A DNA stretch of 64,000 nucleotides, from assembly GCA_022264855.1 (NCBI GenBank), contig JABYQU010000070.1:80729-144728 (forward strand). The letters run 5' to 3'. The notes beneath the pieces were generated by a model. That model was not told the origin of the DNA. It searched no databases and saw only the letters and a program-made list of their open reading frames with translations. Position 1 is the stretch's first letter. Every line of letters starts with the position of its first letter. The translations under genes and the position numbers were made by a program. Below, in pieces: positions 1-64,000 of this stretch. The stretch comes from Lenzites betulinus (lineage: Eukaryota; Basidiomycota; Agaricomycetes; Polyporales; Polyporaceae).

Positions 1-1018
1 TGGTGTGACGAGCAAAAAACGGGGATACGTACTCGGAGTCATCCGAGTCCGACCCTGTCCCTAGGATACCAGAGGTGGTTGCGGCGGCCGGAGACGAGTA
101 CACGGCGGCGATGGTCGTATCGCACGCGGTGTCGTCCTCTTCAATCACGGCGGCGACCGTGCTCTTGGAGTGCGCGTCCTTAGAGCCTTTTGCGGCTGTG
201 GCATGCGCGGCTGTCAGAGTAATGTACTTAGCCGCGTCCGGATATCCGTGAGGGCAAGTCGAGGAGTTGTGGTTTTGGTAGAAGCGGCGGCACTTGTAGC
301 AACCGCGATGCGCGTTCAGAAGGTTTCGCTCGTCGGTAGTGAGCGCTGGGACTCGAGCAACGGAAGTTGTCGTCGAGGTTTTGGTCGTTGTAGACGTCGA
401 AGACGCCTGAGCGTTCTTGCCCTTGAAGGTCGACGAGCGTGCGGAGACGACCTGGTTCATCATCTCGCGAAGGCGGAAGCGCCTTTTGTCTGCCGCAGAG
501 ATCGCGTTCTTCCAGAGGACGTAGTCTGTCAAAACCGCGACGTCGTCGTCCTCCACGGTGAGGCGGAGATCCTCGACGATGTTTGCGCCGAGTACGTCGC
601 GTAGAAGCGTGTCTGAGAAACGTTTCGGTGTCCCGCGAAGACGGGAGTTGAGGCGTTCGACCTCGAGGACGAAATTGTCAAAGGATTGGTCTTGTCCTTG
701 GCGCTTGCCCATGATCTGAGCATGTATGTTCGAAGCCCATCCGGACGGTAGGAAACGAGCGCGAACCTCCTCGAGGAATTCCACCCAGTATAAGCTGTCG
801 AACCTCTCGTAGTCGTTGAGGTACCAATCACGTAGTACCTCATTGGCGATGCCGCTGCTGGCCTTCAGGACCTGGCGGCTGTCCTCGATGGACCGTTCAC
901 GAAAGTATTGCATGCATCCGTGGTCCCAGGCGTTGAGGACCGCCGGCGTGATCTTCCCTTCCCCCAGCGTAGGCGGAGCCTTGGGGTTGGTGGAGATCGA
1001 CGCTTCTTTGGTGGTCAT
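1..1018 (-). mobile_element. Gag protein of a Gypsy-like LTR retrotransposon (partial, runs off the left edge)
   Basis: A continuous minus-strand frame runs from an ATG at 1018 to base 1 without a stop. It reads as a retrotransposon capsid protein: an alpha-helical region rich in Trp and Arg (about 1000-500, including WVEFLEEVRARF), a Ser/Thr linker, then a zinc-knuckle-like CYKCRRFY..H....CPHGYPD near 240-290, then an acidic tail. This knuckle with its following GYPD block is familiar from Agaricomycete Gypsy-type gag proteins. The frame is also open upstream of the ATG to about 1453, so the true N-terminus may lie further right; no other in-frame Met was found there. Protease, reverse transcriptase and integrase would lie beyond the left edge. 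LTRs were not identified. Confidence 0.75.
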
Positions 1019-1651
1019 ATTGCCGTAGAAGGTGACGACGGAGTCGAAGCCAATAGACGAGGAGGAGGAGGAGGAGGATGAATGCGTGGACAACAGTGAG
1101 GATTGGGAAGGAGGGCGTTCAGGATTGATGTTTTCTCCAACCCCGATGGGTGTATGCGGTTCGTCTTCGAGGGGGATCGTGACCAGCGAGGATAAAGAGG
1201 ATAGGGACGAGGAGGACGGTGTTCTTGGTGTGGAATCCAGGACGTACTCGTAGTCCACTTCCGACTCGTTGTCAAGACCGTACCACTCGCGAACTTCGTC
1301 GTCGTTGATCCCGGAGAAGGGAAAAGGTGCGATAAAATCGCGGACGTGTCTACGCGTCCCAAGCGATACTGGTAGGGACGTTATTACGATGTTTCGGGAG
1401 GCCCAGGCGTCCCGACGGTCGGTCGATGTGGTTTTAAGAACGAGCTGTATATGCGAAGTTCAAAAAAAAGTGGAAGCCGGTCGTGGAATCGACCGGAAAC
1501 ACTGGCGGTCGAACGATGAAAGGAACAGGCACAAACTGGCGTCGTTGTTCGGAGTCAGGAGGGGCTGTAATATACATGTGTGAGCCGCGTACCTGGCGTC
1601 GTTGTTCGGAGTCAGGAGGGGAAGAACAAAGACGCGGGATCGCGGAAGCAT
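1019..1651 (-). other. 5' part of the Gypsy-like element: extended gag frame and leader with a direct repeat
   Basis: Minus-strand coding potential continues to about 1453 in the gag frame (Ser-rich, acidic). It then meets a stop immediately beyond an 8-nt A run at 1461-1468 (T run on the coding strand). A second short frame starting at an ATG at 1651 ends at this same homopolymer, so a one-base change or programmed slip would join them. A 29-bp sequence occurs twice directly, at 1536-1564 and 1593-1621, inside this leader frame. No LTR ends or primer-binding site could be defined. Confidence 0.4.
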
Positions 1652-2229
1652 AAGTGTGGGCGTCTAATGGCTAACAGGTCATAACAAGTGCAATAGCGCG
1701 TAAGCGCGCTGGGGCGGGCTTACAGAACACCTGACTACTGGCGACTATGCGTACGGCAATTGGTTTGCCCGAGAAAGTCGAAGAGCAGATAGGAAATATT
1801 CAAGCTTTTCTTCTAAGAGTATTCTTGCAGCATATAGGAAGCTTGAGTTACTGATAACCGTCGCGTTACAGCGTAGACGCGTTACTCATTGTAGGAATCT
1901 GCTTTGTAGCCGGCATCAGTATTTGGCTGATGTTCCTGGATTAATCATGCTTATATGGGGTTGCGTCGTCCATCTTTCCCGTTCCCAGAGCGCGATTGGA
2001 TGTGAAGTTAACGTGTCACACACCGTAATCAACGCCAGCACTTCAAGTAGCTCAAAAGATACACTTGGCAAAGGTTGCGGCGATAAGCGTCATTGTCAAC
2101 GTGAGTGGACTCCTCTGACAATACAAGCAACGCTAGCTCATTGCCACAGTATCTGTAGCTCGTAGTCAGACTAGCGAGTCATGGGAGTAGGAACAAGTTG
2201 AAGAGCGCTTGAAAGTAAGCGTCGATTAT
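1652..2229. other. Intergenic or possible LTR remnant; no gene seen
   Basis: AT-richer than the flanking genes, with no ORF of coding character. It lies where the 5' LTR of the gag element would be expected, but no terminal TG/CA with repeat partner can be shown in this window. Confidence 0.4.
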
Positions 2230-5200
2230 ATGTGTGACGGCCTTGTCACACCTCACATGATCGTGACGAATGTGGCTGGACACGCGCCGCGTCTCGCGCA
2301 TCTGCATCAGGCTTTGCCTCCTCCCGCCACCACTCCTCGTTGCCGACTTGCCAGCAATGGGAGAGCTGCGAGTATCTTGCAGAATGGGTGCGCTCTACCC
2401 TCACTATATGCTGGGAAGTGCCTGAACAGACTCGCCACAGTCTGCACCGACCAATGGCTTGTCACGCACGTCGATCCCTCGTGGTCTATCTCACAGCTCA
2501 AGCTCGTTCTCCTCCAAAAGTTCTCGCGGGAACGTTCCGAGGCTGAGAAGAACCAACGCTCAATTCCCGTCTCTCCTCATAAGACCCGCCGCCGCTCGCT
2601 TTCTCCTATCACGTTCGCCACCCCTCCTCGAAAACCTCGGCCGATAACAGCAGAGAGGACTGCTTCTGCTGCGAGCGCAGAGGGCTCTGAGACCGAGGAG
2701 TTAGAGCTACCAGCTCAAAGCGACGACGAAGATGATGCAGGCGACGGTGACGACGACGACGAGATCGTCGATGTCAATAAAGCCCTTGCAGAGGCCCATC
2801 GGTACAAGTACAATACCCGCCCGTCGACCTCATCCCCATCAGACGGGCTCGCACGGCATGTCCCCGCCGACAGTTCCGGTGCGGCTCAAGAAGCGGACCT
2901 GTGCGTTCTCATCACTTTCTCCACTACCCAGATTCTGGAGGACCGCTTCTCACTCGAATGGTATGGCATACACGCCGACGAACTCCTCGAGCTGCACCCT
3001 CTCTCCCCCTCGTTCGTGTCTCTCCCCCGTTTTGCCCTTGACGCGTACATTGCCCCATACTTTGCGGCACGGGTCTGGGCGCTTCGTGCGGTGGGAACCG
3101 CCTTAGATTCCACCCTCAAGGACTTTGGGATCCCACGCGACCATCAAACAGACGATGAGATCCCGGATGCCAATCCGAGATCTCCATTACTGCGGGAAAA
3201 GACCAAAAAGAAGATCACGCTGGAATGGAAAGAGAGGTGGGCGGTTATTCATCAGGGTGTATTTTCTCTTTGCAAAGAGCGCCATGTGAGTCCTTTCGTT
3301 AGCATGGTCCTTATCTGTCAAGGCGACGAACTGCAGCCTGAGGACGTGATGCCCTGGAGGGTCCTGTTCGTGTCACTATATGCGCCTCGCCGTGAGCTCC
3401 AGAACGGTGGTCGGAGGTAAGTCCGCATATATTTAACGACAGCTGGGTCAGACTCCATGGCTGGACGCTTTCCTATCCGCCCTGCTCATACACTCCACTT
3501 ATCTGCCCGCCGAAGTCCATTCCATCCGTTGCTTGACCAGCTATATGCGCCTCGGAACGGAAACTGCGATGTACTCACAGGTTACTCATAACTCTGTCTA
3601 CAGGATACGCATGCGGCTTTTTCGGCGCCCCTCTCATCGATGCTTGCCATCCGTGACAGTACCCAATTCGACCTACCCCTCCGATCCTCCCGGCGTACGC
3701 GCTCTATACCAACTGCATCAGCGTCAGATATTGTCTGTGTAAAGTTCACCGATCCAGCGCCGCCCAGGCGGCAACGAACTATGAGCAACGAGTCTTATGC
3801 TACGCACTATGACCCCGCACCGCAAGAATCGACGTCGCCGCCCACACAAGGAGCATGGTGGCGCCGTGGATCACGCGATGTGTCCACGACCTTGAGCAGT
3901 AGCCTTGCTTCCAGTGCAAGCGCATTGATGGGTAGTCCTAGTGGTGCCGGCCTCGCAGAGATGTGGGACGCGCTCGCAAGACGTGGCAGCCGGACAGGAT
4001 TAGACGATATGGAAGGGGAGGCAGACGATGCGATTTGGATTGTACTGGACATGCTCACTAATGCGGGTACGTCCGACCGCATTCGGTTGTGTATATGTGC
4101 GTGAAGCTGATGATCTCTCCATACAAGCATGCTCTCATGTCCTGCGGATCCTTCATAGACACGCACCGCCAGCCTGCGAGTCTTCATTCCTACCAGCACT
4201 TCCTCCTTCACGTTCTGCGCCCTCGCCCATCGTCTTCAGTACCTTCACACCATCCTCCGTATCTCCGGCTGTGTCTACATATGACCTGCCCACGCCAGGA
4301 CCGTCCTCATCGTACTCGTTTCCACCACTCTCTCCGTCAATCGCATCACCACCTATACCGACCCCCCTGCCTAGATCACCAAGAGTATCACCACCAACAC
4401 GGCCGACAACCCCTTTGCGGGCAATCCCTCTACGCATAGACACATCCACGACAGTCTGCGGTGTGCCATATCCCGAGTGGCGTCTCGCTCTCGTACGCAG
4501 AGCACGACGCGCAGGACTCGGCTCGGTTGGGCGTGCGATGGAACTGGTCATGTTCGGTGAAGAAGACGATGAGGAAGAGGAGGACGAGCTCGCGATCGAA
4601 TGGGCCCGACGCCTGAGCGCAATGACCGCGTCCCCAATGGACTACCCCCCTCGATCGCGTTCCCGTTCGCGCGCCGCGCGCCATGCCAGCGACTCGGCCA
4701 TTCCCTCTCCCGCCGAAGACATGTATACCCCCATGGGCGAATTCGACGCGCCCGATCCGGATCCTCATGAGCTGGCCGACGAAGTGGGGAGCGAGGACGA
4801 ATGGGACAGCTGGTTGGACGTCGTTATGGCACGGCGACGACGTGAACAGCTCTCGTCGCGTGGTCTTCCGCGCACCGACACGCTCGACACCGCCGTTCCC
4901 CAAGACCTGTACTGGGGCGTGGGCGAATGGGACGCACAAGGCATGAGCACCGCGACGTCATCACCCGCTGCTAGTACGCCGGAACACGAACACGCGGAGC
5001 CATGGTCCCAGGCCCATTCGCACGAGCAAAGCGGGAGCGAGGCCGACGACGCTTCGTCGATGCAGAGCGCGGAGCCCTCTCACTACGCACGCACCCCTCT
5101 ACAGCCCGTTCCGCTCAGCGCGCGTGGTCGGCGCGCGAAAGCAAAGGGTGCCGCGGGAGACCACGGAAGCGCAAACGGCCGCACGCTTTCAAGTTACGCT

Positions 5201-5809
5201 TCAGCAGACTCGTTACTCAAGCGCACGATACGCACGGCCATCGGCGGCGCGGCGAAAGCTCAGGTCCAAGCAAAGCGAGCGTCCGTCTCAAGCGCGGAAC
5301 TCAAACTATACGAGGCGGCGCTAGGAAACCCGACTCCGCCGCCGCCACGCTCCTCCTCCGCCTCTCCGCCGCTCTCACGACCATCTATAGCCAGCTTGCA
5401 CAGTATCAGCGGCTCGCGTTCGCGTCCGCAATCTCCGCTCTGTCCACAGGTACAAGACACGAACACCGGTGGGAGCCAGCGCGATGGAAGATACCGCGAT
5501 CAAGAGAGCCGCCCACAACATCCCATTCCGCTGCCGGGAATGCCGATGGTTCCGAGCGGGTACACAACATTCCGCCATTCCTCGCTGTACGGGAGGCGTT
5601 CGGGAGGTCGCGGCTCTTCAGGGACGACGACAGCGACAACGGAAGGGGCAGGATCCGAGCGGGAGAGCGAGGAGGTGCACGCGGGGCTAACGCACGGACA
5701 GTCTTTACAGCGGCTGCCAGTGCCGATGTCGATGATGATGACAACCGTGAGTAGCACCGTGAGTGTGGGCCATGAGAAGCCTGGTGGGACATCGCGGTGG
5801 GGGGAGTGA
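2230..5809 (+). CDS. Large multi-exon PH-domain protein of unknown role
   Basis: An N-terminal block around 2455-2530 (DQWLVTHVDPSWSISQLK) looks like a ubiquitin-like or RA-type fold. It is followed by a Ser/Arg linker, an acidic run, and a pleckstrin-homology start (KKITLEWKERWAVIHQGVFS, near 3210-3285). The PH C-terminal helix appears as WLDAFLSALL near 3460. Later exons begin at 3604 (DTHAAFSAPLSS) and 4128; the intron 4067-4127 joins in phase and the frame then runs open to TGA at 5807-5809. The last 550 residues are low-complexity Ser/Pro/Arg with an acidic EEDDEEEEDE patch. Intron boundaries between 3285 and 3603 are unresolved. The first in-frame ATG is at 2230, but see the frameshift finding near 2440. 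A membrane- or phosphoinositide-binding scaffold is an inference. Confidence 0.65.
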
Positions 5810-6642
5810 CCTAGCGCGACGGTCGCGCGCGGGGTAGAGGTGACAGAAGAAGAAAGGAAGGTGTACTTGTGAGTACAGTAATTATATCCCGGAACTCAAT
5901 AATGTCGGGCGCAACGCGTCGCTTGTAATTTTATGTGTATCCTTTAAATCCTCCAGGCCATCTTCAAGCCGTATGCTATCATTACATCCTTGTTCCGGGT
6001 ATGTATGCTCGTCGATGCCCTCCGTCCGTATCACATGGGGAAGATACTCACCCTGTCGGCTACTCAACATTTCCAAGAAGGCCGCAAGTCGCAGTACGTG
6101 GGAGCAAGATGGAGCCATTCAACTACTTATAGGCGAGTGTACATTTCTTACTCGGAACTTATTACCAACGTCGCATATATCCAGTGATCACACTCTAGCG
6201 AGCGAGGAGGCTGTATCGCTGCTAAATAGCACACATCTCTGCCAGAGCCATTAAGCCTGCCCCCCTGAGCCTCTTCGGCAAATGACCAGGCTTACCTTAG
6301 ATGGCTCCATCCCTCTACGCAACGCAGGCGTATCAAGAAGTATCGTGCCCCTCCTAGCCGACACGATGAGGCACGAGTCGGAAACGTGACCGCCAGACAC
6401 CCACGAGGCTCTCACGCCGCGCACTGTGAAGGCATACGAGAACTACGTTTGACAACTCTTCAGGCTGCTACCGTGAACTTAATGCCTGAAGGACAGAATT
6501 CTGATGAGGCGTGCCTTCGGTTCTATAACTGTGGCCCCCACAGGCAGGGAAGCCTATAGAAGTCGAGCAGTCGATTGGGAGGGGCGTCCCCCAGGTCCAC
6601 AATCCACTCTCGTCCTCTCACCTCAACGCGCAGCCTTTGCAA
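5810..6642. other. Intergenic: terminator of the PH gene and promoter of the MFS gene
   Basis: No coding frame with recognisable protein character on either strand. It separates two genes of the same orientation. Confidence 0.5.
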
Positions 6643-9207
6643 ATGATCGATGTCGAAAAACAGTCGCGGGCCCCGACAGAGGAGAAAATGGAGGGCGCCG
6701 TCGATGCCATGGTTGACGTCCTACTCTTGCCTGCTGACGACGATGCGCTTCCCCCGCCGCCCATCCTATCCGCCGAGGAAGAAAGGCGTTTGTGGCGGAA
6801 GATTGATACACGCCTCATTCCAGTAGCCACGCTGTTGTACCTCGTGTCGTACCTTGACAGAGGGAACATAGGTGAGCGTTGTAGTTCTTGGCATCTTCGG
6901 GATACGTGATTGACGGTTTATTTTCCGGTAGGCAACGCGAAGCTGCAGGGGTTGCTCACACAGCTCGATCTCACCGGCACGAGGTACAATATTGCTCTGG
7001 TAAGTTCCCCTGAAGACCACAGCGTTCATTATTTACCCATCCGCCCCCCAGTCAATGTACTATCTGGTGGGTACAGAACGCTTCATCGATATAATGTTAT
7101 CCTACCATTCTGACATCACGGTGTGAAGTTCTACTTACTCTTCAATATCCCATCCAAGTGAGTGACGATGCTCAACCCGATAGCTCAAGGCTCTCCTTAC
7201 ATTTTGAGGGATAAGCTTGCTACTCAAGAAACTCCGTCCCTCGAGATGGCTTCCTGGCCTGACTGTGAGTTCGCTCACCACGTACGCTTCAAGAATTCAA
7301 TGCTTAGGTCCATTCCAAAGCTCGCCTGGGGGGTTGTAGCGTGAGGACCCACGTCGTGATTCAGCGTCACTCGGCGTTAATGGCTCGCCTTTATTCCTCC
7401 AGCACACTCATGGGTTTGGTCAAGACGTACGTGAACGTCGATTGCACGTCATTTCCGGTGTGCTAACGTTTTCGGCATCTCAAGATATCCACAGCTAGTT
7501 GGCGCACGCGTATGCCTAGGGATCGCAGAGTCGGGCATGTCCCCCGGGATCTATTACCTGTACGCACAACTTCCGCTGTCCGACATACCGTTCTTTAATC
7601 AGACCACATCCCATTTTGACAGGCTATCGATGTGGTATCCGCGACACATGCTTCAATGGCGGTTCGGCCTGTTTTGGGGCGGTGCAACGTTCTCGGGCGC
7701 GTTTTCGGGTTTGGTAGCTTACGGGATATCATTCATATCTGGCGCCGGGGGGCTGCTCGGCTGGTCGTGGATCTTTGTGAGTTCCGAGTTGCAGATATAG
7801 GCGACTGTAATGATTGACGATACTGTTATGTAGATCATCGAAGGCCTTGTGACCGTCGTTGCCTCTCTCATCGCGTTTGCGGGTGCGTGAGTTTACCCTT
7901 AGTTCATGTTCACAATTGACGTTCCATGCAATCGGTAGTCTTCGTCGACCTACCCGCCACCGCGACGTTCCTCACGCCGGAAGAACGTTCCTTCGTGATC
8001 CATCGTCTCAGTAAGTGCCCCTACTCCGTCCAACTCTTGCAATTTCACTGAGTTACCCCATCTTGCAAGAGGCCGACAATTCCTTCGTCGGGGAAGAGGA
8101 AGAGTTTCGTTTCCGCCACATCGTCGAGGCGCTTTCGGACTGGAAGATCATCGTCGGAAGCGTCAGTAACATGGCTATCACGTCGCCCAGTGAGCGCTTC
8201 GTACATTTCCAGAGTCTCCCATATCTCGCAGGTCGTACTGACATTGCTGCAGTCTACGCGACCGCGCTGTTTCTGCCGTGAGCGTTATCTTTTCACTGCA
8301 CAGAACCTATGTGCTGACGCGCTCCGTAGGTCTATCATCAATGGGCAAGTACACATCCCAAGTCAGGCGGCAAACCGATAGACTGACCGCATCGTAGCTT
8401 CGGCTTCAACACCGCTATATCCCAACTCCTCACCGTCCCATCCTACGTGATCGCCAGTACGTCCCATCCCGTCTCTCTCCTTCCTCCCTCCTCGCGCCTC
8501 ACACATCATACCGCCTCCCACAGCCGCCGTCGTGATAGTATGCTCGACATACTCCGACCGCCTCAAAATGCGCGCGCCCTTCGTGTTCGGCGGGATCCTG
8601 CTCACCTTCATCGGCTTCGCCATAAACATCTCCGACGTGCGCGTTGGCGTCAAGTACGCGGGCACCTACCTCATCGTCATCGGCGCGTACGAGGCTGCCC
8701 CCATGATGATCGCTTGGTGCGTCCTCACCCCCACTCCTCCACGCGTCGCTGAAGAAGCCCATCCCCTAACGACTGACACGCGCTCGTCCAGGCTGGGCAA
8801 CAACACGGTCGGCCACTACAAGCGCGGTATTGGCATCGGCCTGCAGGTCATGATCGGGAACATCGGCGGGCTCGTCGCGAGCAACACGTACCGCGTCCGC
8901 GACGCCCCGCGCTACGTCCCCGGCCGTACGTACTCTCCCCGCCCCCGTCCCCGTCCCCGCGCCCCCAACGCTTCAATATGCTGATCGAGAACGCATGCTT
9001 GCACTACTAGATGTGGGGCAGCTGGCGCTGACGGGCATGGGGCTGCTGTTTGTGCCGCTGACGGCGCTCGTGTATTGGCGCGGGAATGCGCGGCGGGACG
9101 CCGTCGCGAGGCGGCGGGCGGAGGAGAGTGGAGAGAAGCGGGAGTACACGGCGGAGGAGGTTAGGGCGATGGGCGAGCGCGCGCCGGGGTTCCGGTATAC
9201 GCTGTGA
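6643..9207 (+). CDS. MFS transporter of the allantoate permease / anion:cation symporter type
   Basis: Predicted proton-coupled plasma-membrane uptake of small organic anions or nitrogen compounds (substrate unknown). The start at 6643 gives MIDVEKQSR. The exons read through the family hallmarks: RKIDTRLIPVATLLYLVSYLDRGNIGNAK (TM1, written in part), a cytoplasmic GARVCLGIAESGMSPGIYY stretch, FSGAFSGLVAYGI, a WIFIIEGLVTVV helix and FLTPEER before the central loop. Further helices cover IYATALFLP, the C-terminal half at 8530-8720, and GNNTVGHYKRGIGIGLQV. The final exon ends ERAPGFRYTL with TGA at 9205-9207. About ten short introns interrupt it; the first donor is at about 6871. The helix count matches the usual 12 TMs of roughly 480-500 aa. 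No lesion was seen. Confidence 0.88.
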
Positions 9208-9373
9208 TTTTTCTCGTCGGGAGTGAGGGGACAGGGAGGGAGTAGAGGCGGCTGGTGGAAGTTCGAGTTCCTCATGCGAGCGAGCGCATATCGCGACCTC
9301 ACTATTTGGTTTCTTGACTGCGAATGAAAGCGCGTTCACGTTCGGGGACGCGCCGAGCTGATTGTGACACGGG

Positions 9374-9381
9374 ATACAGAC
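9374..9381. repeat. Left 8-bp target-site duplication of the MITE
   Basis: ATACAGAC directly precedes the left terminal inverted repeat and is identical to 10186-10193. Confidence 0.85.
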
Positions 9382-10185
9382 AGGACCCCGGACAAGGCGC
9401 CTAAAGGTCCTATACCAAAATGCCAGATTTTGGGGTTTACACCCGCATGGATTTTGGACGTTTCCTACAGCATTGGGACTCGGGGTTGCCATTTTCGGGC
9501 CCAAAACTACAGCATAAGCGATCGAACCTCCAAAAAATCCAAACAAATCGGAAAAAATCCCAAAAATCGCCACAGCATGCGCAGGGGTCTCGCGATGCCA
9601 GTGAGGTAGTTACGGAAGCGTAGGCGTTCACTGTACGCTGCATTGAGGCCGCCGTCGCTTGGGGAATACCTCCGCACGCCCGTTATCCATCGAATCCAGC
9701 GCAAACATTAATGTGAGCCACTGTCCAGGTATCTCAGACTCCGTGATATTAGTGGAACAACCGTACACCGAGAGCATGGATTACCGAGTGCGTAATCCAG
9801 CTCATTGCTTTGCGTACAATCTCAGAGTGAACACGGTTATATTGGATAAACAACGTGAAGATCCTCGTAGCTGGACAGTTTTAGGCGTGGAATGGACGAC
9901 TAGAGGCGGTCAGCGTGATGAGAGAAGGAACGAGACCACCATAAAGCTACGGTGGAGCATCCGCGTCAGTGCCAGGGGCTCGCTCGGGTCCCCGACCACC
10001 CACTTACTACCGCATAGACGATCGGACCTCGACCACTCAGAGCACCTTTCCTACCGCATCGTAAACTCGGACTTTGGACCCTCCGAGCCCCTTTCCTCCC
10101 GCATAGGCCTCGGACCTTGACCCAATTTTGGGGCCGTTTCCACCCGCATCCGTATAGGACCTTTAGGCGCCTTGTCCGGGGTCCT
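9382..10185. mobile_element. hAT-like non-autonomous DNA transposon (MITE), 804 bp
   Basis: The ends are a perfect 33-bp inverted repeat: 9382-9414 beginning AGGACCCCGGACAAGGCGCC, and its reverse complement at 10153-10185. The element is bounded by an 8-bp duplication ATACAGAC at 9374-9381 and 10186-10193. The 8-bp duplication fits the hAT or P superfamilies; hAT is favoured because of its subterminal repeats. On the right side CCGCAT recurs at 10010, 10054, 10099 and 10144, a 44-45-bp array with shared flanking bases. No transposase frame is present inside. The perfect inverted repeats suggest recent insertion in the gap downstream of the MFS gene. Confidence 0.85.
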
Positions 10186-10193
10186 ATACAGAC
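10186..10193. repeat. Right 8-bp target-site duplication of the MITE
   Basis: ATACAGAC immediately follows the right inverted repeat. Confidence 0.85.
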
Positions 10194-10975
10194 CCGACTT
10201 GTGGATACGAGCCGGAGACGGCTTGCGTTGCGACTGCGACCCAGACATGGCGAGCACAGAGCCCTTGGTTGTCGGCAACATAGGCTGAGATTACTCGCCA
10301 ACAAGGTGTAACCGTAGTTTAGACATGCCGCACCTATACTAAGTACGCACGGGATATAAAAGCTTGATTGTAAAAATAAAAAAGGCGGCTGGTGGATGAA
10401 GAGAACTTGGGAGGTCGGAGCCTATGCTAGTGGTTGAGCACCAGACTCAAAGTCGAGGTGACCACGGTGACGATATCAACGAGACGTCCATGTATGAATA
10501 TGGTGTTGGCATACTTGGCCTATGGTGGTCGCTGAGTACATCTGCAGTACTTAGGCCTGAAGTTTCGCTCACTCGCGAGAGCCATTAAAAGACTTATGGA
10601 TCTCCATCGACCGTCAACGAACCCCTCGACGCTCCCCTTATCGTCCACACCGCAATCGTTCCATGATATGCACAAACTAAACATTATACGACACACTAGT
10701 TACCTAGATACACGCCGATCCGGAGCTGGGGTATTTAATGCAATGCAATGCTGGCCATGCAACACAAGCGCGTACAGCAACAAGATATCGATCGCGAGCA
10801 AGCCAAAACTTCCTTCAGTCATCATTCATTCAGAGAGGGAAAAGAGCAAAGAGGCAAAGAGGCAATGGGGCGGGGACGAGCAAGGCACAAAGCGACGGAC
10901 GGACAGCATCAAACAAGAACGCACACTCACAACACACAGCTCGAAATCACAACTCACAGCAAGAAACCCCCGCGC
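10194..10975. other. Intergenic, downstream of the transcription factor
   Basis: No convincing coding frame. Contains A-rich tracts near 10365-10385 and AT-rich DNA near 10660-10740. Confidence 0.5.
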
Positions 10976-13900
10976 CTACCGCATCCCCATCGCCAACGCC
11001 AACTCCGAGTCCCTCCCCACCCCGCCCGCGCGCCGCCTCTGCTGCTGCACCCTCACGTCCCACCCTACAGCGTCCCGCGCGGGCGCACGCGACCCAGACC
11101 GCTCCTTCCCGCGCATCCCGCGCTCCTGTGCGCGCACGACCTTGTCCGAGCGACTCGGGCGCGCGCGATCCGCTGCGACGGATGCGAGGACCGCGCCGAG
11201 CGGGCTTTGGGGAGGCGGGCTGTGTGGGCTGAGAGGGCTGAGCGGGGAGGTCGGCGCGGCGGAGGAGCCGGGGGTATCGAGGTCAAACTCGGGGGAGAAG
11301 TCGAGGTCCATGTCGGGCGAGAAGTCCAAGTCGAGGGCGGGGGAGGGCGTGTCGAGCGCGGCTGGCGCTTTCGCCTTGCCTTTCACGTTGCCCCCGGGCG
11401 TGGAGGCGGACGCGGGGGCAGAGGTGGACGGGGTAGAGGCGGAAGCGAGAGCCTCGACGCGCGCGGCGCGCGTCCCGCGCTTGTGCTGCCCGCGGCGCGA
11501 CTCCTTCGGGTACTCGCACACCAGATCTCGACGCGTGCACTGGCTGTAAAACTCATCAGCACCCACGCGCGCGCACCAAACGAAGCACAATACTCACTTG
11601 CACCTCCGCGGCCCCCCGGGCGCGGGCGCGCCACACGCGATCTTGCGCTCCCGACAGAAGAAACACGCCATCACCGGCTTCTTCTTCTCCGCCTCGCGCC
11701 CGTCCGCGCCCGCGCCCCCCGCCGCGCCCTCGCCCTCGCGGTGCACGTTCAGGCGGAACACCGCCTGGCCCGCGGGGAGCGGCCCGGACGCGCCCGCGGT
11801 GCCGACTGTGAGCATGGGCGCGGGGAACATGTTTGGGATCGGGACGGTCGCGTCGCCCGCACGCATGGCAGATGAGGTGGAGGAGGGGGAAGCGAGAGAG
11901 GCGGGGGCGGGAGAGGAGGCGGAGGGGAAGTGCGGGAAGGGGTAGTCGACGACGGGCGGCGGGGATGCGGGGCGCGCGGAGGGCGGGTTCTTGCGCGGGC
12001 GGCCGCGCGGGCGTTTTTGTACTGGTATGGGGGCGGCCGCGGGAGTCGCGGCGGGCGCTGGGGGGACGACGGCCGTGTGCGGTTCTGTCTTCACTTGTGA
12101 CGGGGTGGGCGGGAGGAGCGAACCCATCGGCGGGGGCGAGGGCGTCCGTGGGTTGGTGGCAGCGTGCGCGGCGGGGAACGCGGCGTGCGGGGGCGGGGTG
12201 ATGGGCGTGATCGCGCCCTCGAGCGTGTAGCTGCGCGTGTTGGCAGGCACGGGGAAGCGGGCAGAGAACATGGGCGGGGGCAGCTCGGGGCCGTCCATGG
12301 ACATCGGGCTGTCGGTCATGTAAGGCGGCGCGTCGAAGGGGTTGCAATGCGACATGGACATGGCGGAGGTGTCGACGAAGAGCCCGGGCTGCATGTGCAT
12401 TGGGTGCATCTGCGGGTATGGGTGAGTACATCGTGGACTGGGAGGTGGGATGTTACAGGACACGACGAGCAGAAGTATAGACAGAGGCGTTCGAGCCCAG
12501 ACGTGGCAGCGACGCTTCACGTGATGCGGTAACAGTCGGGTGGGAGCGAGCGTGCAGCGCGAAGGGCTATGCGCCCTCGGCATGTACATCCACATTCTCT
12601 CCTCCGTCGCCGCCCCGATTACAGAACAGCTGTAGACACGCTTCGGGACCTGAACCAGCCTCAGAACCAGGCTGTCGACAAGACTCCAGTGCTGGCGAGG
12701 GGTACTGCGGGAAATTGCCCCCGGAACGGGGTTGGAATACGACCTGAACTGGTCTCCTTTTACGGACCGGAGACAGGCTGGGGAAAAGCTTGGAACTGCG
12801 CTAATGGAGAACAAAGCGCTCACTGAGGTGCGTTGTGAAGTACCTCTTCCAAGCGGGATTGCGGACCAGAACCAGCCTGATAACCAAGCTATCGACAGAA
12901 GCCGACGCTGCTCGAAGACCAGAATATGAGCCAATGCGCCTCGTGAGGCAGGCAGCGCGAAGGGCTACGCGTCCTTAGCATGTAACTCGCATCCTCTCCG
13001 CCGTCGCCGCCTGGAACCGCTGTCCGCGATTATAGTTTCCACGGGCCTAACGGGCCTATCTATAACAGCTGCAAACAGGCTTCAGGACCTGAACCAGCCT
13101 CAGAACCAGCAGGAGTCTAGTTCTGGCGCTGATCCAAGCCTGTCCTGGAGGGGAACTGCGGGCAAATGCGCGTCGTACACGACGGGAAAAGCTTGGGACT
13201 GCGATAATAGAGAACCAAGCACCTCACTGAGGTGCCCAGCAAGTATCTGCTCTAAGCGGGATTGCGGACCAGAAGCCCTGTTGCAGCGCTGTTCCAAGCC
13301 TCGTGGTCATAACAGTCGGGCGGGAGGTAGCGGGCAGCGCGAAGGGCTATGCGCCGTCAGCAGGTACATCCATATCCTCTCCGCCGTCGTCGCTGTCCGC
13401 GATTATGTTTTCCACGGGCCTATCAATTAGAGAACAGCTGTAGGACCCGGACTAGCCTCAGAACTAGGCTGTCAACAGGAGCCCAGTGCTGGGGCTGCCC
13501 CAAGCCTGTCCTGGAGGGGATCTGCGCGTCGTGTGATGGTACGGGAATACGTACCTGAGTGTGTGCCCAGTCGATCTCGTGCTTGCACTCGTACGCCGCG
13601 TCCGTGTCTCCCACGAACGCGTACATCTGCTGCTCGTCTTCGGGCCACAACATGTCGTGCTCGCCGACGTCTTCGTGCTTGACCAGCGCGGGGGAGGGCG
13701 AGACGTACGAGGGCTGCGTATCCGGGCGCTGTCCGAGAAGATCGGGTGAGAAGCGGAGGGGGAAAATGAAGCGAGCTCGTCAATTCAGCGCGAATCCGAC
13801 ACTTACCACATGCTGATGCCGATGCGAGTGCGCGTCCGCGCGGGTGATCTCAGGCTCGCCTGCAAAGCGGGGTGCATGTGGGGACGCGCTGGGGTGAGTA

Positions 13901-14061
13901 GGGTCATGATAGGGAGCCGCTTGGGGCTCGCCAAAGCGCGACGGGCCACCCTGGGTGACGAGGGCGCCATCGGGGGCGTAGTGCGGGTAGGCCTGGGCGC
14001 GAGCAGCGACCTCGGACTCGAGGGAGGGCGGAAACTGGAAGAGCGGTATGTGAGTGTGCAT
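10976..14061 (-). CDS. Zn2Cys6 fungal transcription factor with AT-hook
   Basis: Four exons were read on the minus strand: about 14061-13807, 13713-13555, 12409-about 11598, and about 11536-10976. The DNA-binding cluster is split by a short intron and reads CFFCRERKIAC...RRC-NQC-TRRDLVCEYP, giving C-x2-C-x6-C-x10-C-x2-C-x6-C, a complete Zn2Cys6 domain. An AT-hook (KRPRGRPRKNP) precedes it near 12000. Unusually the zinc cluster lies toward the C-terminus, after a long Pro/Ala/His-rich N-terminus. A Ser/Pro/Asp-rich tail (DLDFSPDMDLDFSPEFDLD) resembles an acidic activation region. The start at 14061 is the first simple Met; an alternative upstream start near 14239 would need another intron. Downstream targets are unknown. 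Similar layouts occur among Agaricomycete developmental regulators (family knowledge, not proof). Confidence 0.8.
12410..13554 (-). repeat. 1,145-bp intron made of diverged tandem repeats
   Basis: Bounded on the minus strand by GTACGT (13554) and a CCCGCAG acceptor ending at 12410. Within it an approximately 380-400-bp unit recurs three times, marked by GCAGCGCGAAGGGCTA at about 12554, 12952 and 13334, followed by related GAACCAGCCTCAGAACCAG and CCAAGCCTGTCCTGGAGGGG segments. The third unit is cut by the exon. All other introns seen in the window are under about 350 bp. Confidence 0.75.
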
Positions 14062-17000
14062 AGTGGTGGCGCGGTGGCTGATGAGAGATATCGCGGGACG
14101 CGGGACGGGCGCCGGGAGCAGCGAGGTCGGCGGGGGAGGAGGGGAGGGGGAGGAAGGGGCGCTGAGAGGGAGGAGCGGTACTTGTGTTGCGCGGGGGCAG
14201 CATCGAAGCTAGTGGGCCTGCACGTGCCGCGACCGCCAATTTGCTCGCGCTAGTCGGGGTTCGCGACGCGCGCGGCAGGCGCCCTGGCCTTCGCAGTGCG
14301 CTATCCCTTTCCTGGCGCTCTCTCGCAGCCCTATCGCCCGTCCGTGCCCGCTATGGTACGCCCACCGACATTCTAGCGGACGGCCAGGAACGCTCTCCCA
14401 GGCCTGCGAGACTCGTCGCTCACACCCCTCGCACCCGCCAAGTTGCGCTCCCGAGCGAGAGCCCAGCTCGCGCGCGCAGGCCCCGGAAGTCCGCACAGAC
14501 ACTCGTTCTCCCACCGCGCGATCTCGGCAGCCCCTCCGCAATGCGCGTGCTTCGATACACGTAACACCCATACAGCGTCCGCGCTCCCCACCCGTGCCCA
14601 CCCGTGCCCCGCGGGCCCTCGCCAGCCAGCCAGCCGCCCCACCACGCCCTACCACGCCCCGTATGTCACTCCCCCTGCCCGCGAGTTAATCTTGGACCTA
14701 CAAAGTCGCCCAACCCCTCCCACATCGCGCTCTCGCTCGCGCGCAGTCGCCCCCGCAGGCCCCGCACCCTGTACCCGGTCCGTGCTCCGTGTCGCCCGCG
14801 CCCCTCCTGTCCAAGTAGCTAACGGCTAGCACCCGCTCGCGATCGCCTGCAGCGCCGCCGAACCCCCGGTCGCTCATCCCGCGGGAGCATCATACGCTCG
14901 ACGCACCCCCGGCATACAAACAACTCTCTCCAAGACGTCAGCTGACGCTATCCCCGCACCGACGCGCCGTCCGTCCGCCAGGCCCCTCCCTGCACCTTCT
15001 GTCCAGTCTGGTGTCGACCGCCTGCGCCTGCGCCTGCACTAGCGTCCACGCGGCCGGGCGTGCCGCATCGGCCGCAGACGCACCATTCAATCGACGACAC
15101 GACGCTGCCCACGGGCCACACCGCGCAAGCGAGTGAATGGCACCGAAGCCGTGCGCACCCGCGCACCCGTGCTCCCCTGCTCCCGTGCGTCCTCGAGCCT
15201 CGAGCTTGTCCTCCCTGAGTACTGAATCTGTGCCGCGCGATGGTGGGTGCGCATGCGCTAATCTGTACATGGCCAGCGCGGCCCCACTCGCTGTCTGTGT
15301 CTGTGTGTGTGCGACCAGGTGCGACCCCACAGCGTCGTGCTCCCCGGATCTACCGCGCATACGTGCATGGCTTCATCTGCGTGGCATTGATTCGTCCCAT
15401 TCATCCCATTCATCCACAGCCCATTCATTCAGATCCAGAATCCAAACGCGCGCGCGCGCGCACCCGGTCACCGGGCGCGATCGGGCGATATACAGTGACA
15501 GCATACCATCTCTCATCTCCCCCTCCCGGGGGCTGGCCATGGTACCGGTGCGTACAGCGTCAGGGGCTGCGAACGGCACTCACGCGTGTCGTGTCTGCGT
15601 CCCAGCGTCCCAGCATGTTGGCGTCCGGAACCCTGCAGCTGGAGTCGCCCATGCAAAACGCGCAGACACGAACTCTGTCTGCGATAATATTAACCTGCGT
15701 GTGGCCAGTAGGGGCACCCCGGGCGGACCCGGCGGCCTCGCTATTATAACTCTGTGCTCATATCTCTATCTCTATCTCAGGCTGGGATCCGAGGCGTGCC
15801 GGCAGGCCTGAGGCTACTGTCTATTCGTGCGCGGGCGGGCTGAGGACTGCGCCCTGCGCGCGATGCAGATGGGGATGGAGATGGGGATATCGAACCGGTT
15901 ACCGCCCGCGGCCCAAACCTCCACCCAAAACCGCACTAGCACTCCGCAACGCGATGCACGTCGAACAACCTCACCGAGCAACAACACCTGCACGCCAATC
16001 AGAGCCCAAACCCGCCTTCCTCCGCACGTCACTGATGCCTGGCGAGGTGCCCCAAGTAACGCCAAGTTCAGACTTCTCCCCACGCGCGCGCACGTATACG
16101 TACACGTACGGCATACCCAGCGACTCAGCGACTCACGCGCCCAAGGACTGAATGGGCGACGGGCGGGGCAGGTGCGCTGCCCCGTATGTAAGTGCTAGCT
16201 TACGCTCCCGGGCAGGGGCGTGCGGGCAGGGACGTGCGGGGCAATTACGCTGAATCGGGCTGATCGATTCGGGGCTCGATAATGCTAGTGCGGGCTGGCT
16301 GGCTGGGTGCGGGGCTGAGTGAGAAAGGCTTTGCGGTTGGCGATTTAGGTTTGCGGTTTGAGGTTTGCGGGGGGCGTGACCGTGCGCGCGCGAGAGAGAG
16401 ATGGACATTTGGGGTAACGTTCCTGCGGTAGGCGTCGTGTGTGGTCGGTGTGGTTGAGTGCTTGTTGTGCTGAGCTGACCGGATTGGATTGGATTCCAAG
16501 ACAGGTGCAAGTCAGCAGTAGGCGTACCGTGGGTGCCGACTCGGGGACCATTGATAGCGGCCGGGAGACGTGCGCATGGACGCGCACGCAGCCTCGTAGC
16601 CTCGTACGGACGAAGCATTGTCTTCTTCATAGGTGTGTGGTTGGCCTGTTCAACGTCGACATGTCCTGGAAAGTCTTGCCGGTCATGCCATTGCTGTGGA
16701 TGACCTCGGTGGATGATGCTATGGGCGACCGGTATACCGTATCGCCTGGCTTCTCTAGCAGCATCGAGCCCCGCTCTCGGGGACGCGCCCCCATCGAGCC
16801 CGCTGCACCTCCCGCACCCCCTACGCCCTACCCTCCCCCCATATGGCATCAATGCACTCCTGCCGCGCCAACGCCCCGAAATCCACTAGTAGTAACAACA
16901 GCAACACGTACGGCCCCCAGACGGACGTGGGCACCCCCGCACCAACCATGACGCCCTTACGGCACCCGTCCACCCATCGCCTTCGCCCCTTCTCCCTCTT

Positions 17001-20000
17001 CCCTCGCCCCCTTCGAAAGACGGCAACACACGGGCCTGGCGGCCGCGCGCCCGGGACGTGATGGGATACGTACGCCTTCGCGCCCTGATTCTCGCTGCCC
17101 CGTAGCCTCGCGTCGGCGCCGCGAGCTTGTGCGATGGGTTTCGAGCCAGAGTCGAGTCTCGACGTGCTCGAACCCCGGCTTGGACCGCTCGGGCCTCAGG
17201 CCTCAGGACGGGCACGCGACCGCCCCACTCCCCCTCCCCGCCTCGTTCGTATTTCGTATCTCGCACCGTCCACTTACTGTCATTGTCAATGCACAGACCA
17301 CATCCGCCCGTCCACCCCGCACGTCACCGGTCACCCCCCGCACGCACACACGCCCTCCCTCACTCCCGCTTGCTTCTGAAGTTCTATCCCATCAGCCCCG
17401 CTAGAACCCCCGCGCACAGGCGGCAGGCAGCAGGCGGCAGGCGGCAGGCGGCGCGAAAGGCGAGTGACGAATGACGAAACGGGGCGCGAAGCACTGGCAC
17501 GCTGCCGGCGCGGGCTTACGCCGGCCTTAAGCTTATTTCGCAGCTGCGCACGCAGGGCGCGCGCACCTAGAATGGGGCGCAGCGCAGGCTGGGGGCGGGG
17601 GCTGCCATATGTGGTGCGGACGCGCTACCGGCCGGTATCGCGTCGGCGATACGATACGCCTACGCCTGCGCAGCGTCGAAGGCCCACGGTTCGTGCTTCG
17701 CGGGCACGGGCTTCCGGATTCGAGAGCACGGCTCGACTGCTGTGAGCGAGTGCGGATTGGATACTGGATGTTGGACATGCACGGGGATTGTGCGAGGGCG
17801 AGGGCGATCTCAGGACGTCGACGTCGGACGTCCCGCTGCGCCGCCGCCGCCGCCGCCATATTAATACCAGCTATCAACGTTCAACATTGGACGATGCGTC
17901 GACGACGCTGCTGCTATATATATGTATATACCGTCACATTGCCGGAGCCAGGTACGATCGACATGACACGCTCATCTCCAGCCTGCGCACATTCAATGTA
18001 CACTCCTCGTATGACTATTAGACTCGTTCGCGCGCGCGCAGGATCCTGCCTTCTTTGCTCCATCGGGCTCTCTAGGGCGGCGTGCCGGACTTTGGGCGGC
18101 ACAGGCTGGTGTGCACAGTCGGAAGTTCGGGGTTCGGGCGTGCGGTCTGCCTCGCACGACTCGACACTCTCTCTCTGTGCACTATCATTATCATATGCGC
18201 TATGTTCATCCCCCTGGCGATCGCGACCTCCTGGCTAGTAGCCGGGAGCTTAATGACATTTATCAGTGGGTGACAGGGAGCGGGGAGCCGGGACGGTGCG
18301 TTCGATCCGCCAACGCGCGAACGCGCACGTCTTCCCCTTCTTCGCAGTATCGCCGCCGTCCAGTATACTTGCCGGCCGCGGGGAGACACCGTGCTACGCC
18401 GCGACGCCAAGGCGCACCCCGCTGGAGGCTCGCGGAGGCGTCCGCGCCCGCGGCCCTCCTCGCTGAGTTTGATTCGGAATACTCCCCCTGAGTTGATATT
18501 GCTCCACTCTACTTAGCTTCATGAAATTGCATCATTGTCAGCGGGTGAGTCTGATGTCAGATGCAGGACTCGGGCGGCGGACGCGACCCCGCTCGGACTC
18601 GGAGCTCCCGGATTGCGTGTCTCACCCGCTCACCTATCTATCTATCAGTTAATATCGGTATCGCGAGCAGCCCACCCTTGCGCACCGTGGTCCAGCGCGC
18701 CGCGATTGGCAGGCCATGGGACGCTAGATGCATAATGATATGTCGATGCTACCGGCTAGCAGCACTAAACGCGGAGTCCGGACGGGCGGCAACGAAGCGC
18801 ACCCGGACGCCATGGACAGTGGCCAATCCCGCAACGCTGCATGATAGTCGACACGAGTGCGCGGTCTGATTTCATTACGCACTGGGAGAGCCTAACTACC
18901 GGCATTCGCAGGGGGTAGTGCAGGCTCGCTTGCGTGTGGGGCACTTGTGTCTGATGGCGATCGTGCGGGTGTCAGAACACGGCACGCGGGGCGTCGGGCG
19001 AGATGAAAGATCCTCGTTTGGCGGAGGAGAATGCGGATGCGGGTGCGTGCTAACAACGAAGGCGTGCGCCGTTAGCAGGTATCTGTCACCTCCTGCTCGA
19101 TGCAAATATGTCGTTGTATGTCCTCTTCCGCATCCCAGGAGGTTGAGGGCAGTCCAATGTCGATGCCTTTATCGGAGTATCGTTCATGGCCCAGGCGAAA
19201 TCCAGCTGTCACAGAGGCAAGAAAGCGTGAGCGTGTTTGATTCAGAGGGCGTTTACCTACGCATGCTGCTACTTCGAGTCTCGGGCAACAGAGTCCGTTG
19301 ACCGGATTGACCACAGGCTAGGGATAGCTATACGTGAGCAGCCGCACCATAGCTGTTATGATATCAAGAACCTACCTACTTTGACCATTTTGGGGGTACA
19401 CCTTCAGCTTCAAGCTGTACCTTGCCCGCCGCCTCCGAGGTGGTTGTTTATTGCAGCCCGACGCGACCACGTGCACGCGTATTTATGTTTGGGCTCACCG
19501 GTATGCACACCGGTAAAAGTCGCGCAGGCCCGACGCGGAGCCGCAGAGTGTCGCATGTAGCCGCATCAGCGCTGAAAAGCACATACGCACTTCCACAGTT
19601 TTATGCAGAACCAGAAAGCGACTGAACATAGCTCAGGAGGAGGTAGATTCAAACACGCACCGCGGTCAAGATGCGCAAGACGAGCAGCATCAAGCGCCCG
19701 CCATCCGAGGAAGACGGTCACAGTGGCTGGTCACGCTGAATTGTCGGGCGCGGCCTACCTATTAAATCTCCCATTTTTGGTGCTTCAGGCACTCTAAGAA
19801 CCCTAGTAAAGTGCACCAGAAATAGGTTTGGGAGGCTCAGCTCTAATACTTGAATGCTGGAGTCCGGCACCAGACGTGACAAATGTAACGCGTCAGTGAC
19901 TCCAAAGCGCCAACGTGGTTCGCCCAACTCGGACGTCGACACTATTCTACCTGTACGTGCGTGATGGACTCTGAAGTGTCCCCAACCTGAAACTCAGCTA

Positions 20001-20433
20001 GTGCTAGTGAGTTTGGATGTGCAGTGTTATCTTTTGACGTAAATATTCTATCTTGTACACATCTGGCCAAGCAGCGGGCTGATACGTTCCGACGCGCGAC
20101 CGGCTCAGGACTCCCGCACTCCGCCGCAAGGCCACGCAGGACTCGCGCATTGCGCGCTTTTGCGGTACTCTGCTTGAATTCCCCTTTTCCCCTCACCGGT
20201 GGCTGAGGCGCCGCAAAATATGCATTTTGCCCAACATGCATTGGCATTCGCATGAAAGTACGCTCATGAGCATCGTAGTAAGCAGTGGGTTTCATGAATC
20301 TCAGGCAGTTGACAATGAAGCAAGCAGTAATGATGTTGTACATGTCCGAGAACAAAGGGGGGATGTATCACAGATTGGTTGTGACTATGTTAGAGACTGT
20401 CCGGGGTAAAGCCATTCCTTGCTTGCGCTGCCA
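14062..20433. other. 6.4-kb gene-poor region upstream of the transcription factor
   Basis: Very GC-rich to about 18.9 kb, with many chance open frames made of Ala, Arg and Pro and no recognisable domains. Simple repeats: a (CG)n tract near 15447-15462, TCTATCTCTATCTCTATCTC near 15760, a GGCGGCA array near 17415-17445, (CCG)n near 17840-17858 and an alternating TA tract near 17911-17935. From about 19 kb composition becomes balanced, still without a gene. Probably promoter, 5' UTR or non-coding transcript territory for the transcription factor; this is an inference. Confidence 0.5.
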
Positions 20434-22259
20434 TCAAGCACCGGCATTCTGCGCACGTTCGACCGCCCCACGAAGACGTTCATCGGCATCCGGCGGTACG
20501 AGCAACATGAATCCGATGCGCGGCGGGTCCACAGACGGATGTGTCAGGTTCCCGTAGTAAAACACCACAAGATTGCTCTTGAGGAACGGATCGCCCAGGT
20601 TCCAGCTGTACAGAGCCCCGGTACTAGGCGCGTCCGTCCCGACGACGGTGTCTGCGATGCATTCTGAGACGTCGCCGGGAGTCGCCTGCGCGACGAAGTC
20701 GCGCGGGTCGACGGGGAACATCTTGCCGCCGATCTGGAAGGCGAGTGTGTGTGCCGCGGAGCAGGGTAGGAGCGGTCGGGCCGACGAGCCTGCGGCAAAC
20801 TTCGGAGAGACGCTGTTGTGGATGGTGTTCACGATGCCGGAGGGGCCACGGATGAGGGAGTTCCCCTGAGTCGCAGATGTGTGTTATGAAACATGTGAGG
20901 GTAAGGGAGTGCGTTTTACTCACTGTATCGATGAGGCCTGAAAGAGACGGCTTCGGGATGCCATCCGCTTGTTGTGTGGACTCAGGTAGCCGTTCCCCGT
21001 CCAGGTATACCGCATCAATCTCGACCTCCCAGCGCCTGCACAGGGAAGGATTTGAAACACGTCTACAGCGTACATTTGCGAAACGTACGTTGGGTAGATC
21101 TCGTCGGGAGCGAATGACGGGGGCGAAAGCCCGCCATCGGCGGGAGCGTAGCGTCGGACGGGAACCCAAGTAATACTGGACTCGTCGACGCCATCTGGCA
21201 GCCTTCCGATGGTGAGTTCGCCCTTGCCCGAAACATCGATTGTATCGCGCTGGAGAGTGATCTGCAAGATGTCAGCACAAGCGGATAAGGAGTGCGAAGG
21301 GGATGGTACATACCGCGAATAACGGCTCTTCAATGACTCCCAATAGTGTTAGACGGGGAATGAGGGGTCCGAATTTGTCCATTTGGCTGATGATGGTATC
21401 GCTGCTAAAGGTCGCATGGTCCTAAGTGCGACGTTAGCTTTCCTATGCAACCATATTCTGCGCATGCGACGTAGTCACCTGAGATTTCGATGCGGCTACC
21501 TGAACGAAACTAAGAGAGCGGTCAACCGAGCAATTCAGTCGCAGTCATATGGCGCATACCTCTGAGCGGGGAACCCAAGCCCTAGGACTCCCGCAGCCCC
21601 GTTGGTGATGGCATAGTTGTCGGTGTCGTCCACAGCAGCAAGAACTTGATCTTGGATGGTCAGTCCTGCGATAGACACCGTATCTCGCATGACCAAGCCA
21701 CGGGCATACGACCCGGTTGATGACTCTCCATATTTAAGGTCAACGGCGGTGGCACTGGGTTGGAGGCTACCAGACTCGAGCTGGTTGTACCGCGGAGCGT
21801 TTGATAAGGCACATTCTGTAGTATGGCAGTCCGCAGTTATAATCCACAGGTCGCTAGAGCCAGTATCTATGTCGGTTAAGACAGGCAGTGAGAAAGCGAT
21901 GAAGAGGCTGATGGAGGTGCAAAACATACCTATGTTTAGGGGTGTAGTTGTGCTACCTATGGTGACGGAAACGGTGTAAAATCTGCGCATTCCGATGTAT
22001 GTCAGTCGATAGGGTCCTGCTAGTGAATTAGTTACGGTACTCACACATCATCCCGGTTCCCCAAGTCGACACTTCCGCTTGCGATCGTGCCGGGATCCTG
22101 ACTTCTTGAAAGTGGCTTCCAACTTGAAGGAGCGTAGTCAGTGAACGAAAACGAAGAACCGTCCCTCTTTGACTTCAGCCTCCTGTGAGTGAGAGGGAGA
22201 CTGGTAACGAGCGTAGGCAGGGTGGCCAAGACGAGGGCCCACAAGCCAGCAGCAGGCAT
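20434..22259 (-). CDS. Secreted pepsin-type (A1) aspartic protease
   Basis: The start at 22259 gives a signal peptide (MPAAGLWALVLATLPTLVTS). A prosegment is followed by the mature N-terminus FYTVSVTIGSTTTPLN. The first catalytic motif DTGSSDLW sits at an exon start near 21868; the flap region contains LKYGESSTGSYARG. The second catalytic motif is created by splicing: CTC ATC GAT ACA joins GGG AAC to give LIDTGNSL (intron about 20928-20858). The C-terminal lobe includes YSWNLGDPFLKSNLVVFYYG and ends at 20434. Both catalytic aspartates are present. Several 50-80 nt introns. It is a tandem paralogue of the gene at 23280-25442 in the same orientation, but has no visible Ser/Thr-rich or GPI tail, so a soluble enzyme is inferred. 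Confidence 0.88.
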
Positions 22260-23279
22260 CGCAGAGGCGGTGGTTCATGGAGCACCGGCATAGCATAGCG
22301 GGAGAGTCTTAACGCACACAAGACAGAAGGTTCCGTCACTGCGGGGTTTGGTGAGGTGACGCAAGACAGGCGTAAGACAGAGAGTGTGCACGGTCCATGT
22401 GTATGCTCCGGCAGACTGGTATTGGTCTCCATGACGGTCGTCAGTTGGCGAAAGAGCTGAAAACAATTTGTGCACGCCATGCGGCCTTCGTCTTGGTCCT
22501 TTCCAGAGTTAAGATATTTGAACCATTTGAGATTGCTGGTGGTCAAAACCAAGGTGTGGATGTCGTCCTTACGACACATTCAAGAAGGCCTACTCGACGA
22601 GCGGGTTCACAAATAGCTACACATCCCACGTCAAAATGCCAATTAATACTTCAATAAAAGGAAGCGAAACCGACAAATACCGTGCTCATGTATCGATAGA
22701 CTCAGGCGAGATAACGCAGAGGGGAGTTGCTCCGTATTTCTCGAAGAGATTTTGGGGCGAACAGATGCGAGAAACCTGAACCCGAACGCAAATAATCAGC
22801 AAGTTCAATGGCCATTATCCCTTTGTACTCACATGCATGTCACGCTCGTGTTGGCGATGCCCGAAATCTCCGGATGGCGTGCGGAGCGTTGAAGGAGAGC
22901 AGCAGGTGTCCACGTCAAGCCTGTCCCAGGTCTAGGTTCAAGCTCAGGTTCAAGGCGTGCACTCGGCGCTTGTTTGTTATTTACTAGTCGACGACGAAAT
23001 GCAGCGAATGATGGTGTAACAGGAGGCCCGAGTGCACTTCAATACTTACCGTTGTTGAGTCTTATTCCTAGTACTCAGCGTTCAAAGTTCGGGTGCTACC
23101 ACGACTCGGATGAGTCGGATAGTAGTAAGCGCCCTTCAGATAGAGGGGGAACAGGACTCGACGTAAAAATCATGCTTAATTCGTTGCCAGGCGTGATACT
23201 ATGCAAAGTCAGACATTATGTTGTTTAACCCTATTAATGAAACTAGCCCCACAATCCATGATAGTAAGACGACCAATGT
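22260..23279. other. Spacer between tandem protease genes
   Basis: No gene seen. It holds the promoter of the downstream protease and the terminator of the upstream one. Confidence 0.5.
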
Positions 23280-25442
23280 TCACAGCATAGAGAGCGACAG
23301 AAGCAAGGAGAGAGCAAGGGGCAATACCATGGTCCGGATTCCGTTCTGTGCACGTTGGGGGTACAGCGACGATGCGGCGTTCGGCTGGGTCGAGGTTGGC
23401 GCGCCGTTAGACGAGGTTGCGCTGCCAGTGGCCTGGCCGTTGGCCTTGTTTCCTGTCGCGCTTCCGCTGGCCGATGCCGTCCCGGAGCCTGCCGTTGTTG
23501 TAGCAGTCGTCAGAACATCGCTTTGGCGGATGAGACTGCTGGCCGTGGGCGCAGCGTCGGTTGTACCTGGTAGTCATAGTTCTGCATCAGGCGCAAAACG
23601 CAGAGGTTAAACAAGACAGCAACGCACTCTCGAACCTCCCGCCATCCTTCTGCGCAGCGGTCACCGCATCGTCTAACAAATCATCCGCGTTTGCCGGGAC
23701 GAGCGACAGGAAGCCCATGCGAGGGGGATCGACCGATGGATGAGTCATGTTTCCATAATAGAACACGACGAGGGTGCTCTTCATGAGAGGGTCGCCGATA
23801 TTCCAGCTGAAGAGTGCACCCGACTGGGGTGCGTCCGTGCCTACAATATTGTCGGCGGAGCACTGTGGTGTGCCAGTATTGTCGACTGGGCCCTGCGCTA
23901 CAAAGTCGCGAGGGTCGACCGGGAACCTCTTCCCCCCGATTCCGAAAGCGAGCTCGTGTCCATCAGTGCAGGGGAGAAGGGGGCGAGCGCTCGAGTCAGC
24001 TGCAAACGCAGGAGATACCTTGCTAAGGATGTTATTCACGACATCGGTAGGCCCGCGCAATAGCGAATTGCCCTACCGCAACTATTAGAAACATGGCAGT
24101 GTATGTACGGAAGAATGTACACTCACTGTGTCAATGAGAGCGGATAGTGACGGGTTAGGGATACCGGTCGCTGTTTGTGTCGAGAGCGGAAGCTCTTGAC
24201 CATCCAGAAATACCCCGTCCAGTTCGACTTCCCAGCGCCTGTCATATGTGTTTGAACTACTTCATGTTGACCATACTCGAAAGTGTCTCCACTTACAAGG
24301 GATACACTTCCTGGGGTGCAAATGAAGGCGGGTCGAGGCCACCAACACTACTGTCATAGAGACGAACTGGGACCCATGTGAGGGAGGAATTGTCGATCCC
24401 TTTTGGTAATTCACCAATTGTGATCACTCCCTCTCCCGAGACGTCAATGGTATCTCGCTGTAGCATTATCTGTGATAGTGTGAGTATCAGGGGTTAATTG
24501 GTAATGTGAAAGGACCCTACGGAGAACATAGGCTCAGCAATGGCACCTGACAAGGCCAGACGGGTCACCACGGGCCCGGAGTTGGCTGTTTGTTCGACGA
24601 AGGTATCTGTCCCGCTGCCAATGTTTTGGATCTGTAGAACGCCCTGTGAACCTGCATACTTATATAGATGCTGATCGCGTGTCTATACCTCTGCGCTGAT
24701 GACACTGGCTTGGACAAAGCTACGAATCGGTACGATCCTTAGCTGTAGAAATACCGCAGAAGGCAGAAAAGCTAACCTCTGGGAGAAAAAACCGAGTCCG
24801 ACAATGCCCGCGGCATTATTCACTACAGCAGAATTGTCTGTGTCAGACACGGCGGCCAGTGTTTGATTCTTCATCACGAGACCGGCAATCGTGACATCGT
24901 CGCGCCCAACAACACCATTGGCATGAGTGCCAGTCGTAGAATCCCCATACTTGAGCTGCACGGTGCCGCCGCTTTCACGGAAGGTAGCTGTATCATATCG
25001 CGTAGCAGTTGAATTCTCACACACTGGCGTCAGGCATGCCGAATCTATGACCCACAGGTCGGCAGACCCGGTGTCTGATGCATGTAGAAGTATGATCTCA
25101 GTGCTGTTAGCATGACACGTCAAGTGCAGTACGTACCAAGATTCGCGGTTGTAGTCGTATTGCCAATCGTCAGGGCCACTGTATAGAAACTGCAACCATT
25201 CTCAGTTACTCACGCCGACTGCAAGAGATACGTAGAAATACTTACAAGTCCTGCTGATCACCGAGTCCCACCGTTCCACCCACAACGTCGCTACCATCTC
25301 TCGCCGAAATCTTGTAAGAGGATTTGGCCAATGGAAGAGTAAGGCTCCTTGTCCGTGGGAGTGCTTGCACAGGCAAGGTAGAAGCAGAGACCAATGCAAA
25401 CCATGCAAACAAATCCAGAGAATTCCAAGCCGTCCTCATCAT
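23280..25442 (-). CDS. GPI-anchored-type aspartic protease, paralogue of the neighbour
   Basis: The start at 25442 (MMRTAWNSLDLFAWFALVSA) gives a clear signal peptide; an upstream in-frame codon would spoil it. Catalytic motifs are DTGSADLW (near 25080) and LIDTGNSL (spliced around 24130-24070), both intact. Flap: LKYGDSTTGTHANG. C-terminal lobe: FSWNIGDPLMKSTLVVFYYG. After the protease domain an intron (about 23616-23540) appears to lead into a Ser/Thr/Ala/Gly-rich segment ending with the hydrophobic MVLPLALSLLLSLSML and TGA at 23282-23280, the form of a GPI-anchor signal. The protein probably sits at the membrane or wall, like fungal yapsins. The exact last intron is uncertain. Confidence 0.82.
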
Positions 25443-26621
25443 AAAGGAAGACAAGCTACACAGATGAGAAGCAGAGACACCAGACAGCCGGTGGACACAG
25501 AGAGAGGAACCAGAGGCCAACTTCGTCACTGCAAGTTCGTTGGACCTATAAACTGCACGTGAAGAACGATAAAGTCAGAAAGGCAGCCCAGCAATTCTGG
25601 AGGCAGTACCGTGACACCGGGAGCTTCCGATGGTAACCAGGACCATCACCAGCGCGCGGCCAAGGCAATGACCCCGCTCACGCCGAATTTGAATGGTCAC
25701 AGCCAGGCAGAAGGCTGTTATAATGGCGTAAGTATACGGCGCGCGTGTTGTCTACGAGTCGGACTCGCCGCCCACCAGCACCGCTTCGTATAGGTTTTGC
25801 TTACTCGCGGTCAGGGTGAAGGACGGTGCTTGATACTGACCGGATACGCATGCTCTTCTCGTTATGGAGTTGAATAGTGTGATCCGAGTCTACCAACCAT
25901 CAAGATTTGGAGAACGCACCCTCAGCGCTTAAGCGCTCGTTGAGCGTCTGTATTATGTAACGCCCAGCCTGCATGCTGCGTTTTCAGTCCAAGTCATAGC
26001 TCGCGTGTACGCTCAACACAAACTTGACACTACTCGTCTTTTCAGGCGCATACATCACCGCAGGTAAACTATACCGACAATCCAAGAGGTTTCCCTGTCG
26101 TAAATGTTTCGGGCTCGAAGCCGAAAATACCAAGTTCAAACGGTAAATCAGCTTCTCCTCCGGCCAAGGGACAGAACGCGCTGAGGATACATAGCCTTAC
26201 TACATAATTCTGGCGTTACTTATGTCCCATCAAACCAAAGGGACGAACCCTGACACCCTCTTCCAATAGTATCCAGGCCGTCTCACAGCTGGCTATGACT
26301 ACCGCAACCCCGAGGGCCTAAGCTCATCATGCCCCATTGTCATATGCCGGGTGTGGTGGAGTGCGTATATCGTCCCTATTTAAATTTTGGTAAACATCGG
26401 ACGCTCAGAGAACACCCGAAGAAATATGACGCCGTGCTTCATGCGTGCACACCGCACCAGTACGGGCGCGGGATCCAGACGCCCTCACATGAGGGGGCCA
26501 TTTTGGTCCTTGATGCTTGGGCGCTGTATAGTGCCGGCTCTGCGGACAGCTCGCCACAGCATCGATGGTATATATCAAGCCTGCGAGAAATTATGTCTCA
26601 TCTCACTCGGAACATACTCAT
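25443..26621. other. Divergent intergenic region between protease and dehydrogenase
   Basis: No coding frame of protein character. Carries the divergent promoters of the minus-strand protease and plus-strand dehydrogenase. Confidence 0.5.
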
Positions 26622-28141
26622 ATGGCTACACGCAGGAACTACCTGACACCCCAAGCAGACTGGACTGTCGATGACATGCCGGACCAATCTGGGAAAGTGT
26701 TTCTAATCACGGGTGGAAATACGGGCCTAGGTGGGTGTTTGCGAACGAATGGTCATCAAGCCATGAGCCACGGCTGACGGTGTGCTTGTGACCAGGATTT
26801 GTAACTGCCAAAGTGACGTTCACCAGGCTACACAATGAACTGTTGACTGAGAATGACCCTAGATTCTGCTTTCACGGAACGCAAAGGTGTACATCACCTC
26901 TCGGAATCGGGAACGCGGACAGATGGCCCTTGACCAACTACGGAGGGTGTCCGAAATGATCCATCTCTTACCACTCGATCTCTCCGACCTGCACTCAGTC
27001 CGCCGGGCGGCCATTGAATTCATGAGGTACGCGGGATTTTTATATGTGTTTGGTGATGGAATGTGTTCACTACAAAGTTTGCGTCTGCATGAACGAACAG
27101 GCACGAACAGTACCTCCACGTACTTATCAATAATGCGTAAGTTCCACATGTCCGTACCAGGCTTCCCATTCGCTGACAACCAAATGAATCGCAGTGGCGT
27201 GATGTCTCCTCCCGCTGCATTGCTCACGCGACAACGCTACGACTACCAATTCGGCGTCAACGTCCTTGGACACTTTTACCTAACACAGCTTCTTCTACCC
27301 GTCCTCCTAACCACAACGCGAGCCATGCCCCAGCCTGACAAAGTGCGCGTAATACACTACACATGCACGCTGCCCCAATCTTGTCGCATTGACTACACGA
27401 CGTTGATGGATGGACCTGTGCGGAGAAGGCGTACACCCACCGAGTTGTATCAGCAGTCGAAGCTAGTATGTGACACGGACAGACTTGACTGGACGTGGAG
27501 CTGATCTGTCGTGTTAAGGGTGATTTACTATTTGCTATGGAGATGGCCGACCAATATAGGGACCAAGGCATTGTGTCATTAGCCGTCAACCCAGGTATGA
27601 TTCCAACGTGGACCCGTTCGTGAAGCGACAATTAAAAGTGCTCCCGGTCCAGGAAATGTATACACAGAGCTTACAAGACATACTAAAGGCGTTGGTACGA
27701 TCATCTCGGTACGTCGAAGGCCAATACTTTCGCAATCACAGTGAACGCGGCTATGACCCATGAGCTGACGACATTCACGCACCTGTCGCGACCTGTAGAA
27801 TATGTTTACGCAGAATGTTTCGAAGGGCGTAGTAACCCCGCTCTTTGCCGCAACTGCTCTCCGGGCAGGGGGCATGAATGGAAAAGTATGTCTCTATTAT
27901 CAGCCTCGCAAAGGGGACATCCACTAACGATGCAACGAAGCTTCTTGATTCTCGAGGTCGGGTCAATGACGTCCCCATGGCTTTACTAGCGCGATCCTCA
28001 GGCGAAACATTATGGGACTGGCTGGTAGCACAGACTGAGTGCTTCGAGATCGTGCATGCTGTCGAATGCAAAGACTCTGGTATTGAGCCTGAAGAACTCG
28101 CTGGGAAACCCGACTGTTCACGGGACTTGATTGTGGTGTAA
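26622..28141 (+). CDS. Short-chain dehydrogenase/reductase (retinol-dehydrogenase-like), catalytic Ser altered
   Basis: The start at 26622 gives MATRRNYLTPQADW. Cofactor motif GGNTGLG, then VYITSRNRERGQMA (fits NADP preference through the Arg residues), LPLDLSDLHSVR, LINNAGVM formed across an intron near 27135-27190, NVLGHFYLTQLL, and the active-site YQQSK with LAVNPG downstream. The C-terminal part reads VVTPLFAATALRAGGMNGK and ends with a LWDW stretch typical of fungal SDRs. Where relatives carry the catalytic Ser (VVNxSS), this sequence has VIHYTCT, so the serine appears replaced by Cys or Thr. The intron after NPG (about 27596-27810) is longer than the others and its ends are uncertain. 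It may be an enzyme of altered chemistry or an early pseudogene. Confidence 0.72.
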
Positions 28142-28768
28142 TCGCATATTAACGTTGAGAAATCAGCTACGGTACCTTGTTCCTCGTATATGCACATGTG
28201 TAGAAATGTTTCGTAATTATTTGTATACGTACGGACCCAGTACCAGAGATAGACATCATAATTGCATACGCCGCTACGTCACATTGCTTGTCAACTTCAC
28301 CAGAGCCTAAAGATTGCTATACTAGCCTTATGCGGACCGCTCATCATGCCCGACGTTCATGTAGCTCAGGCATCGAAACCACCGGTCCACAGCGGAGGGG
28401 GGAGGGCATCCGCAACATCCCCGCACCGCGTACCTGCGATGGAGGCGCAATATTGAGGTGTCCGGGCTGCTGAGCTACCGCACGGATAGACCGTCCGACG
28501 TTGCGCCATACGATCTGCGTCCCACAGCTAACTCGACACCGGCAGGATGCAGAACTGCGTGGGCGAGATGAGAGCGTCCGCGCAGGACCGACTCTGCACG
28601 ACGGCGCGGCGATACTTAGAACTCGTGGGCTATCCCGAAATGGCGCACTTGCGGGACAGCCCCCTCCGGAATGCTCCCCCGCACGCGGAGGATCCAACGT
28701 GGGTACAGTTGATCCTATATGTCGGCCTATCAACTCAGTTTGCTGACCTTTGAACGCTTCCCGCCCAG
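28142..28768. other. Intergenic; exons 1-2 of the following paralogue are missing here
   Basis: GC-rich stretch from about 28370 to 28720 unlike its AT-richer surroundings. No signal-peptide exon or QC..W exon could be found, although the next feature needs them. Confidence 0.4.
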
Positions 28769-29215
28769 CCTCGTACTTTTTGGTAAGTTGACCGTCCAAC
28801 CCTGTCTCGCCGTTTAGTTTACTGACAAGCCGCACCTCTCTTACAGGAGTGAGTCCCTCATAGCCTTGGAGACTCATAGCCATGTATCCTGATCTTTCTT
28901 GTAAATCTGCGGCATAGGTTCCAGCGTGACAACGAGGTCATTGAGTCGTTCGGCACTCTTGGCTCGAACGCCTTTAACTGGAACACCAATGTTCCCGCAG
29001 GTGCGTCATATAGTCTTGGTGCTACCACTACAGCTTTCTGCTGACGCTAGGAGCTCAGGCTCTGTGATCACGCTCGCACTCATCGACGCGATCCAGCAAT
29101 TTGTTCTAAGCGCACCGTTCACTGTCCTCCAGGGATGTGCGTTTCTCCCTCTTTCTGTGATGAAGGACTCAACGAGCTGATATCATTCATAGCGAGCAAC
29201 TGCACGCTCATATAA
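28769..29215 (+). pseudogene. 5'-truncated copy (SSP1) of the small secreted protein family
   Basis: Exons recognisable by comparison with the intact copies: a 14-nt microexon 28769-28782 (encodes SYFL), a 2-nt microexon GA 28847-28848, an 83-nt exon 28918-29000 (ends NWNTNVPA), a 78-nt exon 29059-29136 (SVITLALIDAIQQF...), and the last exon 29193-29215 ending SNCTLI and stop. All splice sites are canonical and the frame is open. No signal peptide or first conserved-Cys exon is found in the 600 bp upstream, so the copy lacks its 5' end. The adjacent GC-rich stretch may be an insertion that removed it. Confidence 0.7.
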
Positions 29216-30228
29216 GCTACCATCCTGCATCCAGGATCAAACGAATGCATATTACGGGGCGGGGGCGGTCGTCATTGACTTACAGAGTTCTGTAGACTTT
29301 CGAGTACCTGAAATTATTCCATATGTGGTCGCCACACAAACACATTCTATGTTCCCCACGACGCTCCGTCTAATTTGCGCATGCTAAGTACCAACGAATC
29401 GGTCGGGTTCATACTTCTACTGGTGAAGGACGCGAGACGCCACAGACGCGTCCCGCGCAGCGAGCGATGCTCATCGCACCCACGTGATCGTGTCAGATCG
29501 CGCCACTCGGTGCGTGCCACAAACCCGAGACACACGCACCGAAGTAATCTGGTGTACACTTTTGTACTGGCTATATGGATACCTCAGTGCTCAACCTCGC
29601 TGCATCATCTCCCAGCTGGAAGCGATGTAAAAGCTCCGTCCAAAGGCACCGAAAAGCCTCGACCGTCTCAATACAACTCATCTGAGGCCCTGTACACGTA
29701 CAATTCTGGGGCCCGGAAGCTTATTCCGATCAAGCATGCAGATAACGGCTTAAACCAGCCGATGTGAGTGCATTCTATGTATTCGCGCCTCGCCGGTGTC
29801 GCCTGGGAGTGCGTCAACTGTGCATCCCCACCGGGTTGATGTAGCCGCTGGGGCAGTGCCGTGAAGTAGAACTGTGAACGGTTTTGACTGCGATCTGGGC
29901 ACGGGGATGTCATGTGGTAGATACATACCAGTCCCTCCCGGTGTAGGCACCCTCTAGGCGTTACTGTGGCAGCGTTTGACAGGTCGCAGTCGGATTCATG
30001 CCGCAGTCGAATCTTCAGAATGGGACTGGGCCGCCCACGTTTGTTGTCTAGGTGGCGCCTCGCGCGGCCGGAACCCAGTACTCCTCTCTGTGGAGCCTGC
30101 TGAGCATCATAGAAAGGTACAAGTACCATCATCGTACGGGCCCGCCCACACCGGTTGATCCTTCTGCGTCAACCTCCATCGACGATTCTTTCGCATACGA
30201 CACCCACTCCCTCACTGACAGAAGCGAC
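29216..30228. other. Intergenic between family copies SSP1 and SSP2
   Basis: No gene seen. Short scattered frames only. Confidence 0.45.
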
Positions 30229-30990
30229 ATGCTTTCCCGAATCTTTAACCTCGCAGTAGCTATGGCGGCGATGGCCTCGTCCGTGTTTGCGCAAGAACCT
30301 CTTACCATAGATACCCCGTAAGCGGGGTTATCGCGTGTTTCTGTACCGCTTCTGACAGAACGTTTACAGAGCTATCGCAAGGCAATGCGAGCCCACGCTG
30401 ATTACCTGGCATGGTGGCACGGGTAAGTGTAATTGGTAGAATGCTTCGGAAACGGCGGTGTTACTCACTACTTTCTAATTGCGGCACGTAGGGCTCTTCT
30501 TCCTGGTGCGTCCCCGTGTATGTCATCTTTGTATGCCTAGCTAAACTAATCACGGCCACGTAACGTTACAGCGGTTAGTATGATAGTTCCCTAATTCGGG
30601 GTCGCGAAGTTATACATGCTTATTATTTATGCGTTCAGCGTCCTTGTGGATGGACAGCCGATTCAAGAGTTCGGGGGACTCCCTGCCGAGACACATAATC
30701 TCACCTGGCCAACGAACGTAAGGGAATGTGAGTACCAATCATTCTAACTCACACATGAATCATACTTCGAGTCCCCTCCTCCATGTGCATGCTGATAATG
30801 GCTTGGCTGGGTTTAGATACTATTGTCACATTATCCCTTGACGACGAAGCGAGAGAGGAAGCGAACTCGGCGCCGTTTGTTATTCAGCATGGCCGTACGT
30901 CTTCTTTCGCACACTAATGCAGGCATAACGGGGCTGACGGTGTGCTCGGGTGCGACCTCGGCAGTGGAAAACTGTACCCTCGCCAACTGA
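30229..30990 (+). CDS. Small secreted protein SSP2, intact 116-aa family member with 14-nt and 2-nt microexons
   Basis: Exons: 30229-30317, 30370-30422 (53 nt), 30492-30505 (14 nt), 30572-30573 (2 nt), 30639-30727 (89 nt), 30817-30894 (78 nt), 30965-30990. They sum to 351 nt, 117 codons with the stop. The signal peptide MLSRIFNLAVAMAAMASSVFA is followed by LTIDTP, then RQCEPTLITWHGG, a GLFFL microexon, a middle strand region, TIVTLSLDD and the terminal ENCTLAN. Two cysteines (QC and NC) could pair. The compact beta-strand pattern resembles the Kre9/Knh1 N-terminal-like secreted domain common in Agaricomycetes (resemblance by eye). Role unknown; cell-wall or extracellular location is inferred. 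Confidence 0.8.
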
Positions 30991-32829
30991 ATAGAAGCCT
31001 GGGAGATGAGAAGTGCGGTGATGTCCCTAATAATCTCCAATGATCCTTCCGCGGCACGGCGGTGTGGCAGGCGCTGCATAGATAAGTGTTCCTAGGACAG
31101 TCGTATTAGCATAGCACGGCCCTCCGGGCAGACCTGGACTACAAACAAAATATAAAAAAATACGATAGATCGTAATAGCACCGATGAGCGCTGAGCAGCA
31201 AGGCCTGCTACCTTAATGAAGCAAGTGATCCTCACAGAATGAGCTTGGGCTAAGAACTGCAGATGGTATACACGCTAGTGACCTCGCCGTGGGGAGCTCG
31301 AATGATCAACGTTCAGCGTTCAACTCGCCGGCCTGCATGACACCACTTAACATATGAGAGAAACGTGTAGTCTTCAACTGAAATATTATATGGAGATGAG
31401 AATGCCCAACACAGCGGGGCAAGGGCCGTAGACAACCCTGCTTCATCGATCATCGATCATCACCGGCACCATGTAGAGGGCGTGAAGTTCTGACAGAGCA
31501 GATGGACACATTCCATGAGATATAACCCAGTCGAACACGGAGAGCAATCAAACAGGTTGCAAGGTACACCATGATATACGTTGTATACGGCGCGATACGA
31601 GGGCATGTTAAACGTTGATTAAATCGTCATTAAACGTTGGTTGAATCGTCATTAAACATCGTTGAACGTCATTGTGGTATTAGTATGGCAAGGGAACAGA
31701 GTTGCTAGCGATACTCACAAAGAAGAAACCACATACCAAGGCTTTGCACCTGCGCGGAGCCCTCATCGGCATGCCGAGACACATCAAGAGCTATATCAGA
31801 GCCGTTGTGCAAACCGTTTAAGTGTTCATCAAGGATATAGAACCTACGTCTTGATAACTCCGCTGCCACAGACTGAGCACTCGATGGAGAGATGCGGGGC
31901 GCTACAAGTTCCGCGAGAGCGAGTTTCGAAGTTAAAACCATACCCAACCCGTCAAAACCGACACGAGGGGGGCTCGAAACAACGCAGGACAAATCACCAT
32001 GATATACTGCAACGATCGGTCAGAAATGGGCAGGCAGATAAAAGAGATGTGCGTACTCAACGGCTTCGATGACGGCCGAGAAAAGGCAGCGGATGACAGA
32101 GGCGGAAGATGCAGGATGGACGACGACATGGTGGTACTGAAAGAACTCAGCGAGACGTCCCCAAGGCGACTGGGATAAACATGAATAAGCTGCGCCACAA
32201 AGCGCTTAAGTCTGCGGGCAATCGCGAGAGGGAGTCACAGATGTTACTACACGTGGGGGTGACGTTACCGTCACTTGAGGCGTTATTTCTCCCCCTAAGA
32301 CCTGTTCTACTTCGTAGTCCAGGAATACGAACGAACAGGAAACCGTTTGATTAAATAGCTCGCATGGAATGCGATGTGAACTTCCCCATGATAGATCCGG
32401 AGTCGTGGCATAACTCCTCACACCGCAGACATACATACTCTTCCCGAGTGCTTGTAACACACTCCGTTTCTGTTGGAAGCCCAGAATGTGTACTGATACA
32501 TGCCCGTGTGAGAGCGGAAGACCGAAGTAGACTATAGGGAGGTACAGACCAGTGCCTTCTCGATGTCCAAATGCGGTGATCCTATTACGAAGCGAATGTT
32601 CGCAGTACGTCCGGGTAATAGACCTCGAACAAACCTGACGCGCCCTGAGGTATGCGTACTCGGGGTGCATCGGTTTGTTATTTGGGCATGCTCTTCTGCC
32701 GCTGACGAGGGGCCCTATAAAACTCGGACTATGAAGTCGCGATTCCTCAGCCTCAAAGCCCTGAGAACAGGTTCAGCACTCACATTGAAAGTTCTGTTCT
32801 CCACATCTGTACTATTCGTCTTTGACAAT
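30991..32829. other. Intergenic with a small tandem repeat; possible degraded family DNA
   Basis: No intact gene. A tandem array at 31608-31671 lies in its middle. A minus-strand frame at 31705-31992 weakly recalls the family's 78-nt exon but lacks matching splice signals. Confidence 0.4.
31608..31671. repeat. Three-copy 22-bp tandem repeat
   Basis: Copies at 31608-31629, 31630-31651 and 31652-31671 (20 bp), all starting TTAAAC and ending CGTCA. Confidence 0.85.
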
Positions 32830-33596
32830 ATGCACTTCGCCAAGTCTCTGGGTGTGGGATTGATCGCTGCTACTGTCGCCCTTGCTATCCCGTCCAATGA
32901 CTTGATCCTGATAAACACACCGTGAGTTACATGTCCCCCAGGATGAATGCGATATTTAGTGTTGATGTCGTACTAGGCCGCTCGTCTTCCAATGTGACAT
33001 CACTCAGATCGTGTGGGTAGGAGGTCAAGGTTAGCAGCCTCGTCGTTCATAGTAGAGCATGCTCGAGTGGACTTACCGATCACTATAACTTGATTGTAGA
33101 GCCATACGTCCTGGTAAGTGGTCTTTGATCGAACTGCGACCGACTCGGAGAACTCGCTGACCTGAGTCTCTTTCACACTCCTGTAGACGTAAGTTTAATC
33201 ATATTCCTGCACGAGAACATGTCTCCTCGTATGGGCTCACTGAGATGCGTTCACAGCGTTTTGAAGGATAACCGCATCAGGCAGTGGTTCTCCGACATTC
33301 CTCAGACCAACGCCAATCAGACCTTTTTTTCCTGGTTGACCAACATCCACCAAGGCACGTTTATAGTCTTCCTGAACTCAATGAGATTCTCTACGCGAAT
33401 TATGACTGATGTTCGGAGACTTGCAGGACAAACGGTCTCACTGCAGGTTTTCGACGCGCTGGGCCAGACGGCGCCGACCGGGAACTTCGTTGTCCAACCT
33501 GGTCGTAAGTCAATGCCGCCCTCTTGAACACGTCACCTTGCGAGACTGATGCACACTGCTTTTGTTAAAGCGAGCAACTGCAGTATGATCATCTAA
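32830..33596 (+). CDS. Small secreted protein SSP3, intact 120-aa family member
   Basis: Exons: 32830-32921, 32977-33029 (53), 33100-33113 (14), 33187-33188 (2, AC), 33257-33354 (98), 33427-33504 (78), 33571-33596 (26). Total 363 nt, 121 codons with stop. Signal peptide MHFAKSLGVGLIAATVALA, then LILINTP, FQCDITQIVWVGG, EPYVL, a 32-residue middle segment ending SWLTNIHQ, VSLQVFDALG and the C-terminus NCSMII. The donor after the 98-nt exon must be GC (GCACGT at 33355) to keep the phase shared by all copies. Same predicted secreted role as SSP2; function unknown. Confidence 0.75.
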
Positions 33597-34021
33597 GGGG
33601 GAACACGAACCACTGTGTGTATGATGGAAGATCGAAAGCAAATGCCTGACGTGACTGGGCGCCTGAACGCGGGAGGTTGCGAAGGTGTGACCACAAATAA
33701 CATATGCACGTCACGCGACCTTGAATAGCTAGTATCGCAGGATCGGTATTCCGACGAGTGGATGTACTCGAAAGGCTCTTCAGCTACTATCCAGCTTCCA
33801 AATGATAGTATAATCAGTACCTCCTGCGTTCCCGCAGTGCATCGGATCTTGAGTTGGCACTAGTAGTTTTTAAGAGCATGAGGACGAAATAGTACCACAG
33901 TGTTGATGAGCATTATCGCATAGCTAACATAGGATCTATCGAATGGAACGATGTCGCATCATAGAAGGACAACGACCCAAAGAAGTGACTAAAGCGGTTG
34001 ACTACATTCACAGCCGCGAGC
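33597..34021. other. Convergent 3' intergenic region between SSP3 and SSP4
   Basis: No gene seen. Orientation of the family switches from plus to minus here. Confidence 0.5.
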
Positions 34022-34715
34022 TCACAAGCACCCGGTTTGCGCTGTTTATGGTGTCAACTCATGATCACATATCGTTGCAAGATAAATATTGAACGCACTG
34101 CTCGGCTGGACAGTGTACGCCCCAGACGCGGCCTTGTCACCCACGGCGTCTTCGATCTCGAGCGTGATGACAGTGCCTACGAGAATAGATGGCATCAATG
34201 GCATGATTATGAGCTATACACCCAAGGAGGGTACACCGGCGAAACGAGCAACCCACCTGACGGGAGATTGTAATTCATATCGTAGAATTGGTCCTGGATG
34301 TCGTTGATGGTCTCGTGAGTCCCGTCAAACCTCCGGCTGGGATGTTCATTGTCAGTATCACAGTGGGGACACGATTTCACGCAATCTACTCACGTCTGTT
34401 ACACATCGATTTTGCAGGATATCGTGAGACGCAAGACCTGCAAGTTGAATAGACTATTCATACCAAGTCGAATGGCGCTGCCGATGAAATTTAGTCAGGA
34501 TTTGTAGATCGGTCAAGCTGAATAGGCACTCACCAACGCCACCCGTCCACTCGACGATACCGGTTTCGCATTGGCGAGCGTCGGTCCTGGGACAATGTTA
34601 GCTCCCATAGACCATACGCAGCACTGCAGACATACGGCGTCGAGATGACCAGAGGATCAGCAGCGAAAGCCGAGGCGGCGAGGGTAGCGATGAAAACAGA
34701 GAGAGAAAAGCGCAT
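34022..34715 (-). CDS. Small secreted protein SSP4, intact 108-aa family member
   Basis: Exons, coding order: 34715-34636, 34586-34534 (53), 34477-34464 (14), 34395-34394 (2, AC), 34336-34257 (80), 34176-34099 (78), 34041-34022. Sum 327 nt, 109 codons with stop. Signal peptide MRFSLSVFIATLAASAFA, then LVISTP, RQCETGIVEWTGG, APFDL, a middle segment ending NYNLPS, TVITLEIEDAVGD and the terminus TGCL. All introns are GT-AG and 50-80 nt apart from the junctions noted. First and last cysteines are conserved with SSP2 and SSP3. Confidence 0.75.
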
Positions 34716-35909
34716 CTTGTTTGAGGAGAGTCCGAGAGAAGGTTGCTGCAGGAATTGAGCCTCTCGAGTCTCTTCTTATACGAGTTGCGAGACATATCAT
34801 GGGCTCGGTAGGCGTTGCATATCGCCGGTCGCGGTGTGAGTACCCGTCTGGTGTTTAGGGTGCTCCAGCCAACCGTTCAATGAAGGAAGCTCCCGTCTGC
34901 AATGCGGCCTTTACGCCGATCGGCTCGGTACCACATGTTATTCGCCGTTATGTCTACGTCTTCCTTGAATGTTAGATCAGAGCGCAAGAGTGAACATGAG
35001 AAGGTCTGGCCGTATGAGGACGATTTGGATTCTTGTGATAGTCTGTATCGTACGGACGACCATCCGCAATGAACAGCGGGAAGTGAGCATGGTAAACAGG
35101 CTTCTTACTGACTTCAGGGCTCCGTTGGCCTGCACGCTCCGGAGCTTCTCCGGTGAATCGCTTGATTTAGGCGAACACGTCTGAAGACCGCAGTTCTGTG
35201 AGAAAGGGCAAGGATGCCCGCAAGTCACGGCGAAAGACCTATACACGCTTGTTGCCCGCGCGTGTGTTACGAGTACCTTCAATCGCGGGAAGAAATGAGT
35301 TAACGACCATCTCGGAACATATGAGACAGGTACTCACAGCGGTGGCGAAGATATTTGGACGTATCTGGACGCTGCGTCAAAATTGTTAGTCCCGCTACAC
35401 CTACTTGGCAGTCAATCCACCCCCCCAGAAACGCATCTAGTATTCGGGGTGCTCTTCACCACGGTCCGCTGTGACGTGGATTGTTCAGCGTATACAGCAG
35501 CGCTTTTGCTGTCAGAGGGTGATCAGTAGCGAATCGGTCAAGAAAGTCCCGACGTGAATCTCGATGCAACGCGCATTTGCACAGTACTTGCACGATGCCA
35601 AGCGACTAAGTGCCGGAAATCCGCCCGGTGGTAGCACGGGTGCCCGGGGACGGCAAAAAGAACGACGGCAACATGATCAGCGCAGCCCACCTCGGTCTCC
35701 GGCGAGATCTTATTGGCGACACGCCCAATGTCGATCGTGTAGTAAACCAGTGACATTTTTAACGTCTAAAGTTGAGTGGCGGAGACGAGTACTTCGGTTA
35801 TGTGTTGCTTTCATACAACAATCGGAACGTTATGCTACAGTTTTATCGCGTTCGATTCAAACTGGTTGCAAAGGGAACTTTAGCGTCGCACGCATCTCAC
35901 CCGTATGCA
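34716..35909. other. Intergenic between SSP4 and SSP5
   Basis: No supported gene. Contains the SSP4 promoter (minus strand) next to 34716. Confidence 0.45.
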
Positions 35910-36588
35910 CTACAGGCAGTCAGCTACAGACATGTCAACAATTCAAGCAGGACAGGGTTAGATACGGATGCACGCACGACCGGGGCGAATGGTGAAGACG
36001 GCGGTCTGTACAATGTTGCCGTCGGAATCTTTGAGCTCCACGAGAACATCCGTTCCTAAAGAGCGGTTCAGTCCCGTGTGGAGCATGCGGCGTACCTTCG
36101 GGGACGTCTACAGGCCATGCAAAACTCGTCCCGTTCACATCGAATGGTCCACTTGCCAGTGCGCCAGTCTGGAAATTGAGTACCCTATGTTGAAAAGATC
36201 GCATGTGAGAATGTGCAGACACTGCATCGCGATGTGATGATACTTACTCCTATTGTAACGCACGCACTATGGGGTCAAATCTTTACACCGGACACAATGA
36301 ACACTTACCAATTCGACCGGGACTGCGCCCCGACAGATAAGATCATAAATCACAAATCAAAACACCGTAGGGGTCACATACGGGCACAACCTTCCCATTC
36401 GATTACGGTGAAAGTGCATTGCCTTGGGGGAGCGCTGAAAGGCTTGTTCAGTACAAGGGACCGTGTCTTGTATCAGGCACCGACACCCGGGTTAAGCACA
36501 CGTACGGTGTATCGATGATGCACTGCGCAAGGGCTCTAGTTCCAGTGAAGACCGTGACGGCGAGGACAAACAGAGTAGAGAGCTGCAT
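35910..36588 (-). CDS. Small secreted protein SSP5, intact 110-aa family member with four cysteines
   Basis: Exons, coding order: 36588-36506, 36434-36382 (53), 36322-36309 (14), 36249-36248 (2, GA), 36184-36096 (89), 36055-35978 (78), 35923-35910. Sum 333 nt, 111 codons with stop. Signal peptide MQLSTLFVLAVTVFTGTRALA, then CIIDTP, RQCTFTVIEWEGC, PVEL, FQTGALASGPF...SFAWPVDVPE, VLVELKDSDGN, and the terminus DCL. Extra cysteines before I-D-T-P and at the end of exon 2 are shared only with SSP6, so these two are sister copies and may have a second disulfide. Confidence 0.75.
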
Positions 36589-37438
36589 GCTTCTTGTTGT
36601 ACGTCGGGGGGTACGTTATGAGCAATTGGCCAGGATGGTCGAGCACGTAGTAGATCCTGTGGGCTTTCGTTTTATGCGATTACGAGGCTGAAGTCAATCA
36701 AACGAATGACAGTTTCCTGATGTGACATAAGTCGGGTTCAGCGTCAAGAGGAACGTTCATATTCTCTGCAACGATTTTCTTACCATTTAGTAGGCCCAGA
36801 ACAACAGTCACCGCGGTAACCTTAGGAGAGCGCCGCTGTCCCGCGGGCTAGATGCTTGAGGCGCTGTGCTGCGGATGGTGGTGACGCATTTTGTTTCGGT
36901 GGCGCGTGAAAAGAACAACTTTGACAGATTACCGCGAGTTACTATCATAGTACACTGCGGATATATAGCAATTTATGGCGAGAAATGGTTGGAGCGGAGC
37001 TGCCAGAGACAGCCTGAGTAGAATTATGTGAGTTCACTGACACCAAGGCACAGCGTTGATCATCGCTCTGTCATCGCTGTAATGCGAGATATTGTCTACG
37101 GCATGGGGGACTGCTGTAGAATGGGCAATTGCATTTCCGGTGGCTGAAGCGGAAAGAATGTACTTACAAAGAGGAAGACCAGTGGAAGAGCGAGTTCAAG
37201 TTGGACTCGCAACTCGGCGCAGTATGGTAGCCTCGCGGCCAGTGAGCGCGAGGACCCCGGAGTGTCCGTCCTCGTGGTTTGAGCGCTTGAGCGCTAGCAA
37301 GGGCCAGTCGCGGACACGTGCCAGGCGTCGCGCGTTCCCCTCATTTCCGGAAACCCGTACCGCGCCGCACGCAGCCCATGCCCGAGCTGGACGGAACCGC
37401 GTAAACGATTGTCGTCCTCCTTTACGCGTGAGGCTAGT
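36589..37438. other. Intergenic upstream of SSP5
   Basis: No supported gene on either strand. Confidence 0.45.
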
Positions 37439-37610
37439 TTACGAGTCTAGGAGGCGCGCGATGCGGGGGGAACGTCGACGCGGACCACCGTGACATCCGC
37501 GGTCACCCCCGAAGGGGGCTGGGCGTGCGCCTCGCGTTGAACGTCGCCGAAGAGCTCCGAAGCAGTCTTCCCGCCGGTTCTGAGTTCCCGGAGGTTGACA
37601 AAATCCTAAC
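37439..37610 (-). pseudogene. Fragment of a MaoC/hydratase gene exon
   Basis: A minus-strand frame reading DFVNLRELRTGGKTASELFG matches, at protein and nucleotide level, the exon of the hydratase gene at 40493-42217 that reads [20 protein letters not shown] (near 41525-41460). An AG acceptor precedes both. The downstream sequence (QPPSGVTADVTVVRVDV, then stop) is unrelated, and no other hydratase exons are found nearby. It is best read as a relic of a duplicated gene; the intact paralogue lies 3 kb away. Confidence 0.5.
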
Positions 37611-37770
37611 CTGTTTATGCGATTGAGTCTACTTACCACTAGGTTGTAGTTCAGCTCACTCTCTCCCTCCCCGTGGGTGCCGCATTTCAGGTACTAAAGC
37701 CGAGGAGTTCATGATATATATATGGATACATTCTCCTTGAGCACTCAAACAACCCCACCCCAAACTCTGC

Positions 37771-38496
37771 TTACACCTCGAACCCCAGTGTCTCCCAGTC
37801 CTCATCGAAGCCGGAGATGTTCGCGATAAACTCGTATACCATCGACTGCGCATTGTGGATGAGCTCGCTCGGCAGCCACGACAAGTTGTCCTGCCATACG
37901 GTCTGGCCCCTGTCGATCGCGATCTGGAGGAGCTGATCCAGGTCCTGGACGTCGACGTGCTGTTTCTCTTGCTGGTCCTCGCGGTACGAATCACGGTGAT
38001 CCCGCCAGCCCTGCAGCTTGAGCAGGATGAGCGGGACGAGCGGCATCACGGGCAGCCCGTCGATCCACCTGAGGCGCCGCCGCGGGACGTCGGGAATGTC
38101 TAGCACGCCGGGGACGAGAATGTCGACCTTGCAGCTGCGCGGGTTCCCGCGCCGGCTCGGGCGGAGTCTGTACCACAGGACGCGGTAGTCCGCGTTCGGG
38201 TTGCGCGAGTCGACGAGGAAGAAGTCGTCGTCTTCGTCCACGAGGATCTGCTTGAGCTCCTCCTGGTCGTACTGGTCTGTGAGCACTATGAGATCGACGT
38301 CCTGTGGGTCACGATCAGTCAAGACCCTAATGTGGTCGTGAACAAAGGTGGGGCTTACGTTGGGCGTTCGCGATACTCCAAACAGGTTGCACGCGACACT
38401 GCCGAACAGGCAGGATCTTAGATTATACAAGGCGAATAATTCGACCACGCGCATGGAGGCAGCCCGGAGCTCCTGCACTGACGGGGGACGCGACAT
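37771..38496 (-). CDS. Nucleotidyltransferase-superfamily-like fungal protein
   Basis: The start at 38496 (MSRPPSVQELRAA) is preferred over an upstream open stretch. The core reads SCLFGSVACNLFG, then after a 57-nt in-frame intron (GTAAGC to CACAG) DVDLIVL, matching the GS...D-x-D active-site arrangement of minimal nucleotidyltransferases. A further conserved acidic site could be the D of KVDILVPG. The C-terminal half has a helical region (PLILLKLQGWRDH, then DVQDLDQLLQIA) resembling the accessory helices of such proteins. Substrate unknown. It lies inside the secreted-protein cluster, between SSP5 and SSP6. Confidence 0.62.
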   Translation of the reverse strand: MSRPPSVQELRAASMRVVELFALYNLRSCLFGSVACNLFGVSRTPNVSPTFVHDHIRVLTDRDPQDVDLIVLTDQYDQEELKQILVDEDDDFFLVDSRNPNADYRVLWYRLRPSRRGNPRSCKVDILVPGVLDIPDVPRRRLRWIDGLPVMPLVPLILLKLQGWRDHRDSYREDQQEKQHVDVQDLDQLLQIAIDRGQTVWQDNLSWLPSELIHNAQSMVYEFIANISGFDEDWETLGFEV

Positions 38497-38774
38497 GTTA
38501 GGGGTACAGGGCAAGGAAGGTAAACCGCGGGTATCTTGTTTCCCGAGCCTATGAACGTGCGCTAAATTTATACTTCTCAGACAACGCAGTAAGAACAATG
38601 CCAAAAGACGTAAAACAAAGTCGAAGGAGATCCACGCCTGCATGAAGCCATATAGTACTCGCGTTTTCTACACCACTCGTGCTGTCGGCCCACAAATCTG
38701 CTACATTCGAGCCACTGCCACCCCACGCGTAGGTCCTTTACCCAAGCATCTCTTTAGCATCCTCGTGTCGTTCT

Positions 38775-39503
38775 TTATGCCTCGAGACAATCAGTCGCTA
38801 GAAGGGACCAATCAGTGCGCGATCCTTCTAGAGAATTCGCAGACACATACAACCGTTCTGGATCGTGAAGATGGCAGACTGTGCGATATTGTTGTGGGCG
38901 TCGATAAGCTTGAGGGAGACGGGAGTATCTATCGCAAATCGCAACAATGAGCATGTGTAGGCATGATTCATGTTCCAATGGAAGAGGCCCACCTTCAGCG
39001 ACGCGAACGAGCCACGAAAACACGGTGCCAGCTACGATCGTGAACGGCCCGTCTGCACGCTCGCCAGTCTCAAAGTTGGATACGCTAGAACGGAGGACGT
39101 GTCAACAAGGGCTGCGAGTAATCTGTAAAGCGGCTAGTGCGCGACACTCACTGCTATACAATGTATACAACGTCACTGAGGATCAGGCGTCCCGGTGTGC
39201 GGTATACCCTAGGATGCTCACCAATGTGACCGGGGCTGTTTGAAGCGAGGCCTGTCAACATATATTTATGCATGGAGGGAGTGAGGCTTACACGCGCACT
39301 CCTGCCACTCCAACAAGGAAACTCCGCATTGCTGCGGGGGCACACTGTGGACATTCCACGAGGTCGCGAGGATCCTTCGTTGAGTGGTGAAAACTATCAA
39401 AAAGAGAGCAAGGGACCTACGGGGTGTTGATGGTGCAGCCCGCCTGGGCGAGGGTGCCCGTGAACAACGTGGTTGCGAGAATAGATGCGAGGAGGAGCTG
39501 AAT
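38775..39503 (-). pseudogene. Small secreted protein copy SSP6: complete exons but initiator ATG changed to ATT
   Basis: Exons, coding order: 39503-39421, 39344-39292 (53), 39235-39222 (14), 39153-39152 (2, CA), 39084-38993 (92), 38928-38851 (78), 38797-38775. Sum 345 nt and open throughout. The first codon aligned with ATG-CAG-CTC of SSP5 is ATT-CAG-CTC. The following residues form a normal signal peptide (LLLASILATTLFTGTLAQA) and CTINTP. No in-frame ATG lies upstream before a stop. A TATA-like ATATATAAATA lies about 60 bp upstream at about 39562. Splice sites and reading frame are unharmed, so loss is recent, or an upstream exon or non-AUG start is used. Four cysteines as in SSP5. Confidence 0.7.
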
Positions 39504-40492
39504 ATCTGGAACGTGTGTACTCTTGATGAGTAGTAGTAGTCGATATTGGCGAGGGGGTATTTATATATCCACGGTAAGACTTGCAGGGGTGAGAGGACTT
39601 ACAGTAAATGAAATCAACTATGACGACGTGCGAACCAACACGAGCCCGCTATGTTCGCTGTGACCCGCCCAAGGCATCCCTGGATACACACGCGAAGCGG
39701 GATACCTGACGTTAACGGCACTGGATCGATTGGCAGTACCGTCTCGACAGTTGGAAATAACCACGAGTCGCAGCAAATGAACACTTCTCTCCTGTTACTA
39801 GCTGCGCATATGCGGTGCATTGACCGCACATCAATACGGTGCTCGATAAGCAGGGGGCGACTCTCCCATGCAGGTGTGCGTACGACGAAACTTAACGGAA
39901 AAAAGGCCCACAAGAAGGTGAGAAGCCAGTCTGTACGAGAGGAAAGTAGATCGCTCACATCCAAAAACCGTCGCGAAGCAAGGGAGGCTCAAAAGCGTCT
40001 GCAATCTCCGCGCTTCTTATTTGTTACAGCGACGCTTCGTGTGTGCCGCTCTCGATCTTCTGATTCAGTGCGCAGTCTCTGAGCAGGTCAGCTGGCCAAC
40101 ACATGTAGAATCGTCTGCCAGGTATGTTCCGCCGCTCAGTCCACATATCCGGGATCCACGGCTTATAGTTCACGTATATAGGAAGGTCCGGTCGTTGAAA
40201 CGAACAAGGACATTCGGAAACTGCGCCGTCCTGAAATGACCGTTAGGCAGGAATGACATCAATTACGGAGAAACAGAGTTAACATACTCTTGTGGCCGGA
40301 CGAAGCGTTGAGTGACGTACCTGGACTAACTGAATACCGGTGAAACAAGGTATTGCCTATGTGTATGAGGTAACGGCACGGTGAAGCCATCAGCGACTTA
40401 CAGCCGATAGCGTATTCTGATATCCAAAACAGACAGTACATAGTACACAGCACCTACAAATCCAAAACGAGTAAGGAAAACGCGGCTCCGCG
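39504..40492. other. Intergenic between SSP6 and the hydratase gene
   Basis: SSP6 promoter at the left end; no supported gene in the rest. Confidence 0.45.
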
Positions 40493-42217
40493 TCAGAGCT
40501 TGCTCTTCTCCGCCTTCTTCACATACGCGACACCGCCACCCAAGCACACCTATTTCCTGGTCAGTAAGCACGCTCTCAATATTGGCGTGAGCGACGTACC
40601 TTTCCCGTCGCGACGTTCTTTGTCACAAACGCGACCTCCGTCTCGCCCGCGTGGCCAGCCGCCTTCGCAGGACCAATCTCCCAAATCGACGTCTCGAGCG
40701 CATCCCCGGGCTTCACTGGGGACGTGAAGCGCACACCGAACAGCGTAAGCGAGCGCGGGTCCCCGCCTCCCACAGCCCCAATCACTGCACGCGCGGCGAA
40801 CCCGAACGTCGCGAGCCCATGGAGGATCACTCCACCAAAGCCCGTTGAAGCGCCAATAGCCGGGTCTGCGAGCGAAATATATTTGTGTGAGTAGGAATGC
40901 TGAGGGTAAGGACGAAATAGGTACGCGTACTGATGTGCAGCTCGTTGTAGTCCCCGCTAAGGCGATACGTCACTGCCTGCTCGGGCGTCGTCTGATCGCG
41001 TACGACCCAGTCCGGTGCACGGTCCTTGGGTGGCGGTGTCCCCTGCGGGGCCCCGGCGATCCGCTTCGCGAACTTCCCGCCGGTTGCTTTCGCGCCAAGA
41101 TTGAACGATGCGCTCTACGTGGATGGTATTAGCATCCTCGCGAGTGATGAGATACGGGGTCGTACGTGGAGCTTCGCATAGGGGGTGCCCTGTGGGTCAA
41201 CAAGGAGGACCTCATTCTCCACGATTATGCCAGACTCTGGTAACGAAAGTGAGCACATGAAATGCGCGGCAAAAGGCTATACGTACTGTTCTCGCTAATC
41301 GCGACGATGCGCTTCTTGAGCTTCCAGCCGGGACCACTCGATGGGGGGAAAGGTTTCAGGATCTCAATTGATTGGCTGCCGTGGACCTATGGATGAGACT
41401 GTTAGCGTGCCAGGCACATATGTACCATACAGTGGACGTACCCCGCGATTAGGATCAAATTTAGGAAGACCGGGAGCACTCTTCCCGCCTGTCATGAGTT
41501 TCCGGAACTCGACAACATCCTGACTGGTTCCTGCGGTCAAAGAGAGTTAGCGAATCAATTAATGCAGTGCGCTATGCGAGAAGAGCGCAGGTGATGACTG
41601 AAAGAACAGCGTGGAATGTTGACATGAATTAAATGGTGTAGCGGTGGCTATAACCCTAGAATCCCATGGTAGCATGAGTGTGAAGTGACATTGTCGGTCA
41701 ACGACGTGGCAGCGCCCGACAACGCACTCCCGACGTATGTGCAGGGTCGGTGTCGCCATCAACCCGCTGTAAGAATTAATCCCCTCAAGTGGCTGGCCGA
41801 ATTGGCGTGCGGCCATGATTGATGTCAAAGTGATAGATACGAAAACGCGGCTCACCTTTGAAGGGAAGAACGACGGGGTAAGTTGGAAAAGGAGCCCATG
41901 ATTTATCTGTGCGGAAATTGGTCTCAAATATTGCTCCAATTCTCATGCGTGTGCATGCTTACCGAGCTCTAGCAAAGAGGCGAAAGTTAGTGAGCAGGAG
42001 AGAGAGGGCCTTAATAGCGAACGCACCATTGATGAGAGCAAAGTCGTCCTTCTTCGCGCCGATACCGATGGCATATATGAGGATGTCGCGCTGGTTCCAG
42101 GAGACCTGCGAAGAGGAGAACTCGGTCATGGTTTCCACACAAATCGGAGGGTGTTAAACGTACGGGCTTTTCCTCCTCCTCCCACCCAACGGCAGCAGCA
42201 AGGTCAATATTGGACAT
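40493..42217 (-). CDS. Peroxisomal MaoC-type enoyl-CoA hydratase 2
   Basis: Predicted (R)-specific hydration of trans-2-enoyl-CoA in peroxisomal beta-oxidation, like the hydratase domain of yeast Fox2 but free-standing. The start at 42217 gives [18 protein letters not shown]; exons then read [62 protein letters not shown] and [14 protein letters not shown]. The hydratase-2 signature follows: [12 protein letters not shown] and [22 protein letters not shown], containing the catalytic Asp and His. The C-terminus is KKAEKSKL, a canonical PTS1 signal. One intron (about 41855-41530) is long for this gene. It is head-to-head with YTM1 across 361 bp. Confidence 0.87.
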
Positions 42218-42578
42218 GGTGAACGTATGAGACAAGAGGTGGTGAGTACTTGGGTGGTTATGCGCTGTGCGGGGATGAAATGCGGGGTATAAGAGAGAGG
42301 AGGCGCCCCAGGGGCAACTTGAATCACATCAGCTCGGGAACCGGATCGCCGGGATCGGCCTCTTTCCTTCTGCCCGGTTGCCGGTTGCCGGTTGCCGCCG
42401 GGTCACTCGGATCTGTGACGGTCTCACGTGCAAACGGGCGTCTAACATGAGCTGTGACAGCCTGCAGCGGTGACAAAATACTGCTTTCGGCGCTTTTTGG
42501 GGCTCACCACTGTGCAGCCAACTCTGCAGATCTGAAGCTTGAAGTACTCCTCGACGTCCAAAGTTCATCATATTCGGC
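42218..42578. promoter_or_regulatory. Bidirectional promoter between the hydratase gene and YTM1
   Basis: 361 bp separating two divergent ATGs. Contains three direct copies of GGTTGCC near 42375-42396. No TATA box evident. Confidence 0.5.
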
Positions 42579-44112
42579 ATGGCATCGACTTCTGGCTCTG
42601 AAACGGCTCACCCTGTCGTATTTACGACCCAGACCGGGTACCCACTCCCGTCTCAAAAGTTCATGATCCCTGCTTCATGGAAACGCTACCAGCTCTCCCA
42701 GCTCGTGAACAAGGCGCTCTCTTTACCAAAACCGATCCCTTTTGAATTTCTCGTAAGGGGTGAGATCCTCCGAGGGACCCTATCAGAATGGTGCGCGGAA
42801 AATAGCGTTGGCGAAGTACGTTCTTCCACATTCGTTTGACGCATTCCACCTAACGGAAGGACCGCAGGAAGAGACCCTCGAGATCGAATACTTCGAGTCT
42901 GTCATGCCCCCGCAGCGAATGTCCACCCTACCTCATGAAGACTGGGTCTCCTCAATATCATGTCAAATACCGGGGTGAGTAGCCGATTACAATTCGTTTC
43001 ACCCTCCCTTTCCTTGTACCAACTACTCTCCCCCAGATACTTCCTCACCGCCTCCTACGACGGTGCGCTCCGGATATTTGACTACTCGCAAAAGCTGGTA
43101 CAAACTGTGCCCGTCCACAGCGCGCCCGCAACCTCTGCCTGTGTAATCCCCTCCCCCGACGCGAACTCGTTCCTCGTCGCGAGCGCGTCGCAAGATCTCA
43201 CTGCGCGCCTGACGCGCGTCGATCTCTCCGACCCGGTACACCCGCGCGCGGACACTCTTGCATCGCTGCATTTACACACCGCCCCGATTTCCAGCGTCGC
43301 GGCTAGCGCATCTCATATTCTGACGTCATCGTGGGATGGCTTGATCGGAATCTGGGACACGAAAATACCTGACGCGGACCAAGTCCCATTCGACGACGCC
43401 GCGAATGCAGGCGAGAACAGGAAAAAGCGGCGCAAGGTCGCAGAGGACACCCCCCGTCCGAAACGAAAAGCGCCCACCTCAGTGCTGAAAAGCCACACCG
43501 CGCGCGTTTCGCGCGCCGTCTTCGGGCGCGGGGACACCGCGAGCAGCGCATACAGCTGCGGGATGGACTCGACGGTGCGGATGTGGGACATCGAGAACGG
43601 GGTCTGCACAAGCACGATCGTGCGTTATTCTTTCCTATTCTCTATGCGGATGGGGTCTGATGCTCGCGTGATTGCAGAACGCGGCAAATAAACCGTTCCT
43701 TGACCTCGCGCTCACGTATTCTGGAACGAGTGCGCTTGCAGCGTCGACCGATAGGACTGTGTCACAGTACGACCTCCGTGCGGTATCTTCGTCTGCTACT
43801 ACGCCTTCCGTCGCGTCCCTCGCGCACCCCGCCACGCCCTCGTGCGTCGCGGCCGCCCCTGCGCCCGGCTCTTCGGCGGGAGCGAACGCAGCGGAACACC
43901 AGGTTGTCACTGGAGCCTACGACGGGGTGGTGCGGCTGTGGGATCTGCGGAGCACAAAGAGCGCTGTAGCGAGCTTTAAGGCGTGGGAGGGTAGGGATGG
44001 CGGGCGGAAGATACTCAGTATTGACTGGACGCGCGGGCTGGTTGGAGTAGGTGGTGAGGGAGGGGTTGAGGTGTGGAAGGTCGGTGAGGGCGAGCGCACA
44101 CTCACCAGCTGA
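42579..44112 (+). CDS. YTM1: Ribosome biogenesis protein YTM1 (WDR12 homologue)
   Basis: Component of the Nop7-Erb1-Ytm1 (PeBoW) complex needed for 60S subunit maturation in the nucleolus. The N-terminal NLE domain (VVFTTQTGYPLPSQKFMIPA, then a SQLVNKAL helix and FEFLVRGEILRGTL) contacts the Rea1 ATPase in yeast. It is followed by WD repeats: YFLTASYDGALRIFD, SHILTSSWDGLIGIWD, AYSCGMDSTVRMWD, ALAASTDRTVSQYD, HQVVTGAYDGVVRLWD. A basic KKRRKV-type signal lies near 43430. Three short introns (about 42819-42860, 42976-43038, 43618-43677). Ends GEGERTLTS. Length of about 430 aa is normal for the family. Confidence 0.93.
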
Positions 44113-45249
44113 GGCTGGGCATGTAAAAGGTGGGCGGTTTTCTACCTCCTTTAATCGCGAAGTAATGACCTACAGACAGGGTTTGGCATAGGTCTTATTT
44201 GAGGCGTTGTCCTCGGCTTCCGGAAGACGCCGAGGTTTAATCGCCCTCCATTCGGTACGGTGACGCTATCTCTAGTGAAGCTAGCACCGCCCAATTATAT
44301 TGGAAGACGGCAAGCACAATCGAGAAGGGTGTGCTCCGGTGCGCAAGTCCGCCTTCGCATTGTGGTGGTTCAACTATCTCTCCTGCGAGGATGGGTACTA
44401 TCAAATGATCTTCGCCGTCTTGCTGGACGCACGATCCAGCGTACAAGACATTAACGTGCTCACGTAGATCTCGTTTCTTCCGCCTTTCCTTCATATTACT
44501 CACCCGACATGAGTCATTCAGCGTCGAACTGAGATATCATCTCATGAACTGGGTCCAAATACTTCCGCCTCGAAGCCCGACATCGCTTCTGCCGTGGCAG
44601 ACCAACGTGTGGTGCCTTTACGAACACATCGGACCGCTCTTGGCAGGACCATGGGGCCAGCCACAAGCGACCATAAATTCGCCGGCAGGCTCAATCGTGG
44701 CTCAATGGGCTCCAGCGAGACGCATGAACACGCGGAACGAATCGTTCTCTCATACAATCTGGTGCGCGAATCACCGTCTCAGGCTCGGCTTGAGAATCTA
44801 GTGTATCACAGTGCCACCAGTCTCTCTTCGTTATCGAAAAGTGAGTGTCGTGCTCGGGGCTTCCCCGCCGCCTCGACGACATCCCAGATTCCGTGGCTGT
44901 CCTTTACGACAACCCGCACTGGACATACGGTAATTATAGGGCAAGTCCATATGGGCGTACTCATGTGAGCAACAATAGAGTTCGCGACAGCGCCGAATGA
45001 GAGCGTAGATAGAGCTGGGCAGCGGCTGTTGCAGGAGCGCTGTCGAAGCACCATGTGGAGGGATCAGTTTCGGCCCATATGTGGCGGTTTGCCGCTTCTC
45101 TTCTATGTTTTACGGCCCTGGGGCCCGTCATGTCATAACATAACTTCCGGTGCTCTGGCTGCGCTTGGAGTGCGTCCTCCCTCTCTGGTTGACTCTGCTG
45201 CTCGTCCTGCCTTGACTTGTCTCTGCTGGTCCTTTCGAGCACGCCCACC
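44113..45249. other. Intergenic; one unclassified 124-codon open frame
   Basis: The plus-strand frame from an ATG at 44594 to 44968 has no recognised domain. Minus-strand frames at 44237-44503 and 44806-45054 are similarly anonymous. None is claimed as a gene. Confidence 0.35.
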
Positions 45250-47118
45250 ATGCCATTCAACTTCAAGTTCCCGGCGTGGTATACGTAAGTTCTAGTAGAT
45301 TGCTGCATACTCGTGAATTCTGTTGAATTATATCCTTGCCAGGACGCCTATGGCACAGGTCGTCGCTGTCGGCTTCACCTGGTACGTCTGATACCTGCCT
45401 AGCCTTACGACAATCTTACGAAGAGTTGAGCATTCTAGCTTCGCCACAGTGGGCATGTTCAGCGCCGTATCAAATCTGGGCGCCGGAGGACTCAGCAACA
45501 TCACTCTATCCGACACTTCTCAGGGTGTTCTATATGGTCTCTTTGCTGTCACTGGGTTGATCAGTGGCGGTATCAACAACTGTCAGTTTGTTCATTCTGT
45601 GCAGGAGTCGGCCTTGCTGATACAAGTATGTCCGTGTAGTACTCGGGCCCCAGCTTACCCTCTTCCTCGGCACTCTTGGCTACGCAGTCTATGTCGGGTC
45701 TCTATGGTGGTACGTGTTGCCGTCGTCTTCCGAATACGGGTTAGAAATTCTAAGCACAGTTATCCAGCTATCAGGTACGGGGCACTGGCTGGTTTGTGAT
45801 CTTCGCTGGTGCGCTCGAGGGTATCTCGGCAGCGCTCCTCTGGTCCGCGCAGGGCTCCATAATGATGTCGTATCCGCTTGAGAAGGACAAGGGGAAGGCG
45901 TTCGCGATCTTCTGGGCCATCTTCCAGTTTGGGTCTTTCCTCGGCTCCATCATCGCTCTAGCGATTAACATCGAGAGTGGGAAGCTGACTGCGGTGTCGA
46001 ACGCGACGTACATTGTGAGTCTTTCGTTTGTACTCACTCGGATTTTTGTTTATGTCGGTCTCGAATCATTGTAGGCATTCTTGGTGATCATTTTCATTGG
46101 TATCGCCTCAGCTTTCCTGGTTCTGCCACCCAACAAGGTCATCCGTTCGGACGGCACTATCGTGAAATTGGAGGCAGTGTCAAAGCCTCACGAAGAGGTC
46201 GTTGGTATGATACGCCTTTTCAAGGACTGGCGCATGATCGGTATATCTGCAGTTCTCTCTTTTCAGAGCTCGATGCTGACATTCTACTTCCCTGCTCAAG
46301 CGTTAGTCCCCATGTTCTTCGCATCCAACTATTTCTACGCGTATCAAAGCGCCGTCAACACCGCGCGGTTCGACGGCCCTACACGCGCGCTGAACGCAAC
46401 ACTGGAGGGTGCGGGAGCCATCATCGGCGCGCTCCTCATCGGCTACTTCTGCCTCGACCTCAAGTCACTCCATCGCCGCACGAGGGGTTACCTCGGGCTT
46501 GCGGTCGTCACCACTATCGTCATCGTGGTGTGGTCCGTCGGCCTGTCGTGGCAGGTCACGTTCACCCGCGCGGACTTGAACGACACGAACTTCATCAACT
46601 ACCACGACGCGGACTACAGGGGAAAGGCGGCTCTGTACTTCTTTTGTGAGTCCTCCCCCCCCTCTCGCATCGTGTGAATGAACCGATGAATAGAATGCCA
46701 ATACTCTACAGACTTCTTTTCGGACGCGTGCTACCAGGCGCTCGCGTACTGGATCATGTCCGCCCTCACGAACGACCCGTTCAAGCTCGCGCGTTATGCA
46801 GGGCTCTACAAGGCGCTGCAGTCCGCGGGAGAGGCGGGCTCGTTTGGCATGGACGCCGTGGCGACGCCGTTCCTGAACGAGCACCTCGCGTCGTGGATAC
46901 TAATGCTCGTGTCGTTCCCGCTCGCGTGGCTGGTGCTGCGCACGGTGAAGGAGACGAACTACGGCGACGAGGAGATGGTGTACGTGGACGATGTGAAGCG
47001 GCAGCAGGCGGAAGAGGGCGCGGCTGCCGCCGCAGCTGTGCATCCTGGGGATCCTGAGAGGAGTAGCATCGAGAAGGAGAGTGTGGACCGGAGCGACGCG
47101 CAGATTTCCCAGACGTAG
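45250..47118 (+). CDS. UNC93-like MFS membrane protein
   Basis: The start at 45250 gives MPFNFKFPAWYT. It then runs through helices reading MAQVVAVGF, ATVGMFSAVSNLGAGG, VLYGLFAVTGLISGGINN, GWFVIFAGALEGISAALLW, and the UNC93 hallmark GSIMMSYPLEKDKGKAFAIF. Later helices include FQFGSFLGSIIALAI, VIIFIGIASAFLVLPP, the reentry MTFYFPAQ-like region near 46270 and GIVGALLIGYF-like TM near 46420. The hydrophilic C-terminus is EKESVDRSDAQISQT. At least five short introns. Fungal UNC93-like proteins are of uncertain substrate; plasma or vacuolar membrane location is likely. No lesion seen. Confidence 0.85.
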
Positions 47119-47214
47119 GAGTGTCACGAAGGCACTCATGAGTCCTTGTGAGCTTGTAGTCCAATAATGAACACTCGATACCATGGCGGTAGGAATGCAC
47201 GACTATCTGAGTAT

Positions 47215-50200
47215 CTATAGCCCCGTATGCACGAACGGCACCCACAAAACCATCGGCCTTCCTTTCGCCTTCATCGCGCCCACCGCCCTATGCAACGCCT
47301 CCGCCGCCTCCAACGGATCGGGCTCGTCCACTCCATCGCGCAGCAAGTCGCCATAAACCCTCTCGGCCGTCCGCGCCGCCGCCCTGTCGTCTACGCTCCA
47401 CAGCGTCGCGATCGTCGAGCGCACCCCGGCGAACTGCAAGCCCGCAGCAAGGTGGATACTCTCGTCCGGCAGCCGCTCGTCGCCCGCGGACGTCAGACAC
47501 GCGGAGAGGAACGCAAACTGGACGCGCGAGAGGTCGAGCTGCATGAGCGCGCCAAGCCGCAGCGGCCCATCGTGCATGAAGAACGCGCTCGCGAACGCGT
47601 AGGACGGGTCTTGGTGCGCGTGGCACGAGAAGTGCAGCCAGGTGTGGGCAAGGAGCGCACGCGAGACGGAGTGCGCGGTCGCGGCAGGACCGACGAGGGT
47701 CGTCGGCGGCTCTTTGTTTCGCCGTGCGCATGCGCCTTTAATCACAGCCAGTTCCTTCTGCACGGCAGGAAGGGGGCTCTGGCCGGGTGTGTCAGGTTGT
47801 CCTACAGCGAGCATGGAGAAAGGATTTTTGAGGGCGCCGTGTGCGCGAAGAAGGGAATGCAGAGTCGGAATGTAGGAGGATACAACAAGCTCGGGGAGTC
47901 CAGGGGCCTTGCCCTCGTACGGGCCAGCGGCGTGGATGGGCAAGAACGCCAGGGGACCAGTCGGGCACCACCACACGCGCATAGGTCTCTTGTGTGCCTT
48001 CGGTGATAACTCCGCGAGGATCGGCCGCGCCATACGTTCCCACAAACCTTGCAGAATTGGGATGAGGATAACATCGTCGAGGTCGCGAACACCAATTGCA
48101 CCCTCTTGGAGGTCGTACATGCCAACTTGGATCGCCTCCGCCCATCCTTGGATCTCGTCGGCCGAAAGATCAGGAAGCGGCACGTGGGTGATGCACATAC
48201 TGACATCCTCCGAGCGGCGGGCAAGTACTATCGCATCGCAGCGCGTGGAATGTATGTTGATGAAAACGATGTGACCACGCTCCAGAATGACTGCTAGTCT
48301 CGAGTCGCGACGGAGGTCGAGTTTAGAGATATCCTGGTCGAGTTGATTGAGGTTCGCCCGCAGGGTGTCCCACCGGCCAGCAGCACTATGTAGGGAGGCG
48401 TCACCTAAGATCTGCGTAGCCATTGATTTGAGCGATTCAATTCTCTCGAAGTCTCCAGGATGGTACCCAGGGTGCGCCATTGCCTGTGCACGCATGCTTT
48501 CGTATACCGAGCGCATCCCGTCCACAGCTGCCATGATCTTGGGGTTGCGTCTGGCTGCGTCCTCTCGCATGCCCGGCGTGATCTCCGGGGGACCGTCGGC
48601 ACTGCTCGCCAGGAACGACGATAGGATGTTGTATTCCGCGCCCGCAGTGGATTTAGAGGCCTGGGTCTGTTCTGCAACATGACCAGGTCGTAGCTGCAAA
48701 GACTGGGACCACAGGACGTTCCTTCCGCGTTCCAGGTAGGTGATCGCGTCGTCGGCACGACCGCAAGCGAGGGCGCACGCTGCCGCCCATGGACCCACAT
48801 CCACGGACAGCCGAGCAAGAGTCTTGTACTGGACGACCATGCGGCTTCCAGCCCACGCGATGAGAGGAAGGACATCCAACGCGACCTCCAGCGCCTCGAG
48901 GGTGGGCTTGGGACCGCGCGCAGACGCAACCTTCGCCCACTGTATAGCAGCACTAAGACGGACGGACGGGCGTCCGGTGCCTTTGGCGACATCGCGAAGG
49001 ATGCCGATGGCAGCTTCCGCGTCGACGTGCCTTGAGCTCCTAGAGGCCCGCACGGCCAGTGCCTCGCCAAGCTCGAGGGCGAGAGCACCACGGCGCTGGT
49101 CGTCCATCGGGGCCCTGTCGAAGGCGGAGGTCGCGTACCGAATAGCCTCGTCCAGATCATCCGAGCCCTGCGTCAGCTGGAATCGGAAGAACAGCGCGGA
49201 GGAAAGGTCACGCTCGATCTGCGCCTCGATCTGCGCCCCACCCGAGAACGCCCGACGCGCGAGCTGCAGCTGGCGTATCCCTTCATCGATCTCGGCCAGG
49301 TCCTCCTTGTGATCTCCCCGCGTCGCCAGAGCGATCCCGTACGCGGCGCGGGCGGGGTAGTGGACGTACGTTCCAACGAGCGGGAGATGAGCAGCAATAC
49401 TGAGGCGCTCGACACATTCGTCAAGATCCGCGAGCTCTTCGTCTGCCTCGAAGCGCTGGTACAGGAGGAGTGCGAGGTCGGTGAGGTACACCACGTACAG
49501 CGGATGGCTCTCCGTACACTTCGCAACAGCATTGCGGGCGTGCGTCACAGCGTTGTCGAGGTCGGCAATGTCCATGACTACCTTGAAGCGCTGCGCGAGC
49601 ACAAGCGCGGTGACGTGCAGACCCCGCGCCGCATCAGGATGGGGTGGCTGGCCGACTTGTGGGCGGGGCCCAATCAGGGGGTCGTCAATATCTCGTACTT
49701 GGAAGGTGTAGTAAAGGGCCCTGTCGATGTCGTCCAGGTTCCATGTGCGAATGAAGCGTTCCATGTGAATCTCGCTGAGGACGCAAAAGGTCTGTGAATC
49801 CTGGATATCGCCGTCCGGCCGAGAGGTCGGGAGAAGATCCAATGCGTCCTGCAAGTCCTGGAGGCGTCCAAAGGCGCGGTACTGGTCCAGGAGACACTCC
49901 GCTAGTTCCAGAGAGAGCATGCGCTGAGCGCTGGAGGCGCGCGAGGCGTGGAGGACACGCGATATCTGCAGAGTCCGAGTAGCGATGTCTACCGCGTGTT
50001 GGATACGCTCGAAGCTCTGTTCCCTGCGTGCGACGAGCCGCTGAGCATAAGTCCAGTTGCAAACCCGCACCACAGCGCCAGGCGACTCGTCGTCCACATT
50101 GCCGGTCATTGCAAGCGAGACCGCGCCGACCCCGGCGTCCAAGTGCGTGTCGAGGTGGGTCAGCTCGTACAACTGGAGGACGACGAGTCCGAAGGAGGAC

Positions 50201-51061
50201 TGCAATTCGCGGTACTCGGGAGCGGACTCCGGTGTGGACTGCAGGCGACGAGAAAGCTGCATGGCCACCGACGCGAGGTAGATATCGTTGCCCTGCAAAG
50301 CCCTGTTCATTTCTCGAGAAATCCAGTCACCGCCAAAGGCCTTGTCTAGTAAGGAAGCCAAATTGTCTTTATGTGCAATCGCAGCCGAAACGCTGGGCGT
50401 AGTGTCTGGCGCGGGGGTGATGGAAGAGGATGGAGAGGACGGGACAGCTCCTCCCGGCTGCGGCTCGGCCAACATAGGAGGAGGCAGTTCCTTTAGGGTG
50501 TCGATCACCCGCAGACTTCGCAACACCAAGTCGGCAACGCCAGTGAGGCCAGCTATGGATGCTTCCTGCGCATCGTACATTGTATCGCCTCTCGCCGGAT
50601 CGCCGTGGTGTTCGTGGCGAATGTGCTCTGGCACGACGGCTACCGGGAGCTTGTCCTTGTGGGAGGGTTCTAGCGATGCCTTCCTCACATATTCATTAGT
50701 TCCAACTCATTCGCCAGATGTGTGAGACATACCCACCACGAATTGTCGGTGTTGTTCGCCGATTGCGTCTACCCACTGCGTGATTTCCTCCGACGTCGCA
50801 TCAGGCTCGAGGACCTTGCTCGACTGTGTCACGATAGGTTCTTGGGACTTCGGCGACTTGTCACTGACATCGCAGAAAGTTTCTTCAGATTCAGTGAGAC
50901 TGCTGGACACGGCTAAGAGATTGACTTGTACAAGATGCGAATGAAACACACCTGTCTTCTGACCGGAGTGTGCTATCCGGCCGCTCCTCTGCGGCGATTC
51001 CTTGTAACATGTGCGCAAATGCTTCTGTAAGTTCATTGTCGAGATCATCCTCGAGGGTCAT
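47215..51061 (-). CDS. TPR-CHAT protein (caspase-like CHAT peptidase domain)
   Basis: Three exons: a short N-terminal exon from 51061 (MTLEDDLDNELTEAFAHMLQ), a second about 50905-50753, then a long exon from about 50678 to 47215 of more than 1,150 codons. Its central half holds degenerate TPR-like repeats (ADLDNAVTHARNAVAKC, EDLAEIDEGIRQLQLARRAF, DDLDEAIRYATSAFDRA). The C-terminal 300 residues form a CHAT domain with catalytic His in WLHFSCHAHQD and Cys in FLSACLTSAG. The final part reads GLQFAGVRSTIATLWSVDD, the family's usual signature. CHAT domains are clan CD cysteine peptidases. Bacterial TPR-CHAT proteins act as regulated proteases in cell-death or defence systems, and basidiomycetes have expanded families. 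A signalling or cell-death role here is inference. Confidence 0.88.
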
Positions 51062-51563
51062 GTTCGCAAAACTATACAACTAGCGCGAGGTGAGCTGGGG
51101 TTGAATGAGAGCCCTCACAACACAAAGGTGCCTGTGGCTTAGCAACACACTCCTTCATATATGTATCATATTCGTCCCACTAGCTGCGCCCCCCGCGCAG
51201 CCCTTCTCATGTCAACGCCTCTGCCAATAATAGTGCGTGACTCGTTCTACTTGCCCAGCTGCTCGTGCATGCCAAGTCGATGCTACCTCATTCAAGGCTC
51301 TTGTTCTCAACCGGCACACGCCGCAGGGCCGCGAAAATCTGCCAGAATGCGGTCCTTCCAAACCACAGATGGCCAAATGAGCTGCTCACATGGGTGATGG
51401 ACGCCGTCAACGGACAACTGAACCTATAGCGCTTTATCGCCACCGGGATGTTCCTGCAACCTCTGAGTAGATGTGGACCGGAAGGGCCATTTCCAGTAAC
51501 ACAAATATGGGCGCAATCGGGCGAGAACAAAACTGAACCGGAGAGCGATAGAGTCATGACAGA
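51062..51563. other. Intergenic: CHAT promoter and uL14m terminator
   Basis: No gene seen. A C-terminal exon of the ribosomal protein could extend into it. Confidence 0.4.
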
Positions 51564-52081
51564 TTATATGCGACATATTATACGACCTGGGGAACCGTCA
51601 GAACTCGGAATGTACGCGCAAAACTCTACACGCACCTTGGGAGCCAGAGAGACGATCTTGCCCCACCCCTTCATGCGCAGGTCCGCGCTGACAACCCCAC
51701 CAATACGCGTGCCAAGCATTTCGCGCTTGTTGTTCAAAAGCACAGCAGCATTATCGTCGAACCTGATGAATCGGCCATCTGGCCTGCGGACGGCTTTCCT
51801 CGTGCGGACGATGACAGCGCGGCGAACGTCCCCCTGGCGCACTTTTGCTGCAGACGCAGAGGTCTGGCCTGTTACAGGACGTGCTCGTTTTACGACACAG
51901 ACGATCTCGTCGCCGACGGAGCCCCAGCCGTTGTTGACCTTTTGCTTGAGGACGTTGACACACTCGACGAGGAGGGCGCCTGAGTTGTCGATGACCTAGA
52001 AAGCACAACACAAGTTCAGAGAGAGCAGCATGAAACAAGGCAGACTATGAGTACGTTGAGCGTTCCCTTGAGGCCAATCAT
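51564..52081 (-). CDS. MRPL38: Mitochondrial ribosomal protein uL14m
   Basis: Structural protein of the mitochondrial large subunit. The start at 52081 reads MIGLKGTLN, then an intron (about 52054-51995) joins [17 protein letters not shown]. The uL14 hallmarks follow: [60 protein letters not shown] and KIVSLAPK. The family normally ends two or three residues after this. Here the frame reads on for 20 residues to a stop at 51564, or an intron (donor GTGCGT after APK) leads to a short terminal exon. The C-terminus is therefore uncertain. It is head-to-head with the hexokinase gene, 236 bp apart. Confidence 0.85.
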
Positions 52082-52317
52082 CCGTCGTGGGCGAGTCGGA
52101 GGTAGTCTTCCCAAGACAGACGGTGGTGGTGAAGGGAGCGGAAAAGGGGAGGTATGACGCGCTAAGGGGCTTAGCGGGGGAAAACTGCGGACAATATTGC
52201 CGAATATGGGTTATCTGTGGAGATTAGATCGAGCGTCTGGGCCTGCTCAGCTTGCTCCCGGCCGCCAACTGCTCTCCTCCTCCACACTCCCTATCTCCCC
52301 CTCTCTCGTCGTATATA
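52082..52317. promoter_or_regulatory. Short bidirectional promoter between uL14m and hexokinase
   Basis: 236 bp between divergent start codons. CT-rich tract near 52265-52310 just before the hexokinase ATG, as in many fungal highly expressed genes. Confidence 0.5.
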
Positions 52318-54376
52318 ATGGCCAGCAGACGCGGAAGCACGAGCGTAGTGCTCCCCTCCGGACAGACTCTTCCGTCCTACACAAGGTCGAGCGAAGATGA
52401 CGACGGCCTGCCTCACGCTACCAAGAAGTACGTTTGCTGCCATCCTCCCCCGTTCCCCCGACCCGTCTCCAGCGATCGGTGACAATCACAGGAAGATGGC
52501 GGACCACCTCCGCAAATACGAGGCCTTGTAAGTTCTTCGCACTTGCCTAATGACATCCCAGTCCTTACCGCCGTGCAATCCGCACACAGGTTCACCTTGA
52601 CCCCCCAACGGATGCGGATCATCGTCGAGGCTTTCAAAGAGTCATTGGAGCTGGGTCTGGCCAAACATGGGCAGGTCGTGGTACGTCGAGCCCCATAATA
52701 AAAGTGTCCGAAAGCCGACACCACCCCCTGAATGCAGCCCATGATCCCTACATACGTCTTCGGCTGGCCATCTGGCCAGGAGACGGGCCAATACCTTGCG
52801 GTCGACCTCGGTAGGTACCCCTATGTAAACGAATGTGGAAGCACGCTTATTCGTTTCAAGGTGGAACGAACCTACGGGTATGCCTGGTTTCGCTCGAAGG
52901 CGGAGGCAAGTTCGAAATCACGCAATCCAAATACCGTTTATCCGAGGAACAGAAGCAGGATGAAGGCCAAATCCTGTTCGACTTCTGCGCAGAGTGTCTG
53001 AAAGCATTCATCGACTCTAATATTGAGGCGGGAATTATTGAGAAGGACCATGTGCTGCCTCTCGGGTTCACGGTGCGTTGCCAGCTTTCACATGCATAGC
53101 ATGGTAGCTGAGATACCGCGCAGTTCTCGTATCCCTGCTCGTAAGTTGGCACAAAATAGAGCACACGATGCATTCCTCATGCAAAGCGCAGGCAGGACCG
53201 CATCGATCATGGTGTCCTAATCCGATGGACCAAAGGTTTTGGCGCGCCCAACACCGAGGGCCACGACGTCGTTGCCATGTTCCGCAAATCGCTCGCGAAA
53301 CATGTACGCTCTATCTCTGTTGTATTGCATTTATCGCCGCTGACGTCAGCTACGGTGCGGTAGTCCGTACAGGCGGAGGTCGTCGCCTTGACATGCGACA
53401 CAACGGGCACACTAATTGCATCACACTATGTTAACCCGCAGACTCGTATTGCGTGCATATTTGGTACAGGATGTAATGCGGCGTACATGGAGCGCGCTGC
53501 CGATATACCCAAGATCGCGAACCTCGGCATCGACCCCAACGCAGAAATCGCCATCAATTGCGAATGGGTGAGTGCATTTCCACCTCAAACTTTGTCGAAA
53601 TTAACGACATATTTCGCTTATGAAGGGCGCATTCGACTCGTTCGAACATGAGAACTTGCCTCGGTCCAAGTATGACGTCATCATAGATGAGGCATCCAAC
53701 AAACCCGGCGAACAAGCGTTCGAGGTACGCACAACTTAACGAAGTCATTACCGCATCCCCTGATATCCTCACAGAAACTCATCTCTGGCCGATACCTCGG
53801 CGAGATCCTGCGGATCATCATCTGCGAGCTGATTGACGAGGGCGTGCTTTTCCTCGGACAGAACACATACAAGATCGAGATCGCGTACTCGTTCGACACC
53901 GCATTCCTCTCGCTCATGGAGTCCGACCCGACGGACGAGCTGCTCATGATCATCGGCATCTTCTCACATTTCTTCGCGCTCGAGACGACGCTTGCAGAGC
54001 GCCAGTTCTTCCGCGCCCTGGCGAAGCTCGTCGCGCGCCGAGCGGCGCGCCTTTCCGCGTGCGGCATAGCCGCGATCGTCAGCAAGATGGGGTACCTCGA
54101 GGACGGCTGCGTGGTCGGTGCGGACGGTTCATTGTACAAGAAGTACCCAATGTTCGCGGAACGGATACACGAGGGCTTGCAAGATATCTTCGGCGAGAAG
54201 GGACGGTAAGTTACCGTCAAGCGTCTTCAATGTCTACCTAGCTTATCAATTTTGCCCGTTCGCTTTTTAGGAACATCGTTACGGTCAACGCTGAAGATGG
54301 GAGTGGAATCGGGAGCGCCATCGTGGCGGCAATGACGAAGGCCAGACGCGATGCTGGTCTCTACCCCACACTATGA
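52318..54376 (+). CDS. Hexokinase
   Basis: ATP-dependent phosphorylation of hexoses in the cytosol, the entry step of glycolysis. The start at 52318 gives MASRRGSTSVVLPSG, followed after an intron by MADHLRKYEALFTLTPQRM. Phosphate-1 motif spans an intron: LAVDLG-GTNLRVCLV. Sugar-binding region: FSYPC then LIRWTKGFGAPNTEGHDVV. The catalytic Asp motif is LTCDTTGTL (canonical NDTVGT; Asn replaced by Cys, Asp kept). Phosphate-2 and adenosine motifs: IFGTGCNAAYME, NCEWGAFDSF, and the C-terminal GSGIGSAIVAAM. Ends RRDAGLYPTL. About ten short introns. A glucokinase-type or GlcNAc-kinase specificity cannot be excluded from motifs alone. Confidence 0.88.
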
Positions 54377-54952
54377 AGGAGACCCCTGTTCGATGCGCGG
54401 TGTAAAACAAGCCGAAAACCAGAGAAGTCATCCACAATGTCAACAAACCATATCCGTGTATACGTACGAAATCCAGCGTCACCCATTACCACCCCAGCCC
54501 GAACCGCAAATCCCAACTCCCAAATCTGACAGCCCTCGATGGTACCCGCCCGCGCCCGGTCAGCCGACGCGTATTGTGTATTGCCTACTTAGTGTCGTAT
54601 GTTTACTTAGAAGGACATTGCTTTCTTTCGACCGTCTCGCATCTTGCTTCGGGGTCTCGTCCATATCACGCCCATAGCTACTCGAGTACTCAAGGCCCTC
54701 CCTCCTTGCAGGCTACGTTTCTCGAAAGCGCGAAGTCTGTCAGCTTACTATTGGCGACCCCGTACAGCTGGGTGTAGGCCGCGTCCTTCGTGGATGATGC
54801 ATGCGAACGCATGAGCTGCGGTCGCGACTTGAAAGTTGAGACATAGTACCGACTAAGCTTCCCAGCCGGACGACGCGAAGTGGCCCCATCTGCTTATGTG
54901 CATGTGACGGCCATGCCTTCCAGAACACGCTGAAGGAGTCAATACACCTCAA
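54377..54952. other. Intergenic between hexokinase and the decayed ALDH
   Basis: No gene seen. Confidence 0.5.
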
Positions 54953-56850
54953 GTGCTGCAACACGGATTGACCCGACCCAGTCAGCACCACTGCTGCTGC
55001 TCCAGCAATTGCGAAAGCAAGCCAGAACCCACACCTCATTCCATTGGTCGCCGAGCTCTTGGCCGGACGCGCGGGCAAGGGGGGCATGAGACGTTGCAGT
55101 TATGTGCTTGGCTGCCTACAGACGCCGTGCGAGAGAGAGATATGTAAGGGTGCCAAGGGAATGAGCGACGCACCTTGTATGGCGGGTATCGGGACCCGAA
55201 CGCGAGCTTGTTCACTTAATGTAAATTGACTGGCTCAGAGGAGGTACATCTCAGGTTTAGCTGGCAGCATACCATCCCGGGTTGTTGACAGACACGCGGT
55301 GATGCGCGAATTCGTCGAACATATGCCTCCTAGCGTAGTATCCGTATAGATCTATCATTACGGGGCACGAACGATCAACATCATCGCATGGGAAGGCCGC
55401 CGCCGAAGCGCATGGTGGTTTCACAGCCGCCAGCGCCGACTGCCTCTGTCGGTAGTCCAGGCACTGGTTTGATTCTGTGAGTAACATCGACAACGACATA
55501 AACCTCTAAGGCTGATGAGCATCTCGTTCGCCACAGCGGAGCCACTTTCCGTGTTGTCGAACAATGACGCCAGGCACCGTCAGTACTACGGCATGAAAAA
55601 ACGGGCTAGAACTTGAAGTGACAGAAGCGCACCTTTGCTCTGGAACGCCGTGTTCGGGCAGAATACATACACTCCGAGCGGATGTTCTCTGTCCCGGGCA
55701 CATCATGAGCGAAAATCACGCTACTAGCGCATATCACCAAAAGACTTTACGTTCATGATTGTGATCACTTCACCAAGGTCCTTGAGCAATCGGAAGCACA
55801 GGTCCGAGTATTACCCTGCGCCCAGGTCAGAAATTGTGTAAACGACTATGGCGCACGGATACGCACCCTTCAATGAGCACACCATCCGCTCACACATCCT
55901 TGACAATGGTCGGTGCGACGTAGTGCTGGGACACATTCGCGTCACCCCCGGGCACGATCGTTCCCGTCGCCTCGTCGAGCAGCCTCTTGATCCGGGTAGC
56001 ATGTATTGCAGACACGGTGCATGTGAAAAAATCAGAATTTTCAGGCCCGTGAGGCATAAAGAGAATGGTACCTGTGACCCACTGATGAGACATAGTTGGT
56101 GCATCACTATCTTCGATAGGGGCCTACACTTCTGACATCGCCTCGACGAGCGTGTCCTTGAAGGTCTCCGGAACGTGGACATACCCCGGGGCCAAGCAGA
56201 GCTGAGGGTCCATGTGCATAAACGTTCGGCCCAGAGTGGGAGCCCGTGCACGTACCTGGCCTGCGTTGGAGAACCTACGCCACAAGATGCGGCGGGCCCC
56301 GGCCAAGTGTAGGTCGCACTTTGGGCCAATGATAACGGGATTCTTCCGTGCATAATACTGTCACAAAATGTGGTTAAAGATGGATGGCATACATGATGCA
56401 CCTCCGAGCTGTGGGTCGAAGTGGTCAGTATAAGCGGTTGGGAGGGAAGGAGTGACAATAAACCTTCAACGTCAATGGTGTGAGCCTGAGGTGCTTTGCG
56501 GGAGTGGCAGCAGCGATGATGCGGGTCACCCGCCCATTCCCTACACGTAAAAATAGTGATATATCGAAAGAGTGTTCCGACTGACTCGGAGACCTCGAGT
56601 TCAAGAGGGCTGCCGGAAGTTTCGGTAAGGATAGGTAGTAGTACTCCGGCCGAAAGTCCAAACATCATGCCAAGGATTTTCAGGGCAAAATAAGGCAAGA
56701 TGCAGGTCAGAATCAGGACGACGCTGAACGGCCCCAAAGAGAATATTTTCCCGGACATCGTGAGTTGGACCTGAAGCCACCAGCTGGATCCGAAGATGAT
56801 CATGTTGTTTGCGGACACCCGGAAGTGGAAGTCGGAGTCGTCTAGGATGT
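54953..56850 (-). pseudogene. Decayed aldehyde dehydrogenase, paralogue of the gene at 60302-62753
   Basis: Recognisable pieces in the same order as the intact paralogue: NGRVTRIIAAATPAKHL (near 56530), KNPVIIGPKCDLHLAGARRILW and SNAGQ (near 56330-56270), LCLAPGYVHVPETFKDTLVEAM (near 56200), GPENSDFF...ARIKRLLDEATGTIVPGGDANVSQHYVAPTIVKDV (56070-55890, written in part), DEFAHHRVSVNNPGW (near 55280), and a C-terminal hydrophobic segment GFWLAFAIAGAAAVVL (near 55020). LELGGK, which carries the general-base Glu, is replaced by YYARK, and the EIFGP motif is not found. The N-terminal third is scrambled and no start is visible. Motif loss with frame breaks supports a pseudogene. Confidence 0.7.
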
Positions 56851-57444
56851 CGGACTTCTGGGAGTGTTTTCATGAAATAGAACGTCTCGGACCAGCGTCG
56901 ACTCGGAGGCCTCCGTCCCGGACAAAGAAGAATCATGGCCATATGATATACTTATGCCAGGCGTCGAGTCGGGAGAAGTTCGTGGGCGTCGAGTAACCGT
57001 ACTCAGGCGCCGGTCGTCACTAGTACTGTAACTTAAAGTTCAACTTTGTACGTCACGCAGTGATGATGGATATCGATATCCGCGCGGACCTCCTCAGATT
57101 CTTTAAGCATCAGCTCAATGGCTCTCCTTCTAATGATCATTGATGCACTCATCGGGTCATGAGTCAGGGGCCATCATCTTTCATCGTGATCCTCTAGCAC
57201 TCCAAGGGCCAAATTCGCATCCGGTCACTGATGAAGTCCGCCGCCAAGGTGCAAACTCTCATGCTGAATATCGATGCGATCTCCTGTATCCAGCGATAGC
57301 AGTGCCTTTACCGGCCCTGGTACAGTGGCACATCACTGCCGGTGGTGCTTAAGAGGTCTCAACGACTTGGGCCGCCTGTTGTGGTGTTGCGCGCACTTCC
57401 CATTTGTTTTTGACCCGGCCTTCACTCAGAACCGAGTCGCAGCC
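56851..57444. other. Intergenic upstream of the DUF6534 gene
   Basis: No gene seen. Confidence 0.45.
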
Positions 57445-59354
57445 ATGTCTCAGCCGCTCCCTGCCGCCATTCTGGTACCCATTCAAGAAAGCTTGACATG
57501 TCAACTCGTTGGTTTTACCTTGGCAACAACGTGAGCTCCATGTCTAGCTTTGCTAAGAGTTGTATCGCCGTTTAATTGCGACATCTCTAGGCTGTTCGGT
57601 ATCACACTCTTGCAGGGATACTTGTACTACCGTAACTACGGCAAGGATACTATGAAACTCAAGACGCTGGTAGGCAAAGCGTCCCGAAAATATTATAAGC
57701 TAGACTAACCCGCGCCCACAGGTTGGAATTCTTGTGTAGGACACAAGGGACTTCCGCGTCCAGCGTTGTCTGACATGACAGCTTTCTAGTATTCTCGACA
57801 CTCTGACGACTATTCTTATGGCGCAATCCATGTACACGTACATTGTTACCGACTTTGGGGACCCTCTGAAGATCGCAGTGATCACATGGTGAGTTACTAC
57901 GCTGTTATTCGTGCGACTGTGCAATCTCACTCACACACACCTTTCGCGCCAGGGGCTTTTCGGTATGTCCCGTGCTTCTACGCTTGACTACTTCGAACTT
58001 ACGGGGCTTATGTCTGTTTCGTATAGCTCGAGAACGGTCTTTCAGTAAGCCATACGTGACCTCAATGATGTTGTCCCTGACGGATTCATAGGTACTCACT
58101 GCGTTCATCGTGCAATGGTCAGTACACCTCATGATGTCCTGACGACGCGATTACTTATGCTACTCCTTCTGCAAGCTACTTCGCGCAACGTCTGTGGGTG
58201 TGTGAGTAATCGACCGCTTCATATGCCACAAGTGTACATGTTTACTGAGCCTTCACAGTCAGCAGACACAACATCGCATTAGTAGCTGGGATTGTAAGTT
58301 GTGTCTCTCTTGCTTGGTGTGGAACGAGATTGACTGGCCCTCCAAAAAGGTGATTTTGGCCGTTGGAAATATTGGTAAGCCACCGCCATCTCTCATACCG
58401 TTACCGTCATATTGATAAATTACTCTTCTCGTCAGCCTGTGGAGAGGGTACGAGAAACATTTCCATCGTAGCATCCCTTCCTCTGCTGACGTAACTTCGA
58501 CGCCGTTAGCAATCACCGCTCGTTTGTAAGCTACACTCACACAGTCTATGTCTTGATATGTGGTGACTGATGAACTGTTAGATACATTGACCCAAGCGTA
58601 TTCTCTCTGGGTTCCACTGTGACCCGTGTCCTTTCAGGCGTGTCCAATGGCTTCAGTGCAGCTTGCGACGCGCTTATCGCATTCGGGCTGTGTTTCTACC
58701 TCGAAAACGGCCGGTCCGGTCTGCAGAAGTATGTGTCAAGTTCGCACCATCTATCATGGTTTATAAACGTGCTCGCGCGCTTGCAGGACGGATAAGATGG
58801 TTGACAAACTCATGGTGTACGCCATCAACCGGGGAGCATTGACGACGTGAGTACGCTATTGTACTGTGATGACGCTTTTATTCTTATTTCGCGTTTTTCT
58901 CGCCATCAGCGTGTGTCAGACTTTGCACCTTATTCTGGTGAGCAATTTTAGTACGTGTGCCGATTATAGTGGCTCACCAAGTGATGTAGACTGTCGCTTT
59001 CCCCGGGCGCTACCTTTTCCTACCCTTCGCAATGATGGAGAGCAAACGTACGCGATTATCTATCTTCACCGTTCAGGAACGATCTAATGCAACGATCAAT
59101 TCAAAGTATACGTGAACGCACTGCTAGCAACGTAACATCGTCACGCTATTATTCGAGATTGTTCTTGTACTGACAAATTTCGTAGTCTGAATGTTCGCAA
59201 TTCGCTCACGGGCAGCAACGCTTTGGAATTGGGCAGCACGGTCATGCTCAGCACCAATCACCGCTCTCGGTTCGAGTCTGCCGCAGCCAACGCGAATTCT
59301 GTGCCGTTTGAAGAGGTAAGGTGGTGGTTCATCTGTGATCTTACAGCTGAATAA
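57445..59354 (+). CDS. DUF6534-type seven-helix membrane protein
   Basis: The start at 57445 gives MSQPLPAAILVPIQ. Many short exons together spell the basidiomycete family layout: LFGITLLQGYLYYRNYGKD, an MYTYIVTDFGDP helix end, VLTAFIVQC, YFAQRLWV, SRHNIALVAGI, STVTRVLSGVSNGFSAACDA with ALIAFGLCFYLENGRSG, KTDKMVDKLMVYAINRGALTT, VCQTLHLIL, FPGRYLFLPF, KVYVNALLATLNVRNSL. The last piece is the family's conserved cytoplasmic C-terminal region. The frame ends VRWWFICDLTAE with TAA at 59352-59354. The family is greatly expanded in Agaricomycetes and its function is unknown. Individual splice sites in the middle are approximate. Confidence 0.75.
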
Positions 59355-60301
59355 CGCGGGATGTCCTTCAGCGCTCGGTAGCTACAATCGAATTTGCCGC
59401 CCCACGTCACGGCGCCAAGCGTCTGGATGTACGACGCAATTCCATTGTATCTCTGACATGATCAGTGACTTACATCGCATTAAACAGGACATGGAGAAGA
59501 ACGCGTCTCCCTTCACCACGATGGGCTGATCTCAAGCCCAGGGATATCACTGCCATCTTCCCTAGTATCGCCATATCATTCCCTTCCGTTCCCGCGTTGC
59601 AACGGCGGAGCCTCATAGCCGCTCTGTACTCCCGGCCACACTATTTATCGTTATCTAGGGGGAGGTGCGTCTTGTGTTCAGTATCATTGTATGTACTTTA
59701 CGGCCGTGCCGCATGTACGTGAACTGGTACTAGTGTATAACCATATAAAATATCTCCGCAATTCACCCGTCAAGATTGCTCTCGGAGGTGATGCGGTCCC
59801 GGTTATTGCTGAGTCCAAGTACATGACAATATTGGAAAAACAGCTCGACATTAGATTAGGGCACGCTAGGGGCATGATGGACCATACTTAGGAACGCGAA
59901 TGCTTCACGCACGCCATCTTGGACGTTTTCGTCATTAGTACTGTTCAAACCTACATGAAACTTAGCGATGAAACTACGGCAGTGGTGTTCTGGGCGTACG
60001 AACAGCCGCATGACTGACAGTCGGCCGGTCGTTTATTTGGAGGCAGGTTTACCTACAGGCTCGGAGAAACTGAACCCTTGCCCAAAGCTCAAAGCCGAAT
60101 ACCCTTCGACAATAAATAACTCACTCCAACTACCGAACGTACGAAACACTTTACAACAAAGCCCACCGTCTACAAACACAGGTCCCAGACCGCTCAATGT
60201 TTGATATGCACATGCAAAGAACGATCTGTGAGTAGCCATATCACATCGAAGCCGCGGATGTTGATCATGCGAGGCCAGCGTTCGCGCTCAGGCTGAACAG
60301 A
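59355..60301. other. Intergenic, convergent side between DUF6534 gene and ALDH
   Basis: No supported gene. An anonymous minus-strand frame occurs at 60033-60239. Confidence 0.45.
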
Positions 60302-62753
60302 TCACATCAAACGTTTCACGATTTCCCGCCACTGCGCGAGAAGGCCGGCGCGGCGGCCGGGATCGGTCAACAACACCGACATAGCGCTGGCGGTGACGAC
60401 CGCGAACCAGAACGCCCACCTCTTCGACGGCGCGGTCTGCACTTGGCCGCCGACCGGGCGCGGCGGCAGCGAGGGGGATAGGAGTGCCAGGGTCTTGTTC
60501 GGCTGTGTAGTGCGGGAAGAGTTTTCAAAGCGGGGGTCAGGTGCAGGGCTGTCAGTAATTCAGGGAGAATGCGAAATGTGAGAGGTTTTGTACCTTGTAA
60601 GGCGGGTAACGGACGCCGAGCGCGATTTTGTCAACCCTGGATGGGTATGGGCGCGAGTGTGAGCGTCATCTATCGTGACGGACGTGTATCGTATTTACGT
60701 ACCAGCCGGGGTTGTCGTATGAAACGCGCAGGTGGGTAAACTCATCGAAACCGTGCTTCCCGGTGTAGTAACCATCTGAAGAAGACCAAGGGTTAGGGTG
60801 TGGCTGTAGAGTCAAGCAACGCCTATTTCGATGGACACTCACAGCCGCTTCCGCCGATACCGCCCATCGGAAGACCAGCGACTAAGGCATTGCGTGAAGA
60901 TCAGTTCGCGCCGAGCTGTGAAAAGGGACATACTGCCTGCGCTGATGACCGTGTCATTGGACGCAGCACAGCCACTCTGGGTGTTGTCGAAAACTGACGG
61001 AGTTGTTGTCAGCTCTGAGACGTTGGACAGAACGATGAAACGTACCCTGATTCTGAAAGTTCTTGTCGTTGGAGAACACATAAATAGCAAGCGGATGGTC
61101 CCTGTGCAGGTCAATCTAAATATGAGCCGTTTGGAGTACACGGGGATGTACACAAACCTGCTGTTGATAAGCGCGACAGCCTCGTCGAGAGTTTCATACG
61201 GAAGAATTGAGAGGACAGGGCCAAAGATTTCGCTGCAATAGTATTAGTCCGTCTCCCCTCCCAACGGCACACGTGTGCGACGTACTCTTTCATCAGTTCA
61301 TCGTCTGGTTTGACGTCCCTGACAATAGTCGGAGCAATGTAGCGCTTCGACACGTCCGCCTCACCACCGATGACAATTTTGCCCTTCGTCGCGTCAATGA
61401 GGCCTTTGATCCGCGCGGTGTGTCTCTCCGAAACGATCTTGGTCAACGAGTCGGACTTCTCGGGACCGTCGGGGTAGAACGAATGATAGCTGCCAAAACT
61501 CATCAGTATCATGTTCGATAGCTGCGCGCAAGTAGACTTACACCTCCAAGAGCGCCTCAACGAGTTTGTCCTGTGTGTCCTTGGGAACAAGCACATATTC
61601 GGGTGACAGACAAATCTGGGTCTGTCAGTTTCCGCGATAGAAGAAATATGACAGGGACACACCTGTCCAGCGTTGGACACCTTACCCCACAAGATCCGCC
61701 GCGCCGCCAGCTTCAGGTCGCATTTTGGGTCGATCACTACGGGATTCTTGCCGCCGAGCTGCGACAAGACGTGTGGGTACGCCGCAGTGACTACACGCGG
61801 GGGACGGTATCATACCTCCAAAGTCACGGGCGTAAGATGTTGTGCTGCCGCTGTGGCGATGATACGGCCGACGTGGCCATTTCCTAGCACATCGGAGTGG
61901 TCAACAATCGAAGGGCATGCGTTGTGTGTTGTGCTTACCGACGTAGAAAACTGTGTGCATGGGTCAGCCAAGGCACTGGACTCGGTCGAGACAGATCACG
62001 TACTATGGTCCCAGCGGAGCTCGAGAATCTATGGGAGTGGACGTCAACGCTGGGCCCACTAAATATGCACAGCTGTACGCAAACAAACCTTCGTGGACTC
62101 GGTCGGGCCGCCGTTGATGACATGGAACAGGTCGTTGTCCAGATATTTGGGCAACAACTCTGCAAGCAGAGCGCTGAACACAGGCGTCTGCTCCGACGGC
62201 TTGATCACCACAGCATTGCCTCCTGCAATAGCGCTGACCAGAGGGGAAAGAGAGAGAAACACCGGGAAGTTGAACGGGGTCACCATGAGGACGACACCCT
62301 TCGGGTCTGCCTTGAGTTTCGGACTCATCGCGAAGAAGTTGATGTTGAAGTCAGCCCTGTATGGTTTGGACCATTTCTCGAGGTCGTCGTACGCAGAGCG
62401 CACGTCCATGTACACAGGGCTGAAGTCCGCGCTGAGGGGCCAAGCGCAGTCAGCGAACAGCGCAGTGCAGCGCGTGTGCGCAATGGAACGCACAACTGAG
62501 TCTCGTCCATGGGACGGCCAAGGTCGAGCTTCAAGGCGTCCTTGATACGTTGCTCATTGTCCTTGAGGAGATAGCCCACTTGTGCGACCTGGGCTCTCCT
62601 GAACGGGATGGACTTGGTCTTGCCGGAGAGGAACGCCTGGCGCGCGCGTTCATGGATCTGCGTGTTGGGTGAGTTTATGCGGCTCTTACGACCTCATCCT
62701 TGTGGCTTCACCTTTGGGATGTCTTCAAGCGGAGTATAGGTCAGCGAAGACAT
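60302..62753 (-). CDS. Aldehyde dehydrogenase with C-terminal membrane anchor (fatty-aldehyde type)
   Basis: NAD(P)-dependent oxidation of aldehydes to acids. The start at 62753 gives MSSLTYTPLEDIPK. Exons then read RARQAFLSGKTKSIPFRRAQ, EQRIKDALKLDLGRP, VVLMVTPFNFPVFLSLSPLV (the TPxNFP motif), GGNAVVIKPSEQTPVFSALL. Cofactor loop GNGHVGR, then LTPVTLE joined by splicing to LGGKNPVVID (general-base Glu kept). The nucleophile region reads SNAGQ then VCLSPEY; a DELMKEEIFGPVLSIL block follows after an intron. The C-terminus has a hydrophobic helix (WAFWFAVVTASAMSVLL) and ends EIVKRLM. This form matches ALDH3/Hfd1-like enzymes tethered to ER or mitochondrial outer membrane. A decayed paralogue lies at 54953-56850. 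Confidence 0.87.
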
Positions 62754-62949
62754 GGTGGTGGGAGTTCGATGTCAACGAGAACTGGGGGTTAGCGCCCATT
62801 GCAATCAAGTCACTGCGTAAAGCGCAAAATTACGCGCGGCAATTACCTCCATGTAATGCGGGGTAGCCCCAGATAATCCGCGTCCACCTGCAGTAGCACA
62901 AAGATAACAACGGTGTGATGCAGAATAAGCCCGAGCGGTGTAAACAATG

Positions 62950-62951
<2 letters not shown>

Positions 62952-62991
<40 letters not shown>

Positions 62992-64000
62992 GTGGAGCGC
63001 GAAATGCCTTGAGCTGCATTGGTCCCCAGGGGGGCATGTTGTGCAGGTCACGACCGTAGTGCGGTCAGGCGCGCTGGTGACGCAGTCAGGGGGACTCCCC
63101 GATAGAGCCAGTGGATGTGTGTTGTCCAATAATATCACCGTTTGTCGTTTAGTACCGCGTGGAAATGCATTACGCACTTAGTGTGGGACTCCAGAGGGTT
63201 CGAGTCATCTGAGGGCGCAGGCCCTCATCATCTCCCCCTTCTGATACCCACTAAAACCCCGCCATCCCCCACCCAGTTGGGTGGGAGGTCATCAGCATGT
63301 TCGATTATCTTCGACCAGGTAGCCGCCACTATTTTTGCATCCAGCGCTCTCTTCTCCAGGAAGGGGGCTGTGGATCTACGGTCCAGCGTGAGCCGTCGGT
63401 TTATAGTCGCATACCATCGACTCTCGATTTCTGCATTACTGAAGTCTCGGCCATCCTTCTGAATGACTCGTTCACATCTCAACTTCCAGATCAGATAGAG
63501 GGACTCCGTGGCTAGGATCGTCCATAGCCTCTCCATCATGGTGAGTCGGGCGTCATTGCTTGTCTTGAAGATCACGCATCCTGCGCCGACCGCAGTTCCC
63601 CACCGGAGGCCCGGGAAAGCCACGCCTGTCTTTTCCCATGTCTCCTTGAGTAGGGATGTGATTCGTTCACGGCCACGCGCTTCACACCGGAAGAGTATGT
63701 GGTCGAGCGATTCGACCTCTAGACATTTCGCGCATGTGGCACGCTCCTTCAGGGGATCCGGCATCGACGGCCGCAGCCAGTGCCGCCCTACCATGAACGC
63801 ATCATGGATCAGCTTCCAAAGGAATTGTCGGGTTTCTCTAGTGATGTCCTTCTTCCGTAGTGACAGCCAGATTGCTCGATCGGTGACTTGATAATCACAC
63901 TCCTCCTCTAGATCCGCCGCAATGACCGCTAGCGCCGTTACCGCTGCTGGGCGTTGTACACACGCCTTGTTCTTCCTCGTATGTATCGCTTTGTAGGCAT
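62952..64000 (-). mobile_element. 3' end of a LINE (Tad1-like non-LTR retrotransposon) with 39-nt poly(A)
   Basis: On the minus strand a reading frame enters from the right edge and ends at 63228. A 236-bp 3' UTR follows, then a pure run of 39 A (T at 62952-62990 on the plus strand). The homopolymer marks the element's 3' end and insertion boundary. The purity of the tail suggests recent insertion next to the ALDH gene promoter (199 bp from its ATG). Confidence 0.8.
63228..64000 (-). CDS. C-terminal part of LINE ORF2: zinc-binding reverse transcriptase region
   Basis: Partial, continues beyond the right edge. Reads IWLSLRKKDITRETRQFLWKL, then MVGRHWLRPS and the zf-RVT-type CAKCLEVESLDHILFRCEA, a C-x2-C-x8-H-x4-C pattern found after the RNase H domain in Tad1-clade elements of basidiomycetes. 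The tail contains ATESLYLIWKLRCERVIQ and ends VGIRRGR. No stop or frameshift in the visible 257 codons. The reverse transcriptase and endonuclease would be to the right of the window. Confidence 0.82.
   Translation of the reverse strand, partial: AYKAIHTRKNKACVQRPAAVTALAVIAADLEEECDYQVTDRAIWLSLRKKDITRETRQFLWKLIHDAFMVGRHWLRPSMPDPLKERATCAKCLEVESLDHILFRCEARGRERITSLLKETWEKTGVAFPGLRWGTAVGAGCVIFKTSNDARLTMMERLWTILATESLYLIWKLRCERVIQKDGRDFSNAEIESRWYATINRRLTLDRRSTAPFLEKRALDAKIVAATWSKIIEHADDLPPNWVGDGGVLVGIRRGR

Follow-up and report, generated by a model that had tools for sequence, protein, structure and literature searches.

A predicted two-nucleotide exon beside a 14-nucleotide exon in a multicopy gene family of Lenzites betulinus

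A true 2-nt exon is predicted beside a 14-nt exon, both of them constitutive microexons, in 11 copies of a gene family of Lenzites betulinus (Polyporales), and the 2-nt exon is likely joined to its neighbours by successive removal of the two flanking introns. We infer the actual splicing of the 2-nt exon from genomic sequence and put the probability of this reading at about 0.93; the exon would then be among the smallest known in any organism. Six copies (SSP1–SSP6) lie in the window, i.e., the whole 64,000-nt stretch of DNA that was analysed, and five further copies with the same 14-nt and 2-nt pieces lie elsewhere in the same genome, one of which is a Ser/Thr-rich, GPI-type gene (GPI36). The family thus comprises 11 split copies on four contigs. 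They were located by a family search and not by searching for the AG-NN-GT step, in which NN stands for the two bases.

The initial annotation had placed a 14-nt exon and a downstream AG-NN-GT in each of the six window copies. All of these coordinates proved exact, with AG upstream and GT downstream of every 14-nt exon and with GA, CG, AC, AC, GA and CA as the two bases of SSP1 to SSP6. The features are listed below, where the slot is the codon that the two bases would form with the first base of exon 5, midway along a predicted beta-strand.

28769..28782, plus strand: 14-nt exon of SSP1, AG-CCTCGTACTTTTTG-GT, identical in SSP7; the upstream part of the copy is missing
28847..28848, plus strand: predicted 2-nt exon GA of SSP1; slot codon GAG, Glu
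28918..29215, plus strand: remaining exons of SSP1 (28918-29000, 29059-29136, 29193-29215), open to the stop codon
30229..30990, plus strand: SSP2 gene model, 7 coding exons of 89, 53, 14, 2, 89, 78 and 26 nt; 351 nt
30492..30505, plus strand: 14-nt exon of SSP2, AG before and GT after
30572..30573, plus strand: predicted 2-nt exon CG of SSP2; slot codon CGC, Arg
32830..33596, plus strand: SSP3 gene model, 7 coding exons of 92, 53, 14, 2, 98, 78 and 26 nt; 363 nt
33100..33113, plus strand: 14-nt exon of SSP3, AG before and GT after
33187..33188, plus strand: predicted 2-nt exon AC of SSP3; slot codon ACC, Thr54 of P0001
34022..34715, minus strand: SSP4 gene model, 7 coding exons of 80, 53, 14, 2, 80, 78 and 20 nt; 327 nt
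34464..34477, minus strand: 14-nt exon of SSP4, AG before and GT after
34394..34395, minus strand: predicted 2-nt exon AC of SSP4; slot codon ACC, Thr
35910..36588, minus strand: SSP5 gene model, 7 coding exons of 83, 53, 14, 2, 89, 78 and 14 nt; 333 nt
36309..36322, minus strand: 14-nt exon of SSP5, AG before and GT after
36248..36249, minus strand: predicted 2-nt exon GA of SSP5; slot codon GAG, Glu
38775..39503, minus strand: SSP6 gene model, 7 coding exons of 83, 53, 14, 2, 92, 78 and 23 nt; 345 nt; begins with ATT
39222..39235, minus strand: 14-nt exon of SSP6, AG before and GT after
39152..39153, minus strand: predicted 2-nt exon CA of SSP6; slot codon CAC, His

The coding sums listed for SSP2 to SSP6 include the two bases and reproduce those calculated earlier. 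The introns on either side of the two bases measure 64/69, 66/65, 73/68, 68/57, 59/63 and 68/67 nt in SSP1 to SSP6. End-to-end models are possible for five of the six window copies (SSP2–SSP6), with intron phases of 2, 1, 0, 2, 1 and 1, and the first six introns have these phases in all 10 copies of the genome that retain exon 2. Exons 3 and 4 measure 14 and 2 nt in 10/10 of these copies, and exons 2 and 6 measure 53 and 78 nt in eight of them and 56 and 81 nt in the remaining pair (C12). Counts of models and of uniqueness use these 10 copies and exclude SSP1, a 5'-truncated remnant that lacks exons 1 and 2 and is a truncated duplicate of the complete copy at C77:60339-59630. SSP6 has ATT at its start and no ATG, where its paralogue SSP5 has ATG. 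Since SSP1 is truncated and SSP6 lacks an ATG, functional gene status is not required of every copy. Several other loci were inspected and left out of the family, namely L026 on C98, which looked related but differs in the motif that precedes the strand, and the weak matches L070 and L071 (on C21 and C47) and L012 (on C53).

We kept the exon 2 end and the exon 5 start constant and listed every GT-AG reading that preserves the frame, meets no stop and uses introns no shorter than 35 nt. The combination of 14 and 2 nt was the only reading found in 10/10 copies tested, which supports the earlier proposal of a 2-nt exon. The runner-up, a single 16-nt exon, occurred in seven of the 10, at differing positions and with differing peptides, and a direct join of exon 2 to exon 5 failed in every copy. 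We also went through readings with one intron only, with one tiny exon of whatever length, with intron retention or with an acceptor within the GTNAG donor, and none fits all 10 copies. Each single copy does offer at least one other frame-keeping site, with middle exons shortened by 7–28 nt or extended by 26–47 nt, or with other donors; a 19-nt shortening is available in 5/10, and 6/10 have a GC donor that follows the first base of exon 3. The frame could accordingly be kept by copy-specific alternative splice sites that leave the shared AG-NN-GT unused, and five of the seven deposited L. betulinus proteins found for the split copies (P0006, P0008, P0047, P0050 and P0056) use such junctions. 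We nevertheless regard this explanation as very unlikely, because no such option is common to all ten copies, residues are deleted or inserted at the conserved strand, P0006 additionally omits the conserved exon 2, and the shared step would have to be a coincidence at nine independent loci.

The AG-NN-GT step is flanked by normal-sized introns with canonical ends in 11/11 copies; the GT-AG intervals around the two pieces measure 52–75 nt. The two bases themselves vary among the copies (GA, CG, AC, CA, GC and AA). In shuffled intervals, the probability of an AGNNGT flanked by 45 nt or more at either end is 0.08–0.25 per interval, and the product over the nine independent loci is 10^-7.4; it falls to 10^-18.8 when a GTNAG donor, a requirement set post hoc, is added. 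As a spacer control, AG-to-GT spacers of 0 to 30 nt were counted at the eleven loci. With any GT, the 2-nt spacer occurred at 11/11 loci, the 6-nt spacer at 10/11 and each other spacer at three or fewer; with GTNAG, the 2-nt spacer occurred at 11, the 19-nt spacer at two, the 22- and 24-nt spacers at one each and the others at none. The 6-nt peak is not a rival, as it is the same site read to the second GT of a GTNNGT donor.

Unsplit relatives provide a length marker for the spliced product. Seven of them in the same genome read through the slot with exactly one residue (T, S, V, A, T, T and S), which also argues against the copy-specific sites, and six of the seven are open over the entire domain. 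The deposited protein P0001 (C2E23DRAFT_851700) is identical letter for letter to the SSP3 model, and P0003 equals the SSP4 model through the slot and differs in the last exon; for the slot peptide of each, one possible GT/GC-AG path was found, that of 14 + 2 nt. By eye, one slot residue is present in five of 12 deposited short homologues from other sources, i.e., the Trametes proteins P0002, P0004 and P0005 together with P0051 and P0053, and absent in seven (P0007, P0048, P0049, P0052, P0054, P0055 and P0057). In the 38 deposited homologues of the GPI-type gene, the slot is kept in 7/24 Polyporales proteins versus 12/14 others, and the 2-nt exon may explain this failing of automatic annotation in a large fungal family. 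A tree of split and unsplit copies (22 rows), built to ask whether the unsplit ones lost their introns or never had any, mixes the two kinds, with two changes each, and 4/19 of its inner branches are well supported; among 200 bootstrap trees, 0% had a single change. An origin of the intronless copies from spliced mRNA by reverse transcription is no more than speculation.

Ascomycete stwintrons consist of two short introns in near-direct contact that are removed in order, and one intron lies inside the splice signal of the other, so that no base stays between them. The two short introns described here are almost back to back, and stwintrons do occur in fungi; a single nested intron of this kind, or zero-nucleotide recursive splicing, would leave no base in the mRNA. 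We give this explanation next to no credence. The L. betulinus step needs its two intervening bases, omitting them breaks the frame in 10/10 models, AGGT flanked by 45 nt or more at either end was found in 0/11 intervals, and the residue is kept in deposited P0001 and P0003. Recursive splicing had been put forward in the initial annotation as the alternative reading of the step: its zero-nucleotide form does not fit because two bases must remain in the mRNA, whereas a stepwise excision of the two introns remains likely.

Skipping of the two bases would shift the frame, with a stop at residues 52–71 in seven of nine distinct models; in SSP2, a stop arises at residue 71 rather than 116, in line with the early stop noted before. 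The 2-nt exon could be real and at the same time regulated, with partial skipping yielding a frameshifted mRNA as an off-switch, a refinement that overlaps with the main reading. A regulated microexon has been described in Trichoderma Xlr2 (PMC11121469). This refinement is improbable in our view, since donor scores around the step are not below those of the remaining introns of the genes and skipping in SSP5 would reach a stop no earlier than residue 106 of 110. In both SSP5 and GPI36, no stop is encountered inside exon 5 when the two bases are skipped. Regulated cassette microexons have a length that is a multiple of three, whereas the present exon would measure 2 nt.

The constitutive 2-nt exon that we favour has ordinary splice signals around it. 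Donor scores of introns 3 and 4 resemble those of other introns (Mann-Whitney p 0.81 each) and hence give no sign of a removal order, and mean acceptor scores and lengths of the two introns are close to or inside the range seen for the other introns. Introns 3 and 4 each have a YTNAY motif in 9/9, and C or A precedes the intron-4 donor in 8/9, a weak exon-side context. The spliceosome would recognise each short intron separately (intron definition). As the intron-3 acceptor and the intron-4 donor are only 2 nt apart, they would not be occupied simultaneously and removal would be stepwise, with the upstream intron 3 perhaps removed first because it is transcribed first.

Ultra-short exons as such are already known; the conserved 14 + 2 nt pair predicted here would be a new form of them. 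The closest counterpart is found in the CYP621A P450 genes of Fusarium, where 24 orthologues within one ascomycete genus share a 1-nt exon that is always G and that reads in two species show (PMC12940212). Both are fungal cases with out-of-phase neighbours and an intronless relative as length marker, the interval is about twice a normal intron in both (139 nt in F. graminearum CYP621A versus 121–145 nt in L. betulinus), and deposited models are mostly wrong at the tiny exon in either family (PMC12940212). Unlike CYP621A, the L. betulinus exon would have 2 nt of varied sequence, adjoins a 14-nt exon, is present in at least 11 copies in one basidiomycete genome and is predicted from the sequence. 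Conserved 1-nt exons between introns also occur in plant APC11 and VPS55; APC11 has intronless copies elsewhere and stepwise removal was proposed for it, and VPS55 has GTRAGT donors (PMC4674806, PMC8831610). These resemble the L. betulinus case in an ultra-short conserved exon between introns, and differ in being from plants, 1 nt long and tested by fusion constructs (APC11) and RNA-seq (PMC4674806, PMC8831610). As in the APC11/CYP621A kind of ultra-short constitutive microexon, we found AG-NN-GT between the introns, a need of the reading frame for the bases and the exact length in intronless relatives. Exons of 2–5 bp, the same size class, are cited for Arabidopsis, Drosophila and human in PMC12940212, in a sentence that mentions no fungal family. 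P450 genes of Phanerochaete chrysosporium, also a white-rot basidiomycete, form a multigene family with very short exons, the shortest reported in PMC1184071 being 6 bp versus 2 nt in L. betulinus. Predicted two-nucleotide exons are mentioned for Phlebia radiata (PMC6540522); this passing mention concerns predicted genes, and the passages identify neither a gene that has an internal 2-nt exon nor any conservation or family. Among the open-access papers searched, no paper on a 2-nt microexon was found beyond that mention (PMC6540522).

If spliced as predicted, the 2-nt exon would have survived many gene duplications and would be present in at least 11 natural copies. These differ in the two bases, in donors and in diverged introns, forming a natural series that bears on removal order and on how the spliceosome copes with a pair of introns whose sites exclude simultaneous binding. 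We lean towards a broader view, in which the 14 + 2 nt pair would be an ancient, fixed feature of an entire mushroom surface-protein family, all of whose mRNAs would pass an ordered two-step removal around the two bases, in Polyporales and possibly in further Agaricomycetes. The pair would then break a large share of public models of the family; for species other than L. betulinus, the split is suggested from proteins only.

Within the predicted P0001 model, the slot lies in strand 52–57 (mean pLDDT 84.8). A fold search with this model returned a generic immunoglobulin-like beta-sandwich (query TM about 0.36–0.54 among the matches listed) and gave no function, and Pfam gave no match above cut-off for eleven proteins. 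P0017 and P0028 bear, in truncated form, the name Ser/Thr-rich GPI-anchored protein family in their UniRef titles. By eye, GPI36 and most of the 38 deposited homologues share a layout of a ~90-residue domain, a Ser/Thr-rich tail and a hydrophobic C-terminus; the window copies terminate just after the last Cys.

The family of predicted secreted proteins in the window carries a predicted 2-nt exon. Five of its six copies (SSP2 and SSP3 on the forward strand, SSP4–SSP6 on the reverse) were modelled with seven coding exons each and intron phases 2,1,0,2,1,1, sharing exactly the sizes of exon 2 (53 nt), exon 3 (14 nt), exon 4 (2 nt) and exon 6 (78 nt). The initial annotation had placed a 14-nt exon and an AG-NN-GT step in six paralogues, and on re-reading the sequence all of its coordinates for both were correct; the sixth copy, SSP1, is a truncated duplicate present from intron 2 on, with a stop-free reading from exon 3 onward. 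At position 39503, SSP6 has ATT in place of the ATG of SSP5, the start being lost or non-AUG, and SSP3 intron 5 (33355–33426) has GC-AG ends. Searches of the Lenzites betulinus genome, which scored best candidates only, gave five split copies beyond the window, all with 14-nt and 2-nt pieces in the same phases, so that at least 11 exist. NN and the first base of exon 5 would together encode one residue, here called the slot.

Split copies beyond the window, with NN and slot residues of all copies
SSP7: contig C77 (that of the window), 60339–59630, complete split copy
GPI36: contig C36, 268487–267441, split copy of 212 residues, Ser/Thr-rich, with a hydrophobic end
C12a: contig C12, 34180–34904, split copy near-identical to C12b
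C12b: contig C12, 22573–21848, split copy near-identical to C12a
C17: contig C17, from 24008, split copy
NN of SSP1–SSP6, in order: GA, CG, AC, AC, GA, CA
NN of SSP7, GPI36, C12a, C12b, C17, in order: GA, GC, AC, AC, AA
Slot residues in the same order, SSP1 from its remnant: E, R, T, T, E, H; E, A, T, T, N

The family duplicates L065 and L066 on contig C12 are near-identical and lie in opposite orientation about 12 kb apart.

Within the interval from the 14-nt exon to exon 5 (121–145 nt), an AGNNGT step flanked on either side by 45 nt or more had a shuffle probability of 0.08–0.25 per locus, with a product of 10^-7.4 over nine loci (one per near-identical pair) and of 10^-18.8 when a GTNAG donor, a criterion chosen post hoc, was added. 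As an internal control, spacers of all lengths from 0 to 30 nt were counted at eleven loci. With GTNAG, the 2-nt spacer occurred in 11/11, 19 nt in two, 22 and 24 nt in one each and the rest in none; with any GT, 2 nt reached 11/11, 6 nt 10/11 and the others at most 3/11. The 6-nt peak is not a separate signal, as it marks the same place through the donor's second GT.

Other splice structures were enumerated as GT-AG readings from the end of exon 2 to the start of exon 5, allowing up to two tiny exons and no intron shorter than 35 nt, with the frame kept and no stop, in ten copies (SSP1, without exon 2, was left out). The 14-nt plus 2-nt structure was the sole one found in all ten. A single 16-nt exon was possible in seven of the ten, at varying positions and with differing peptides, and C17 gave no one-exon reading at all. 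Donors or acceptors altering the 14-nt exon or exon 5 offered private options in each copy and none common to all ten, the most frequent being a GC donor one base into exon 3 (6/10) and an exon 5 shorter by 19 nt (5/10).

Deposited L. betulinus proteins agree in part with these models. All 120 residues of P0001 match SSP3, and P0003 matches SSP4 as far as the last exon; the slot peptide of each has a single possible path, 14 + 2 nt. P0003 uses another last acceptor (34022–34098) and lacks the conserved final Cys. Other junctions occur in P0006, P0008, P0047, P0050 and P0056; in P0006 the conserved exon 2 is missing, and part of intron 4 is translated in P0056 and P0050.

Relatives unsplit at this place keep the slot at one residue. 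The same genome searches gave seven, in all of which the PPYxL-like motif and the residues after it are separated by exactly one residue; the whole domain is open in six, and L067 apparently has an intron further on. An intronless relative (L005, L019; C77:34826–35092) lies some 45 kb to the left of the window on the same contig; judged by eye, its 232-residue open frame probably includes a membrane segment. Scored by a text pattern of our own, 19 of 38 deposited GPI36 homologues have the motif and one slot residue: 7/24 among P0009–P0032 (V, A, V, A, S, S, T) versus 12/14 among the others (S in eleven, R in one; three of the 14 without an organism name), a difference (Fisher p = 0.0019) between groups that are not equally close to the query either. 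P0009–P0032 were assigned by genus to Polyporales, the order of L. betulinus (Polyporaceae; taxonomy record). The taxonomy check covered Lenzites, Cerrena zonata and, via the Polyporaceae list, Ganoderma, Trametes, Lentinus, Fomes, Dichomitus and Earliella; Cubamyces and Cerioporus we take to be Polyporales. The broken Polyporales models read in other sequence or skip at the slot junction, as expected if the split were also present in those species, judging from the proteins. Among short homologues from other sources, 5/12 are intact at the slot and 7/12 are not (by eye).

By their donor scores, mean acceptor scores, lengths and branch-like motifs, introns 3 and 4 are like the remaining introns, and the last exon base before the donor of intron 4 is usually C or A. 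Short fungal introns are recognised as units (intron definition). The two introns would be excised one at a time, since a donor 2 nt past an acceptor could not be bound while that acceptor is in use. The authors of PMC4674806 argue likewise for successive intron removal at an Arabidopsis 1-nt exon and mention a potato invertase 9-nt exon whose second intron is removed first. Skipping the 2 nt shifts the frame in all ten models. The stop then falls at residues 52–71 in 7/9 distinct models (C12b counted as C12a); for SSP5 it comes at residue 106 of 110, and for GPI36 at residue 108 of 212. The joined codon would fall in strand 52–57 of a predicted beta-sandwich (residue 54 of P0001), so a frameshift at the slot would not be harmless.

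Comparably small exons are known. They include 1-nt exons in plant APC11 (PMC4674806) and VPS55 (PMC8831610) and in Fusarium CYP621A (PMC12940212), a 6 bp exon in Phanerochaete P450 genes (PMC1184071) and, as cited in PMC12940212, exons of 2–5 bp in Arabidopsis, Drosophila and human. For Phlebia radiata, PMC6540522 remarks in passing on predicted two-nucleotide exons. A 2-nt exon adjoining a 14-nt exon and kept in at least 11 copies of a basidiomycete family appears to be new: no earlier report of such a pair was found in the open-access literature covered, mostly as titles and abstract openings and, for PMC6540522, PMC11590231, PMC4014442, PMC3990503 and PMC13149111, as text passages.

The shared phases of six introns point to a single split ancestor of GPI36 and the SSP copies. 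A 22-domain tree neither supported nor contradicted intron loss in the unsplit copies. SSP1 (28701–29505) is a 5'-truncated duplicate of SSP7, the copy starting near the intron-2 donor. Intron 4 holds 12 of the 19 differences between them in the shared stretch (12/69 positions), compared with 0/64 in intron 3, 0/2 in the tiny exon and 1/83 in exon 5.
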